DNA of 64,000 bases from positions 1 through 64,000 of the forward strand of contig NZ_JAEFCF010000006.1 in the NCBI RefSeq assembly GCF_016405985.1, given 5' to 3'. The first letter of the stretch is position 1. Each line of letters opens with the position of its first letter. The notes under the pieces are model-generated. The model saw only the letters and a program-made list of their open reading frames with translations. It was not told the DNA's origin and searched no databases. This DNA is from Paracoccus sp. IB05. GTDB taxonomy: Bacteria; Pseudomonadota; Alphaproteobacteria; Rhodobacterales; Rhodobacteraceae. The translations under genes were made by a program, and so were the position numbers. Positions 1-64,000 of the stretch are shown one piece after another.

Positions 1-206
1 CCTCCCGCTCCAGCCGCCGGCCGGACGGGATCCGGGACGGCCAGTCCGCGCAGCGGCGTGGGGATGGAAGCCGGGCGCTGCCCGATCGGGGTCATCGACA
101 AAAATACCGTCGATACGGGCCAGGTTATCTTCTGCGACCCAGTCAGCCAGCCGGTCAGGGAAAAATATGTCTGATCCCGGCGAACACCCCCGATGAAACC
201 CGCCAT
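1..206 (-). pseudogene. IS1182-type transposase fragment, frameshifted, cut by window edge
   Basis: Read on the minus strand from the ATG at 206, the peptide begins MAGFIGGVRRDQ, which resembles the usual start of IS1182-family transposases (MAGFIEGVDRGQ). After about 14 codons, near the A-run at 170-175, the recognisable sequence moves to another frame and continues as DRLADWVAEDN, then FVDDPDRAAPGF, then RTGRPG. These are the conserved N-terminal blocks of this family. Near position 20 the frame moves again to RRLERE, and the roughly 20 residues that normally separate TGRPGY from RRLEREA are missing. The gene therefore has at least one frameshift and one internal deletion and cannot be functional. 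It continues beyond the left edge, so the full element is not visible. The family call rests on remembered family motifs. Confidence 0.75.
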
Positions 207-495
207 GCCAGGCCTCCCAACCCTATGAAAGGATCACAGATTGCAGCCTTTACACAGGCGCGGCGGTGAGCGGTCTGAAGGCAGTGCGGCGTGGCAGTCG
301 CGGCAAACCTGGACCAGCAGCCGTTCCTGCGCACCGCAGACCGGGATCCTCAGCGTTGCCATAAAGGAGGAAAAGCCACCTGAAAACAGCACGCAGCAGC
401 CCTCCAATGCGGCCTTTCACGCAGGCTGCGGCTGCAGAGCAGCTTCAACCCCCGGTGGGTGACGTGCTGACATATGAGGCTGCAGTGCGTCTGGA

Positions 496-744
496 TTAGC
501 CCTTCGTGCAGCGCGATGTCTGTCCGGAGCCTGCAAGCGTGCAGATCCAGCTGGCATTGGCCCGGGCCATGTCCAATATCGTCAGCACCGGGTCCGGCGC
601 GCCGGGCTTTGGCCGGGGCCATGTATCGGCGGCATTTGCCAGCCAGTCGAAATCCGCAGCCCCTACGGCTGTCTGTTCGGCATGGGCGGGGGTGGTCAGC
701 GGCAGCAGGAAAGCAAGAAGCAGAGGTCGCAAGGGGTCGTTCAC
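496..744 (-). CDS. Small secreted protein with C-terminal Cys motif (paralogue of 7549-7809)
   Basis: This is an 82-codon gene with a hydrophobic N-terminus (LRPLLLAFLLPLTTPAHA) that looks like a cleavable Sec signal peptide ending AHA. The mature part is about 60 residues and ends ANASWICTLAGSGQTSRC plus TKG. The same ending pattern (ASW-x-C-x-x-AG-x-G-x-x-SRC) is found in the small secreted protein at 7549-7809, on the other side of the exopolysaccharide locus. I used the GTG at 744. A TTG at 732 preceded by AAGGTGA is an equally good start. A longer in-frame ATG at 960 adds a region that looks non-coding. Two cysteines in the last 15 residues could form a disulfide in the periplasm. The function is unknown. 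Confidence 0.55.
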   Translation of the reverse strand: MNDPLRPLLLAFLLPLTTPAHAEQTAVGAADFDWLANAADTWPRPKPGAPDPVLTILDMARANASWICTLAGSGQTSRCTKG

Positions 745-1112
745 CTTTTCAGAAATCGCCAGGAGCGGGCATTCCGGCACCCGCCGTCGCAGCGGGGCGG
801 TCGCGCACCGGCAAGCCATGCCGTGCATTGGGGCAGCCGGAACAGTGGGCAGACCGGAATTTGCGGCCCGCGCCATCCCGAGATACGTCAGACGGGCCGG
901 GCCGACAGTCCAGCGGGACAGCTGCCATATCGGGTTGCGCATCACTACGCGGGATACCACCGTTTGTGCAATCTGCCGTTTCGGCCGCAGGCGGGCGAGT
1001 GGCGGAAATCCGCAGGCGCGGTCCTTTCACAGCGGCCTGACAGGGGCCTTGGCAGAATCACCGCTTTCTACGATCCTGAAATCCGGCCTGACATTTTCTT
1101 GATGAGAGGAAA
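745..1112. other. Intergenic region, no gene seen
   Basis: Open frames exist on both strands here, but none has a family signature, signal peptide or plausible ribosome site. The segment presumably holds divergent promoters for the small secreted protein and the Sel1-repeat gene. No promoter could be assigned with confidence. The 289 bases between the transposase fragment and position 496 are likewise empty. Confidence 0.4.
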
Positions 1113-2213
1113 ATGATGATGCGTCGCGATTCCATCTTCCGTTCTGTTCGTCTGCTGCTGCTGGCCCTGTTCGCGGACACGGCCTTGCCGGCCGGCCTGA
1201 TGGCCGAGACGCCACCTGCCGCCGATGATCTGATCCGGCAGGGGCTGGCGCTTGCCTACAGCACCCCCGTGGCGGGCGAAGATACCCGGCGCGGCATCGC
1301 GCTGCTGGAAAAATCCGCCGCCACAGGCAGCGCCAGGGCAGAGGTCGAACTGGGCAGCCTGTATCTTTACGGCGACGTTGTCCCCCGCGACTTGCGTCGT
1401 GCGCGCGGGTATTTTGAAACCGCCGCCGCAGCGGGCGACTGGTCCGGTCTTGCACAATTTGGGGCAATGCTGATGTGGCGCGAACAGGATTGGCAGGAAG
1501 GCCAGCGGCTACTGGAACAGGCGGCGGAACAAGGGATGGCCTCGGCCTGGGTCACCTTGGCCAGGGGCGCGATGTATGGCTATCTTGGCGGTGGCAGCAC
1601 ATCCCGGGCGAAATACCGCGCCTATGCCGACAAGGCCGAAGCCGCCGGCGCACCGGGGATGGCCGTGCTGGAGGCTGAGCGTCTGCAATGGGGCATTTCG
1701 GTCCGGGCGGATGGCACCGAGGCGGTCAAGGTGTTGCGCCGGGCCGCCGATGCGGGTGATGCCGATGCGGCACGCGCGCTGATCATCCTGCTGCGCGATG
1801 GCAATGGTCTGAACATCGGCAAGGACCGCGACGCAGCGCGGGCGGCCCTGTCAGCCTATGCTCCTCTGCTGACCGAGCCGGATCGGTGGCAGCTCGACAT
1901 CAGCATTCAGGCCGCCGAGGCCCGGGGTACGGCGGATTACGCAGCGCTGGCCAGCGCAGTCGCCACGCATCATGATTGGGTGACGAAGGATCTGGGCAAC
2001 CAATTGGCGCGCGCAAACCCAAATGCGCTGATCTATCTGCTGCAAACGCGGCTGGTCACGGCGGGACACGCGCCGGGCAGGCCTGACGGCTTTGCCGGTC
2101 ACAAGACACTGGCGGCAATGAATGACGCATGTCCAAAGGTGGCAGCCGCCGCTCTGTGCCGTGACAGCGTGCTGCGCCCCGATGTGATGGCCGCATTGCT
2201 GACCCTCCACTAG
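1113..2213 (+). CDS. Secreted Sel1-repeat (TPR-like) protein
   Basis: This 366-residue protein has an N-terminal signal peptide (residues about 10-31, ending GLMAE). It is followed by repeated helix pairs of the Sel1 type: GIALLEKSAATGSARAEVEL, YFETAAAAGDWSGLAQFG, LLEQAAEQGMASAWVTLA and LRRAADAGDADAARALI. Sel1/TPR proteins serve as periplasmic scaffolds, and in alginate and Pel systems (AlgK, PelE) such proteins organise the polymer export complex. Its position directly upstream of a glycosyltransferase/hydrolase locus suggests a similar scaffold role, which is inference. The ATG at 1113 has GAGAGGAAA just upstream. A terminator hairpin follows the gene, so it may be transcribed separately from the downstream cluster. 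Confidence 0.8.
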   Translation: MMMRRDSIFRSVRLLLLALFADTALPAGLMAETPPAADDLIRQGLALAYSTPVAGEDTRRGIALLEKSAATGSARAEVELGSLYLYGDVVPRDLRRARGYFETAAAAGDWSGLAQFGAMLMWREQDWQEGQRLLEQAAEQGMASAWVTLARGAMYGYLGGGSTSRAKYRAYADKAEAAGAPGMAVLEAERLQWGISVRADGTEAVKVLRRAADAGDADAARALIILLRDGNGLNIGKDRDAARAALSAYAPLLTEPDRWQLDISIQAAEARGTADYAALASAVATHHDWVTKDLGNQLARANPNALIYLLQTRLVTAGHAPGRPDGFAGHKTLAAMNDACPKVAAAALCRDSVLRPDVMAALLTLH

Positions 2214-2241
2214 CCGCTGATGCCGATTTAGAATTGCCCAG

Positions 2242-2280
2242 GCGGCCCGGTCGATCCTTCGGCCGGGCCGCTGTCATTTC
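2242..2280 (+). terminator. Rho-independent-like terminator after the Sel1 gene
   Basis: A 9-bp perfect stem (GCGGCCCGG at 2242-2250 pairing with CCGGGCCGC at 2263-2271) encloses a 12-base loop. Only a weak T-rich tail follows. It lies 28 bases after the stop codon. Confidence 0.6.
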
Positions 2281-2313
2281 CCATCGCGAAGCTTCCGAGC
2301 CGAATCGGCCAGG

Positions 2314-2333
2314 TTTTTTTCATTTGAAAAAAG
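2314..2333. promoter_or_regulatory. AT-rich palindrome upstream of the sugar-nucleotide genes
   Basis: TTTTTTCA and TGAAAAAA form a perfect 8-bp inverted repeat around a 2-base centre, in a strongly GC-rich background. It lies about 300 bases before the next gene, in the 2281-2629 intergenic region, where nothing else is recognisable. It could be a regulator site or part of a promoter. No regulator can be named. Confidence 0.3.
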
Positions 2334-2629
2334 GCAAGCAAATTCACCCGTGGGTTGCAATTCTCGCGGCAAGATCCCGAAGATGCACCGAATAGCTGCG
2401 GCGAATGGCATATTGTGCCCAAACGAAGGCAAAATGTGACGATTTCTTGACATTTCGGGGGCGCAGCGCGATCCTGGCGACATACGTTGTATCGAGAGCA
2501 TTTTGCCTGATCGCGACACGGACCTTTCCTGCCACGCCCAGGCGCAGAAGCTCCTCCACCTTAGAAGCAAGCACCAGCAATGATCACAGCGGATGATGCA
2601 GCGGCATCATCCCATCGGGATATAAGCCA

Positions 2630-3646
2630 ATGCAGCCTTTTGATTACAGGTCGGCAGCCCCTTCGGGTTTGCCCGGCAGCGGAAAAGTTGTGCTTGTCGC
2701 AGGCGGAGCCGGATTCCTCGGATCGGCGCTGTGTGGGCGTCTTCTGGATGAAGGAAACAGGGTCATCTGCGTCGACAACCTGCTGTCGGGCGATCTGTCC
2801 AATATCGCCGATTACATGCAGCATCCGCGGATCTGCTTTGTCTTGCAGGACATCATCAACCCGCTGACCATCGCTGGTCCGGTGGATGAAATCTACAACA
2901 TGGCCTGCCCGGCCTCGCCGCCGCGGTATCAGCGCGATCCCATTCATACGATCCGCACCTGCTTTGAGGGGTCGATGACTCTTCTGCGCCTGGCGGCGGA
3001 GAAGGGCGCGCGGATCCTGCTGTCTTCGACCTCGGAAATCTATGGCGATCCCGAGATCACCCTGCAGCATGAGCGCTATCGGGGCAATGTGAACACGGTC
3101 GGCCCCCGCGCCTGTTATGACGAAGGCAAGCGGGCGGCGGAAACCCTGTTCTGGGAATACGGTGCCCATCTGGGGGCAGAAACCCGCATCGCGCGCATCT
3201 TCAACACCTATGGTCCGCGCATGCATCCCGATGATGGCCGGGTGGTGTCGAATTTCGTGGTGCAGGCGCTGCGGGGACAGCCGCTGACAATTTATGGTGA
3301 CGGGGCGCAGACCCGCAGCTTCTGCTATGTCGATGACATGGTCGACGGGCTGATGCGACTGATGGCCAGCGATGAGAAGATGCCCGTCAATCTGGGCAAC
3401 CCGGGCGAATTCACGATGCTGGAACTGGCGCAAACCGTGCGCGATGCCCTTGGAAAGCCCGTTGAAATCACCTTCCGACCGCTGCCGCAGGATGATCCGC
3501 GCCAGCGTTGCCCGGATATTGCGCGCGCGCGCGATCTGCTGGGCTGGGCGCCGAAAATGTCGCTGGCACAGGGGCTGAAGCCGACAATCGGCTGGTTCAC
3601 CGCCCGGGTGCAGGCCGAGCTGCGCGAAACGACCATGGTGTGCTGA
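2630..3646 (+). CDS. UDP-glucuronate decarboxylase-like NAD-dependent epimerase/dehydratase
   Basis: This is a 338-residue extended-SDR enzyme. The NAD-binding GGAGFLGS motif lies at about 25-32, the catalytic SSTSE at 132-136 and the Tyr-x3-Lys pair at Y163/K167 (CYDEGKRAAE). The blocks ACPASPPRYQ, STSEIYGDP and GPRACYDEGKR are typical of UDP-xylose synthases (UXS), which oxidise and decarboxylate UDP-glucuronate to UDP-xylose. A dTDP-glucose dehydratase-like role is less likely. The stop codon lies one base before the galE start, so the two are probably co-transcribed and supply activated sugars to the downstream GT2 synthase. The ribosome site before the ATG is weak. Confidence 0.85.
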   Translation: MQPFDYRSAAPSGLPGSGKVVLVAGGAGFLGSALCGRLLDEGNRVICVDNLLSGDLSNIADYMQHPRICFVLQDIINPLTIAGPVDEIYNMACPASPPRYQRDPIHTIRTCFEGSMTLLRLAAEKGARILLSSTSEIYGDPEITLQHERYRGNVNTVGPRACYDEGKRAAETLFWEYGAHLGAETRIARIFNTYGPRMHPDDGRVVSNFVVQALRGQPLTIYGDGAQTRSFCYVDDMVDGLMRLMASDEKMPVNLGNPGEFTMLELAQTVRDALGKPVEITFRPLPQDDPRQRCPDIARARDLLGWAPKMSLAQGLKPTIGWFTARVQAELRETTMVC

Positions 3647-3647
3647 C

Positions 3648-4636
<989 letters not shown>

Positions 4637-4640
<4 letters not shown>

Positions 4641-6499
4641 CCGACCGCCCGGCACGTCCGCCCTATGTCTCGCCCCGCCGTGACCGCGCGCCTGTGACAG
4701 TGCCGCAGGGGCGCAACGGGTTTGCCGTTTCCCTGTTCTCGCGGCGGCAGCGGGTGATCTATCTCACGCTTTGCCTGCTATGGGCGCTGGCGGTGGCCTG
4801 GTTCTGGATCTGGTGGCTGGACCCGGCGCATTTCGTGGGCTGGGTGCCCTTCCTGTTTGCCACCATTCCGCTGCTGTGGATCCAGTGGTTGCAGGTGTTT
4901 TTCGTGGTGGTCTTGCTGATGGCGGCGCGCTCTGCCGCGCCGGACCCGCAGCCCGGACAGTGGCGGGTGGCGATGATCGTGACCAAGACCCCGTCCGAAC
5001 CCTTCTGCATCCTGCGCCGGACGCTGGAGGCCATGCTGGCGCAGGATTACCCGCATCACACCTGGCTGGCGGATGAAGACCCCTCGCCCGAAACCCGCGC
5101 CTGGTGTGCGGCGCATGGCGTCCACATCTCGACCCGAAAGGGGTTTCCTGCCTATCATCAACCCGTCTGGCCGCGCCGCACCCGCTGCAAAGAGGGCAAC
5201 CTGGCGTTTTTCTACGACCATTGGGGCTATGACAACTACGATATCGTGGCGCAGCTCGATGCCGATCATGTGCCGCAGCCCGGCTATTTGCGCGAAATGG
5301 TCCGCCCCTTTGCCGATCCGCAGGTGGGCTATGTCAGTGCGCCGTCGATCTGTGCGGCCAATGCCACCGAAAGCTGGGCCGCGCGAACCCGCCTGCATAC
5401 CGAGGCGGCGTTTCACGGGCTGTTCCAGATGGGCTATACCCGCCTGTTCACGCCGATGTGCATCGGATCACATTACGCGGTGCGCACCCGGGCGCTCCGG
5501 CAGGTCGGTGGTCTGGGCCCCGAACTGGCCGAAGATCATTCAACCACCATGCTGCTGAGCGCGGGCGGCTGGCGCGGGGTGCATGCCATCGACGCTATCG
5601 CCATCGGCGATGGTCCGGCCAGCGTGACCGATCTGGTCACGCAGGAGTTCCAGTGGTCGCGCAGCCTGCTGTCGCTGCTGCTGCAACATAGCGGGCGATA
5701 CCTGCCGAAACTGTCGCCGCGGCTGCGCTTTCTGTTCGTGTTCTGCCAGCTCTGGTATCCGCTGTTCGCGCTGACCGCGCTGATGATGTATCTGGCCCCG
5801 ATGGTCGCGCTGGCCTTTGACATGCGCTTTGCCAATGTGACCTATCCCGGCTTTCTGCTGCATGCGGTTCCGCCGGTCATTGTGCTGTTGCTGATCGCTC
5901 TCCGCATCCGCCATGACGGGTTCTTCCGTCCGGTCGATGCGCCCGTGATCAGCTGGGAGAAGGCACTGTTCCTTGCGATGCAGTGGCCCTGGGCATTGTG
6001 GGGCTGCGCCATGGCGGTCCGCGACCGGCTGACCGGCAGTTTCGTCGATTTCCGCATCACGCCGAAGGGGGAGGCCGCGGCGCGGACTCTGCCCCTGAAG
6101 GTGCTGGCGGTCTATACGCTGCTCGCGCTTGGGGCCACGCTGCCGGTGTTGTTCAGCGCCGAGCTGGCCAATGCGCGCGGCTTTCTGCTGCTCGCGCTGC
6201 TGAACGCGGCGCTTTACACCGCATTGGTCGTGGTCATCGTCTGGCACCATCTGCGCGAGACGGGCGCGATCCGCCATCAATCCGGCCTGTCCACGCTGGG
6301 CCAGACCGCCGCTGCAGGCGTCGTGCTGGCCACAGTTGCCCTTGGGTTCAGCTGGCGCGGCGTGGAAAGCATGCATGCGCTGGCCTTCGGATTGGAACCG
6401 CTGCGTCTGGTTCGCGCCGAATACGGCATCGCGGGCGCCGGCTATGGTGCCAATGACCGTATCTACTTCATCTGGGATCCCGGCTGGATCACCCGATGA
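4637..6499 (+). CDS. Membrane family 2 glycosyltransferase (cellulose synthase-like)
   Basis: This 620-residue processive-type GT2 has two N-terminal membrane helices (about 41-60 and 70-96), then the catalytic domain with ADED (about 145-148), the UDP/metal-binding DAD at 208-210, ED at 299-300 and a QEFQW block (336-340) at the place of the Q-x-x-RW motif. Several C-terminal membrane helices follow. This layout matches cellulose synthase BcsA-like enzymes that polymerise and export a beta-glycan. There is no visible PilZ domain. The true start is the ATG overlapping the galE stop; a longer in-frame extension only reads through galE in another frame. The polymer is unknown, but the adjacent GH26 enzyme suggests a beta-1,4-linked or mixed-linkage backbone. 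Confidence 0.88.
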
Positions 6500-6525
6500 A
6501 AATCAAGGGGAAAGGAGAAAGACCC

Positions 6526-7422
6526 ATGTCACTGATCCGCACATACGCCCCTCGCGCCGCCCTCATGGCCTCGGCCCTGTTCGTGGCTCCGGTGGCCTTT
6601 GCCGCGCCACCGGGCACATTGCCCTTCGGCGCCTATGACCCCGAGGGCTATTTCGCCTCGGACAGCGAACTCACGGTCGAGCATGTCTTCATGCCATGGG
6701 AAGACGTCAACCTCGCCTCCCTGCTGGAGGCGGATGCCTATGCGCTGGAACGCAAGCGCGCGCTGATGATCACGGTCGAGCCATGGACCTGGACCCGCGA
6801 TGAACGCAATACCGCCGACTTCCTGCTGAATGGCATTCGGCAGGGCTATTACGATGCGAATATGAAGGCGGTCTGCGGCGTGATCGGTCAGCTGCAAAGC
6901 CCGGTCTCGGTCCGCTGGGCGCATGAGATGGAAACCGATGACGGACAGTTCATCTGGTCGGCCTGGCGACCCGAGGATTACATCGCTTCGTTCCGGCGGA
7001 TGACCGAGATCTGCCGGGCGGAGGCCCCCAGGATCAACATGGTCTGGTCGCCGGTCGGGCTGCTGAATGCCAGCGACTACTATCCGGGCGATGATGTCGT
7101 CGATCTGATCGGATTGTCGATCTTTGGTTACGAGCCCTGGGACCGGGCGATCCTGGGCCGGGCGCAGGACTACCCGAGCCTGCTGACCGAACGCTATAAT
7201 GAGGTAAAGGGGTTCAACAAGCCCGTGGTGGTCGCCGAGGTCGGCTATTCCGGCAGCGAAACCTATGTCGCCGCCTGGGAGGAAAAGGTGCGCGAAGCAC
7301 GGCCTGATCTGCCGCTGCTGGTGGGTGCGCTGTATTTCAACCAGAAAGAGGTCTATCCGTGGCCCGATGGCTTTGGGATGCCTGACTGGAGGGTCGAACA
7401 CCGTATCCTGCCCTCGAATTGA
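6526..7422 (+). CDS. Secreted glycoside hydrolase family 26 (beta-mannanase-like)
   Basis: This 298-residue protein has a signal peptide (about 1-27, ending AFAA). The conserved RWAHEME block contains the predicted acid/base Glu134, and VVVAEVGYSG contains the predicted nucleophile Glu238, as in GH26. Known GH26 members cut beta-1,4-mannan, beta-1,3-xylan or mixed-linkage beta-glucan. I chose the ATG at 6526 because AAGGAG lies 8 bases upstream; an earlier ATG at 6496 overlaps the glycosyltransferase stop but lacks a ribosome site. Placed directly behind a BcsA-like synthase, it is probably the polymer-trimming hydrolase of the system, in the position that BcsZ (GH8) occupies in cellulose operons. 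That role is inferred. Confidence 0.83.
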   Translation: MSLIRTYAPRAALMASALFVAPVAFAAPPGTLPFGAYDPEGYFASDSELTVEHVFMPWEDVNLASLLEADAYALERKRALMITVEPWTWTRDERNTADFLLNGIRQGYYDANMKAVCGVIGQLQSPVSVRWAHEMETDDGQFIWSAWRPEDYIASFRRMTEICRAEAPRINMVWSPVGLLNASDYYPGDDVVDLIGLSIFGYEPWDRAILGRAQDYPSLLTERYNEVKGFNKPVVVAEVGYSGSETYVAAWEEKVREARPDLPLLVGALYFNQKEVYPWPDGFGMPDWRVEHRILPSN

Positions 7423-7548
7423 CCGCATGACAGGGCATTGCCCCGGAATGACCTTATTCCTTGCGGAATCTCGCCGGATTAAGCGCGGCTAACTCGCTTT
7501 TTACGATCTGGACCTATCCAGAATTCGAAAACAGCGGGTTTACGCATC

Positions 7549-7809
7549 ATGACGACGCGATATGCGGCCCTTGTCGCCGTAACAGTCATCCTCTGCCCGC
7601 CGGGTATGGCGGATGCAACGCAGATCGATGATCCCAGGCCGGCAACCGGTTTCAGCTGGATGGTGAACGGCGCACAGGCCGGGTCGGCCGAGATCCGGCA
7701 GCAGCGCGCGAAAGAGGCGCTGATCCGCGCCAAGGCGCTGAACAGCGGGGCCAGCTGGGTCTGCTCGCCCGCAGGCTTTGGCAAGGCCTCGCGTTGCCAT
7801 CGCGGGTGA
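7549..7809 (+). CDS. Small secreted protein with C-terminal Cys motif (paralogue of 496-744)
   Basis: This 86-residue protein has a signal peptide of about 20 residues (AALVAVTVILCPPGMADA). The mature segment ends LNSGASWVCSPAGFGKAS followed by RCHRG. The last 20 residues match the C-terminus of the secreted protein at 496-744 (ASW-x-C, AG-x-G, SRC). The gene follows the GH26 gene by 126 bases on the same strand. The pair brackets the exopolysaccharide cluster. No known domain is recognised. The two spaced cysteines suggest a disulfide-closed loop outside the cytoplasm. Confidence 0.65.
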   Translation: MTTRYAALVAVTVILCPPGMADATQIDDPRPATGFSWMVNGAQAGSAEIRQQRAKEALIRAKALNSGASWVCSPAGFGKASRCHRG

Positions 7810-7979
7810 CTTCGGCGCCAGACGAACGGCAGCTTTGGGGTATGCGGTCATGCAGCCTGCCGGGGAACTGAGCTGCGGCTATGGGCCGCGTTTTCCGTTG
7901 CATAAGCGATCGCCTCACCTTGTTGCGGCCAGCCTGAGTGCCCTGCAATGGGCCTGAAGTGTCGCGCGGGACAGCTGGC

Positions 7980-8040
7980 CCTGCCAGCGGCGTTCGACAG
8001 GGCCGAATGTGGCGGCCACGAGGACAAAGCTGCCCTTCGC
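7980..8040. repeat. 61-bp degenerate repeat, copy 1
   Basis: This 61-base segment aligns without gaps to 10322-10382; by eye 47 of 61 bases are identical. Read on the minus strand both encode GSFV-x-x-AA-x-x-GPV-x-RRWQ, and the differences fall mostly in non-matching residues. This suggests an old coding remnant. Its origin is unknown. Confidence 0.6.
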
Positions 8041-8074
8041 TTCACCGGCGCCCCCGCCGTGGCCTGAGATTCGA

Positions 8075-8992
8075 TCAGTCAAACGGGCCGCTGACGGGCC
8101 CCAGCTCTGCCCCCGCCAGGGTGGAGAAGTCATAGCCATCCACATGGTCGCGAAATGCCAATTGGGCGCGGGAGGGGTTTTCGCGGCTGGGGAAAATCAT
8201 GGACATTTCATAGGGTGTCGGGAGCCAGTCGGGTAACAGTTGGACCAATGCACCGGAGGCAAGCGCGGACTGGCAGATATAGGCGGGCAGCAATGCGATG
8301 CCGCTGCCCTGAAGGCAGGCCCGAAGCAGAAAGCCCATGGAATCCGAGGACAAGGAGACGGTCGGCCGCAGATCCGGGGTCTCTGTCCCGGCAAAGGTCC
8401 AGTGCGGATGCGTATCATAGATGAGGCAGCGGTGCTGCGTCAGATCAGCGGGGCACAGGGGCGGCAAGCTGGTCTCGAGATATTCCGGGGCCGCCACGAC
8501 CACCCGACGGATTGCCGAGATGCGACGCAAGATCATGTCCTGGCCCTGCGGTGCTCCAACCCGGAAGGCAAAGTCGATCCTGTCCTGCAGCAAATCCAGC
8601 GGGCGATTGATCGCGATCAGCTGCACCGAGATGGCCGGATTGGCCTGTGCAAAGGCATGCAGGAAGCCAGGCATGAAATGGACTGCGGTGATCTCGGGAC
8701 AGGTGATCCGCAGCTGGCCCTCCGGCCTTGTCTTCAGGTGCCCCATCACCACAGCTGCCTCGCGGGCCTCATCCCGGACACGCCTGCAATGCTGCAGATA
8801 GACCTCCCCCGCCGATGTTGGCGTGACCTGCCGGGTCGATCGGTTCAGCAACCGCAGGCCCAGCCGCGCCTCCAGCCGCGCAATGCGCTGGCTGGCCGTG
8901 GATTTCGGCAGGCCGATGCGTTGGCCCCCCCTGGTGAAGCTGCCTGCTTCGGCGACCTCAAGCAGCAGGAGCATGTCGTCGAGGCTGTCCAT
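8075..8992 (-). CDS. LysR-family transcriptional regulator
   Basis: This 305-residue regulator has an N-terminal winged helix-turn-helix (about 1-60, with GLPKSTASQRIARLEARLG as recognition region and LLNRSTRQVTPTSAG following). A periplasmic-binding-protein-like effector domain follows. I chose the ATG at 8992 because AGGTGAA lies upstream and the protein then starts MDSLDDMLLL as in related regulators; the 340-codon open frame adds a non-conserved extension. It lies 70 bases downstream of an MDR-type oxidoreductase on the same strand. Regulators of this subgroup often control a neighbouring oxidoreductase, so that gene is the likely target. Confidence 0.88.
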   Translation of the reverse strand: MDSLDDMLLLLEVAEAGSFTRGGQRIGLPKSTASQRIARLEARLGLRLLNRSTRQVTPTSAGEVYLQHCRRVRDEAREAAVVMGHLKTRPEGQLRITCPEITAVHFMPGFLHAFAQANPAISVQLIAINRPLDLLQDRIDFAFRVGAPQGQDMILRRISAIRRVVVAAPEYLETSLPPLCPADLTQHRCLIYDTHPHWTFAGTETPDLRPTVSLSSDSMGFLLRACLQGSGIALLPAYICQSALASGALVQLLPDWLPTPYEMSMIFPSRENPSRAQLAFRDHVDGYDFSTLAGAELGPVSGPFD

Positions 8993-9062
8993 ACCCTTCA
9001 CCTGCATTGTCCGGCTGTCTGCACAACAGACCGCCTGCCCATGACGGCAACCGGCGCGGGGA

Positions 9063-10067
9063 TCAGACCCGCACCAGCTGCTTGCCGAAATTCTCACCCT
9101 TCAGCATGCGGATCAGAGCAAGGGGGGCCGCCTCGATCCCTTCGGCCACATCCTCGCGGGTCTCAAGCAGGCCCTGCTGATACCATTCTGTCAGCTGTTG
9201 GCGTGCTTCGCCATATTGCGCTTCGAAATCATCCAGCAGGAAGCCTTCGATCCGGGCGCGGGTCACGAGGATCCGGCGCAGGAAGCGGGGGCCGATATCC
9301 GGCTGATCGAACCTGTCGGCACGGGCGACGGTGCCGACCACGACGATGCGACCAAAAGTGTTAAGGTTAAGAAGCGCCGCGTCATGGATCGGACCGGCAG
9401 TGTTGTCCAGAAAGACATCGACGCCTGACGGGCAGGCCCTGGCAATTGCCCCGGTCAGATCACCGGTGGTGCGGTGGTTTATTCCGGTGCGATAACCGAT
9501 GCTTTTGCACCAGTCGAGCTTTGCATCCGACCCGGCAATCGCCACCGGATCAAGGCCCCTGATGCGGGCAATCTGGCCGGCGATCTGACCAAGTGCCCCG
9601 GAGGCAGCCGGGATCAGCACTGTCTCACCCTGCTTTGGCCGCCCAACATGCAGCAACGAAAAGTAAGCGCTGAGGCCTGGCATGCCCAGGCATCCGAGCG
9701 AAGTCTGCACCGGCGCTGCGGCGGGATCGAGCCGGAGGGCGGTCTTCGCGGAAACGGTCGTCAGCGGCTGCCAGCCGAAATCATCAGCCTGGATAATGTC
9801 GCCGGGCTGGAACAGGGGGGATTCCGAGACGACAACTTCGCCCACCCCGCCGCCCACCATCATCTCGCCAATCTTATGGCCCGCCGCATAATTCTTTGCC
9901 GGACTCAGCCGTCCACGCATGTAGGGATCGACCGACAGCCACAACGTACGAACCAGCAGTTCCCCGCGCTGCGCGACCGGGGCGTCCCGATCCTCAAGGC
10001 CGAAGTCATCTGGTGAAAGCATGCCGGTCGGAAAGCGCTTCAGGACCCAGGTGGGATTTGATGTCAT
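9063..10067 (-). CDS. NADP-dependent MDR-family oxidoreductase (CurA/YncB-like)
   Basis: This 334-residue zinc-independent medium-chain dehydrogenase/reductase has the nucleotide-binding block IPAASGALGQIAGQIAR at about 150-166, and conserved SVDPYMRGRL near residue 40. It resembles the leukotriene B4 12-hydroxydehydrogenase/CurA group, which reduces the C=C bond of enones with NADPH. I set the start at the ATG at 10067 (MTSNPTWVLKRFP), which has GCAGAGG upstream; the 349-codon frame adds 15 doubtful residues. It is followed on the same strand by a LysR regulator. The physiological substrate is unknown. Confidence 0.85.
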   Translation of the reverse strand: MTSNPTWVLKRFPTGMLSPDDFGLEDRDAPVAQRGELLVRTLWLSVDPYMRGRLSPAKNYAAGHKIGEMMVGGGVGEVVVSESPLFQPGDIIQADDFGWQPLTTVSAKTALRLDPAAAPVQTSLGCLGMPGLSAYFSLLHVGRPKQGETVLIPAASGALGQIAGQIARIRGLDPVAIAGSDAKLDWCKSIGYRTGINHRTTGDLTGAIARACPSGVDVFLDNTAGPIHDAALLNLNTFGRIVVVGTVARADRFDQPDIGPRFLRRILVTRARIEGFLLDDFEAQYGEARQQLTEWYQQGLLETREDVAEGIEAAPLALIRMLKGENFGKQLVRV

Positions 10068-10321
10068 GGCACGGCCTCTGCTGCGTGAAAGCTGGACAAA
10101 AATTAGCCGCAATGCAGAGCGGGCAAAAGCGCCTCAACCCGAACTCAGTGTTTGATATGGCGAACGGTGGTGCTCCTGCCTGCCGTGCCACGCTTTCGCG
10201 AAATGCTCTCGCACCCCTCCGCCCCCAGGCAATCTCCCCAACCCGTGCTGCTCAGAACATACTGAAACCCAAGGACTGAGCGGCATCTTCGTGCTCTGTG
10301 CGCCGATCTGGCCGCGCGCTT

Positions 10322-10382
10322 CCTGCCAGCGGCGCCAGACAGGGCCAACCATGGCCGCTATGCGGACGAAGCTGCCGGTCGC
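10322..10382. repeat. 61-bp degenerate repeat, copy 2
   Basis: This is the second copy of the segment at 7980-8040. It lies immediately downstream (minus strand) of a decayed gene. No complete reading frame includes it. Confidence 0.6.
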
Positions 10383-10399
10383 GATTCACATCCGCGCAA

Positions 10400-11085
10400 C
10401 TAACCCAGACGAATAAGTCGGCATTTTTTCGCTTTGAACACCCGCCCTTACCCTGCTTTTGAAGGGCGGCGACCACATTTCCTTTTAGAAACACAGATCC
10501 GAAAAGCGTTCGGGCTACCCATATTTCGGAACCATCAAGAGCTGTCTCCAGAACGGCTATGTCATCATCCTTCAGGTCCCAGGGCATCTTCCATTCGTTA
10601 GGGTTTGGAATTTCTTGAAGGAACTGCTTCTGATGTCTTTACTGAGTTCTGATATGAAGCTGCCGTCCTTGCGGTCAAATGGGCCATATACGCAGTAGCT
10701 CTTGTCGACGGGCGTCGTCCTGTCATGACGACAGAGAAGAACAGGCGCGGGAAACCCGTTACCCAGGCTGAATTGCATCAGTAATTTTGCGACCGGCCCG
10801 GAAAACCTGAGACTGCCATCGCCAGAGAATGCCGGCGGCAGGTCATTCAGCGCGTCACCCTTGTATGATGCGGAGAGATTCAGCGGCACATCCTCCGGGG
10901 GAGGCGCATGCGTCTCGAACGTGATGTTCCATCCTGGCTCGCTGCGATCTACATCGGTTCCGCGGACAATGGTGCTGTCCGTGGAGATGCTGCTGATCCA
11001 GACTTCGTCTGCTTTCGTTTATACCTTCACCTTCACCAGCAGTTGCCCTGCGAACGGCGATGCGATGAACCTGTGACGATTTTTG
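10400..11085 (-). pseudogene. Decayed gene of unknown family next to IS110
   Basis: Pieces of a plausible protein are readable on the minus strand but in broken order. From about 11080 the peptide RFIASPFAGQLLVKVKV ends at a TAA. The same frame reopens directly with TKADEVWISSISTDSTIV and continues as RSEPGWNITFETHAPPPEDV, then through 10889-10572. Near 10620 the good frame changes to EIPNPNEWKMPWDLKDDD and runs to about 10430. Upstream of 11085 the sequence PPRPKIVTG is in yet another frame. This is what one nonsense change and at least two frameshifts would leave. Hydrophobic/polar alternation suggests a beta-rich domain. I do not recognise the family. Confidence 0.5.
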
Positions 11086-11235
11086 GACGAGGAGGGCCGC
11101 CTGGGGGGATACGGCCGCAGCTCGTAATGATTGCTACGGGGCGGACGAACGCCCGCCAATGGGATATGCCGGCTGCTTCCCCGACCGTTGGGTTATCCTG
11201 AACCGGGATCAACCGCGCCACAAGGAGAAGCCGCC

Positions 11236-12460
<1,225 letters not shown>

Positions 12461-13476
12461 CCCCGTCATGGCCACGGCCCTCGCGCCGATCAGACTGGCC
12501 GGATACCTATGAGCGACTTCCGCAGCCACGCAAGATTCCCGATTGCGAACAGCAGCCGGCACATAGAAAAGGGCTCTTCGTGTCACCCCATTCATTCGGC
12601 CGCGTGATGTGCCGCCGTTTCAGCGGTGCGCCGTCCGCACGTTTGCCGAACCATCTTTTGCGACCGGGAGGCTTTTTTCCGGCAGGTTCGCAGCGCGATC
12701 TTTGCTTTCCGGCGGGCGGCATGTTCGGCGCTGCGGCTTGCTGTAACGCCATGGCACAGGACAGAACCTCGCCCAGACGCTCGTTCCCGGTGATTGCGGC
12801 ATGGGTCACGCGCTGCTGGTCCTTGTCGAAAAGCGACCCGATCCGCGCGGTGATCACCCTGGGGCCGACGAAGCCCCCATGCAGAAAGCTGGCGGCGGAG
12901 GCACCATGGGCGGCGGCGAAAAACGCGCCGCCCGAAACACAACACGGGTGACAACTCCTCTGGCAAATGCCGCGATCTGTGCCCTGTGTTGTCAACATTC
13001 TGAGAACGCGCAGCTTCTCTTCCGGCAATCTTCTACCCGCTTCTGGCCTGAACGGCATGAACCGCGCGATGACCCCGGGATTGCTCCGGTCGGTCTTTGC
13101 CCGCATGCCTCAGAAAAGGGCATAGGCTTTGATCTGTGCCGGCTGTGATAAGGCCCGGAGCTGCACAAGTTGGGCATGGCCGGCCACGGTATCAGGAAGG
13201 CGATGATGCCACCCGCTCGACACACAAAAGCCCTCGGGCCAATCGCGGGAACCATCTGTGCCGATCACGGCGGCGGCTGGTATCATACGCGACCCATCGT
13301 CAAAGCCCGACCAAAGCATAGGCCGTGCCGCAGAGGAGGGCGGAAGGCACGGATCTAAAAGCGATCAATCCCGCACGCGCCATCTGGTGCACATTTCTGT
13401 AACATTGCGAGCACTCGTCACAGGCAGGTTATAAGGAATTTCAGTTCATTTTGGCGCCAGCGGAAATGGCTTTGAT
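12461..13476. other. Gene-poor region, no recognisable gene
   Basis: Open frames are present (the longest is on the minus strand, 12507-13106, 199 codons), but none shows a family motif, signal peptide or good ribosome site. A minus-strand frame at 13110-13319 (68 residues) has protein-like composition but no recognised relatives. The stretch sits between the broken IS110 copy and a palindromic repeat, and is best viewed as decayed insertion DNA. Confidence 0.45.
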
Positions 13477-13541
13477 GGGGATATTCAGGGACAGAGAATG
13501 ACAAAGCCCGCAGACTTCATTTTCTGTCCTCAAATATCCCG
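13477..13541. repeat. Dispersed palindromic repeat, family B, copy 1
   Basis: The left arm GGGGATATTcAGGGACAGA (13477 onward) pairs with the right arm ending TCTGTCCTCAAATATCCC (to 13541), around a loop of about 16 bases. Similar units occur at 44515-44581 and 50482-50535, each beside a GGGGGC hairpin. Confidence 0.85.
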
Positions 13542-13546
13542 GGGGT

Positions 13547-13574
13547 GCGGGGGCAGCGCCCCCGCTCTTTTTTA
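13547..13574 (+). terminator. GC hairpin with T-run beside repeat B1
   Basis: GCGGGGGC (13547-13554) pairs with GCCCCCGC (13558-13565) around AGC, followed on the plus strand by TCTTTTTT. It has terminator form on the plus strand, though no clear plus-strand gene precedes it. It also abuts the stop codon of the minus-strand gene at 13572-13820. Confidence 0.6.
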
Positions 13575-13820
13575 CGACGGCCAGCCGCCTTTGCCGCGGC
13601 AGCCATGCGGCGGCAGGGTTTTATCTCCGAATTCGGCAAAGAGTTGGGCGCAGCCCCAGTCCTGAACGAAGCCCGGCATATATTTGTGCAGGTCGATCCC
13701 GACCTCGTCGAAAGGCGTATCCGCGCTGGTCCAGTTCATGACCCAGGACACATATCTATAGCCGACCATTGCGACAGCCGCGAAAACTGCCACGACCAGG
13801 ATCGTCAAAAACCGTTTCAC
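13572..13820 (-). CDS. Small membrane-anchored or secreted protein, unknown function
   Basis: This 82-residue protein starts at a GTG with AGAGGTGA seven bases upstream. Residues 3-25 (RFLTILVVAVFAAVAMVGYR) form a membrane anchor or uncleaved signal. The rest is soluble and contains two cysteines (DWGCAQLF and PPHGCRG), which could pair in the periplasm. No domain is recognised. It stands alone between a palindromic repeat and an aldehyde dehydrogenase gene. The ribosome site and a coherent protein sequence make it likely to be real. Confidence 0.65.
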   Translation of the reverse strand: MKRFLTILVVAVFAAVAMVGYRYVSWVMNWTSADTPFDEVGIDLHKYMPGFVQDWGCAQLFAEFGDKTLPPHGCRGKGGWPS

Positions 13821-13944
13821 TTGTAATCACCTCTCTCATTCCTGCGGCATCCGCCGCCGCAGGCAGCTTTGCCATATGACTGAGAGAGGCTCCAGAGACC
13901 GCAGCGACAGAAAGCAAAATCCGGCACCTGCGGCCCCGACCGCG

Positions 13945-15381
13945 TCAGCCTTTGCGGGTCACGAAACGGGTTTCGAGATAGGCCTCAATCGCCTCTGATC
14001 CGCCCTCGGTGCCGTAGCCGCTGTCTTTCATGCCGCCAAAGGGCGTTTCCGGCAGCGCGAGGCCGAGATGGTTGATCGTCAGCATCCCCGCCTCGATCTC
14101 ATTCCCGAGCCGGGTCGCGGTGGCGGTGTCAGAGGTATAGGCGTAGGAGGCAAGGCCGAAGGGCAGCCGGTTCGCCTCGGCAATGGCCTCGTCGATGGTC
14201 GAGAAACGGTTGATCACCGCCACCGGGCCGAAGGGTTCTTCGTTCATGATCCGGGCCGACAGGGGGGCATCGGCCAGCACGGTCGGCTCGAAAAACCAGC
14301 CCTCATTGCCGATCCGGCGCCCGCCGGTGGTCAGACGTGCGCCCTTTTCCACCGCGTCATTGATCAGCGCCTCCAGCGCAGGAATGCGGCGTTCATTCGA
14401 CAAGGGCCCCATTTCGGTGGCCGGATCCATGCCGTCGCCCACCTTCAGCTTTGCCGCATAATCGGTGAATTTTTCGGTAAAGGCCGCGTGGAGGTCATCA
14501 TGCACGAGGAAGCGGGTCGGCGAGACGCAGACCTGTCCTGCATTCCTGAACTTATGCATCGCGATCTGCGACACGGCGAGGTCGAGATCGGCATCGCCCG
14601 CGACGATCACCGGCGCATGGCCGCCAAGCTCCATCGTCGCCCGTTTCATATGCAGCCCGGCCAGGGCCGCCAGCTGCTTGCCGATCGGGGTCGAGCCGGT
14701 GAAGCTGATTTTCCGGATCACCGGATGCGGGATCAGATATTCGGAAATCTCAGCCGGAATACCGAAAACGAGGTTCACCACCCCCGCCGGCACACCGGCA
14801 TCCTGGAAGGCCCGGATCAGTTCCGCCGGCGAGGCCGGGGTTTCCTCGGGCGCCTTCACAATGATCGAGCAGCCCGCCGCAAGCGCGGCCGAAAGCTTGC
14901 GCACCACCTGGTTGAGCGGGAAATTCCACGGCGTGAAAGCCGCGACAGGGCCGACCGGCTGTTTCACCGTGAATTGCAGCACATCGGGGGCGCGCGACGG
15001 AATCACCTGGCCATAGCTGCGCTGGCCCTCGCCCGCGAACCAGTCGATGACATCGGCGGCACCGGCGATCTCGACCTTTGACTGCGCCAGCGGCTTGCCG
15101 TTTTCCAGCGTCATCAGCACGGCGATAGCATCGGCGCGGTCGCGCAGAAGGTTTGCCGCCTTGCGCATGATCTTGCCGCGTTCAAAGGCGGAGGTGTTTT
15201 TCCAGATCCGGAACCCGCGCTCTGCCGCGGCCAGCGCCGCGTCAAGATCTTCGCGCGCGGCATGGGCCACGGTGCCGATCTGGCGACCGGTTGCCGGGTT
15301 GATCACGGGAATCACCCGCCCCCCGGTTCCGGCGCGCCACTGGCCGTCGATGAAAAGGAGCGTTTCGGTATTGCGCGTCAT
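13945..15381 (-). CDS. gabD: NAD(P)-dependent succinate-semialdehyde dehydrogenase-like
   Basis: The 478-residue aldehyde dehydrogenase has the complete family set: [10 protein letters not shown] near 150, cofactor-binding FTGSTPIGK near 225, general base Glu in [11 protein letters not shown] and nucleophile Cys in [13 protein letters not shown]. The sequence is closest in feel to the GabD/alpha-ketoglutarate semialdehyde dehydrogenase group, which oxidises succinate semialdehyde to succinate. The exact substrate cannot be fixed from sequence alone. GAAGGA precedes the ATG. No partner transaminase is adjacent, so the pathway context is not visible. Confidence 0.85.
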
Positions 15382-15586
15382 GGCGACATCCTTCGGATCT
15401 GATCATCCCGCCCGGTCCGGGAGCATGGCCCGGCCGCGGCGCGGTTTCCTCCCGGCAGCAGCCGGTGGGCCCGAGGCAAGAAATAGCGCCGTGACCGCCC
15501 GCCGTCGACCGGACAATGCCGATATTCGCAGGATATCTTTGCGCCCAGCCCCGATCTGCCGCCTGTGCCGGCACAAAAGCGGCGGA

Positions 15587-16597
15587 TCAGGGCGGCGATA
15601 CGCCCCCCGCCAAGTCGAGTTCGGAAATCATCCAGCCATTTTCGGCCAGCAGATTCAGCACACCTTCCTCGCCCGAGAGGTGCAGCGCGCCAAAGGCCAC
15701 GACCAGCGGCCCCTTTGCCGCCGCCGCCTCGATCACCGGGATCCAGGCGCGGTTGCGGCGGATCATCATCACATCCTCCATCACCGCCATCTCGGCATCG
15801 ACCTGGTCTTTGGTATAGCCGGGCTGCTTATAGGCGAAGAGCCGGTTCAGCTCCCAGATCATCCGCGAATCTGCCTCGAAATAGAGATCTGCCATCGTCA
15901 CCGCCATATCCTCAGACTGCCCCTCCATCGCCAGCGAGGCCTCGACCATGGCAATCGACTGTTCCTCGCTCAGGGCGCCGAACATCGTGAACAGAGTGTC
16001 ATAGGGCTCCAGCGCCCGGACCGGCACATCGGCCGCGCCGGCCGCCTCGATCAGCTGCGCGTCGAGCCCGTTTTTCAGATCGGGCTCGGCGATCATGCAG
16101 GACGGAATCGCCAGCACCACCGTGGCATACCAGGGCTGAAACTTGGCCGCGAAAACCCCCGGTATGCCGCGCGCCTCCAGCGCCTCGGAAAGCCGCCGCC
16201 AGGTATCGCGCGGCAGGCGTTCCAGCAGGCTCGGTCCTTCGGTGATGAACATGAGCGACGGGTTTTTATCCATCGCCTGCATCAGCGCATCTTCCTCTTC
16301 GGGGCCGGCCTCGACCAAGAGCTCGGTGGCCGCGGCGATACGCCCGCTCAGCGCGGCCATGACCGACATATGACGAGGATCATCAATATGATAAGTGCCC
16401 ACGATGGTCATCGCATGACCTTCTTTTTCAGCCGTCCAGAAATTGCCGCGTGCAAAGGGGACCGCATCGGCGCGGGCGCGAATCTCTTTCAGATCGCCGG
16501 GCAGCATCTGGTCGACCAGATTGGTCCCGGCACAATAGGCCGCAGCCTGCGCGACAAGCCCGAAAAGCACAAAGGCTGCGACGGCGAGATGTTTCAT
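15587..16597 (-). CDS. TraB/GumN family protein, secreted
   Basis: The 336-residue protein has a signal peptide (HLAVAAFVLFGLVAQAAA). The two GxxH-type motifs of the TraB/PrgY/GumN superfamily are present: VGTYHIDD near residue 65 and FGALHLSGEEG near residue 310, plus a Glu-rich VEAGPEEED in between. Related proteins (Tiki, TraB) are proposed metalloproteases, but the role of bacterial GumN-like members is not established. I placed the start at the ATG at 16597, which has GGAG upstream and begins the signal peptide; the longer frame from 16633 is less likely. Confidence 0.82.
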   Translation of the reverse strand: MKHLAVAAFVLFGLVAQAAAYCAGTNLVDQMLPGDLKEIRARADAVPFARGNFWTAEKEGHAMTIVGTYHIDDPRHMSVMAALSGRIAAATELLVEAGPEEEDALMQAMDKNPSLMFITEGPSLLERLPRDTWRRLSEALEARGIPGVFAAKFQPWYATVVLAIPSCMIAEPDLKNGLDAQLIEAAGAADVPVRALEPYDTLFTMFGALSEEQSIAMVEASLAMEGQSEDMAVTMADLYFEADSRMIWELNRLFAYKQPGYTKDQVDAEMAVMEDVMMIRRNRAWIPVIEAAAAKGPLVVAFGALHLSGEEGVLNLLAENGWMISELDLAGGVSPP

Positions 16598-16813
16598 GAC
16601 GGGCTCCGGCAAAATGGGCGGCAAAACGGGCACAGGCCGCGCGGCGCGGCACTGTTCCCTGGCCAGACTGACATTTCAGCGCGGCAAGACCAAGGCAAGA
16701 CGCAGGCCGCCCATGCATGTCTCGGCTGACGTCTCCGCGATTGCTTTCCAGGGCCACCAGATCAGACGCCGGAACTGGCGGCGATAATGCGGATAAAAAG
16801 CCGGAAGAAGCGG

Positions 16814-16842
16814 TTGACAGGCCAGAGGGGTTTACCTACCTG
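16814..16842 (+). promoter_or_regulatory. Sigma-70-like promoter of groESL
   Basis: A perfect -35 TTGACA at 16814-16819 is followed after 17 bases by TACCTG at 16837-16842, a weak -10. It lies just upstream of the CIRCE element, as expected for HrcA-controlled groESL. Confidence 0.55.
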
Positions 16843-16850
16843 TTGTCCCG

Positions 16851-16877
16851 TTAGCACTCCTCCAGGGTGAGTGCTGA
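16851..16877 (+). promoter_or_regulatory. CIRCE operator (HrcA binding site)
   Basis: TTAGCACTC, nine bases, GAGTGCTGA matches the CIRCE consensus TTAGCACTC-N9-GAGTGCTAA with one mismatch. HrcA bound here would repress groESL until heat or protein-folding stress titrates the repressor. Confidence 0.93.
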
Positions 16878-16914
16878 TCACATTCAACCTGGAACCTTAA
16901 GGGAGTGTTACCAG

Positions 16915-17202
16915 ATGGCTTTCAAACCGCTGCATGACCGTGTGCTGGTCCGCCGCGTCCAGTCCGAGGAAAAAACCAAGGGCGGGCTGATCATCCCGGA
17001 CACCGCGAAAGAAAAGCCCGCTGAGGGCGAAATCGTTTCGACCGGTGAAGGCGCGCGCAAAGATTCGGGCGAGCTGATCGCTCCGAGCGTCAAGGCTGGC
17101 GACCGCGTGCTGTTCGGCAAATGGTCGGGCACCGAAGTCACCGTCGAAGGTGAAGAACTGCTCATCATGAAAGAAAGCGACATCCTCGGCATCATCTCGT
17201 GA
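16915..17202 (+). CDS. groES: Co-chaperonin GroES
   Basis: The 95-residue protein matches GroES along its full length: [13 protein letters not shown] at the start, the mobile loop around [18 protein letters not shown], and YGK-equivalent FGKWSGTEV, ending [11 protein letters not shown]. It forms the heptameric lid of the GroEL folding chamber in the cytoplasm. The ATG has AAGGGAG upstream; the frame extends further upstream but would cover the CIRCE element. groEL follows after 75 bases in the same operon. Confidence 0.98.
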
Positions 17203-17205
17203 TGA

Positions 17206-18915
<1,710 letters not shown>

Positions 18916-18941
18916 TCCATCCCTCATGGGACATTTGGAAA

Positions 18942-18971
18942 GGGCGGCTCATCAGAGCCGCCCTTTTTCTT
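18942..18971 (+). terminator. groESL terminator
   Basis: GGGCGGCTC (18942-18950) pairs perfectly with GAGCCGCCC (18955-18963) around ATCA, followed by TTTTTCTTT. This is a strong Rho-independent terminator 27 bases after groEL. Confidence 0.95.
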
Positions 18972-18990
18972 TGCCGCTGTCGCGGCAAGC

Positions 18991-19026
18991 GCCTCCGGCG
19001 GGAGAGTATTTACGTCAAGAGGAAGT
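18991..19026. repeat. Dispersed repeat, family A, copy 1
   Basis: The unit GCCTCCGGCGGG, then GTATTT, then TCAAGAGGAAG is shared with 20736-20768 (inverted) and 60774-60838 (two facing copies). It lies between the groEL terminator and the convergent gre-like gene and overlaps the last codon or stop of the latter. Confidence 0.85.
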
Positions 19027-19529
19027 CAGGGCGCGGCCGGGCGGCGGATTGCCAGGATTTCAAGGGTCAGATCGCCTGCGGGGCGTTTCCAGGTCACCTC
19101 ATCGCCGGGCCGCGCGCCGATCAGCGCGCGGGCAAGCGGGGAATGTGGTGCGATACGGCCCTGGCCCGGATCCGCCTCATCTTCGCCGGTGATCTCATAA
19201 AGCGTCTCAGTGCCGTTTTCATCCGCCACCAGCGCCTGGAGGCCGAAGGCCATCTCTTCGGTGCCTTGGGCGGCGGGATCGACCGGGATCGCCGAAGCGA
19301 GCCGCGCCTCGAGCCAGCGGATATCGCGTTCTGCCGCCGCTTCGGGCAGCTTGTCGAGCCGATCTGCCCGCGCCCGCAAGGCCGCAAGGTCGCGCAGCCG
19401 CGCCGTCAGCCGCGCCTCCAGATCCGCCAGCCCGCGCAGGGTGACATAATTCGGATGCTTTGAGAGCGGCAGCTCCGGCAGATCGGGCCGGTCCGCTCCG
19501 GCGTCTTCATTTACAAATGCCCGGCTCAT
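19026..19529 (-). CDS. GreA/GreB-family transcription factor
   Basis: This 167-residue protein has an N-terminal region predicted as an antiparallel coiled coil (about 28-85) and a C-terminal FKBP-like Gre domain (YEITGEDEADPGQGRIAPHS and SPLARALIGARPGDEV). Gre factors enter the RNA polymerase secondary channel and trigger transcript cleavage. The usual acidic coil tip motif of GreA/GreB (D-x-x-ENA-x-Y) is not present; the tip reads KLPEAAAERDIRW. It may therefore compete with or modulate other channel factors rather than stimulate cleavage. It is close to the widespread group of Gre paralogues that start MSRAFV and contain KHPNYVT. Confidence 0.82.
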   Translation of the reverse strand: MSRAFVNEDAGADRPDLPELPLSKHPNYVTLRGLADLEARLTARLRDLAALRARADRLDKLPEAAAERDIRWLEARLASAIPVDPAAQGTEEMAFGLQALVADENGTETLYEITGEDEADPGQGRIAPHSPLARALIGARPGDEVTWKRPAGDLTLEILAIRRPAAP

Positions 19530-19637
19530 ACTGCCCCCTCACCAACCGGGCAAGGCTCGTCCGGAATACGCATCTTGTCCAGAGCCGTCCTCTGCCCCAG
19601 ATTGACGCGATCACCAGTTGCCCGGGGATTGATCGTC

Positions 19638-20029
<392 letters not shown>

Positions 20030-20036
<7 letters not shown>

Positions 20037-20746
20037 GGCAAAGCAGCCTCTCCCGGCCCGCTTTGCGGCCTGCCCCCGGCCGCGCCCGCCATGAGACCGT
20101 GGCCCTGATCCATGGCCTTGCCCGCTCTCAGCGCTCGCTGCTGCCCATTGCGCTGCGGCTGAAGGCCGCCGGGTATGAGGTGGTGAATATCGCTTATCCC
20201 TCGACCAGAATGGCGGTTGCCGCGCTGCCCGCGCTTCTGGACCGCCAGCTGGGCGCGGCGCTGGAGATGGGGCGGCCGCTTCATGCCGTGACCCATTCGA
20301 TGGGGGGGATCCTGCTGCGCGACTGGCTCAGCCGCAACGCGCTGCCGCCGCCCGGCCGCGTCGTGATGCTGGCGCCGCCCAATCACGGATCGGAAATCGT
20401 TGACCGGCTCGGCGCGCTCGCTCCGTTTCGCTGGGTGAACGGGCCGGCGGGGCTTTCGCTCGGCACCGCCCCGGACAGCTGGCCGAACCGTCTGCCGCCT
20501 GCCGATTTCCCGCTCGGGATCATCGCCGGAAGCCGCTCCGTCAGCCCCTGGTTCTCATCGCTGATCCCGGGCGAGGATGACGGCAAGGTCAGCGTCGCCA
20601 GCACCAGGCTCGAGGGCATGAGCGACCATATCACCCTCCCCGTCAGCCATACCTGGATGATGTTCGCGCCCGGCGTCATCCGCCAGACCCTGCATTTCCT
20701 CGCCCATGGCCGGTTCGCCCGCGAAACGGATGCTGCTTCCTCTTGA
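20030..20746 (+). CDS. Alpha/beta-hydrolase, lipase/esterase-like
   Basis: This 238-residue hydrolase carries [12 protein letters not shown] near residue 25 (oxyanion strand) and the nucleophile elbow HSMGG near residue 90. A C-terminal LPVSHTWMM probably supplies the catalytic His. It resembles small bacterial lipases/permuted acyl hydrolases of about 230 residues. It overlaps the upstream iron permease-like gene by 7 bases, so they are probably co-translated. Its last codons and stop are provided by a family A repeat (20736-20768), which suggests that the original 3' end was replaced. Confidence 0.8.
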
Positions 20747-20768
20747 CTTAAATACTCCCGCCGGAGGC
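20736..20768. repeat. Dispersed repeat, family A, copy 2
   Basis: CTTCCTCTTGACTTAAATAC followed by TCCCGCCGGAGGC is the inverse of the copy at 18991. It begins inside the upstream hydrolase gene, whose TGA lies within the repeat. Confidence 0.88.
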
Positions 20769-20793
20769 TCCCGCTCAGCCAGAGACGCCCCGG

Positions 20794-21870
20794 TCAGCCC
20801 TTCACGACCCGGTTCACATGGCCCATCTTGCGCCCCGCGCGCCAGGCGCCCTTGCCGTAAAGATGCACCGCCACGCCGCTTTCGCGCAAAAGCTCCGGCA
20901 CGCGTTCGACATCGGCGCCGATCAGGTTCTCCATCACCACATCGCTGTAGCGGGTGCCATCCCCGAGGGGGAGCCCGGCCACCGCGCGGATATGCTGTTC
21001 GAACTGGTCCACCACACAGCCCTGCTGCGTCCAGTGGCCGGAATTATGCACCCTGGGCGCGATCTCGTTCACCAGCAGCCCCTCGCGGGTGACAAACAGC
21101 TCCACCCCCATCACGCCGACATAATCCAGCGCGTTGAGGATCCGCGCCGCGATCAGCACCGCATCGCTGCGCAGGGCCGGAGAGATCCGGGCCGGAACCG
21201 TCGTGGTCCGCAAAATACCTTCGCTGTGCACATTCTCGCCCGGGTCAAAGGCCGCGACCTGACCATCCGCGCCCCTGGCCGCGATCACCGAAATCTCGCG
21301 CTCGAAGGATACGAAGCCCTCCAGCACCGAAGGCGCCCCCGCCATGCCCGCCCAGGCGGCGGCGAGGTCGGTCTCCGGCGCCAGCCGCAGCTGACCCTTG
21401 CCGTCATAGCCGAAGCGTGTGGTCTTGAGGATCGAAGGCACCCCAAGGCGCGCGACGGCCCCGACCAGATCGGCATGGCTGTCGACCTGCGCGAAAGGCG
21501 CGGTTTTCAGGCCAAGACCGGTCAGAAACTGCTTTTCGGTGATCCGGTCCTGGCTGATCGCCAGCGTCCGGCGATTGGGGCGGATCGGGCGCACCTCTTC
21601 GATCGCATCCAGCGCGGCGGTCGGCACATTCTCGAATTCATAGGTGACGACATCGACGCTTTCGGCGAAAGCCCGCAGCGCATCGAGATCTTCATAGGGC
21701 GCCGTGGTGACGCGGGCCGCCACATGCCCCGCCGGCGCCGCGCCCGGCTCAAAGATATGGGTGACATAGCCCAGCCGGCTCGCCGCAACCGAAAGCATCC
21801 GCCCGAGCTGGCCACCGCCCAGAATGCCGATCACTGCGCCAGGCTCCAGCGGCTTCATCGCGTCACTCAT
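20794..21870 (-). CDS. purK: 5-(carboxyamino)imidazole ribonucleotide synthase
   Basis: The 358-residue ATP-grasp enzyme starts with [20 protein letters not shown]. It carries the ATP-grasp blocks [12 protein letters not shown] near 150, [15 protein letters not shown] near 185 and [14 protein letters not shown] near 270. It uses ATP and bicarbonate to convert AIR to N5-CAIR in purine synthesis. The start ATG at 21870 overlaps the end of purE by 8 bases; the 29 extra codons of the longer frame lie inside purE. purE-purK form the expected operon. It converges with the lipase-like gene across a repeat. Confidence 0.96.
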
Positions 21871-22357
21871 CTTTCGGCTCCTCAGGGATAGAGGCGGAAA
21901 GCTCCGCCCGCCAGGCATCAAGCCGCGCCGCAAGGCCCGTATCTGACACGGCAAGGATCCCCGCCGCCATCAGCCCCGCATTGGCCGCGCCTGCTGCACC
22001 TATTGCCATGGTCGCGACCGGAAAGCCCTTCGGCATCTGAAGGATCGAATAAAGACTGTCGACCCCCGAAAGCGCTTTCGTCTGCACCGGCACGCCGATC
22101 ACCGGCACCCGCGTCTTGGACGCCATCATGCCCGGCAGATGCGCCGCACCACCCGCGCCCGCGATGATCACTTTCAGCCCGCGCGCCACCGCCGTCTTGC
22201 CATACTCCCAGAGCCGGTCCGGCGTGCGATGGGCCGAGACGATCTTCGCCTCATAGGGGACCCCCAGTTCATCAAGGATCAGCGCGGCCTCTTTCATCGT
22301 GGCCCAGTCGGACTGAGACCCCATGATGATGCCGACAGTTACGGTATCTTCCGGCAT
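21863..22357 (-). CDS. purE: N5-carboxyaminoimidazole ribonucleotide mutase
   Basis: The 164-residue protein has the class I PurE signature: [12 protein letters not shown] near 10, [11 protein letters not shown] near 38 with the catalytic His, and [13 protein letters not shown] near 65. It moves the carboxyl group of N5-CAIR to give CAIR, acting as an octamer. purK follows with an 8-base overlap, so translation is coupled. Confidence 0.97.
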
Positions 22358-22521
22358 GACGCCCCCGTTTCAGCCCTGTGGGATCCGGCCCTGTGGGTGC
22401 CGGCCCAGTGGTAACCAGTGGTAACCGGACCTTTGCCGGTGTCTTTCGGTCCTATAGCGCATGTTCCGACAGGAGCAAGCGTAAGCCGCCCCCCTGGCCC
22501 TGCAACCATGCCCCGGACCGC

Positions 22522-22557
22522 ACTATGGGCTTTACTATGGGCTTTACTGTGGCCTTT
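22522..22557. repeat. Three 12-bp tandem repeats in the purE upstream region
   Basis: ACTATGGGCTTT occurs twice, followed by ACTGTGGCCTTT. Nearby (about 22411-22430) CAGTGGTAAC is also doubled. They lie in the 256-base gap between purE and the HAD gene, which otherwise holds only the divergent promoters. Confidence 0.9.
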
Positions 22558-22613
22558 GCCATTCCGGTCTGGCTCGCCTATGCCTTAACCTGCCTGCTGA
22601 AAGGAAGCGCCCC

Positions 22614-23519
22614 ATGTCTCTGCCGCCCCGGACCACCCTGATCCCGTCCCTTGCCGAGATAAGCGGCACATACGACGCGCTGTTCTGCGATCTCTGGGGC
22701 TGTGTCCATAATGGCGAAGAGGCCTTCCCGGCCGCAGTCGCAGCTTTGCAGGCCGCGCGGGCCAGTGGGGTGACGGTGCTGCTTTTGACCAATTCGCCGC
22801 GCCCGAAAGAGGCGGTGATCGCGCAGCTCGACCGGATCGGCGTGCCGCGCGATGCCTGGGACGAGATTGCCACCTCGGGCGATGCGGCGCAGTTCGGGCT
22901 CCTGACCGGGGCGGTCGGGCGGCGCGTGTTCCATATTGGCGCGGAAAAGGACATGTCCTTCTTCACCACCTTTGCCGCCGATCTCGCCGGTCTGGCAGCG
23001 GCCGAAGCACCGGTTACCCTCGTGTCGCTGGCCGAGGCCGAGGGCATCGTCTGCACCGGTCTCAGGGATGACCTGACCGAGACCCCGGCCGATTACCGGG
23101 CCGAGCTGCTGCTTGCGAAAACCAACGGGCTGAAAATGCTCTGCGCCAATCCCGATATCATTGTCGACTGGGGGGACCGGCGGATCTATTGCGCCGGTGC
23201 GCTGGCCCAGACCTATGAAGAAATGGGCGGCGAGACGCTGTATTTCGGCAAGCCGCATCCGCCGATCTATGACCTGGCGCGCCGCCGGCTGGCCGCGCTG
23301 ACCGGGCGCGATGACATGCGCATTCTCTGCATCGGCGACGGCCTGCCGACCGATATCCGGGGCGCCGGGGCCGAGGATCTGGATGCTCTGTTCATCACCG
23401 GCGGCATTCATGCCGAAGAATTCGGCACAGATGCGCAGCATCCCGACCCGGCGCGGCTGAACGCCTGGCTCGCGGCGCAGCAGCAGGCGCCGCTTTTTGC
23501 GATTCCCGCTTTGGCCTGA
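22614..23519 (+). CDS. HAD-superfamily hydrolase, TIGR01459 group
   Basis: The 301-residue protein belongs to the class IIA HAD phosphatases (NagD/p-nitrophenyl phosphatase fold). Motif I is FCDLWGCVHNG near 24, with the first Asp as nucleophile. LLLTNSPRPK is motif II. GKPHPPIYD and IGDGLPTDIRGA near residues 220 and 243 are motifs III/IV. The DLWG form of motif I is characteristic of the TIGR01459 group found in alphaproteobacteria, whose substrate is not known. AAGGAAG precedes the ATG. It stands alone. Confidence 0.87.
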   Translation: MSLPPRTTLIPSLAEISGTYDALFCDLWGCVHNGEEAFPAAVAALQAARASGVTVLLLTNSPRPKEAVIAQLDRIGVPRDAWDEIATSGDAAQFGLLTGAVGRRVFHIGAEKDMSFFTTFAADLAGLAAAEAPVTLVSLAEAEGIVCTGLRDDLTETPADYRAELLLAKTNGLKMLCANPDIIVDWGDRRIYCAGALAQTYEEMGGETLYFGKPHPPIYDLARRRLAALTGRDDMRILCIGDGLPTDIRGAGAEDLDALFITGGIHAEEFGTDAQHPDPARLNAWLAAQQQAPLFAIPALA

Positions 23520-23661
23520 GGCAGTGCGAGGATCTGGTGTGGTAATTTAATTCCGATTATGGGCACACAATCGCAAATTACTTGCGCCACGGATTGCTCT
23601 GCACCGCAGCATCTGGTAAACCTGTGGCTGACGGAAAGGATTCGTCCCCACAGGATCAGCC

Positions 23662-24117
23662 ATGATGTTCGACCACAGCCATAATCAGCCGCGCGGCACG
23701 ATCTGTATCGAGGATCTCGAAATCGGGATGCGCCGCAGCCTGACGAAACAGATCACCGACCGCGATATCGAACTGTTTGCCGAGGTCTCGACCGACCGCA
23801 ACCCGGTGCATCTGGATGATTCTTATGCCCAGGACACGATTTTCCAGGGCCGTATCGCGCATGGCATGCTGACGGCGGGGCTCATCTCGGCGGTGATCGG
23901 CGAACAGCTTCCCGGCCATGGCACCGTCTATCTGGGTCAGAGCCTGAAGTTCATGGCCCCTGTCCGCCCCGGCGATATGGTGACCGCAGAAGTGACGGTC
24001 CTTGCGATTGATCACGCGAAACGGCGGGTTACCCTTGAAACCACCGCGTCTGTCGGTAAAACAACGGTCCTGAAGGGTGAGGCTGTCGTTCTGGCACCAA
24101 GCCGCAAATTCGACTGA
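23662..24117 (+). CDS. MaoC-like (R)-specific enoyl-CoA hydratase
   Basis: This 151-residue single hot-dog protein has the hydratase 2 motif: Asp in TDRNPVHLDD and the downstream His, then GRIAHGMLTAGLISAVIG. These are the catalytic residues of PhaJ-type enzymes, which hydrate trans-2-enoyl-CoA to (R)-3-hydroxyacyl-CoA and link beta-oxidation to polyhydroxyalkanoate. A general MaoC dehydratase role is also possible. AGGA lies before the ATG-ATG start. ribF follows after 68 bases on the same strand. Confidence 0.85.
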   Translation: MMFDHSHNQPRGTICIEDLEIGMRRSLTKQITDRDIELFAEVSTDRNPVHLDDSYAQDTIFQGRIAHGMLTAGLISAVIGEQLPGHGTVYLGQSLKFMAPVRPGDMVTAEVTVLAIDHAKRRVTLETTASVGKTTVLKGEAVVLAPSRKFD

Positions 24118-24185
24118 CCGGGCCTGACGCAGGACAATCTGAGGCCAGATGATCTGCGCCGTGGCCGAAACGCCTGCGGGGAAGA

Positions 24186-25109
24186 ATGCAGATTCATCAG
24201 GACTGGCACTGGCTTGACGCTGCGGGCCGTGGAACCTCCTGCGCCCTTGGCAATTTCGATGGCGTGCATCTTGGGCATCAGGCGGTGATCGACCTGGCCC
24301 GGGGGCCGGCGCCACTGGGGATCGTGACCTTCGAGCCGCATCCCCGCCAGTTCTTCCAGCGCGATGCGGGCCCGTTCCGGCTGATGAATGCCGAGGCGCG
24401 GGCGAACCGGCTCGCAAAGCTCGGGGTCGAACATCTGTTCCAGTTGCCGTTCAATGCGGGTCTCGCGGCACTGACGCCCGAAGAATTCGCGCGCAAGGTT
24501 CTGGCCGAGGGCCTTGGCATCAGCCATGTGGTGATCGGCGAGGATTTCTGTTTCGGCAAGGGTCGCGCAGGCCGCGCCGAAGACATGAAGCGGCTGGGCG
24601 AGAAATATGGCTTTACCACCACCATCGCGCCTTTGCTGAAACAAGGCGGGATCGGCATTTCCTCGACCGCGATCCGCGATGCGCTGAGTGAGGGGCGACC
24701 CGGCGATGCGGCGGCGATGCTGGGGCACCTGCACCGGATCGAAGGCGCGGTGATCCATGGCGAGAAACGCGGCCGCGAGCTGGGCTTCCCGACCGCGAAT
24801 ATGGATCTGACCGGGCTGCATCTGCCACGTTTCGGGGTCTATGCGGTCAGGGTCGATGTGCTTTCGGGCCCACAGGAAGGCAGCTATATGGGGGCCGCGA
24901 GCCTTGGTGTGCGGCCGATGTTCAACGGCGTGGCGCCGAATCTTGAAACCTATCTGCTGGATTTCAAGGGGGATCTCTATGGCCGCCACCTTTCGGTGGC
25001 GCTCGTGGAATTCCTGCGGCCAGAGCTGAAATTCGACGGTTTGCCGGCCCTGATCACCCAGATGAACGAGGACTGCGATCAGGCGCGGGCGGTGCTCGCT
25101 GCAGGCTGA
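24186..25109 (+). CDS. ribF: Bifunctional riboflavin kinase/FMN adenylyltransferase
   Basis: The 307-residue protein has an N-terminal nucleotidyltransferase domain (GNFDGVHLGH near 22, and ISSTAIRDALSEG near 158) and a C-terminal flavokinase domain (GEKRGRELGFPTANM near 194, and FGVYAVRV). It phosphorylates riboflavin to FMN and adenylates FMN to FAD. GGGGAAG precedes the ATG. No FMN riboswitch is visible upstream. Two AT-containing hairpins follow the gene. Confidence 0.96.
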   Translation: MQIHQDWHWLDAAGRGTSCALGNFDGVHLGHQAVIDLARGPAPLGIVTFEPHPRQFFQRDAGPFRLMNAEARANRLAKLGVEHLFQLPFNAGLAALTPEEFARKVLAEGLGISHVVIGEDFCFGKGRAGRAEDMKRLGEKYGFTTTIAPLLKQGGIGISSTAIRDALSEGRPGDAAAMLGHLHRIEGAVIHGEKRGRELGFPTANMDLTGLHLPRFGVYAVRVDVLSGPQEGSYMGAASLGVRPMFNGVAPNLETYLLDFKGDLYGRHLSVALVEFLRPELKFDGLPALITQMNEDCDQARAVLAAG

Positions 25110-25111
25110 CG

Positions 25112-25161
25112 CCGCGGTTTCTGTACAGAAACCGGCCCAAAAATCTGCAAAGATTTTTGCG
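25112..25161 (+). terminator. Double hairpin after ribF
   Basis: CGGTTTCTGTACAGAAACCG (about 25112-25133) is a near-perfect palindrome. It is followed by AAAAATCTGCAAAGATTTTT (about 25138-25160). The second could act as a terminator in either direction. Confidence 0.5.
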
Positions 25162-25202
25162 CCCCCCTTTCCATTCGCGATGCGCGGGATCAAATAGCGC
25201 CT

Positions 25203-25655
25203 ATGTCCAGCCTGCGCCCCCGTTTCTGGGAAACCGTCCCGCTCAAAAAGATGACTCCTGCCGAATGGGAGGCGCTTTGTGATGGCTGCGGCAAATGCTG
25301 CCTGAACAAGCTGGAATTCGAGGATACGGGCGAGCTGGTCTTCACCCGCGTCGCCTGCCGCCTGTTCGACAATGCGACCTGTCTGTGTTCGGATTACCCC
25401 AACCGCAAGAAACATGTGCCGGAATGCGTATTCCTGACGCCGAAAACGCTGGCGAAATCCGCGTATTGGATGCCCGAAACCTGCGCCTATAAGCGCCTTT
25501 ACTACAACGAGCCGCTCCCCGACTGGCATCCGCTGCTCACCGGCGATCCGGACAGCACCCATAGGCTCGGCCCGACGATCCGGGGCCAGACCGTGTCCGA
25601 ACTGACGGTTCCCGAGGAAGACTGGGAAGACTACCTGCTCGGTGAGGAAGAGTGA
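25203..25655 (+). CDS. YcgN family cysteine-cluster protein
   Basis: The 150-residue protein matches the UPF0260/YcgN family. The Cys cluster LCDGCGKCCLNK is near 26, followed by further cysteines (TRVACRLFD, TCLCSDYPNR, VPECVFLTP and ETCAYKRL). Such proteins probably bind metal or an iron-sulfur centre; their role is unknown. The stop overlaps the start of the threonine aldolase gene (TGATG), indicating an operon. Confidence 0.9.
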   Translation: MSSLRPRFWETVPLKKMTPAEWEALCDGCGKCCLNKLEFEDTGELVFTRVACRLFDNATCLCSDYPNRKKHVPECVFLTPKTLAKSAYWMPETCAYKRLYYNEPLPDWHPLLTGDPDSTHRLGPTIRGQTVSELTVPEEDWEDYLLGEEE

Positions 25656-26677
25656 TGCATTTCGCCTCTGACAATTGCTCCGGCGTGGCGCCGCAGATCA
25701 TGGCGGCGCTGGTGCGCGCCAATGAGGGCCAGGCGCCCGGCTATGGGACGGACCCGCTGACATTGCGTCTGACCGCGCAGATCCGTGAGATTTTCGACGC
25801 GCCCGAGGCCGAAATTGCCCTGGTCCCGACCGGCACTGCCGCCAATGCGCTGTCACTGGCGGTGCTCGCCGCGCCCTGGAGCGCGATTTTCGCGCATGAG
25901 CTGGCCCATATCACCCGGGACGAATGCGGCGCGCCCGAGTTTTTCACCCATGGCGCCAAGCTGGTGTCGGTGCCGGGGTCGCATGGCCGCATGTCACCCG
26001 AGGCGCTGCGCGCGGTGATCACGGCCCGTGGCACCGGCGGCGTTCATTCCGTTCAGCGCGGCGCCGTCTCTCTGACCAATGTGACCGAGGCCGGCACGGT
26101 TTATACTGCTGTCGAGACCGCGGCGCTTTGTGCGGTGGCGCGTGACTTCGGGCTGCCGGTGCATCTCGATGGCGCGCGCTTTGCCAATGCGGTGGTGGCG
26201 ACCGGCACCTCTCCGGCCGATCTGAGCTGGCGCGCGGGCATCGATATCCTTTCGCTCGGCGGCACCAAGAACGGCTGTATGGGGGTCGAGGCGGTGGTGT
26301 TGTTCGATCCGTCGCGTGCCTGGGAATTCCAGCTCAGGCGCAAGCGCGGCGGGCATCTGGTGTCGAAACACCGCTTTCTGGCGGCCCAGATGTCGGCCTG
26401 GCTGGAGAATGGGCTCTGGCTCGACCTTGCAGCCCATGCCAACCGCATGGCGGCGCGGCTGGCCGCAGGGCTTATTGCAAAGCCCGGCGTCTCGCTGCGG
26501 GGCCCTGTCGAGGCCAATCTGATGTTCACGACCTGGGAGAGCGGTCTGCACAGCCGGCTCCGCGCTGGTGGGGCGAGCTATTACCCTGAGGATGGCGCTG
26601 GTTTTGAAGGTGCGCGGCTCGTCACCGGCTGGTCCACCACGCCTGGTGACGTGGACCGGTTTCTCGCCCTGATCTGA
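25655..26677 (+). CDS. ltaE: Low-specificity L-threonine aldolase
   Basis: The 340-residue PLP enzyme shows SDNCSGVAPQIM at the start. ALVPTGTAANALSL gives the phosphate site near 55, VHLDGARFANA the Asp that contacts the PLP nitrogen, and LGGTKNGCMGVEA the Schiff-base Lys near 205. It cleaves threonine and allo-threonine to glycine and acetaldehyde. The ATG lies within the stop region of the ycgN-like gene, so the two are translationally coupled. A GTG one codon earlier is possible but less likely. Confidence 0.88.
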   Translation: MHFASDNCSGVAPQIMAALVRANEGQAPGYGTDPLTLRLTAQIREIFDAPEAEIALVPTGTAANALSLAVLAAPWSAIFAHELAHITRDECGAPEFFTHGAKLVSVPGSHGRMSPEALRAVITARGTGGVHSVQRGAVSLTNVTEAGTVYTAVETAALCAVARDFGLPVHLDGARFANAVVATGTSPADLSWRAGIDILSLGGTKNGCMGVEAVVLFDPSRAWEFQLRRKRGGHLVSKHRFLAAQMSAWLENGLWLDLAAHANRMAARLAAGLIAKPGVSLRGPVEANLMFTTWESGLHSRLRAGGASYYPEDGAGFEGARLVTGWSTTPGDVDRFLALI

Positions 26678-26692
26678 AACGCCGGGCGGCCC

Positions 26693-27523
26693 TCAGCCGC
26701 CGGCCAGCAGCTCTTGCATTGCGCGCGCGATCGGCTCTGGATGGGTCAGCGGCAGCATATGGCCGGCCCCCTCGACCCGGATGCGCCGCGCGCCCGGGAT
26801 ACGCACCGCCAGCGTATCGAGGATTGCCGGCACGATGGCCGGGCTCTCACTGCCCTCGGCCAGCAGGACCGGGACCTGCAGGGCCTCGAGCCGGCCCGGC
26901 GCGAGCATCCCCGCCGCATCCTCCATCAGGACCGGGTTCAGATTGAACACCAGATGCATCCGGTCTGCCATATAGCGGCGCTGACGTTCGGGCAGCGCGG
27001 CAAAGGGGATGCCGCCGCCCCAGGCCCTGTGAAACAGCGCAGCCGCCGCTTCGATGTCCTGCGCGGCGAGATCAGCCACCCGCTCATGTGCGGCAAAGTT
27101 CTCGGCAAAAACCTGTGTCCCCATGGCCGCGGCAAAGAGCACCGGCTCGGCGAGGGTCAGGCTGCGCACAAGCTCAGGCCGCTCCAGCGTGAGACGCAGC
27201 GCGACAGTGCCCCCGAAACTATGGCCGATCAGATCGACCGGCGCCCCGCCCCCGATCTCAGCCGCAAGCCCAGCCGCGATCGCGGTTGCGAGCCCATGCA
27301 GATCCGCAGCGGGCGGCGCGCTTTGCCCATGCCCCGGCAGGTCGGGCGCGGTGACCGTCGCCTCGGGCAAAAGCTGTGCCAGCCCCGCCCATGCCCCGCC
27401 ATGCGCGAGGCTGCAATGCAGCGCCAGGAGCGGGCCTGCGCCAGATCCAAACCGCCGCACCGCCGTTTCATGGCCAGCGATTCTGTGCAGGATGGGGTCG
27501 GCGCGCCGGTCAGACAGGGTCAT
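26693..27523 (-). CDS. Alpha/beta-fold hydrolase
   Basis: The 276-residue protein has the classic fold markers. [10 protein letters not shown] near 37 forms the oxyanion hole, [15 protein letters not shown] near 98 holds the nucleophile Ser, and [12 protein letters not shown] near 255 holds the catalytic His. The lid region suggests a small hydrophobic or ester substrate, but the substrate is not predictable. GAGGA precedes the ATG. It lies convergent to ltaE and divergent from prs, about 180 bases away. Confidence 0.85.
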
Positions 27524-27701
27524 GGGGTCCTCATTGCGGTCTCAGATAGGCCATTCGCAGTTGCGAACATGCGTCATTTGGCATTTTCGTGACGGCATGG
27601 CCATATGCAGCCCCGGATTGCACGCCGCGCCCCTTTGCCCGGCCTTCCCTCGGTGCTATCCCGCCCGCATCCGATTCCGCTGCCCACACGGAGCCCAGAT
27701 C

Positions 27702-28721
<1,020 letters not shown>

Positions 28722-28753
28722 GAGCTGCGAGCGACCCTCGGGTCCTGAAAGTC

Positions 28754-28789
28754 AAGGGCGGAAACGGCTTACCCCGTTTTCGCCCTTTT
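28754..28789 (+). terminator. prs terminator
   Basis: AAGGGCGGAAACGG (28754-28767) pairs with CCGTTTTCGCCCTT (28774-28787) around a 6-base loop, with one G-T pair, followed by TTC. It is located 32 bases after the prs stop codon. Confidence 0.85.
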
Positions 28790-28843
28790 CGCGACATAAT
28801 GGCGTGTGAGGTACTCGATTGTTCTCTTCACGACGGGCCTGTT

Positions 28844-29920
28844 ATGCAACATACAAGAATTTATTCTGAAGGAAAATTCGCCCCGCTGGTTTTGCCGACC
28901 CTGCGCGAACATGGGCTGCTGATCGCCCTTGTGGGGATATATGCCGCAATCGCGCTCGGTCTGTCCGAAATCTATGCGCCAAAACTGGACACCCAGGTTG
29001 GCCTGACCCTGTTCTGGAAATTTCTCGGCCAGGTGCCAGGTATGATCTATCTGGTGCTGATGTGGCGCTTTCTGCATATGCGCTATGTTGTCCGGCCCGC
29101 CGGTCAGATGGCCTGGTTCAAAGCCGATATCCGGCAGGCGATCTCAGATCCGCAGCGGATCGTGACCGCGGGGATCGGTCTTACCCTCGCCATCGCCATC
29201 ATGGCGTCCTTCGCGCAGCTGAAGAAGATCATCCCGATCCTCAATCCCTTTTCCTGGGATCCGTCTCTCGCTGATCTCGACCGTTTCCTGCATTTCGGCA
29301 TGGATCCGGGCGTCGCGCTGCATGCGGTATTCGGGCATCCCTGGGTCGTGACGCTGTTCACCGGCGCCTATAATTACTGGATGTTCCTGCTGTATTTCAG
29401 CCTGATTTTCACCTGTTTCAGCCTGGCAAAACCCCGCGAGCGGATCCGCTATTTCATCGCCTTCATGTTCTGCTGGGGCTTTGGCGGTAATCTGGTCGCC
29501 ACGCTCTTCTCCTCGGTCGGCCCCGTCTATTACGAGCGGTTCGGCTTTGGCGATGATTTCGTGCCGCTGATGCAGCTTTTGGCTGAGCATGCCAGAACGC
29601 AACCGATCTCGGTTCTCGAGTCGCAGGACGCGCTTTGGTGGTACTATAGCGGGCCGGTTGGTCTGAACGGGATCTCGGCCTTCCCCTCGATGCATGTGGC
29701 CTCGACCGTGCTGATGACGCTATATGCCTATCAGTACAGCCGTCTGCTGGGGCGCATCATGACCGGGTTCTCGGTGGTGATCATGATCGGCTCGGTGCTG
29801 CTGGCCTGGCATTATGCCGTGGATGGCTATGCGGGGGCTGCAATCGCAATCGCCTCCTGGTGGGCGGCCGGCGCGCTGATGCGCCGCTTCCCCCGCTGGG
29901 TGCCGCAGGAACAGCGCTGA
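28844..29920 (+). CDS. PAP2-type membrane phosphatase/transferase (IPC synthase-like)
   Basis: The protein of about 358 residues has six or more predicted membrane helices. The C-terminal phosphatase motifs are ISAFPSMHVAS (C2 with catalytic His) and WHYAVDGYAGA (C3 with His and Asp). The long N-terminal membrane region and spacing resemble the PAP2_3/inositol phosphorylceramide synthase-like group that transfers or removes lipid-linked phosphate groups. Its substrate is unknown. An upstream ATG at 28799 adds 15 residues; neither start has a clear ribosome site. It converges with the lectin-domain gene. Confidence 0.8.
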   Translation: MQHTRIYSEGKFAPLVLPTLREHGLLIALVGIYAAIALGLSEIYAPKLDTQVGLTLFWKFLGQVPGMIYLVLMWRFLHMRYVVRPAGQMAWFKADIRQAISDPQRIVTAGIGLTLAIAIMASFAQLKKIIPILNPFSWDPSLADLDRFLHFGMDPGVALHAVFGHPWVVTLFTGAYNYWMFLLYFSLIFTCFSLAKPRERIRYFIAFMFCWGFGGNLVATLFSSVGPVYYERFGFGDDFVPLMQLLAEHARTQPISVLESQDALWWYYSGPVGLNGISAFPSMHVASTVLMTLYAYQYSRLLGRIMTGFSVVIMIGSVLLAWHYAVDGYAGAAIAIASWWAAGALMRRFPRWVPQEQR

Positions 29921-29925
29921 GCGCG

Positions 29926-30273
29926 CTATTCCACGTCCCATTGCTCGTCATCGCGGATCTGGCCCATCGCGGTCCAGTCCGCCCTGACGCGGGCGATGCG
30001 GCTGTCTCCCCAGGTGCGGAACACGATCTGGAACCCGGTCCCGGTAATATGCGCCGCCGAGAGATCGCAGCGCAGGTTGGTGCGGTTGTCCATATCCCAC
30101 ATCGACAGCCCGACCATCACCATCGGCACCGCCAGATAGGGATGGGCAAAGGTGATCTGTTGGCGGGTCTCCCGCTCGCCCTCGCCGACCCACATCTGTC
30201 CGCCATCGGCAAAATCCGAGAACAGGATCTTTGATCCCTGCTGAACGCCAATCGGTGTGTTGAATCGCTGCAT
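29926..30273 (-). CDS. H-type lectin domain protein
   Basis: This 115-residue protein consists almost entirely of an H-type lectin fold: GSKILFSDFADGG near 13, RQQITFAHPYLAVPMVMVGL, then DMDNRTNLRCDLSAAHITGT and GFQIVFRTWGDSRIARVRADW. In eukaryotes the domain binds N-acetylgalactosamine; bacterial members are less known. No signal peptide is visible. I start it at the ATG at 30273 because the longer frame (to 30375) would run through the atp operon terminator. It follows atpC by about 120 bases on the same strand and is probably transcribed separately. Confidence 0.75.
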   Translation of the reverse strand: MQRFNTPIGVQQGSKILFSDFADGGQMWVGEGERETRQQITFAHPYLAVPMVMVGLSMWDMDNRTNLRCDLSAAHITGTGFQIVFRTWGDSRIARVRADWTAMGQIRDDEQWDVE

Positions 30274-30330
30274 AATCTGCTGACCGTACAATTCCGTGCC
30301 CCGATTATAAGCGAAACCCCGGAGAAAAAG

Positions 30331-30365
30331 AAAAGGCTCCTTCCGCAGAAGGAGCCTTTTCCTGT
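30331..30365 (-). terminator. atp operon terminator
   Basis: AAAAGGCTCCTT (30331-30342) pairs perfectly with AAGGAGCCTTTT (30349-30360) around a 6-base loop. On the minus strand it is followed by CTTTTTCT. It ends the atpHAGDC transcript just after atpC. Confidence 0.93.
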
Positions 30366-30395
30366 CTTTTTCCACTGTCCCGGGACAGCAGGGTC

Positions 30396-30797
30396 TCAGT
30401 GCTTTTGCACCGCATCGCGCAAGGCTGCCACATCCGAGACGTTCTTCTCGGCCTGGGCCTTGTCTTCGGGCAGCGCGGCATCGGCCAGCGAACGGGCCTC
30501 GGCGAGGATCTCGTCGAGGATCGTGCTGCTGGCTTCTTCCGCCGGGATTGCCCGCTCGGCCAGCACGGTCACGCCCGAGGGCGAGATATCCGCAAAGCCG
30601 CCGGTGACGATGTAGGACTTCACGCCCTCCGAGGTCACTGCGCGCAGGATGCCGGGGCGCAAAGTGGTGATGGTGGGGCTGTGCCCCTCCATCGCCGTCA
30701 TGTCGCCATCAGCGCCGGGGATCTGCACTTCGGTAGCAGAGACCGAAGCGAGACGCCGCTCGGGGCTGACGAGGTCGAATTGCAGAGTGCCTGCCAT
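30396..30797 (-). CDS. atpC: ATP synthase F1 epsilon subunit
   Basis: The 133-residue protein has the N-terminal beta-sandwich ([23 protein letters not shown], and [19 protein letters not shown]) and a C-terminal helical hairpin ([20 protein letters not shown]). Epsilon links gamma to the c-ring and can inhibit ATP hydrolysis. It is the last gene of the atpHAGDC operon, 9 bases after atpD. Confidence 0.97.
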
Positions 30798-30806
30798 GAT
30801 GCCCCC

Positions 30807-32249
<1,443 letters not shown>

Positions 32250-32267
32250 TCAAATACTCCGGGTTCG

Positions 32268-33140
32268 TCAGAGCGCCTCAGCGCCCGAGATGATTTCGAT
32301 GAGTTCCTTGGTGATCGCTGCCTGACGGCTCCGGTTGAACTGGATGGTCAGCTTGTTGATCATGTCGCCGGCGTTGCGGGTCGCGTTGTCCATTGCGGAC
32401 ATCCGCGCGCCCTGCTCGGAGGCGCCGTTTTCAAGGAGAGCGGTGAAGATCTGGGTCGCGATGTTGCGCGGCAGCAGGTCGGCGAGAATGGTCTCTTCCG
32501 AAGGCTCGTAATCATAGAGCGACGATGCCGCCCCTGCTTCCGCCTCGAACTTCGCCGGGATGATCTGCTGCGCGGTCGGGATCTGGCTGATCACCGACTG
32601 GAAGCGCGAGAAGAACACCGTGACCACATCGGCTTCGCCATTGTCGAAGTAAGCCGTCGCCTGACGCGCGATATCCGCCGCATTGGCATAGCCCACGCGT
32701 TTGACATCAGACAGGTCGATATGGCCGACAAAGGCATTGGCCCAGTCGCGCTTGAGCTGTTCGCGGCCCTTTTTGCCGACGGTGAGGATCTTCACCGTCT
32801 TGCCCTGAGCGGTCAGCTCCTGGGCATGGGTCCGCGCCAGTTTGGCGATGGACGAGTTGAACCCGCCGCACAGCCCGCGCTCTGCCGTCATCACCACCAG
32901 AAGGTGGGTCTGGTCTTTACCAGAGCCGGCCAGAAGGCGCGGTGCGCCTTCCGATCCGGCCACGCCGCCGGCGAGCGAGGTCATGACCGCGTTCATCCGT
33001 TCGGCATAGGGGCGACCGGCTTCCGCTGCCTCCTGCGCACGGCGCAGTTTGGCAGCGGCAACCATTTGCATCGCCTTGGTGATCTTCCGCGTGTTCTTAA
33101 CGCTTGTGATCCGGCTTTTCAGGTCCTTAAGGCTGGGCAT
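32268..33140 (-). CDS. atpG: ATP synthase F1 gamma subunit
   Basis: The 290-residue protein has the two conserved ends of gamma: [20 protein letters not shown] with [14 protein letters not shown], and the C-terminal [18 protein letters not shown] segment. It forms the central rotating shaft between the alpha/beta ring and the c-ring. It is located between atpA and atpD, as usual. Confidence 0.98.
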
Positions 33141-33161
33141 CTGCCTTCTCCTTCAGGGCTC

Positions 33162-34699
<1,538 letters not shown>

Positions 34700-34700
<1 letters not shown>

Positions 34701-35260
34701 CACCCAACCTCTTTCATAGCATTCTGCAGGGAAGCGAGCTTCGACTTGACCGACGTGTCGATCATGGTCGAGCCCAGCTTGACGATAAGACCGCCGATGA
34801 GGCTTTCATCGACGGTTGCGTTCAGTTTGACGGTCTTGCCGACCTTGGCTTTCAGCGTGGCGGTCAGCTTTGTGACCTGCTCGGTGGTCAGAGCCACGGC
34901 CGAGGTCACCTCGGCGGTCACTTCGCCTTTTTCTTTCGCGATCTGAGCGCGCAGCACCGTCAGGAATTGCGGCAGCACGAAGAGACGGCGCTTGTCGGCC
35001 ATCAGGCCCAGCGTGTTCGCGGTCAGCGCGTCGAGTTTCATCGCCTTTGCCACTGCGGCAATGGCGTTGGCCTGCTCTTCGCGCGACACAACCGGCGAGG
35101 CGATCATGGCGCCCAGATCGGGCGACACGGCAAGGGCGTCGGTCAGCGCTGCGGCATCGGCCTCAACGGCTTTCAGCGCGCCCCCTTCTTTCGCCAGATC
35201 GAAAAGCGCGGTGGCATATCGCGCGGCAATGCCCTGAGAGATCGAAGCTGATTCCGCCAC
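34700..35260 (-). CDS. atpH: ATP synthase F1 delta subunit
   Basis: The 186-residue stator subunit starts at a GTG (35260; [16 protein letters not shown]) with AAGGA about 8 bases upstream; the ATG at 35275 lies inside that ribosome site. The helical N-domain ([14 protein letters not shown]) and C-terminal block [19 protein letters not shown] are typical. It connects F1 to the peripheral stalk. It opens the five-gene F1 operon; as in other alphaproteobacteria, the F0 genes are encoded elsewhere. Confidence 0.96.
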
Positions 35261-35557
35261 GGTCGTCCTTCCCATCTATCCGGTCTCACCCTGCCCGACC
35301 ACCGGCGTCGCCATCGTGCGTGCGCCATGGACAAAGGGAGACCTTTGTATCCGCTGTCGCGGGCGTCATTAACAGAGCGTGACCAACCCCGCAACCTTGT
35401 CAGTCGCGCTTTCGTGAGGGTTTCGGCCCCGATATTGCGCCTGCCGGGCGCGGGGCGCGGGGCTGCGACTCTTTGTAGCGGGTCACTGCGCCTGATTGAC
35501 GCGCCCTGCCCATTCGCCCACCCGTTCGGGCAGAATCACATCAGCGCCCGACAGTGG
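35261..35557. other. Upstream region of the atp operon
   Basis: About 300 bases between atpH and the tandem repeat contain no gene. They must hold the atp promoter, but I could not place the -35/-10 boxes with confidence. Confidence 0.5.
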
Positions 35558-35593
35558 CCTCAGGTGGGGCCTCAGGTGGGACGTCAGGTGGCT
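35558..35593. repeat. Three 12-bp tandem repeats
   Basis: CCTCAGGTGGGG, CCTCAGGTGGGA and CGTCAGGTGGCT lie head to tail between the atp promoter region and the methyltransferase gene. A second, 15-bp triple (about 35679-35723, unit GCCGGT-N5-ATCCT) lies inside the 3' end of that gene and encodes [14 protein letters not shown]. Confidence 0.9.
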
Positions 35594-35621
35594 GGCAGAG
35601 CATTCAGCCGCAGTGCCAAAT

Positions 35622-36485
35622 TCAGTCGCGGCAAGACGGCGTCACGCCGGTCGCAGCGGTCGAAGCAGCCGGGGACCTGCCGGTCTTTATCCTGCCGGTT
35701 GTGATCCTGCCGGTGGTGATATTGTTCAGCGCAGGTTCCGGCGGCGGGCCGCCCCGCACCCCTTCCAGCACCTTCAGGGGCCGCGTCACCACGGCCTTCA
35801 GCCCGCCCCGCGTCGGCGCATAGACCTGCTTGGTCGCCTCGACGATCAGGATCCCCCCGGACAGCCAGGGCAGGCGGCGGCCCATCCGTTCCCACAGATC
35901 AGCGGTCCTGAGCCAGAAGGGCGCCTGGCTTGGCGGCGCATGCAGCACGGTCGCGCTGCGTTCCGGCGTGAAGCCATGTAACCGCAGCTGCGCCTCGAGC
36001 TGAGCGCCGGAATAGGGACGGCCATAGCCAAAGGGTGTCCCGTCGCGCCGCGCCCAGAGGCCCGAGCGGTTCGGCACCACAAACACCGCCCGCCCGCCGG
36101 GGCCGAGCACGCGATGCGCCTCTTCCAGCACCGATGGCGGCTGGTCCGAGGTCTCCAGCCCATGCATCAGCACCAGCCGGTCGACAAACCCGGTCGAGAC
36201 CGGCCAGGCGGATTCCTCGCACAGGACCGAGACATTGGGCATTCCCGAAGGCCAGGGCATCACGCCCTGCTGGCCCGGCATCAGCCCGATCACCCGGCGC
36301 GCCTCCTCCAGCCAGGGGCGCAACAGCGGCACCGCAAAGCCGAAGCCCGCAACCGTCTGTCCCGCCATCTGCCCGGCGCCCGCCGGCCACATCCGGATCA
36401 GCTGATCACGGATCGCACGCTGCGCCACCCGGCCAAGCTGGGTGCGGTAGTAGAAATCTCTCAGATCCTGCACGTCGAGGTGCAT
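35622..36485 (-). CDS. Class I SAM-dependent methyltransferase-like protein
   Basis: The 287-residue protein is a SAM methyltransferase of the type often found beside gloB in Rhodobacterales. It has [20 protein letters not shown] near 105, then [20 protein letters not shown] (motif post-I). The glycine-rich motif I is degenerate ([13 protein letters not shown]). Substrate unknown. The last 40 residues contain a tandem-repeat-encoded TTGR/KTGR tail that is not part of the fold, so the 3' end may have been altered. It is divergent from gloB, about 110 bases away. Confidence 0.75.
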
Positions 36486-36598
36486 TGCGGTTGCTGGCTC
36501 CCTCTGGTGAACTGCGACGGATAAAGGTGAACTGAAGCGGATATTGGCCCCGGCGGCGGTACAGACCGCCCATCTTAGCGGCAGGAAAAGGAAAAGCT

Positions 36599-37366
36599 AT
36601 GGCTCTCGAACTGGTAACGATCCCCTGCCTCAAGGACAATTTCGCCTTCCTGCTGCATGATGCCGCCAGCGGAGACACCGCCCTGATCGACGCGCCGGAA
36701 CCCGGCCCCGTTCTGGCCGCGCTGGCGGAACGCGGCTGGACCCTTGGCCAGATCCTTCTCACCCATCATGACTGGGACCATATTGACGGCGTGCCCGGCA
36801 TTGTCGCAGCCACCGGCGCAAAGGTGCTGGGCGCGGCAAAGGATGTGCATCGCCTGCCGCCGCTCGACCGCGCCCTGACCGAAGGCGACCATATCCGCGT
36901 GGGCGGCGAAGAGGCGGTCGTGATCGAAACCCCCGGCCATACTTTAGGCCATGTCAGCTATCATTTCCCGGTTTCGGGATTTGTTTTCACCGCCGACACG
37001 CTGATGGCCGCGGGCTGCGGCCGCATTTTCGAGGGCACCGCGCCCATGATGTGGCAGAGCCTGTCGAAACTTGCCGCTTTGCCGCCAGAGACACTGGTGG
37101 GATCGGGACATGATTATCTTGACAGCAATCTGCGCTTTGCCCTGACCCTTGAACCAGAGAATTCCGCACTTATCTCCCGTATCGAAGCTCTGGCCGGGCT
37201 GCGCCGCGAAGGCCGCCTGCCGATGCCCTCCACCCTTTCCGACGAGCTGGCCACCAATCCGTTTCTGCGCGCGCATCTGCCGCAGCTGAAACAGGCGGTG
37301 GGCCTGCCCGATGCCCCCGATGACGTGGTTTTCGCCGAAATCCGGGCGCGTAAGGACAGGTTCTGA
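36599..37366 (+). CDS. gloB: Hydroxyacylglutathione hydrolase (glyoxalase II)
   Basis: This 255-residue metallo-beta-lactamase-fold enzyme hydrolyses S-lactoylglutathione, the product of glyoxalase I. Seen: LVTIPCLKDNFAFLLHD at the start, LLTHHDWDHIDG near 55, ETPGHTLGHVSYHF near 108, FTADTLMAAGCGR near 128, and VGSGHDYLDSNLRF near 165. In canonical glyoxalase II the metal motif is T-H-x-H-x-D-H; here the second ligand His is Asp (THHDWDH). Other metal ligands appear intact. GGAAAAG lies upstream of the ATG. Confidence 0.9.
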   Translation: MALELVTIPCLKDNFAFLLHDAASGDTALIDAPEPGPVLAALAERGWTLGQILLTHHDWDHIDGVPGIVAATGAKVLGAAKDVHRLPPLDRALTEGDHIRVGGEEAVVIETPGHTLGHVSYHFPVSGFVFTADTLMAAGCGRIFEGTAPMMWQSLSKLAALPPETLVGSGHDYLDSNLRFALTLEPENSALISRIEALAGLRREGRLPMPSTLSDELATNPFLRAHLPQLKQAVGLPDAPDDVVFAEIRARKDRF

Positions 37367-37534
37367 TCCGATTGCAGCGGGAAGTATCACATTCCTGCAA
37401 TCCAAAGACAGAATTCGCGGGGGGGATCAGATTGCGCTTGAAGTACGCTGAATAAAACCGATCTTTAACTATATGAGGCCACGGTCGGAGTGGGACTGCT
37501 AATCCCCCCGCCCCCGAGGAACAGGAGCAGGCAA

Positions 37535-39853
37535 GTGCCGTCATTCTCGTCCACGCTCGAACAAGCCATTCATGGTGCGCTGGCTCTGGCCAATGCCCGC
37601 CGTCATGAACTGGCAACCCTTGAACATCTTTTGCTGGCCCTGATTGATGAACCCGACGCCGCGCGGGTGATGAAAGCCTGCTCGGTCGATCTGGATGAAT
37701 TGCGCAAGACGCTGACCGATTTCGTCGATGAGGATCTTTCGACGCTGGTCACCAGTGTCGAAGGGTCGGAAGCCGTGCCGACCGCCGCCTTCCAGCGCGT
37801 GATCCAGCGCGCGGCGATCCATGTGCAGTCTTCGGGCCGCACCGAGGTGACCGGCGCCAATGTGCTGGTCGCGATCTTTGCCGAACGTGAATCGAACGCG
37901 GCCTATTTCCTGCAGGAACAGGATATGACCCGCTATGATGCGGTGAATTTCATCGCGCATGGCGTGGCCAAAAACCCCGCCTTTGGCGAGGCCCGTCCGA
38001 TCCAGGGCGCAGACGAGCCGCAGGAAACCCCGAAAGCCGAGGCTGGTGAGGCGAAAGAATCGGCGCTGTCGAAATATTGCGTCGATCTGAACGTCAAAGC
38101 GCGCAAGGGCGAGGTCGATCCGCTGATCGGCCGTGAAGCCGAGGTCGAGCGCGCGATCCAGGTCCTGTGCCGCCGCCGCAAGAACAACCCGCTGCTGGTG
38201 GGTGACCCGGGCGTGGGCAAGACCGCGATTGCCGAAGGCCTCGCCTGGAAGATCGTGCGCGGTGAAGTTCCCGAGGTGCTCTCGGGCGCCACCATCTTCT
38301 CGCTCGATATGGGGGCGTTGCTGGCTGGAACCCGCTATCGCGGCGATTTCGAGGAACGTCTGAAGGCGGTCGTCAAAGAGATGGAGGACCATCCCGACGG
38401 GATCCTTTTCATCGACGAGATCCATACGGTGATCGGTGCCGGCGCGACCTCGGGCGGCGCGATGGATGCCTCGAACCTGCTGAAACCTGCTTTGCAGGGC
38501 GGCAAGCTGCGCACCATGGGCTCCACCACCTATAAGGAGTTCCGTCAGCATTTCGAGAAAGACCGCGCGCTGAGCCGGCGCTTTCAGAAGATCGACGTGA
38601 ACGAGCCCTCGGTGCCCGACACGATCAAGATCCTGATGGGGCTGAAGCCGCATTTCGAAGAGCATCACGACCTGCGCTATACCAATGACGCGATCAAAAC
38701 CGCTGTCGAGCTGGCGCATCGCTATATCAACGACCGCAAACTGCCGGATTCGGCGATCGACGTGATCGATGAGGCCGGGGCGGCGCAGCATCTCGTGTCG
38801 GAATCGAAACGCCGCAAGCAGATCGGGACGAAAGAGATCGAAGCCGTGGTGGCCAAGATCGCCCGTATCCCGCCGAAGAACGTCTCGAAAGACGATGCAG
38901 AAGTGCTGCGCGATATGGAAAAGACGCTGAAGCGGCTGGTCTTCGGCCAGGACAAGGCGATCGAGGCCCTGTCGGCGTCGATCAAACTCGCCCGCGCCGG
39001 TCTGCGCGAGCCTGAAAAGCCCATCGGCAATTACCTCTTCACCGGTCCGACCGGCGTCGGCAAAACCGAGGTGGCAAAGCAGCTGGCGAATACGCTGGGG
39101 GTCGAACTCCTGCGCTTCGACATGTCGGAATATATGGAGAAACACGCGGTCTCCCGTCTGATCGGCGCGCCTCCCGGCTATGTCGGCTTTGACCAGGGCG
39201 GCATGCTGACCGATGGCGTCGACCAGCACCCGCATTGTGTGCTGCTGCTTGATGAGATCGAAAAGGCGCATCCGGATGTCTTCAACATCCTGTTGCAGGT
39301 GATGGATCACGGAAAGCTGACCGACCATAACGGGCGGGCGGTGGATTTCCGCAATGTGATCCTGATCATGACCTCGAATGCCGGCGCCTCCGACATGGCA
39401 AAGGCCGCTATCGGCTTTGGCCGCGAAAAGCGGACCGGCGAAGATACGGCAGCGGTGGAGCGCACCTTCACCCCCGAATTCCGCAACCGTCTCGATGCGG
39501 TCGTGGCCTTCGGTGCGCTGCCGAAAGAGGTGATCCTGCAGGTGGTCGAGAAGTTCGTCCTCCAGCTGGAAGCGCAGCTGATCGACCGCGGCGTCCATAT
39601 CGAACTGTCCTCCGAGGCTGCCGCATGGCTTGCCGAAAAGGGCTATGACGACAAGATGGGCGCCCGCCCGCTGGGCCGCGTGATCCAGGAGCATATCAAG
39701 AAGCCGCTGGCGGAAGAGCTGCTGTTTGGTGATCTGCAAAAAGGCGGTGTGGTGAAAGTGGTGGTGAAAGACGGCGCCATTGAGCTGCAGATCCAGGAGC
39801 CGGTCAAACCCCGGATCACCGGATCGAAACCGCCGCTCCTGACGGCTGAATAA
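37535..39853 (+). CDS. clpA: ATP-dependent Clp protease ATP-binding subunit ClpA
   Basis: The 772-residue AAA+ unfoldase has an N-domain (about 1-140), first AAA module with [15 protein letters not shown] near 224, second module with [15 protein letters not shown] near 504, and the ClpP-docking loop AAIGFGRE near 625. It feeds substrates to ClpP. I start at the GTG at 37535 ([17 protein letters not shown] follows) because AGGAG lies upstream; the in-frame codon at 37490 lacks a ribosome site. No clpS adaptor gene lies next to it here. A terminator follows. Confidence 0.96.
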
Positions 39854-39856
39854 AGC

Positions 39857-39885
39857 AAAACCCCCGCCACTGGCGGGGGTTTTCT
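39857..39885 (+). terminator. clpA terminator
   Basis: AAAACCCCCGC and GCGGGGGTTTT form a perfect stem around CACTG, with a T-run (TTTTCTT). It lies directly after the clpA stop codon. Confidence 0.95.
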
Positions 39886-41494
39886 TCCGGAGGCCCGGCC
39901 CTGCCGCACGCGTCGCGAAACTGTGTGCGCCGCGCCTTCGGGATCCCTGCAGATCTGTTCTCTCACCCGCAGTTTTCACCACAAGCGGCGCTCTCCGATC
40001 GGCCTGATGACGTGAAACGCTTCCTGTGGAGCGGGCAAGTGTTATTGATGCGAGAGAACCTGCCACCCGATGCAGGACTGCCATCTGCATCCTGACCACG
40101 CAATATCTGCACCACGCGGCGCCTTTCCCCCCGTCGCCGGAACCCCGAACAAACCACCTTGCAGGTCCGCCGCAGTCGGGACGAAGCCCTGACCAGGATG
40201 TTCCGGTACATCTGGCGTCTCTGCCATCTCCGTCGCGGCATTTCAGAACCCGGCCAGAGGCCCGCACCAAGCGCGTACGGTTCCGGATCCACAAAACCGG
40301 CAGCAGCTCTGGTCCCGTCATTATTGACAGCGCGGGGCGGGCGGTCAGCTGGTGACGCCGAGAAAAACCTGCATTGACCCTGCTTTGATTGCTGTCGGTT
40401 TTTTCTGAATTTTCGCAGGGTTTGACCGTGAAGCACCTGGAGCCGGATCTGCCGGACAGCCGAAACCATGGTATTGGAACCAGCTTGCAGCGCCCGCATA
40501 CAGGTTCTTTTTGCGCTCCGATGGCTCAGCATCCGTAACCAGGGCAGGCTTTTCAGCGTCATGGCCTGTGGAAGTCCCGTACCATGAGACCAGTGAAGCG
40601 CGGCGCGGGAATGGCCGTTTGCGCTGGCGGACAGGGGGTCGTGCAGGCGGGCGTGGGGGGAGATGACCGCGATTGAGGGGCATGGATCGTGTTGATGCCC
40701 GGTCCGACGCGGCGATCTGTCAGAGAGCTTTACGCGCCCTCCCAGTGGCGACGGATGCAGGCGCGCTGCTCGGCCCAGGGCAGGATCAGGCAAATATCCG
40801 GGGGCGCGGCGGCTCAGCCAGAGGTGCCAGTCTGTGATCAGCGGGGCACCGCCTGCGCCCGGAGCTCGCGCATGATCAGGCGGTCGGATCGTTTGAACCC
40901 GAGCACTATCCTGATCGACAAGCGCAACCAGATGACAGGCTCCCGAGCACACCGGCCCGGCAAAAGCCCTGGGCCCTGACGGTAAAGTGACAGCCGACCG
41001 GCATATCCGGAGACGGCGACATGGGCGAGCGTGCCTTCGGCCCACACTCCCCTCCCGATCAGCCAGCCTGCCCTGCCGGCCTGAAGGGGGCGATCCTCGC
41101 AACGGTGACAGGCATAGCGCGGGCGGACGTGACGGTGGTGAAAGCGGGCGGGAACGACATCAGGCCGCTCGGCGCCGTTCCTGCGGGTCTTCCCCATATC
41201 GGGGCCGCCACAGGTCAGGTTGTCAGCCCGGGCTCGTTCACATGGCAGGTCTGCGACAGGTGGTCGGCCAGATGGCCATAAAGCGCTTGGTACAAACCGG
41301 CGATCCGACTTTCCTGACATTCGGTCTGCTCCTCCTGCTCCGCCCCGCCCCCCCAGCCACAAAATCACGCCAAAGCTGCGGGTGTTCACGGATGTCACGG
41401 CCGAGTGTCTCCGCCCCGGGCCCCCATAGGAGCGGGGCGTTCAGACCAGGGCCGTGGGTCACCTCCCCGTTCAGCGCCCCGATCTGCACGCCGT
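39886..41494. other. 1.6-kb region without recognisable genes
   Basis: Many open frames overlap here but none carries a known motif, signal peptide or convincing ribosome site. The composition resembles the other gene-poor zones (10-13.5 kb and 56.8-57.6 kb). A minus-strand peptide near 41350-41495 (QIGALNGEVTHGPGLNAP, then LGRDIREHPQLWRDF) is protein-like and may be a remnant. No RNA gene could be identified. Confidence 0.45.
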
Positions 41495-43111
41495 TCAACT
41501 CTCCGTCAGTTTCAGCTCGATACGGCGGTTTTGCGCCCGCGCCTGTTCGCTGTCGCCGGGATCCACCGGGCGGAATTCGCCAAAACCGGCCGCGGCCAGA
41601 TGGTCGGGCGGGAAGCCGAGATCGGTCTGCATGAACCGCACCACCGACAGCGCGCGCGCCTGGCTGAGCTCCCAGTTATCGCGAAACGCGCCGCCGCCCG
41701 AAAGCGGCACATTGTCGGTATGGCCGTCGACGCGGATGATCCAGTCGATCCCATCGGGGATCTGCTGGCGGATCTCGTTCAGGATCGCGACCACGCCGGC
41801 GATCTGGCTGCGGCCTTCCGGAGACAGATCGGCCGAGCCGGGGCGGAACAGCACTTCGGATGAGAACACAAAGCGGTCCCCGACCACCCGGACGCCCTCG
41901 CGGTCCGAGAGCAGCGTGGAAAGCTGGCCGAAGAATTCCGAGCGGAAGCGCTCCAGGTCCTGGTTTGCCGCTTCGAGCCGGAGGCGCTCTGCCGCTTCCA
42001 GCTCGGCCCGGGCGCGCTGCTCGACCGCGACCTGGGCCAGCGCCGCATTCAGATCCTGGCCAAGCGATTCCAGCTGCAGCTGTGACGCCTCGCGCGCGGT
42101 TTCGGCATCATCCAACACCGCCCGAAGCGCGCCGAGCTGGCTGCGCAACTCTGCAAGCTGCTGGTTTAACAGCTCCATTTCCTGCGCGGCCTTCAGAACC
42201 TTTTCCTGTTCCGCCAGCAAAGCCGTCTGCGCCGCCGACAGAACCGCCTCTTGTTCGCTTTGCGCCGCCGCACCGCTGGCAGCCGCAGTCCGGGCGGCGG
42301 CGAGCAGGGTCAGCGTCTCTTCCGCCCGCTTGCGTTCCGCTTCCAGCGCCAGCGTCATCGCGGTGAGTTCCGTCTGCGATCCTTCCAGCCGCTTGCGCAG
42401 GGCCGCAAGCGCCGCCGCATCGGCCAGCGCCGCCGCTTCCTTCGCGTCAAGTTCGAGCTTTGCGGCGTCCAGCGCAGCCTTATCCGCCGTATCCGACGCC
42501 TTCATCTCGGCCAGAAGCGCCTCCAGCGCCTCACGCCGCGCTGCATCGAGACGCGCGGCCTCGCTCGCAGCATCAACCTCGCTGCGGGCCGTCGCCAAAG
42601 CGAGGCGCATCGCCTCCGCCTCGGTCGCCAGATCGGCATGGTCTTCCTTCAGCGCCGCAACTTCCGCCGCGCTGGCGGTGGCCTTTGCCTCTGCCGCCGC
42701 CCGGGCCACCATCAGCGCCGCGACCTGGGCCTCGAAATCGGTGATCCGCGCCGCAGCCGAGGCCAGCTCGCCCTCGCGGGCCGCGAGATCGGCGCGCAGA
42801 CCGGCAATCACGCCTGCCTGCCGCTCGCCCTGCGCCAGGGCCGAGGTCAGTGAGGCCTGGAGACCGCCGACCTCGCCCTGCAATTCGCCCACACGGCGCC
42901 GCTCCATCCCGAGCGCCTCAGACAGCGCCGAAACCTGCTGGTTCAGCGCGGAAAGCTCGCTGTCCCGGACGGTGATCTGCTCCTGGAGCACCGATTGCAT
43001 GACGGTGAAAATGGTGAGAACGAACATCAGCACCATCAGAAGCGTCGTCACGGCATCGACGAAACCCGGCCAGATCAGACTGGAATCGCGACGATTGCGG
43101 GAGAGCGCCAT
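41495..43111 (-). CDS. MotB/OmpA-like peptidoglycan-binding protein with long coiled coil
   Basis: The 538-residue protein has one N-terminal membrane helix (about 14-40, WPGFVDAVTTLLMVLMFVLT), with an Asp placed like the proton-binding Asp of MotB. A coiled coil of about 340 residues follows, rich in Ala, Glu and Leu. A C-terminal OmpA/MotB peptidoglycan-binding domain (FSSEVLFRPGSADLSPEG, RVDGHTDNVPL, LSQARALSVVRF, and NRRIELKL) completes it. It would anchor a proton channel to the cell wall. It follows the MotA/ExbB-like gene by 3 bases, so they act as a pair. Not a flagellar stator by context; function unknown. Confidence 0.85.
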   Translation of the reverse strand: MALSRNRRDSSLIWPGFVDAVTTLLMVLMFVLTIFTVMQSVLQEQITVRDSELSALNQQVSALSEALGMERRRVGELQGEVGGLQASLTSALAQGERQAGVIAGLRADLAAREGELASAAARITDFEAQVAALMVARAAAEAKATASAAEVAALKEDHADLATEAEAMRLALATARSEVDAASEAARLDAARREALEALLAEMKASDTADKAALDAAKLELDAKEAAALADAAALAALRKRLEGSQTELTAMTLALEAERKRAEETLTLLAAARTAAASGAAAQSEQEAVLSAAQTALLAEQEKVLKAAQEMELLNQQLAELRSQLGALRAVLDDAETAREASQLQLESLGQDLNAALAQVAVEQRARAELEAAERLRLEAANQDLERFRSEFFGQLSTLLSDREGVRVVGDRFVFSSEVLFRPGSADLSPEGRSQIAGVVAILNEIRQQIPDGIDWIIRVDGHTDNVPLSGGGAFRDNWELSQARALSVVRFMQTDLGFPPDHLAAAGFGEFRPVDPGDSEQARAQNRRIELKLTES

Positions 43112-43114
43112 GCC

Positions 43115-44404
43115 TCAGCCCCGCGCCGGGGGCTGCGGCTGACGGGCAAGCTGCCGCACCGCCAGCGTCAGCTGTGCGAGATCATGGCGCAGATCGGCAA
43201 GGGTCTCCTGCCGGCCGGCGCTGACTTCCTCGAGCACCCGCAGCATCTGCACATCGATCGAGCGCAGCCGCATCCGGCTTTCGGGATCCTCGCCGGCAGG
43301 GCCGGTCTTTGACAGCGCCGCCAGAAGCCGCTCCTGCCCCTCCGCCATCCGGCGCAGGAGGGTCAGCGTCTCTTCATCCGGGACATGCCGGGCCCGTTCG
43401 GCGGCGCGTTCGGCTGCGCGTTCTGCAGCCCGTTTCGCAGCCAGATCCTCCGCCTGCTGCGCCGCTGCCTGATGCGCCGCCGCAAGCTGTGCCACGGCCG
43501 AAGACAACCCCTCCAGCCGCTGCTGCAGCCCCGCCCGCGCCTGATCGGCCTGGATGTAATGCGCCTGCAGTCCCTCCATCTGAGTGGCCAGCTGGTCGAG
43601 CACCATCACCGCCGCCGACTGATCGCCACCACCACCATCGCCTTCCACAAGGCCGATCCGCGTGATCGAAGACAGCCATTCTTCCAGCTCGCGGTAGAAC
43701 CGGTTCTGGCCATGGCCGGCGAAGAGTTCGAGCAGGCCCAGCACAAGCGAGCCGCCAAGACCCAGCAGTGACGAGGAAAACGCGGTCCCCATGCCGCCCA
43801 GCTGGCCCTCAAGCCCCTGCATCAGTTTGCCGAAAATCGCGATGCCGCTTTCGCCTTCTTTGGGCGAAAGGCTGCGGATGGTCTCGACCACCGAAGGCAC
43901 CGTGGTGGCCAGCCCCCAGAAGGTGCCAAGAAGCCCAAGGAAAACCAGAAGGTTGATCAGATATCTGGTGATATCGCGCGCCTCGTCCACCCTTTGCGCA
44001 ACAGAATCGAGGATCGACCGGCCCGAGCTGGATGAGATCGCGAGGCCCCGCCCGGTCCGCGATTTCAGAAGCGAGGCCAGCGGTGCCAGCAGCAACGGCG
44101 CCTGGGTCTCATCAACGCCAGGCGTCTCACGGACAAAATTCTCGATCCAGCTGACCGATTGCGCGAGGATCCAGACCTGCCAGAAACAGGTGATCACCCC
44201 CAGGATGAAGACGAAAGCAATCATCCCGTTAAGCCAGGGATTGATCAGCATGATGTCTTCAAGACGTTTATGCATGAACCACACGCCCACTGCCACCAGG
44301 GCGCAGACGATCAACATGGTCACAATGGCGCGGATCGGCTGGCTGAAGGTCGTGCCGACCGCTTCGCGCGGCCGGGAACCCGGCGTTGCCTCGGGTCTTT
44401 GCAT
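43115..44404 (-). CDS. MotA/TolQ/ExbB-like proton channel protein
   Basis: The 429-residue protein has four predicted membrane helices (about 26-45, 60-83, 145-165 and 205-228). The MotA/ExbB-type core includes LINLLVFLGLLGTFWGLATT and GMGTAFSSSLLGLGGSLVLG. It has a C-terminal cytoplasmic tail of about 180 residues with an AAERAAERA repeat and coiled coil. Such proteins form a pentameric proton channel around a MotB/TolR-like dimer. The long tail recalls ZorA of Zorya defence, but no zorC/D-like gene is nearby. Probably a conserved alphaproteobacterial rotary pair of unknown purpose. Confidence 0.83.
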   Translation of the reverse strand: MQRPEATPGSRPREAVGTTFSQPIRAIVTMLIVCALVAVGVWFMHKRLEDIMLINPWLNGMIAFVFILGVITCFWQVWILAQSVSWIENFVRETPGVDETQAPLLLAPLASLLKSRTGRGLAISSSSGRSILDSVAQRVDEARDITRYLINLLVFLGLLGTFWGLATTVPSVVETIRSLSPKEGESGIAIFGKLMQGLEGQLGGMGTAFSSSLLGLGGSLVLGLLELFAGHGQNRFYRELEEWLSSITRIGLVEGDGGGGDQSAAVMVLDQLATQMEGLQAHYIQADQARAGLQQRLEGLSSAVAQLAAAHQAAAQQAEDLAAKRAAERAAERAAERARHVPDEETLTLLRRMAEGQERLLAALSKTGPAGEDPESRMRLRSIDVQMLRVLEEVSAGRQETLADLRHDLAQLTLAVRQLARQPQPPARG

Positions 44405-44514
44405 GAAGAACTGCCTGCCCAGTTGACTGCTTTTGTCGACCTTAGCAGGTTGCGCCGCGCTGCCAAATGAAATCCTGACGACAGCCTGCAGGTGTAAGCG
44501 CCGGAGCCTCCGGC

Positions 44515-44581
44515 GGGGATATTTAGAGACAGAAAATGATGCAGGCGCTGCGAGGCATTATTTTCTGTCTCTAAATATCCC
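44515..44581. repeat. Dispersed palindromic repeat, family B, copy 2
   Basis: GGGGATATTTAGAGACAGAA (44515 on) pairs with the right arm TTCTGTCTCTAAATATCCC (to 44581). A CCTCCGGC tail precedes it and a GGGGGCAGAGCCCCC hairpin follows at about 44603-44617. It lies between the MotA-like and ChaC-like genes. Confidence 0.9.
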
Positions 44582-44627
44582 GGGGGGGCTCCGTCAGGAG
44601 ACGGGGGCAGAGCCCCCTGCCCGGCCT

Positions 44628-45185
44628 TCAGCCCGCGATCCGGCGCACCCTCTCCGCCAGCCAGTCAAGTTCAGGATCTGCAATACCCAGGTCGTCCAGG
44701 TGCTGCGTTGTGGACCACAGATAATCGCGGTTCGGACCGCGCCCGCCATGGGCCTGGGCGATGATCCCGGCCTGCTCTTCCAGCCCGAGGGCTCCGGTAT
44801 ATTGCGCGTGCTGCCGGTCAACCACATAGGCCAGCGCCTCGACCCCGCCCGCCGCAGTCTCGAGCTGCAGCGAAACCTCGAGATAGGCGGAGGAGACCAG
44901 CTCGCGTTCGCGCAAAGCGGCAAGCGTCGTGGCTTCCTCACCCGGCTCGACGCGGAAGGCGAGGCCGTCGCAATGGCCCGCCGCATCCGCATCGAGTGCC
45001 AGCACGAGGCCCGGATTTGCCTCGCTGCCGCGGTGATGGATCGACCACATGCAGAAACTGCGGCGCCAGCCCCGGGCGCGCGCCAGACGACGTTCTGCCA
45101 CCGGGAATCCCGGGTTCCAGATCAGCGAGCCATAGCCGAAGATCCAGAGCGGGCCGGTTGTGAGGACGGGATCGGCTTCGGGCAA
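44628..45185 (-). CDS. ChaC-like gamma-glutamylcyclotransferase
   Basis: The 185-residue protein has the FGYGSLIWNPGF substrate loop near 16, SFCMWSIHHRG, and the catalytic Glu region LRERELVSSAYLE near 90, as in ChaC enzymes that cleave glutathione into 5-oxoproline and Cys-Gly. It starts at a TTG (45185), supported by AGGAG eight bases upstream. The 3' flank carries the family B repeat. It is divergent from the DUF2125 gene. Confidence 0.88.
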   Translation of the reverse strand: MPEADPVLTTGPLWIFGYGSLIWNPGFPVAERRLARARGWRRSFCMWSIHHRGSEANPGLVLALDADAAGHCDGLAFRVEPGEEATTLAALRERELVSSAYLEVSLQLETAAGGVEALAYVVDRQHAQYTGALGLEEQAGIIAQAHGGRGPNRDYLWSTTQHLDDLGIADPELDWLAERVRRIAG

Positions 45186-45250
45186 GGCTGGCTCTCCTGT
45201 GTCTCAACCTGTAAACACCGAAACGGGCTGTCAGGAAAAGGGGGCAAGCA

Positions 45251-46282
45251 ATGCGCTGGCTGATCGGACTCGGTGTGGTATTCCTTACATTCTGGTGCGG
45301 CTGGTGGTTTGCCGGACGCTATGTGATCCTCAGCCAGACCGAACAGCTGATCGCGGATCAGCGTGCTTCGGGGGCGATGCTGGATCTGCCGGGCTTTGGC
45401 CTGACCGGGTTCCCGAGCCGCTTTGACCTTTCCACCGAGAGCATCGCTTACAGCGATCCTTCGGGAGGGCTCCGCTATCAGGGTGGCGCCGCCTATGCCT
45501 ATGCGATGACCTGGAAGCCCTGGCATCTGGTTTTCTGGCTGCCCGACAGCCAGGTGATCACCCTCGGGGATCAGGTGTTTCAGCTCGACGGCAGCAAGCT
45601 TCATGCGAGCCTGCGCGCCGCGCCTGCGCTGGATCTGCCGCTGGCGCTGGCGGCCTTCTCGGCCGAGACGCTGCGCGTAACCCAGGCCTCGGGCCTGTCG
45701 CTGGGCTTTGGTCCCTCCAGCCTGCGGATCGAGGCGGCAGACGCGCCGAACAGCTATCATCTCGGGGCGACCCTGACCGCGATCCGGCCGGATCCGGCGT
45801 TCCTTGCGGCGCTGACGGCGGTCGAGCTGCCCCAGGCGCCCGAAACCACGCTTCCTGCCCAGATCGACCGGTTCCACTTTAACTCCATCGTCACCCTGAC
45901 CGCACCGCTTGACCGTCATGCCGGTTCGACGAATCCGCAGGTGGTGTCGGTCGGGATCACCGATATCTCGCTGACCTGGGGCGAGCTGGAACTGGTGACC
46001 TCTGGCAATATCGCGCCCGACAGCGAGGGTTTTGCGGCCGGGACCGTCACGCTGACGGTCCGGGGATGGGAGCAGCTGCCACGCCTGTTGGTTGCGGCAG
46101 GCGTGATCGCGCCGAATATGGCCGGTTACCTGTCCGGCATGCTGCGTGGTATGGCCCAGCAGAATGCGGACACCCAGGAAGTCAGGATGGATCTGGTGCT
46201 GAAGGACGGGCTGATGAATTTCGGGCCACTGCCGCTGGGTCCGGCGCCGAAACTTGGCGCCCTGCCCACACCGCAGGGCTGA
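45251..46282 (+). CDS. DUF2125 protein, membrane-anchored
   Basis: The 343-residue protein has an N-terminal signal anchor (LIGLGVVFLTFWCGWWFAG), then a periplasmic part starting GFGLTGFPSRFDL near 50, which is the family hallmark. The middle has LSLGFGPSSLRIEA and YHLGATLTAI. The DUF2125 family is common in alphaproteobacteria and its role is unknown. The overall beta-rich composition suggests a lipid- or envelope-associated fold. GGGGG lies before the ATG. Confidence 0.87.
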   Translation: MRWLIGLGVVFLTFWCGWWFAGRYVILSQTEQLIADQRASGAMLDLPGFGLTGFPSRFDLSTESIAYSDPSGGLRYQGGAAYAYAMTWKPWHLVFWLPDSQVITLGDQVFQLDGSKLHASLRAAPALDLPLALAAFSAETLRVTQASGLSLGFGPSSLRIEAADAPNSYHLGATLTAIRPDPAFLAALTAVELPQAPETTLPAQIDRFHFNSIVTLTAPLDRHAGSTNPQVVSVGITDISLTWGELELVTSGNIAPDSEGFAAGTVTLTVRGWEQLPRLLVAAGVIAPNMAGYLSGMLRGMAQQNADTQEVRMDLVLKDGLMNFGPLPLGPAPKLGALPTPQG

Positions 46283-46314
46283 GAGACCCGGTCCCGCCTA
46301 TGAATTGGGGCGCC

Positions 46315-47592
46315 TCAGCGGCAATAGGCGCCGTTGCGATGGCTGGCGGTATCGAAATGCATATGGTCTTCGTGATAGCCGTCCGAGCCCGGGCCAAGCG
46401 TGGTGCCAAAGATACCGCAGGCGCCCTTATGGGCCTTGCGCATCGTCTGATCAAACCCGCCCAGCACCCGCGCAACCTTGCCTGAGGCAAGCCGGAGGCC
46501 CGAAATATCCACCGCCTTGCCGCGCCCATGTTCCGAGACCTTGGCGCCCTTTTTGTTGTTCCGGGGGCGGCAGACATAGTGACCGGCAATCTGCAATTCG
46601 GCGATCTGATTGCCATAGGCCGGTTGTGCGACACGCTCGACCCAGGTGTTCAGCGCCTTGGCGGTGCCGCAGTCGATGGTCACCGCCATCGACAGCCGGA
46701 CGCCTGAAACCGAAGTGACCCGGACCCCGTCCGACAGGCCGCAGCCCTGAACTTTCGAGGTGATCGGTGCGATTTTCTCGCCCTTGATCGCGGCGACGCC
46801 ACAGACCGAGCCTTTGACGGAGGCCGGCTCTTTCGATTTCTTCCTGCCCCTGACGGTGTCTTTCTCCGGCACCACCTTTGGCACGGTGGCCGATACAGCG
46901 ATTGGCGCCGAGGCCAGGCCGATGATTTTGGCCGGCCGCTGCTTTGGCCGCAGCGAGGTCATAAGCCCTGCGGCATTCGTCTCTGCCACCGGGGGGGCAG
47001 CAGCAGTTTCAGGGGCAGGGGCGGGTCTCGTCTGTGCCAGCTTTTCCACCGCCTTCGGGCGGGCTTTGGGGCGGGGGCCGGGGGGCGGAGCCGCCGCAGT
47101 TGCGACCACCGCAGTCGTCTCGGGGGCCGGTGACGACGCTGCTTTTGTCGCCGGGGCGACGCTCGCCGGGCCTGGGTTTGCGGTCGGTTGCGGTTGCGGC
47201 ATCGACGCCGGCAGCATCTCTCCGATCGACGGCAGATGGGGCGCGGCTTCGGCCATAACCGGCCCCATAACCGGCCCAGCGACCGGCCCTATGAGCGGCT
47301 CAGCGACCGAACTGGCAACCTTATTGGAGGAACTGAGCCGGATCACATCCAGCCGGGGATTGACGGGCGGCGCCGGGATCGCCGGTTCTGCCGCGGCCAA
47401 AGCGGGCGCGGGCAGGGCCGGACCAATCAGCGCGGGGACAGGGGTGGACAGATTCGCGGACCCCGCCGCAGGGGCGGAGACGGCAAGCACAGGGTTGGCC
47501 AAGGGGCGCGGCGAGCGTTTCATCGGCTCGGCGAAGGCCGGTGTCATTGCCAGCGGGAAAAGCAGCAAAAGGGCCGCAAACCTGGGCTTCAT
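46315..47592 (-). CDS. Extensin-family (LAS-type) peptidase, secreted
   Basis: The 425-residue protein has a signal peptide (RFAALLLLFPLAMTPAFA). A Pro/Ala-rich low-complexity region of about 200 residues follows, including 12-base tandem repeats encoding PVAGPVMGPVM. It ends in an extensin-like C-terminal domain: SVCGVAAIKGEKI, SEHGRGKAVDISGL with His/Asp metal ligands, and YHEDHMHFD. This is the D,D-carboxypeptidase-like (LAS) zinc site. It probably trims peptidoglycan. I chose the ATG at 47592 (GGAGGGGAG upstream). The low-complexity linker is probably surface-exposed. Confidence 0.87.
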   Translation of the reverse strand: MKPRFAALLLLFPLAMTPAFAEPMKRSPRPLANPVLAVSAPAAGSANLSTPVPALIGPALPAPALAAAEPAIPAPPVNPRLDVIRLSSSNKVASSVAEPLIGPVAGPVMGPVMAEAAPHLPSIGEMLPASMPQPQPTANPGPASVAPATKAASSPAPETTAVVATAAAPPPGPRPKARPKAVEKLAQTRPAPAPETAAAPPVAETNAAGLMTSLRPKQRPAKIIGLASAPIAVSATVPKVVPEKDTVRGRKKSKEPASVKGSVCGVAAIKGEKIAPITSKVQGCGLSDGVRVTSVSGVRLSMAVTIDCGTAKALNTWVERVAQPAYGNQIAELQIAGHYVCRPRNNKKGAKVSEHGRGKAVDISGLRLASGKVARVLGGFDQTMRKAHKGACGIFGTTLGPGSDGYHEDHMHFDTASHRNGAYCR

Positions 47593-47641
47593 CGCAATCT
47601 CCCCTCCGAACGGAACCGTCTGTGCCCCCGCAGGATGGCGG

Positions 47642-48667
47642 TCAGGTTCCGGCCCTGTCCGGCGCGTCACTCTCCACCGGGCCAGCCTCGGTCAGACTGG
47701 CATCCGCCGAACCGGTCTCATCGCCCTTATGGCGCGCGGCCCGTCCGAAATCCGGTGCCGAAGTATCCTGACCTGCCTCGATGATGCCACGCCGGATTTC
47801 ACGGGTGCGGGAGAAATAGGCGTGAAGCTGCTCACCCTCGCCCATGCGGATCTGGCGCTGAAGCATGAACAGCTCTTCGGTAAAGCGCCCGAGGATATCG
47901 AGCACCGCTTCCTTATTGGTCAGGAAGACATCGCGCCACATGGTCGGGTCCGAGGCCGCGATCCGGGTAAAGTCGCGAAAACCGGAGGCGGAATATTTGA
48001 TCACCTCTTCCTGGGTGACACGGCTGAGATGGTCCGCCACGCCCACCATGGTGAAGGCGATCAGATGCGGCGTATGCGAGACGACGGCCAGCACAAGATC
48101 ATGGCGCTTCGGCTCCATCTCATCGACATTGGCGCCGATGGCCTCGAGCAGCGCGCGCAACCGTGCCAGCGGGCCGGGCGCCTGGCCTTCCAGCGGCGTG
48201 AGCAGCCACCAGCGGTTTTCAAACAGCGTCGCGAAACCGGACCGGGGCCCGGAATATTCGGTTCCCGCCAGCGGATGGCCGGGGATGAAATGCACGCCCG
48301 CAGGGATATGCGGCTGAACTGCCTCGATCACCGCCTCTTTGACCGAGCCGACATCGGTAACCACCGCGCCCGGCTTCAGATGCGGCGCGATCTCGGCCGC
48401 GATCTCGCCCATGACACCCACCGGGACCGCAAGCACCACCAGATCGGCGCCCGCGACAGCCTCTGCCGCGCTGTCCGTCACCCGGTCGCAAAACAGCTCC
48501 AGCGCGATGGCGCGGGTTTCGGCGGAACGGGCATAGCCGGTGATCTCGTCGCAAAGCCCCTTCGCCCGCAGCGCATGCGCCATAGAGGAGGCGATCAGCC
48601 CCAGCCCGATCAATGCAATGCGCGGAAAAGCGGCGCGCGAAGACCCGACCGGCGCGCCTGCGCTCAT
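47642..48667 (-). CDS. tyrC: Prephenate/arogenate dehydrogenase
   Basis: The 341-residue protein begins with the NAD-binding [17 protein letters not shown] near 17. It then carries [24 protein letters not shown] and [15 protein letters not shown], the last with the catalytic His of prephenate dehydrogenases. It oxidises and decarboxylates prephenate or arogenate toward tyrosine. Its ATG (48667) overlaps the hisC stop by 4 bases, so the two are coupled. A HisC-type aminotransferase beside it supports a combined Tyr/Phe-His role. Confidence 0.9.
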
Positions 48668-49749
48668 TTCTGCGCCTTGAACTGGTTCACCGCATGGGCC
48701 ACGCGGCGACAGCTGGCCTCGTCGCCCACGGTGATGCGCAGGCAATTGGGCAGTTTATAGCCCGAGACCCGGCGCACGATCAGGCCTTCCTTTTGCAGCC
48801 AGGCGTCACAGGCCTCGGCCTCATCCGCGCTGGCGAATCGCGCAAGGATGAAATTCGCGGCGGAAACATCGGATGGCACCCCCGCCTCGGCCAGGGCACC
48901 GGCAAGCCAGGCCCGCATCCGGGTGTTTTCGCTGCGCGACTTTGCCACCCAGTCCTGATCGCGGACAGCGGCCTCGGCAGCCTCAAGCTGCGCGGTCGAG
49001 AGGTTGAAAGGCTGACGGATGCGGTTCAGCACATCGATGATATGTTTCGGCCCATAGCCCCAGCCGACCCGCAAGCCGCCAAGGCCGTAAATCTTCGAGA
49101 AGGTGCGGGTCATCACCACATTCGAGCGCGCTTCGATCAGCGCGCGGCCGCCGTCAAATTCCTCGACATATTCGGCATAGGCGCCGTCAAGCACCAGGAT
49201 CGCCCTTGCCGGAAGGCCGGCAGCCAGCCGTGCGACCTCGGCGGGCGCGATCATCGTGCCGGTCGGATTGTTCGGATTTGCGATAAAAACCAGTTTGGTA
49301 CGCGGCCCGCATTCCCGCAGGATCGCATCCACATCGGTCATACGCTCGCGTTCCGGCACCTCGACCGGGGTGGCCCCGGCCGCAAGCGCGCAGATGCGGT
49401 ACATGAGGAAACCATGTTCGGTAAAGATCACCTCATCGCGCGGGCCGGCATAGGCCTGAACCAGCAGATTGATGATCTCATCCGACCCCGCGCCGCAGAT
49501 CACCCGGGCGGCATCAAGGCCATGGACTTCGGCAATCGCGGTCCGCAGCGCCGCATGATCGGTCGAGGGATAGCGGTTCAGCGTATGCACCGCCCGCTGA
49601 AACGCGTCCTTGGCCCGGTCGGGCGCGCCGAAGGGGTTCTCATTCGACGAGAGCTTTACGGCATTTGCCACACCCGCAACCGAAGCCTTACCGCCCTCAT
49701 AAAGGGCGATATCGAGGATTCCCGGTTGCGGAATGATCGCTTCGGACAT
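48664..49749 (-). CDS. hisC: Histidinol-phosphate/aromatic aminotransferase
   Basis: The 361-residue PLP enzyme shows [12 protein letters not shown] near 30. [13 protein letters not shown] and [15 protein letters not shown] are present, and the PLP Lys lies in [18 protein letters not shown] near 220. It transaminates histidinol phosphate; homologues in this position next to a prephenate dehydrogenase also act on aromatic amino-acid precursors. AGGAGGGAC lies upstream of the ATG. It is the first gene of an operon with tyrC. Confidence 0.93.
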
Positions 49750-49813
49750 CTGTCCCTCCTGCTGTCGTCCGGGTTCTAGCCTCAGGCCGGACGCAAAGCC
49801 AGAGGCGAGATGC

Positions 49814-50344
49814 TTATTTCCGGCTGGAATAGGATTTGGCCTGGAACCAGTCCATCAGCGCCATGAGGACACCCGAGACCACGAAAGTCACATGGATGAC
49901 GACCATCCAGTAGAGATCGGTCGGGTTGAGCGGCTTGGCATCGCCGATTTCCATGAAGCGCTTGAGCAGCGAGATGCCCGAGATCGCGACGATCGAGGCG
50001 ATCAGCTTCATCTTGAGCCCGCCGAAATCGACCTTGCCCATCCAGCCGGGCCGGTCCTCGCTGTCGACATCAAGGCGCGAGACGAAATTCTCATAGCCGG
50101 AAAACATCACGATCAGCACCAGATTGGCGGCGAGGGTGAGGTCGATCAGGGTCAGCGCGACAAGGATGACGTCTTCTGAGTTCATCGTCATCAGCTTGGG
50201 GAAATAATAGACAATGTCGCGACCAAAGATGAAGACCAGCATGATCAGGCTGACCACCAGGCCCAGATACATCGGCGCCATCAGCCACCGGCTGCCGAAA
50301 AGCGTCTTCTCGAAAGCCTTCTCGATGGAATTCGGGGCGGTCAT
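49814..50344 (-). CDS. UPF0114/TIGR00645 membrane protein
   Basis: The 176-residue protein has four predicted membrane helices. The family blocks [18 protein letters not shown] (near 16), [20 protein letters not shown] (near 65) and [16 protein letters not shown] are present. The UPF0114 (YqhA) family has no known function. I chose the ATG at 50344, with AGGAG nine bases upstream; the 206-codon frame extends through non-coding sequence. It stands alone between hisC and a family B repeat. Confidence 0.88.
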
Positions 50345-50481
50345 AGGGCGGAAACTCCTGTTTGCACCCGGGCTTCTTAGCGGGGCTTTGCGTAAAGAAA
50401 AGCACAAAGCGGCCGACCAAGCGAACTGTCGCAACCGCGCAGGGGGCGCTGCCCCCGACCGCCATTCCGGCGGCCTCCCCC

Positions 50482-50535
50482 GGGATATTTAAGGACAGAA
50501 AATGAACAGATCTGTTTTCTGTCCTTAAATATCCC
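50482..50535. repeat. Dispersed palindromic repeat, family B, copy 3
   Basis: GGGATATTTAAGGACAGAAA (50482 on) pairs with TTTTCTGTCCTTAAATATCC around a short loop. An AGGGGGCGCTGCCCCCG hairpin precedes it (about 50441-50457) and CCGCCGGAGGC follows. It separates the UPF0114 gene from rpsD. Confidence 0.93.
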
Positions 50536-50587
50536 CGCCGGAGGCACAGGCAGTCAGCCAAAGGCGCGCCAGCCGCGCTTTTGCGCA

Positions 50588-50617
50588 AAAGAAAAGGCCG
50601 CACAAACAGCGCGGCCT
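50588..50617 (-). terminator. rpsD terminator
   Basis: AGGCCGC (50595-50601) pairs with GCGGCCT (50611-50617). On the minus strand the stem is followed by TTTTCTTTT. It lies 26 bases after the rpsD stop. Confidence 0.8.
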
Positions 50618-50642
50618 CTCCGAAAACGATGATCTGGTGGGA

Positions 50643-51263
50643 TCAGTTCTTAGCGTAATATTCGACGACCAGGTTCGGCTCCATGACGACCGGATAGGGC
50701 ACGTCGGAAAGGCCAGGGGTGCGGACCAGTTTCGCGGTCAGCTTCTGATTGTCGACTTCGACGTAATCCGGAACGTCACGCTCGCTCAGAGCGATGGCTT
50801 CGGCAATGATCGCGAGCTGGCGCGATTTTTCACGCACCGAGACCACATCGCCTTCACGCAGGCGGTAGGACGCGATGTTCACCGGCTTGCCGTTCACCAG
50901 CACATGGCCGTGGTTCACGAACTGACGGGCTGCGAAGATGGTCGCAACGAATTTTGCGCGGTAGACCAGCGCGTCGAGGCGGCGCTCGAGCAGGCCCACG
51001 AGGTTCTCGCCGGTGTCGCCGGTGACGCGCTCGGCTTCACCATAGATGCGGCGGAATTGCTTTTCGGTCAGGTCGCCATAGTAGCCTTTCAGCTTCTGCT
51101 TGGCGCGCAGCTGGGTGCCGAAGTCCGACAGCTTGCCCTTGCGGCGCTGGCCGTGCTGGCCGGGGCCGTATTCACGCTTGTTGAGCGGCGACTTGGCGCG
51201 GCCCCAGATATTCTCGCCCATACGGCGGTCGATTTTATGTTTGGCAGCGGTCCGTTTGGTCAC
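50643..51263 (-). CDS. rpsD: 30S ribosomal protein S4
   Basis: The 206-residue protein is a complete S4: [20 protein letters not shown] at the start, [13 protein letters not shown], then [15 protein letters not shown], and the S4 RNA-binding domain with [19 protein letters not shown]. It is an early 16S rRNA binder and assembly factor. It starts at a GTG (51263) with AAGGAG seven bases upstream. It is transcribed alone here, with its own terminator. Confidence 0.98.
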
Positions 51264-51487
51264 GCTGATCTCCTTCGGTTATCGCCCGTTGCCGGGCCTG
51301 GGAAGGGCGTTGTCCTTTCCCCCTTTTCCTTGCGGATGCCTTGCGACGGGGGCGACAGGGTCTTTCTTGCGAAAGCCACCAACACCAATGAAAAGCCCCG
51401 GGCGTTAACCCGGGAGCGTGGCGGGCTTATACATCCCGTGATGGGGGAGTCAAGCGCGCGGCTGCCGCGTTTTCAGCATCCCGTCTC

Positions 51488-52600
51488 TCAGCCGCGCGCC
51501 TCATGGAGAAACAGCGCCGCTTCGGCCGGCGTCAGGCCGCGGCGGGCAAACCCGCCATAGCGCATCGGATCCTCTGCGATCCCCGGCAGCAGCGCAGAAA
51601 GGCTGCGATAGTCACTGTGGCCGAGCCCCGCCGGTTCAGCCTCTCCGGGATGGAAACTGTCAGCGCCCAGACCATTGGCAAAGAGGACCTCATGCCGGCC
51701 AAGCAAGATATGGTGGTAGGTCACCTCGCGCAACGCGAGATCTGCGCGGATGCGGTGATCGTCGACCAGGTCGCCGGCCCTGACCAGCACCTCGTCGCAA
51801 TTAAACAGCGCCCGCGCCACCCGGCCCTGCATCAGGATACGGTGCGACGGAGAGACCAGCAGATCGCCGTCAGGCCGGCCTTCGCCAAAGCCCCCCTCTC
51901 CGAGAGCGCCATCGCAGATCCGGATCGGCCGCAGATGCGGCATGGCATGCAACCGTGCGCCCGACATATGGCGCTGCCCGGTCCAGATTACCTCCTGCGC
52001 GCCATTGTCGCGGGTGATCACCAGATCGCCGGGACGCAGGGTCTCAACCGCGACCTGGCCCGAGGGCGTCAGGATACGCGTGCCGCCGGTAAAACAGATC
52101 ACGCCCGCCCTTGCGCGGGTGGTTTCCAGCGAGACACGGCTGCGCACCAGCCAGAGGTCACGATCCTTCGGCGGCATCGCACCCGCAAAGGCCAGGAGCC
52201 AGCCCGCCGGATCGGCCGGCGACAGATCGCTCTGACCCTGCAGCACGGTGGCCGTCCAGCACCTGACGCCATCGGTAACGACGAAGCACTGCCCCGCAAG
52301 ACCGGGCTCGTCCGATGCCTCGGCCCCGTGCAGGGCGGCGCGCAGCGCCCGGACCGGTCCGGGCACCGCCGGCAGTCCCGTGAGCCGCCCGACAATGCGG
52401 GAGGCGCGCTGTCTGATTTCGGCCATCCCCAGGGCGTCTTCCAAAAGCAGGATGTCGCGCGGCGCGTCCACACGCATCGCGTCCCCCGACCAGCGCCATG
52501 AGACCCCGGCCGTCATCAGCACCGGCAAGGCCGGTTGATCGCCATCTGCTTCCGTCTGTGCCCAGGAAATGACGAACGTAGCCCGTGAGCCCGTTGTCAT
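51488..52600 (-). CDS. Hint-domain (hedgehog/intein-like) protein
   Basis: The 370-residue protein has an unknown N-terminal part (about 1-165) and a C-terminal Hint_2 domain. The latter starts with ICFTGGTRILTPSG (near 167) and VETLRPGDLVITRDNG, followed by DLLVSPSHRILMQG and HHILLGRHEVLFANG. In Rhodobacterales such Hint proteins are common, often in many copies. The Cys at the domain start and the SxH motif (near 255) are the residues used in autocatalytic cleavage. No signal peptide. Function unknown. Confidence 0.85.
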   Translation of the reverse strand: MTTGSRATFVISWAQTEADGDQPALPVLMTAGVSWRWSGDAMRVDAPRDILLLEDALGMAEIRQRASRIVGRLTGLPAVPGPVRALRAALHGAEASDEPGLAGQCFVVTDGVRCWTATVLQGQSDLSPADPAGWLLAFAGAMPPKDRDLWLVRSRVSLETTRARAGVICFTGGTRILTPSGQVAVETLRPGDLVITRDNGAQEVIWTGQRHMSGARLHAMPHLRPIRICDGALGEGGFGEGRPDGDLLVSPSHRILMQGRVARALFNCDEVLVRAGDLVDDHRIRADLALREVTYHHILLGRHEVLFANGLGADSFHPGEAEPAGLGHSDYRSLSALLPGIAEDPMRYGGFARRGLTPAEAALFLHEARG

Positions 52601-52773
52601 GCCTGTCTGCCTGCTCGTTCTTTTGTTTTATGGCAACAGGATAGCAGGGCGCGAATCGTCACGCTACAGAAATCTGACGGTCAGTTTTGGGCAGGAACGG
52701 CGCGCGGAATCGGGTCAGGCGCCCCTGGCCTGCGCCCGGCCTGGCCTGCGCCCGGCTTCTTGCCTGACCAAAG

Positions 52774-53331
52774 TCACGCGCGGCCCGCAACCGGCGAAAG
52801 CGTCAGCGGGTCAATCCCGTTCATCCGCATCGCCCGCCCCCATTTGCCGCCATCGACCGGGTCGAAGATCAGCTCTGGCCCGGCCTCGGCAATCAGCCAG
52901 TCATTCCGGAGGATCTCGCTTTCCAGCTGCCCCGCGCCCCAGCCCGCATAGCCAAGCGCCAGCAGCGCCTGCTCCGGCCCGGCACCGCGCGCCAGCGCCT
53001 CGAGGATGTCGAGCGACACCGACAGGCGCAGGCCGCCCGGCAGCTCCATCACCGGGGTCTCACCACCCTGCCAGTCGGGCGAATGCAGCACGAAGCCGCG
53101 TCCGCGCTCGACCGGCCCGCCCTGGCGGACCGAGATGGGCCGGGCCGATGCCGTGGGCGCAATGCCCAGATGTTTCAGCAGGTTATGGAAATCCAGATCT
53201 GCCGAGGGCTTGTTGATGATCAGCCCCATCGCGCTCTCTGGCCCATGGGCGCAGATCAGCACGACCGAATGCGCGAAGCCGGGGTCTTGCATCCCCGGCA
53301 TGGCGATCAGAACCTTGCCTGCAAGTTCCAT
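52774..53331 (-). CDS. YqgE/AlgH family protein
   Basis: The 185-residue protein matches UPF0301 over its full length: LAGKVLIAMPGMQDPGFAHS at the start, HGPESAMGLIINKPSADL near 30, VRQGGPVERGRGFVLHS near 67, and LLALGYAGWGAGQLESEI near 125. The molecular role is not settled, although the family was linked to alginate regulation in Pseudomonas. GGAGGTG precedes the ATG. It is divergent from a DsbD-domain gene, and such pairing is common in this family of bacteria. Confidence 0.92.
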   Translation of the reverse strand: MELAGKVLIAMPGMQDPGFAHSVVLICAHGPESAMGLIINKPSADLDFHNLLKHLGIAPTASARPISVRQGGPVERGRGFVLHSPDWQGGETPVMELPGGLRLSVSLDILEALARGAGPEQALLALGYAGWGAGQLESEILRNDWLIAEAGPELIFDPVDGGKWGRAMRMNGIDPLTLSPVAGRA

Positions 53332-53547
53332 GGCACACCTCCGTCCTTAAGGATGGGGTGCAAAGCGCCGCCGCTCAAGGGAAAGCACGGGTCCGGGCTG
53401 TAAATTCCGCAGGAGCAGGGCAGCGGCGGTCAGGACATCCCGCACTTGTGGCATCCCGGTCGCTGACTGCGGCGCTTTGGCCACAGACACGGTGTCGTCG
53501 CCAGGTTGTGATTTCACACCGCCCGGCCACCGCCTATTTTGGGCGCC

Positions 53548-54378
53548 ATGACCAGGAAACTCCCTTTCGCGCTTGCCGCCGCCTGCCTTGCTGCCCTGCC
53601 CTTTGCGGCCATGCCCATTGCGGCACTGGCGCGCGATACGTCGCAGGACCAGGTTCTGAAGGCTTCGGTTCTTGATGGCTGGACCACGGCCCAGGGCACC
53701 CGCATGGCGGCGCTGCGGCTTGATCTCGCGCCTGGATGGAAGACCTATTGGCGCAGCCCCGGCTCGGCTGGCATCCCGCCGCAATTCGACTGGTCCGGGT
53801 CAGAGAACCTGAAATCGGTTCGCATCCACTGGCCCGCGCCCAGCGTGTTCCATACCAACGGCATGCAATCCATTGGCTATAAAGAGCAGCTGGTCCTGCC
53901 GGTCGAGCTTATCCCGAAAGACCCGACCCGCCCGATCCGGCTTGACGTGTCCGTTGATATGGGCATCTGCCGCGACATCTGCCTGCCTGCCGAAGTCGAG
54001 CTGAATGCCGGGCTGATGATGCCCGGCACGCGCGACCCGCTGATCGACGCGGCGCTGGCGCGACAGCCGAAGACCGGCAAAGAGGCCGGGCTCTCCTCCA
54101 TCACCTGTGCGGTGGAGCCGATCGCGGATGGGCTGCGCCTGACCGCCTCGATCGCCGTGCCCGTACAGGGCAAGGCCGAGACCGTCGCCATCGAGACCAC
54201 CGACCGGACGGTCTGGGTGTCAGAGGCGGTCAGTTCGCGCCAGGGCAAGGTGTTGACGGCCGTGGCCGATCTGGTGCCGCCCACCGGTCAGCCCTTCGCA
54301 CTTGACCGCTCGGGCGTCACTGTCACCGTCATCTCCGACAGCGGCGCGGTCGAGCTGCGCGGCTGCCCCGGCGGCTAA
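53548..54378 (+). CDS. Stand-alone DsbD N-domain protein, secreted
   Basis: The 276-residue protein has a signal peptide (LPFALAAACLAALPFAAM) and then one DsbD alpha-like Ig domain: RLDLAPGWKTYWRSPGSAG near 50, FHTNGMQSIGYKEQLVLP near 93, and DMGICRDICLPAEVEL near 128 with the two redox cysteines (C-x3-C). The membrane and thioredoxin parts of full DsbD are absent. It may pass reducing power in the periplasm from a CcdA-type transporter, which is inference. A TTG three codons upstream is possible but less likely. Confidence 0.83.
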   Translation: MTRKLPFALAAACLAALPFAAMPIAALARDTSQDQVLKASVLDGWTTAQGTRMAALRLDLAPGWKTYWRSPGSAGIPPQFDWSGSENLKSVRIHWPAPSVFHTNGMQSIGYKEQLVLPVELIPKDPTRPIRLDVSVDMGICRDICLPAEVELNAGLMMPGTRDPLIDAALARQPKTGKEAGLSSITCAVEPIADGLRLTASIAVPVQGKAETVAIETTDRTVWVSEAVSSRQGKVLTAVADLVPPTGQPFALDRSGVTVTVISDSGAVELRGCPGG

Positions 54379-54465
54379 AGGCCGCCCTTTCCCTCATCTG
54401 CGGCCAGGCATGCGCCGCAGTGACAGGGCTTGCGCCGGTTCTGTATGCGAGGTTCCTTTGCCGCC

Positions 54466-55008
54466 ATGACCCGTTTTCCGCGCCTCACCGCCCTTTTGCT
54501 TTCCGCGCTGCTCAGCCTCCCGTCGGCGCTGCGGGCCGAGACCATTGCCGCGCCGCAGCTGTCGGACAGGGTTGCTGCGGTGGAATGGGGCATTTTCTGC
54601 GCCCTGAAAGCGATGGACCGCGCCCCTGCCCCCGACACGATTGCCGGCTGGCTGCATGTGCCGCGCGACCGGATCGAATTTCACTGGCCCGATGAAAATG
54701 TGGTCCCCGCAAGCATCGGCCTCGCCTTCGGCATCCGCGTGATCGCCGCCCCGGGCGAGGTGACCGCCAATGCCGAGGCCCGCATTTATCGCCCCGGCCG
54801 TGCAAGGCCCGAGACCTGGGTCACCTCGATCACCGATTCGGGCGAAGTGAACAGCTTTTTCCGCTTTGACGAAGAGGACGAGCTGATCCCGGGCATCTGG
54901 GCTTTCGAAGCCTGGGATCAGGGCACGCGGCTTTACCGCGTCGAATTCGAGGTGGTCCCCGCCGCGGCGCGCCCGGATATCGCGAATGCCTGCGGTGCAA
55001 CCTCGTGA
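54466..55008 (+). CDS. DUF3859 protein, secreted
   Basis: The 180-residue protein has a signal peptide (LTALLLSALLSLPSALRA). The mature part contains VEWGIFCALKAMDRAPAPDT and VPASIGLAFGIRV, and ends with TRLYRVEFEVVP. This is the pattern of the DUF3859 family in Rhodobacterales, of unknown function. Two cysteines are present (FCA and NACG). I start at the ATG at 54466, the first residue of the signal peptide; earlier in-frame ATG (54445) and TTG (54430) codons are possible. Confidence 0.8.
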   Translation: MTRFPRLTALLLSALLSLPSALRAETIAAPQLSDRVAAVEWGIFCALKAMDRAPAPDTIAGWLHVPRDRIEFHWPDENVVPASIGLAFGIRVIAAPGEVTANAEARIYRPGRARPETWVTSITDSGEVNSFFRFDEEDELIPGIWAFEAWDQGTRLYRVEFEVVPAAARPDIANACGATS

Positions 55009-55135
55009 CAGATTTCATCACGACATTTTAGAACCTGCTACAGCTTCACGACGAAATGATATTGCGCTGCGACTGCGAAGGCGCTAGGGATTCGGGCGAA
55101 ACCGGACCTCATCCCAGCCAGTATCGGAGCCAGTC

Positions 55136-56809
55136 ATGCCCCATGATGGTCAGCCCGCCACCCAGACCTCTGCCGCGATCCTGCTTCCCGATCTGAAGGC
55201 GCTGACCGCCGCGAGCCTGCCCGGGCTTGACCGGCTTTTCGCCGAGGCGCGCGAGGCCCTGCGGGCAAAGGTCAGCACCGGCGGCAAGATCAGCGCCGCC
55301 GCGCTCGAGACCCATCAATATGCCGCGCATGCGCTGTCCTGGCTGGCCACCTATGTCGAGGCGCTGCGCCAGCTCGATGCCTGGGCCGGGCGGCTGACCG
55401 AGCAGGGCCGCTTTGGCGAGATCGAGGCGCTGATCCTGCAGATCGGGTTTGGCGAATACCTGGCGCAGATCCGGGGCGGCATCCCGATGAGCCAGACCGA
55501 GATCGCCCGGCTTGCAGATCTGGGGCTGGACTATGAGCCGGGGGCCGAGGCGCTGATGCTGGCCGCTGAGGGCAATACCCCGGCGGCGCGGGCGCGGCTG
55601 GTCACGCTGATGCGTGAAGACAAGGCACGGGCGACCTTTGGCGCCTCGGGTCTTGATGACGAACTCGAGATGATCCGCGACCAGTTCCGCCGCTATGCCG
55701 ATGAAAAAGTGATCCCGCGCGCGCATGACTGGCACCTGAAGGACGAGCTGATCCCGATGGAGGTGATCGCGGAACTGGCCGAAATGGGCGTGTTCGGGTT
55801 GACGATCCCCGAGGAATTCGGCGGCTTTGGCCTGTCGAAAGCCTCGATGGTGGTGGTGTCCGAAGAACTGTCGCGCGGCTATATCGGGGTCGGATCGCTT
55901 GGAACGCGGTCAGAGATCGCGGCAGAGCTGATCCTGTGCGGCGGCACGCCCGAACAAAAAGCGCAATGGCTGCCGAAACTTGCAAGCGGAGAGATCCTGC
56001 CGACGGCCGTGTTTACCGAACCGAATACCGGCTCGGATCTCGGATCGCTGCGCACCCGCGCGACCCGCACGGATGAGGGCTGGGAGATCACCGGCAACAA
56101 GACCTGGATCACCCATGCCGCGCGCACCCATGTGATGACGCTGCTGGCGCGTACCGACCCCGACACCACCGACTGGCGCGGGCTGTCGATGTTTCTGGCC
56201 GAGAAGACGCCGGGCACCGATGAGGCCCCCTTCCCGACGCCCGGCATGACCGGCGGCGAGATCGAGGTGCTCGGCTATCGCGGCATGAAGGAATATGAGC
56301 TGGGCTTTGACGGGTTCAAAGTAAAGGCGGAAAACCTGCTGGGTGGTCAGCCCGGCCAGGGCTTCAAACAGCTGATGCAGACTTTTGAATCAGCGCGGAT
56401 CCAGACCGGGGCCCGCGCGATCGGCGTGGCGCAGTCGGCGCTGGAGACGGGGCTGCAATATGCCGAAGACCGCAAGCAATTCGGCAAATCGCTGGTTGAA
56501 TTCCCGCGGGTGGGTGGCAAGCTCGCGATGATGGCGGTCGAGGTGATGATCGCGCGGCAGTTGACCTATTTCGCAGCCTGGCAAAAGGATCACGACAAGC
56601 GCTGCGACCTTGAGGCAGGGATGGCGAAGCTGCTGGGCGCGCGGGTGGCCTGGTCGGCGGCGGATAACGCATTGCAGATCCATGGCGGCAATGGCTTTGC
56701 GCTGGAATACCGTATCTCGCGGATCCTGTGTGATGCGCGGATCCTGAACATCTTTGAAGGGGCTGCTGAAATCCAGGCCCAGGTCATCGCGCGGCGCCTG
56801 CTGGACTAG
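55136..56809 (+). CDS. mcd: (2S)-methylsuccinyl-CoA dehydrogenase
   Basis: This 557-residue acyl-CoA dehydrogenase has a helical N-terminal extension of about 170 residues. The blocks HQYAAHALSWLATYVEALRQ, then IEALILQIGFGEYL and GGIPMSQTEI are found in Mcd of the ethylmalonyl-CoA pathway. The catalytic core follows: IPEEFGGFGLSKASMV, AVFTEPNTGSDLGSL, WITHAARTHVM, and the C-terminal catalytic-region FEGAAEIQAQVI. It oxidises (2S)-methylsuccinyl-CoA to mesaconyl-CoA with FAD, during acetyl-CoA assimilation. GGAGCC precedes the ATG. No other pathway genes are adjacent. Confidence 0.92.
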   Translation: MPHDGQPATQTSAAILLPDLKALTAASLPGLDRLFAEAREALRAKVSTGGKISAAALETHQYAAHALSWLATYVEALRQLDAWAGRLTEQGRFGEIEALILQIGFGEYLAQIRGGIPMSQTEIARLADLGLDYEPGAEALMLAAEGNTPAARARLVTLMREDKARATFGASGLDDELEMIRDQFRRYADEKVIPRAHDWHLKDELIPMEVIAELAEMGVFGLTIPEEFGGFGLSKASMVVVSEELSRGYIGVGSLGTRSEIAAELILCGGTPEQKAQWLPKLASGEILPTAVFTEPNTGSDLGSLRTRATRTDEGWEITGNKTWITHAARTHVMTLLARTDPDTTDWRGLSMFLAEKTPGTDEAPFPTPGMTGGEIEVLGYRGMKEYELGFDGFKVKAENLLGGQPGQGFKQLMQTFESARIQTGARAIGVAQSALETGLQYAEDRKQFGKSLVEFPRVGGKLAMMAVEVMIARQLTYFAAWQKDHDKRCDLEAGMAKLLGARVAWSAADNALQIHGGNGFALEYRISRILCDARILNIFEGAAEIQAQVIARRLLD

Positions 56810-57571
56810 GGTCAGGGCCATTGAGTGTGATCTTGCCGGGGTGCTTCAGAGGGGATCAGGAGCCCTTCTGAAGAGCGGTCTTTTCGGGCAGTCTGCGGTG
56901 CAGATGGCCGGGCATGCGCCCTGCTTCGCCAAGCGCCACGGCCGTCCGGAAGTCGATGACCGCCGGGTTCTGAGTGGCATGATCTGCATCAGTCGCAGCG
57001 GGTTGCGCACTGTGACTCGCCCCGCAAATATGGCCCGCCAAAGTCCTCTGTAACCGCTGGAAACATGGGAGCCGGATCGGGTGTTCACCCGGATCACGAC
57101 GGGCCTGGCTGCCATCGCGAAGGCGATCCTGATCGATGTGAGCCGGCACATGCCATACGTTTCGGTGGAGCTGCGCAAGTATCTGAATGCCCATTGCACG
57201 GCACCCATCATGCGGGTCAGAGAAGAAGGCCCCGCAGGCGGGCCAGCCGCCCGAAAGGCGGGTCGGATTCTGGCGGGTTGGCTTCTGGCGGGTCGGATTC
57301 TGGCAGATCGGGGGCAGGATGCCGGCGGCTTCAGACATGCGTCGAAAGACCAAGGGGACAGGGGCCTGCCTCCCTGGCCGGAAGAACGCAGTCCGCATTG
57401 ACAGGCGCCGCACCGTTTTGCGCCGTTCCGGCTTTTTCGGCTGCCCCCCCGGGATCGGGGTCGATGCCGCCCCCTTTCACACGTGCCAGAATCTGGCGCA
57501 TTGCATCGGGGTGGCGGTGAATGTGGCGACCGGCACGCCCGCCGCATCAGAGGGCCCACCGCATCAGAGGG
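56810..57571. other. 0.75-kb region without recognisable genes
   Basis: It lies between mcd and DUF1491. Open frames on both strands lack known motifs. A minus-strand frame (56856-57413) has a protein-like tail but no recognised family. Because DUF1491 is often followed by recO in related genomes, the region may be an old insertion; this is inference. Confidence 0.4.
57262..57306. repeat. Three 15-bp tandem repeats
   Basis: GTCGGATTCTGGCGG, GTTGGCTTCTGGCGG and GTCGGATTCTGGCAG lie head to tail in the mcd-DUF1491 gap. Close by (about 57543-57572) CCGCATCAGAGGG is also doubled. Confidence 0.92.
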
Positions 57572-57907
57572 TCAGTCGCCGGCCAGGCCCGGCTCCTCCA
57601 GCAATGTCCGCCCGGCGCGGTCCTCGATCTCGATGATCCAGAGGTCGGGGTCGCGGGCACGGGCGCGGGTCAGCGCCTCATCGACCTCACGCTCAGGACC
57701 GCTGGCATAGGTCATCCACTGCCGTCCGCCGCTCAGCAGATCGGTGCGGCGTTCAAAGGCCTGAGCCTCTCCGTTCAGCGTGGCGAGTTTCACCATCACC
57801 GCTCCCGCCGTCGTATCCCCTCTGGCCGTCACATAGGCCGGGATATCTGCAAGGTTAAGCCGGCGCAGATAGGCCTGGACCCAGAATTCGGCGGTGAGCC
57901 TGGTCAT
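57572..57907 (-). CDS. DUF1491 family protein
   Basis: The 111-residue protein matches DUF1491 along its length: LTAEFWVQAYLRRLNLADIP at the start, YVTARGDTTAGAVMVKLATL near 25, and DPDLWIIEIEDRAGRTLLEE at the end. The family is restricted to alphaproteobacteria and has no known function. It is usually found next to era, as here. GAAAGG lies upstream of the ATG. Confidence 0.9.
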   Translation of the reverse strand: MTRLTAEFWVQAYLRRLNLADIPAYVTARGDTTAGAVMVKLATLNGEAQAFERRTDLLSGGRQWMTYASGPEREVDEALTRARARDPDLWIIEIEDRAGRTLLEEPGLAGD

Positions 57908-57995
57908 TTCGCGGGCCTTTCACAAACCCCTCCTGGCAGGATGCTTCTCCCGCCCTATATCCCTGATAGCAGGCCAGGCGGAGGGAGGCGAGCGA

Positions 57996-58190
57996 ATGAA
58001 ATACCGCGCACCGGGTGGGGCCGTGTTCGCCCTGATCACCGCAGCAATCGCCGCTTTCGCCATGAAGCGCGATCCAAAGGGGCTGGGGCAGGACCGGCTC
58101 CTCGACAGATCATCGAAGGCCATCGGCATCGGTGGCGTGATCTGGCTGACCTGGTCGGCGCTGAAACGCGGGTTCAGGCGCGGCGCCTGA
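57996..58190 (+). CDS. Small membrane protein, unknown function
   Basis: This 64-residue protein has a strong ribosome site (GGAGGGAGG) and two hydrophobic stretches: GAVFALITAAIAAFAM (about 8-23) and AIGIGGVIWLTWSAL (about 42-57). Both are short enough for two membrane helices. It lies between DUF1491 and era, transcribed toward era. The basic C-terminus (KRGFRRGA) suggests an inside orientation. I recognise no family. Confidence 0.65.
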   Translation: MKYRAPGGAVFALITAAIAAFAMKRDPKGLGQDRLLDRSSKAIGIGGVIWLTWSALKRGFRRGA

Positions 58191-58196
58191 ACCCGC

Positions 58197-59144
58197 TCAG
58201 GCGTCGCCGTCTTTGAATTCAAGCCCCATTTCGGAATAGCGCTCTTTCTCTTCCTGCCAGTTCGGGCGCACCTTGACCTGGAGGAAGAGATGCACCTCGC
58301 GGTCGAGGAATTCCTTGATTTCAGCCCGCGCCGCCTGGCCGATCGACTTGATCGTCTCGCCGCGATTGCCGAGCACGATCCCCTTATGGCCATCCCGCGC
58401 CACATAGACGATCTGGTCGATGCGGGTGGAGCCGTCCTTGCGGTCTTCCCATTTCTCGGTCTCGACGGTCAGCTGATAGGGGAGTTCCTCATGCAGCCGC
58501 AGCGTCAGCTTTTCACGCGTCATCTCAGCCGCGATCATCCGCAGGGGCAGATCAGCCAGCTGATCCTCGGGGTAGAACCAGGCGCCTTCGGGCAGCTCTG
58601 CCGCCAGCCATTCCCGCAGATCCTGCACCCCATAGCCCTTTTCGGCCGAGATCATGAAGGTCTTTGCGAAAGGAAAAGCGCCGTTCATTTCTTCGGCGAG
58701 GGCCAGAAGGCGTTCCGCCTTCACCTTGTCGATCTTGTTGATCGCCAGCGCCACGGGGCGGTCTTTCGGCAACTCACCCGCCAGCCGCTCGATGATCGCC
58801 TTCGCGCCCTCGGTCAGCCCACGATGCGCCTCGATCAGCAGAACCACGATATCGGCATCTGCCGCGCCACCCCAGGCGGCTTTTACCATGGCGCGGTCCA
58901 GCCGGCGGCGCGGACGGAAAAGGCCCGGAGTGTCGACAAAGACGATCTGGGTCTGGCCTTCCATGCAGACGCCACGAATGCGGGTACGCGTGGTCTGGAC
59001 CTTATGCGTCACAATGGAGACTTTCGCGCCAACCATGCGGTTGAGCAAAGTCGATTTACCGGCATTCGGCTCGCCGATCAGCGCGACAAAGCCGGCACGG
59101 GTGCCATCGGATTGGGGTTCGGTCATTGCCGGTATCTCAGTCAT
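58197..59144 (-). CDS. era: GTPase Era
   Basis: The 315-residue protein has the G-domain motifs [14 protein letters not shown] (G1, near 24), TRTRIRG (G2), DTPG (G3, VFVDTPGLF) and NKID (G4, LAINKIDKV). A C-terminal KH domain carries [18 protein letters not shown]. Era binds the 3' end of 16S rRNA during 30S assembly. Its ATG lies within the end of rnc (8-base overlap), so it is coupled to RNase III, a typical arrangement. Confidence 0.97.
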
Positions 59145-59826
59145 TTCCGGCCTCCAGCCGTTTCAGCAGCGCTGCTGCTGCAATTTGTTCCGCCGCGCGT
59201 TTCGAGCCGGCCTTCGCCACCTCTCCCGCGCCATTGTCCAGCAAAACGCTGACCGTGAACAGCGGCTGATGATCAGGGCCAGAGCGGCCGGTCTCGGTAT
59301 ATTTCGGCGGCGCCATACCACGCGCCTGGGCCCATTCCTGCAGCGCGGATTTCGGATCGCGTGCATCGGGTTCAACCGCGCCGACCCGCCCGCCCCAGAG
59401 CCGGAGCACGAGATCGCGCGCCGCGTCGAACCCCGCATCCAGATAGACGGCGGCGATCAGCGCCTCGGTGGCATCGCCCAGCAAAGCCTCTTTGCGGCGC
59501 CCGCCCGAAAGCATCTCGGACCGGCCCAGCCGCAGCACCTCGCCAAGCCCGATCTCGCGCGCCACCTCGGCGCAGGTTTCCTTGCGCACCAGCGCATTGA
59601 AACGCGGCGCAAGCTGGCCTTCGCTGGCGGCCTTATCGGCTGCTAGCAGCGCCTCGGACATCACAAGGCCCAGCACCCGGTCGCCCAGGAATTCCAGCCG
59701 CTGATTGTCTGGCCGCGTCGGCGTGGCAATCGAGGGATGCGTCACCGCCCGCACAAGCAGCTCACCACGCGCAAACTCATGCCCGATGCGGGTCTGGAAC
59801 GCCTTGAGATCGGCAGAGAGCCGCAT
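59137..59826 (-). CDS. rnc: Ribonuclease III
   Basis: The 229-residue endonuclease has the signature [20 protein letters not shown] near 41 and [20 protein letters not shown] near 108 with catalytic Asp/Glu. A C-terminal double-stranded RNA-binding domain ([14 protein letters not shown] and [17 protein letters not shown]) follows. It processes rRNA and mRNA duplexes. Four bases separate it from lepB, and era overlaps its end. Confidence 0.97.
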
Positions 59827-59830
59827 GGGC

Positions 59831-60640
59831 TCAGTTGATCCCGAGGAAGAAGCGGTCAGCCCGCCAGGTCCAGAAATACCACAGGCTGGCGCCGGCAGAA
59901 GAGAAGACGATGCGATCCGCGCGGCCGATCAGATATTCTGCAGGCACCATGCCGATACCGCCCTGAAGGCCGGGCTGGAAGCGCGAATCCTGGCTGTTGT
60001 CGCGGTTGTCGCCCATGAAGAAATAATGCCCGTCGGGAACGGTATAGACATTGCTATTATCGGGCAGGCCTGCGGTATCCTTGATGTTGAGCACCGGATA
60101 GGAGCGGGTCGCATCCCCGTCGCCGGTCGGCAATGTCTCGATCGAGCGCGATTTTTCGCAGGTGCCATTGAGGCCGACCGCGCCATTCTCGCATTGCGGG
60201 TAGTTCTTCATCGGGCCCTGGGGGCCATAGGTTTCAGTGAAGATCCCGTCCGGCACCTGCGGCACTTCGGTGTCGTTGAGGAAGACGCGGCCGTCCTTCA
60301 ACTGGATCCTGTCACCCGGCAGACCGATCAGACGTTTGATATAATCATCGCCGGTATAGGGGTTGCGGAACACGACCACATCGCCGCGCAGCGGATCGGA
60401 GGCCAGAATGCGGCCCTCAAAGGGGCAAAGACCGAAGGGGCAGGAATATTTGGAATAGCCGTAGGCCATTTTGTTGACGAACAGGAAGTCACCCACGAGG
60501 AGCGAGCTTTTCATCGATTCCGACGGGATCCAGAAGGGCTGGAAGAACAGCGTCCGGAACAGACCTGCGATCACCAATGCCCAGAAGACAGTTTTGATCG
60601 TCTCGACGATGCCGCCGCTCTCGCCTTTTGCCTTCGCCAT
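59831..60640 (-). CDS. lepB: Signal peptidase I
   Basis: The protein of about 269 residues has an N-terminal membrane helix ([20 protein letters not shown]). It also has [16 protein letters not shown] with the catalytic Ser and [15 protein letters not shown] with the catalytic Lys, then [15 protein letters not shown]. It cleaves the signal peptides of secreted proteins, including those predicted in this window. I start at the ATG at 60640, nine bases after GGAAGG; the GTG two codons earlier sits too close to it. It is co-transcribed with rnc and era. Confidence 0.96.
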
Positions 60641-60773
60641 CTTCACAAGCCTTCCGCGCTGTATCGGGCCGCTTCTTGCGCCGGGGGGGGCGACCTGTCA
60701 AGCCGCGCCCGGTTTTGCCGGAGTCAATTGCCGGTGTAGAAGCTGGAAACGGGGGGGGCCGTGCCCGGCCTGC

Positions 60774-60838
60774 GCCTCCGGCGGGAGTATTTGGATCAAG
60801 AGGAAAGACCTGCACCTTCCTCTTGACTTAAATACTCA
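60774..60838. repeat. Dispersed repeat, family A, copies 3a and 3b facing each other
   Basis: GCCTCCGGCGGGAGTATTT with ATCAAGAGGAA (60774 on) is followed by the inverse CTTCCTCTTGACTTAAATAC to 60838. Together they form a large imperfect palindrome between acpS and lepB. Confidence 0.9.
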
Positions 60839-60857
60839 TTCCTTATGCCATTGTCTC

Positions 60858-61262
60858 TCAGCGCAGCGGCCGCGCTTCTATCACCACAAAGGCCTGGGCC
60901 CAGGGATGGTCATCGGTCAGGGTCACATGAATCAGCGCCTCATGGCCCGGCGGCGTCATCTGCGCGAGCCGTTCTGCCGCCCAGCCGGTCACCGCCATCA
61001 CCGGCTGCCCGGTTGCAAGGTTTGAGACCGCCATGTCTTTCCAGGAAATCCCCATCCTGAGCCCGGTGCCGAGCGCCTTGGAACAGGCCTCTTTCGCGGC
61101 CCAGCGTTTGGCATAGGTGGCAACGGTCTCGCGCCGCGCCTCGGCTTTTTGCTGTTCTCCTGCGGTAAAGACCCGGTTGCGAAAGCGGTCGCCATGGCGG
61201 TCAAGAACCTGGCCGATGCGTTCGATATTCGCGAGGTCTGTGCCGATGCCAAGGATCATCAT
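60858..61262 (-). CDS. acpS: Holo-[acyl-carrier-protein] synthase
   Basis: The 134-residue enzyme begins [15 protein letters not shown], whose Asp binds magnesium. [18 protein letters not shown] near 50 holds the Glu and Lys of the active site. It transfers 4'-phosphopantetheine from CoA to acyl carrier protein. Two adjacent ATG codons occur at the start. The gene sits between pdxJ and lepB, separated from lepB by a family A repeat. Confidence 0.96.
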
Positions 61263-61404
61263 TGTCTCATTTCAGCCTTACTGTGACGTCGCGGGTTTCG
61301 GGCGCCTTTCGACGATGAAGCCAGTATCCCATGGCGAGCGTCCTGCGGCGAGAGCAATCCTCAATGCCGGGACCATTCGGTTTCAGCCGCTCAGGCCCGC
61401 GCTG

Positions 61405-62157
61405 TCACCACTGACATGCGGCATCGATGCGGCGGCGCATTTCCTCGATCGCGGGGCCGAGGCCGATATAGACCGCCTCGCCGATCAGGAAATGGCCGAT
61501 ATGCACTTCGCGCAGGTCCGGGATCGCCGCCACGGGGTCGATATTCTCATAGGTCAGACCATGGGCCGCATGGGCTTCGAGCCCGAGCCCGGTCGCAAGC
61601 ACTGCCGCCGCGTGCAGCGCGCAGATGTGGCGCTCTGCCTCCTCCTGGCGGCCCTCGGCATGGGCAATGGAATAGGCTCCGGTGTGGAACACCACGATCT
61701 GCGCGCCACTGCGCGCGGCGGCTTCGATCTCTGCGCGCGTCTCGCCGATCAGAAGCGCGGTCCGGATCCCGGCCGCGCGCAAGGTGCTTATGGCAGCGCG
61801 CAGCCCCGGCTCATCGGCCAGAATGTCGAGGCAGATATCGGCCCGGCTCCCGTCCGTCGCCCCGGCAACAAGGCAGCACGAAGCGGGCCGCAAACGCGTC
61901 AGCAGCCCGAGCATCGCGGGCACCGGCGCGGCATTCAGATGCAGCGGGATACCGAGCCCGGCGGCCAGCGCTTCGATATCATCCTCCGAGAGATCGCGGC
62001 GATCTGCGCGCAACCGCGCCGATATGCCATCCGCCCCCGAGGCTTCGGCGAGCAGCGCGGCCCTCAGGGGATCGGGCCAGTCATTGCCGCGCGCATTGCG
62101 CAGCACCGCCACCTGATCGACACTGATGCAAAGCCTCAGCCTGTCGCGCGCAGCCAT
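61405..62157 (-). CDS. PdxJ homologue with altered active site
   Basis: This 250-residue TIM-barrel protein is homologous to pyridoxine 5'-phosphate synthase (PdxJ) along its length: VLRNARGNDWPDPLRAALLA at the start, FHTGAYS, then GLTYENIDPVAAIPDLREVH and IGHFLIGEA. But many of the residues that define the active site differ from canonical PdxJ: N-x-DHVAT is SVDQVAV; AHLREDRRH is ARLRADRRD (catalytic His45 to Arg); NLE is LNA (Glu72 lost); the EKR-x-E-x-TTEGG loop is replaced; ELHTG is VFHTG. The late His in HAAHGL is kept. It lies at the usual pdxJ position. It may be inactive or have a new function. Confidence 0.85.
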   Translation of the reverse strand: MAARDRLRLCISVDQVAVLRNARGNDWPDPLRAALLAEASGADGISARLRADRRDLSEDDIEALAAGLGIPLHLNAAPVPAMLGLLTRLRPASCCLVAGATDGSRADICLDILADEPGLRAAISTLRAAGIRTALLIGETRAEIEAAARSGAQIVVFHTGAYSIAHAEGRQEEAERHICALHAAAVLATGLGLEAHAAHGLTYENIDPVAAIPDLREVHIGHFLIGEAVYIGLGPAIEEMRRRIDAACQW

Positions 62158-62307
62158 TACCCCTCCTGAACCCTGCCGGGCATGCGCCCCGGCCGCCTGT
62201 GGTCTGTTACCCTGGCCCCGGGCCAGCAGCGCCGGCCCAAAGGCCCGGCTGGCAATCCCCGGGAGGTTAAGAACTTTTCCGCCTGCCTGCAATGCGGCGC
62301 GATGGAG

Positions 62308-64000
62308 TCAGGGTTTGCGTGACAGATCGCGGTGGCGCGAGATCTGCGCCACATCGGTATCGGCCTCGAGCGCGGTCATCACCATATGCAGATGCTCGAC
62401 ATCGCGCAGATCGACCTCGGCCAGCAGCCGGAAGAAATCCGGTTTGCGGTCGGTGAATTTCAGATCCGAGATATTGGCCCGCTGTTCGCCGATCAGGGTG
62501 CAGACCCGTCCGAGCACGCCCGCATCGTTGGAAATCGTCAGTTCCAGCGTTACCGAATGGATCGGCGCATGGCGGCCGGTCATCCATTGCAGATCGACCC
62601 AGCGTTCGGTCTGGCTTTCGAATTCCTCCAGCGCCGGGCAGTCGATGGCATGGGCCACAACACCCTTGCCGCGATAGGTGATGCCGACGATGCGCTCTCC
62701 GGGCAAAGGCTGGCAGCAGGGGGCGCGACGGAAGGCCTGATCATCCTCCAGCCCGACCACGGGGCGCTGGCTGTCAACCTGCGGCTCGCGGTTGGTCACG
62801 AGTTCAGGATAGAGCACTTCGACAAGGCGGCGCGCGGTGATTTCTGCCGATCCGACGCGCGACAGCAGTTCGCTTTCATCAGGGTAGCCTAGGAGCTTGG
62901 CCGCGGTGCGGATCGCTTTTTCGCTGGCCTTCTTTCCGACATGTTCAAAGGCCGCCCGCGCCAGCTCCTGGCCGAGTTTGACAAAGCGGCCACGGTCTTC
63001 TTCGCGCAAGGACCGCCGGATCGCGGCCTTGGCGCGACCCGTGGTCACGATATCCACCCAGGTCGGTTGCGGGCGCTGACCTTCGGCGGTGATGATCTCG
63101 ACCGATTGTCCGTTTTTCAACCGGGTCCAGAGCGGGACGCGGATGCCATCAACCTTGGCCGAAACGGTGGAATTGCCGATCCTGGTATGGATCGCATAGG
63201 CGTAATCGAGCGGCGTCGCCCCGCGCGGCAGCTGGATCACATCGCCCTTGGGTGTGAAGCAGAAGACCTGATCGGAATACATCTCGAGCTTGACGTTTTC
63301 GAGGAATTCGTCGTGGTCTTCCTCGTCCAGACGCTCGGTCATCTGGCTGATCCAGCTTGCGGGATCGACAGCAAAGGGGTTCCGGCCCAGCACGCCCTCG
63401 CGGTAGGACCAATGCGCGGCCACACCGGATTCAGCGACCTCGTGCATCTCGCGGGTGCGGATCTGCACCTCGACCTTGGATGCCGCGCGGCCCGAGACCG
63501 TGGTATGGATCGAGCGGTAGCCGTTGGATTTCGGCTGGCTGATGTAATCCTTGAACCGCCCCGGCACCGCGCGCCAGCGCTGATGGATCACGCCGAGGAT
63601 CCGGTAGCAATCCGTGACCGAGCCGCAGATCACCCGGAAGCCATAGATATCCGACAGTTGCGAGAAGGCGAGATCCTTCTCCTGCATCTTGCGCCAGATC
63701 GAGTAGGGCTTCTTGGCGCGCCCGTAGACCATCGCCTCGAGACCTTCGCGGTCAAGTTCCGTGCGGATATCGGCGGTGATCTTATGGACCACATCACCGG
63801 TTTTCTTCTGCAAAGTCACATAGCGGCGGATGATCGAATTGCGCGCATCGGGGTTGATGACGCGGAAGGACAGGTCCTCCAGCTCTTCGCGCATCCATTG
63901 CATGCCCATGCGGCCCGCAAGCGGTGCGAAGATTTCCATGGTCTCGCGGGCTTTTTGCACCTGCTTTTCCGGCTTCATCGACTTGATCGTGCGCATATTG
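62308..64000 (-). CDS. (p)ppGpp synthetase/hydrolase RelA/SpoT, partial
   Basis: The visible 563 residues are the C-terminal three-quarters of a bifunctional RelA/SpoT protein; the N-terminal part, including most of the HD hydrolase domain, lies beyond the right edge. Seen: the synthetase domain with YGFRVICGSVTDCY and KSNGYRSIHTTVSG, the TGS domain (VFCFTPKGDVIQLPRGATPL), and the C-terminal ACT domain (ISNDAGVLGRVCTLIGEQRA). The enzyme makes and degrades the stringent-response alarmone. It precedes pdxJ on the same strand by about 150 bases. Confidence 0.95.
   Translation of the reverse strand, partial: NMRTIKSMKPEKQVQKARETMEIFAPLAGRMGMQWMREELEDLSFRVINPDARNSIIRRYVTLQKKTGDVVHKITADIRTELDREGLEAMVYGRAKKPYSIWRKMQEKDLAFSQLSDIYGFRVICGSVTDCYRILGVIHQRWRAVPGRFKDYISQPKSNGYRSIHTTVSGRAASKVEVQIRTREMHEVAESGVAAHWSYREGVLGRNPFAVDPASWISQMTERLDEEDHDEFLENVKLEMYSDQVFCFTPKGDVIQLPRGATPLDYAYAIHTRIGNSTVSAKVDGIRVPLWTRLKNGQSVEIITAEGQRPQPTWVDIVTTGRAKAAIRRSLREEDRGRFVKLGQELARAAFEHVGKKASEKAIRTAAKLLGYPDESELLSRVGSAEITARRLVEVLYPELVTNREPQVDSQRPVVGLEDDQAFRRAPCCQPLPGERIVGITYRGKGVVAHAIDCPALEEFESQTERWVDLQWMTGRHAPIHSVTLELTISNDAGVLGRVCTLIGEQRANISDLKFTDRKPDFFRLLAEVDLRDVEHLHMVMTALEADTDVAQISRHRDLSRKP

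What the first reader, a model, noticed from the sequence alone, without database searches (positions are those of the whole stretch)
496..7809. Compact exopolysaccharide locus with GT2 synthase and GH26 hydrolase instead of the BcsA/GH8 pair
Seen: Sel1-repeat scaffold candidate, UXS-like enzyme, galE, a BcsA-like GT2 (two N-terminal and several C-terminal membrane helices, DAD, ED and QEFQW motifs, no PilZ) and a signal-peptide-bearing GH26 enzyme with predicted Glu134/Glu238. galE and GT2 overlap by ATGA. Established: synthase operons usually carry a polymer-trimming hydrolase (BcsZ, GH8, for cellulose); GH26 acts on beta-1,4-mannan, beta-1,3-xylan or mixed-linkage glucan. Inference: the polymer is not cellulose, and the UDP-xylose/UDP-galactose enzymes may add side residues. 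This is the best candidate here for an undescribed system.
Basis: partly seen in the sequence, partly recalled or inferred. Interest (0 to 1): 0.7.

Follow-up and report, generated by a model that had tools for sequence, protein, structure and literature searches.

The report
Arabinose polysaccharide operon in Rhodobacterales
The gene cluster is a close relative of a bacterial sugar-polymer operon already described in root-nodule bacteria (the arabinose-containing polysaccharide operon), not an undescribed system, but the comparison shows a small secreted protein that nearly always travels with it and has no family name yet.

Summary
The genes are there as described: UXS, a galE-like epimerase, a BcsA-like GT2 without PilZ, and a GH26 with both catalytic glutamates, tightly packed. 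They match the core uxs-uxe-apsS-apsE of the Sinorhizobium meliloti arabinose-containing polysaccharide (APS) operon: 57-59% identity for uxs/uxe, 54% for the GT2 over 97%, 44% for the GH26, same order. The GT2 groups with ApsS, apart from BcsA and BgsA. The galE-like gene is best read as a UDP-xylose 4-epimerase making UDP-arabinose, likely the main precursor. GH26 is kept in 78 of 80 related loci (the other two contigs end before it). These loci, mostly Rhodobacterales, lack CuxR (0 of 80) and mostly DUF995 (9 of 80 have it). New: a small exported protein with a C-terminal W-[IV]-C-S-P-[AS]-G-F-G...C motif sits just behind GH26 in 73 of 80 loci and, at E below 1e-8, occurs in 13 of 14 family genomes with the GT2 and 0 of 135 without. 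It also lies beside most rhizobial APS operons examined. No Pfam or NCBIfam model matches. The window has two copies, flanking the cluster. Product and hydrolase substrate are untested.

The parts
496..744 (-). small exported protein, second copy (82 aa from a GTG start, hydrophobic N-terminus by eye, C-terminus ASWICTLAGSGQTSRCTKG)
   Evidence: paralogue of 7549-7809: one of only two matches in the own genome; GTG at 744 seen but other starts are open upstream
1113..2213 (+). Sel1-repeat protein; optional neighbour, not core
   Evidence: Pfam Sel1; homologue within the flanks of 19 of 80 related loci
2630..3646 (+). uxs: UDP-glucuronate decarboxylase (UDP-xylose synthase)
   Evidence: E 1.5e-102 to human UXS1; 57.5% identity to the S. 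meliloti uxs1 product
3648..4640 (+). uxe: galE-like epimerase, read as UDP-xylose 4-epimerase
   Evidence: TIGR01179 395 bits; 58-59% to S. meliloti Uxe, 51% to ExoB; a separate galE lies elsewhere in the genome
4637..6499 (+). apsS: membrane GT2 polysaccharide synthase, no PilZ; DADH, AEDH, QEFQW and gating-loop-like FRITPKG
   Evidence: 54% to S. meliloti ApsS over 97%; tree; model pLDDT 88.6, best matches BcsA
6496..7422 (+). apsE: exported GH26 glycoside hydrolase, Glu144 and Glu248; alternative start 6526
   Evidence: Pfam GH26; model pLDDT 90.3, closest CtLic26A lichenase Z 25.5, rmsd 2.6, 242 aligned
7549..7809 (+). small exported protein (86 aa) with C-terminal GASWVCSPAGFGKASRCHRG; conserved partner of the operon
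   Evidence: profile hits just behind GH26 in 73 of 80 loci; co-occurrence in 149 genomes; no Pfam/NCBIfam match

Best explanation
This is the Rhodobacterales form of the arabinose-containing polysaccharide (APS) operon. Uxs turns UDP-glucuronate into UDP-xylose; the galE-like Uxe turns UDP-xylose into UDP-L-arabinose; the membrane GT2 (ApsS) polymerises the pentose (alone or with another UDP-sugar) and extrudes it through its own channel, as BcsA does; the exported GH26 (ApsE) cuts the chain outside the membrane, in the place BcsZ holds for cellulose; a small exported protein with a C-terminal two-cysteine motif assists at the surface. Shown here: orthology, order, active-site motifs, predicted fold, co-conservation. 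Inferred: enzyme activities, polymer make-up, the role of the small protein.
For: S. meliloti pSymB carries AraC regulator, UXS, galE, GT2, DUF995, GH26, DUF995 in that order, which fits the published operon name uxs1-uxe-apsS-apsH1-apsE-apsH2 (passages of PMC7902896). Identities to it: uxs 57.5%, uxe 59%, GT2 54%, GH26 44%. The GT2 tree (quick method, SH-aLRT only) puts window and S. meliloti/R. leguminosarum ApsS in one group of 13 (99), with BgsA and BcsA-type rows outside. uxe groups with Uxe rather than with ExoB and the genome's other galE (84/95). Four-gene order in 69 of 75 loci with room. Two UDP-glucose-dehydrogenase-type genes over the family cut-off could supply UDP-glucuronate. 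GH26 fold and catalytic residues intact.
Against: No chemistry was done on any Rhodobacterales polymer. Five of 80 loci lack uxe next to the GT2 (L078, L092, L095, L101, L108), so arabinose may not be the only pentose. The GH26 is nearest in fold to a lichenase, and 16 of 80 loci carry a second, PF11790-type hydrolase, which would also fit a glucan. CuxR and usually DUF995 are missing. The uxe/ExoB split has only moderate support. Rhizobium favelukesii carries APS-like genes yet showed no APS phenotype in the tested conditions, so genes do not prove production.
Confidence: 0.8

Rival explanations
1. A mixed-linkage or other beta-glucan operon: the GT2 uses UDP-glucose, the lichenase-like GH26 trims it, and Uxs/Uxe only decorate the chain with pentose.
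For: Closest fold of the GH26 is CtLic26A lichenase (Z 25.5, against 20.2 for the next distinct enzyme); PF11790-type hydrolase near 16 of 80 loci; one GT only, so a glucan backbone needs no pentose-using polymerase.
Against: GT2 is outside the BgsA and BcsA groups. No second glycosyltransferase shows among neighbour families found in 6 or more of the 80 loci: these are Sel1, PF11790, DUF995, an ABC ATPase and two antisense readings without a Pfam match (ORFs under 100 aa and ORFs hidden under longer ones were not seen). uxs is next to uxe or the GT2 in 76 of the 78 loci with room upstream, so pentose supply is nearly as fixed as the synthase. The S. meliloti relative is reported to make an arabinose-containing polymer.
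Confidence: 0.12
2. A xylose polymer: UDP-xylose from Uxs is the direct substrate and Uxe is optional or feeds other glycans.
For: uxe is absent beside the GT2 in 5 of 80 loci while uxs, GT2 and GH26 stay; GH26 includes beta-1,3-xylanase and mixed-linkage xylanase relatives.
Against: uxe is present in 73 of 80 loci, between uxs and GT2; all 5 genomes without it keep other galE-like genes that could do the step.
Confidence: 0.1
3. A cellulose operon with a swapped hydrolase.
For: GT2 folds like BcsA (best Z 26.1, rmsd 3.6, 485 aligned).
Against: 50 bits against a 699-bit cut-off for BcsA, no PilZ, no BcsB/BcsC-like family among neighbours in 6 or more of 80 loci (with the limits above), genuine BcsA elsewhere in the genome.
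Confidence: 0.02

Closest known systems
[quoted passage not shown]
   Same: uxs, uxe, GT2 and GH26 in the same order and orthologous; a small protein with a like C-terminal motif lies beside it
   Different: No CuxR and no DUF995 hit at the window locus; two copies of the small protein, with a plain hydrophobic N-terminus instead of a lipobox-like one (by eye); GH26 directly overlaps the GT2
S. meliloti bgsA-bgsB (mixed-linkage beta-glucan)
   Same: GT2 synthase without PilZ
   Different: Different GT2 group; the locus read as bgs by its context has a periplasmic adaptor partner and no uxs, galE or GH26 annotated beside it
Bacterial cellulose operon bcsABZC
   Same: Synthase fold and synthase-plus-hydrolase logic
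   Different: No PilZ, GH26 instead of GH8, pentose-nucleotide enzymes; far below the BcsA model cut-off
CtLic26A lichenase and other GH26 enzymes
   Same: Fold and catalytic glutamates
   Different: About 23% identity; substrate unknown

Membership tests
APS operon | GT2 orthologous to ApsS | tested here: met
   54% over 97%; one group with S. meliloti and R. leguminosarum ApsS, SH-aLRT 99 in a quick tree
APS operon | uxs and uxe upstream of the GT2 | tested here: met
APS operon | GH26 (ApsE) downstream | tested here: met
APS operon | DUF995 proteins ApsH1/ApsH2 | tested here: not met
   no hit at the window locus; at least one in 9 of 80 related loci; R. leguminosarum L035 is annotated with one only. 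I treat it as variable, not defining
APS operon | CuxR regulator beside the operon | tested here: not met
   0 of 80 loci at E 1e-4; own genome has only weak matches, best 24% identity, E 2.3e-15. A regulatory, not a biosynthetic, feature
APS operon | product contains arabinose | not testable with these tools
   needs sugar analysis
Cellulose synthase BcsA | TIGR03030 cut-off and PilZ domain | tested here: not met
   50.3 against 699.1 bits; no PilZ
Mixed-linkage glucan synthase BgsA | groups with BgsA | tested here: not met
Glycoside hydrolase family 26 | GH26 profile, fold and two catalytic Glu | tested here: met
   (barely over cut-off)
UDP-xylose synthase | UXS-type sequence with TSE, YxxxK and Arg as in human UXS1 (motif roles recalled) | tested here: met
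   alignment
UDP-xylose 4-epimerase (Uxe) | closer to Uxe than to GalE/ExoB | tested here: met
   58% against 51%; group support 84/95, not starred; activity not tested

The most novel reading that the evidence does not exclude
APS systems of both Rhodobacterales and Hyphomicrobiales need a previously unnamed small exported protein, ending in [WY]-[IV]-C-x-[PA]-x-G-x-G...C, that works only with this synthase: for example as a periplasmic or outer-surface anchor, guide or acceptor for the pentose polymer, possibly docking to the C-terminal tail of ApsS (which may lie outside the membrane; the helix count is uncertain).
Probability: 0.6. Interest if true: 0.55.

Novelty: new variant of a known kind. 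Interest (0 to 1): 0.42.

Why it matters
It moves a supposed unknown to a known pathway and shows that this pathway, described in rhizobia, is spread patchily through the Rhodobacterales (14 of 149 sampled genomes of the window's family), where pentose-rich surface polymers could matter for biofilms and carbon cycling. It gives a testable parts list (four enzymes plus one small protein), a natural contrast (loci with and without uxe) for reading the sugar make-up, and a new small-protein family tied to one synthase.

Tried and rejected
Mixed-linkage glucan (BgsA) and cellulose readings were tested by tree and profile and rejected as membership. A conserved promoter motif upstream of uxs was sought in 78 loci by k-mer counts: some G+C-rich and A-rich words (such as AAATCAA, 21 loci, against at most 12 in one simple shuffle) but nothing I could call a site. 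CuxR was sought in the own genome: weak matches only. Over the class the GT2 was found at E 1e-60 in 1 of 385 genomes, the window's own; most of that sample lies outside the family.

Faults of my own. The first GT2 tree held outgroup ORFs read on the wrong strand and is discarded; one search replaces it, and in it L018 and L019 are very long branches whose place means little. In one search the small downstream ORF was read in the wrong frame (stops written as X); onward uses the right one. The neighbour list was cut in print and mixes sense and antisense ORFs; replace it for the claim about neighbours. Start codons in relatives were chosen by rule.

Limits of the small-protein test. The profile was built from 25 proteins of 24 of the 80 loci plus the two window copies, so those loci match by construction; the family test used the alignment (24 proteins from 23 of these loci plus the window copies), so the own genome matches by construction, some loci may come from genomes in that sample, and only the best 35 first-look candidates per genome were scored. 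Of the 7 loci without a same-strand hit, L095 and L108 have an opposite-strand one, L063, L074, L132 and L135 end at or before the place, and L139 has room but no hit. Fisher p 8e-18 ignores shared descent. The 80 loci are those nearest the window, not a fair sample of the 511 found.
Full report
What is there. One search lists the ORFs. A tight run uxs (2630-3646), galE-like (3648-4640), GT2 (4637-6499), GH26 (6496-7422) is followed by a small ORF (7549-7809). Upstream lie a Sel1-repeat gene (1113-2213) and, on the minus strand, a second small ORF (496-744 from a GTG; longer starts are open). Junctions were read directly: 1 base between uxs and galE-like, ATGA overlaps at the next two.

Identity of the proteins. 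uxs matches human UXS1 at E 1.5e-102. The galE-like protein passes the GalE model (395 against 262 bits). The GT2 has GT2-clan domains and no PilZ; it scores 50 bits against a 699-bit cut-off on the BcsA model. The GH26 is just over the Pfam cut-off, and the HMMER alignment to endoglucanase H (CtLic26A) puts its two catalytic glutamates in register. They are invariant in 64 aligned sequences, window included.

It is the APS operon. A tblastn of the GT2 against plasmids gave matches in 303 of 72,556 records, 109 of them covering 80% or more of the query; 60 of the 303 rows were seen, and the Sinorhizobium meliloti and medicae ones that cover 97% or more match at 52-54%. Around the S. meliloti match lie AraC regulator, UDP-glucuronate decarboxylase, GalE, glycosyltransferase, DUF995, GH26, DUF995. 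[quoted passage not shown] It also reports that Rhizobium favelukesii has APS-like genes but showed no APS phenotype. PMC9495663 (passages) says c-di-GMP acts on APS through CuxR; PMC8546604 (passages) names CuxR as activating APS. Assigning apsH1, apsE and apsH2 to DUF995, GH26 and DUF995 is by gene order. PMC5607165 (passages) cites Gu et al. [quoted passage not shown] meliloti; I did not read that paper. From recall, not from a call: the 2019 Schaper paper describes APS as solely or mainly arabinose and Uxe as also acting on UDP-glucose.

Position of the synthase and epimerase. In the corrected tree of 29 rows (quick method), window GT2, S. meliloti and R. leguminosarum ApsS and other operon GT2s form one group of 13 (99), with BgsA and BcsA-type rows outside. 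BgsA was picked from the same pSymB by its context (GT2 beside a periplasmic adaptor). In the epimerase tree of 16 rows, 14 operon epimerases stand against ExoB (picked by its place at the end of the exo cluster) and the window genome's other galE (84/95, not starred); the window enzyme is 58% identical to Uxe, 51% to ExoB and 51% to the other galE.

Co-conservation. The two misses are L135 (none) and L136 (a 37% identical protein). uxe is present in 73 of 80: five lack it, L135 lacks it too, and L109 has no room. GH26 is present in 78 of 80; L063 and L135 end before its place. All four in order: 69 of 75 loci with room on both sides. CuxR: 0 of 80. DUF995: at least one in 9 of 80. Sel1: 19 of 80. 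PF11790-type hydrolase: 16 of 80 (family). In the 5 genomes without an operon uxe, galE-like genes occur elsewhere: best copies 67-68% identical with an in-frame stop reported in two, 51-53% in three. Other neighbour families in 6 or more of 80 loci, from ORFs of 100 aa and more: Sel1 12, PF11790 10, an ABC ATPase 9, DUF995 7, and two antisense readings without Pfam match; no glycosyltransferase.

Family-wide spread. Among 149 genomes of the family, 14 (own included) have the GT2 at E below 1e-200; 29 more have only weaker matches (E 8e-25 or weaker), not classified one by one. Over the class, 1 of 385 at E 1e-60, the own genome.

Structure. The GH26 model (pLDDT 90.3) is closest to CtLic26A lichenase (Z 25.5, rmsd 2.6, 242 aligned), then the mixed-linkage xylanase AlXyn26A (Z 20.2, rmsd 3.5, 241 aligned) and mannanases from 19.8 down. 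The GT2 model (pLDDT 88.6) is closest to BcsA (Z 26.1, rmsd 3.6, 485 aligned), with a mannosyltransferase PcManGT at 22.9 (rmsd 3.1, 322 aligned) and barley CslF6 at 18.6 (rmsd 4.6, 501 aligned). It has FRITPKG where BcsA has its gating loop FxVTxK (BcsA motif recalled), as F[RKS][IV]TPK in 58 of 58 rows. Whether the C-terminal tail lies outside the membrane depends on an uncertain helix count.

The small protein. The window's 7549-7809 product has one other match in its own genome, the 496-744 product; the two flank the cluster. A profile finds a same-strand match just behind GH26 in 73 of 80 loci, and an opposite-strand match near the operon in two more, L095 and L108 (24 of the 80 loci were used to build it). 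In 149 family genomes it is found at E below 1e-8 in 13, all among the 14 with the GT2; the 14th (G112) has only a weak candidate at the locus (E 0.043, L055); among the 135 others are three weak matches at E 9e-4 to 0.0097, taken as noise. Fisher p 8e-18, uncorrected for descent. An S. meliloti homologue lies about 190 bases from the last DUF995 gene on the other strand. Searching plasmids with it gave 91 records, one place each (40 of 91 rows seen). I opened eleven of the more distant ones (3-9 kb flanks): in ten, APS genes lie in the stretch; the eleventh (L145, Ensifer adhaerens, 6 kb flanks) has none. R. leguminosarum L035 gave no hit. No Pfam or NCBIfam model matches the members scanned, and the motif strings occur in no paper of the library; that is a search for letters only.

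Mechanism. UDP-glucuronate (two dehydrogenase-type genes in the genome over the family cut-off), then UDP-xylose, then UDP-arabinose, then polymerisation and extrusion by ApsS, then cutting by GH26. No outer-membrane exit was found in the cluster. Five GGDEF matches mean c-di-GMP may be made in this cell, but without CuxR how this operon is switched on is unknown.

Verdict. A real and tidy operon, a Rhodobacterales variant of a known kind. The small protein is the part that a specialist may not expect.

Noticed in passing
L078, L092, L095, L101, L108: Operons with uxs directly before the GT2 and no uxe, a natural contrast for the sugar make-up.
   Followed up: partly
L136, about 1.1-1.9 kb before the GT2: The uxs place holds an open SDR-type protein only 37% identical to the window's Uxs and, by eye, without the usual YxxxK stretch.
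   Followed up: no
L033 11486-12289; similar in 16 of 80 loci: Second exported hydrolase of Pfam PF11790 type near the operon in some relatives (in L139 joined to RTX repeats); none was seen at the window locus.
   Followed up: partly
L050, L051, L052 and 11 of 80 loci: About 800-residue membrane protein that looks by eye like an alkaline-phosphatase/sulfatase-type transferase near the operon; not scanned against a library.
   Followed up: no
L143 (S. meliloti SM11 pSmeSM11b): A second set of APS genes whose small-protein gene keeps only its end and lies close to a Tn3-family transposase gene.
   Followed up: no
L016 (G070:C1:1095645-1096040): A 41% identical, 131-residue match to the GT2 with four stops inside, perhaps a decayed copy.
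   Followed up: no
own genome contig C31 near 168647-172147: A true BcsA gene lies about 2 kb from a GGDEF gene, so the organism can probably also make cellulose.
   Followed up: partly
window 11131-12143: Overlapping ORFs that look by eye like pieces of a transposase in broken frames; not scanned.
   Followed up: no
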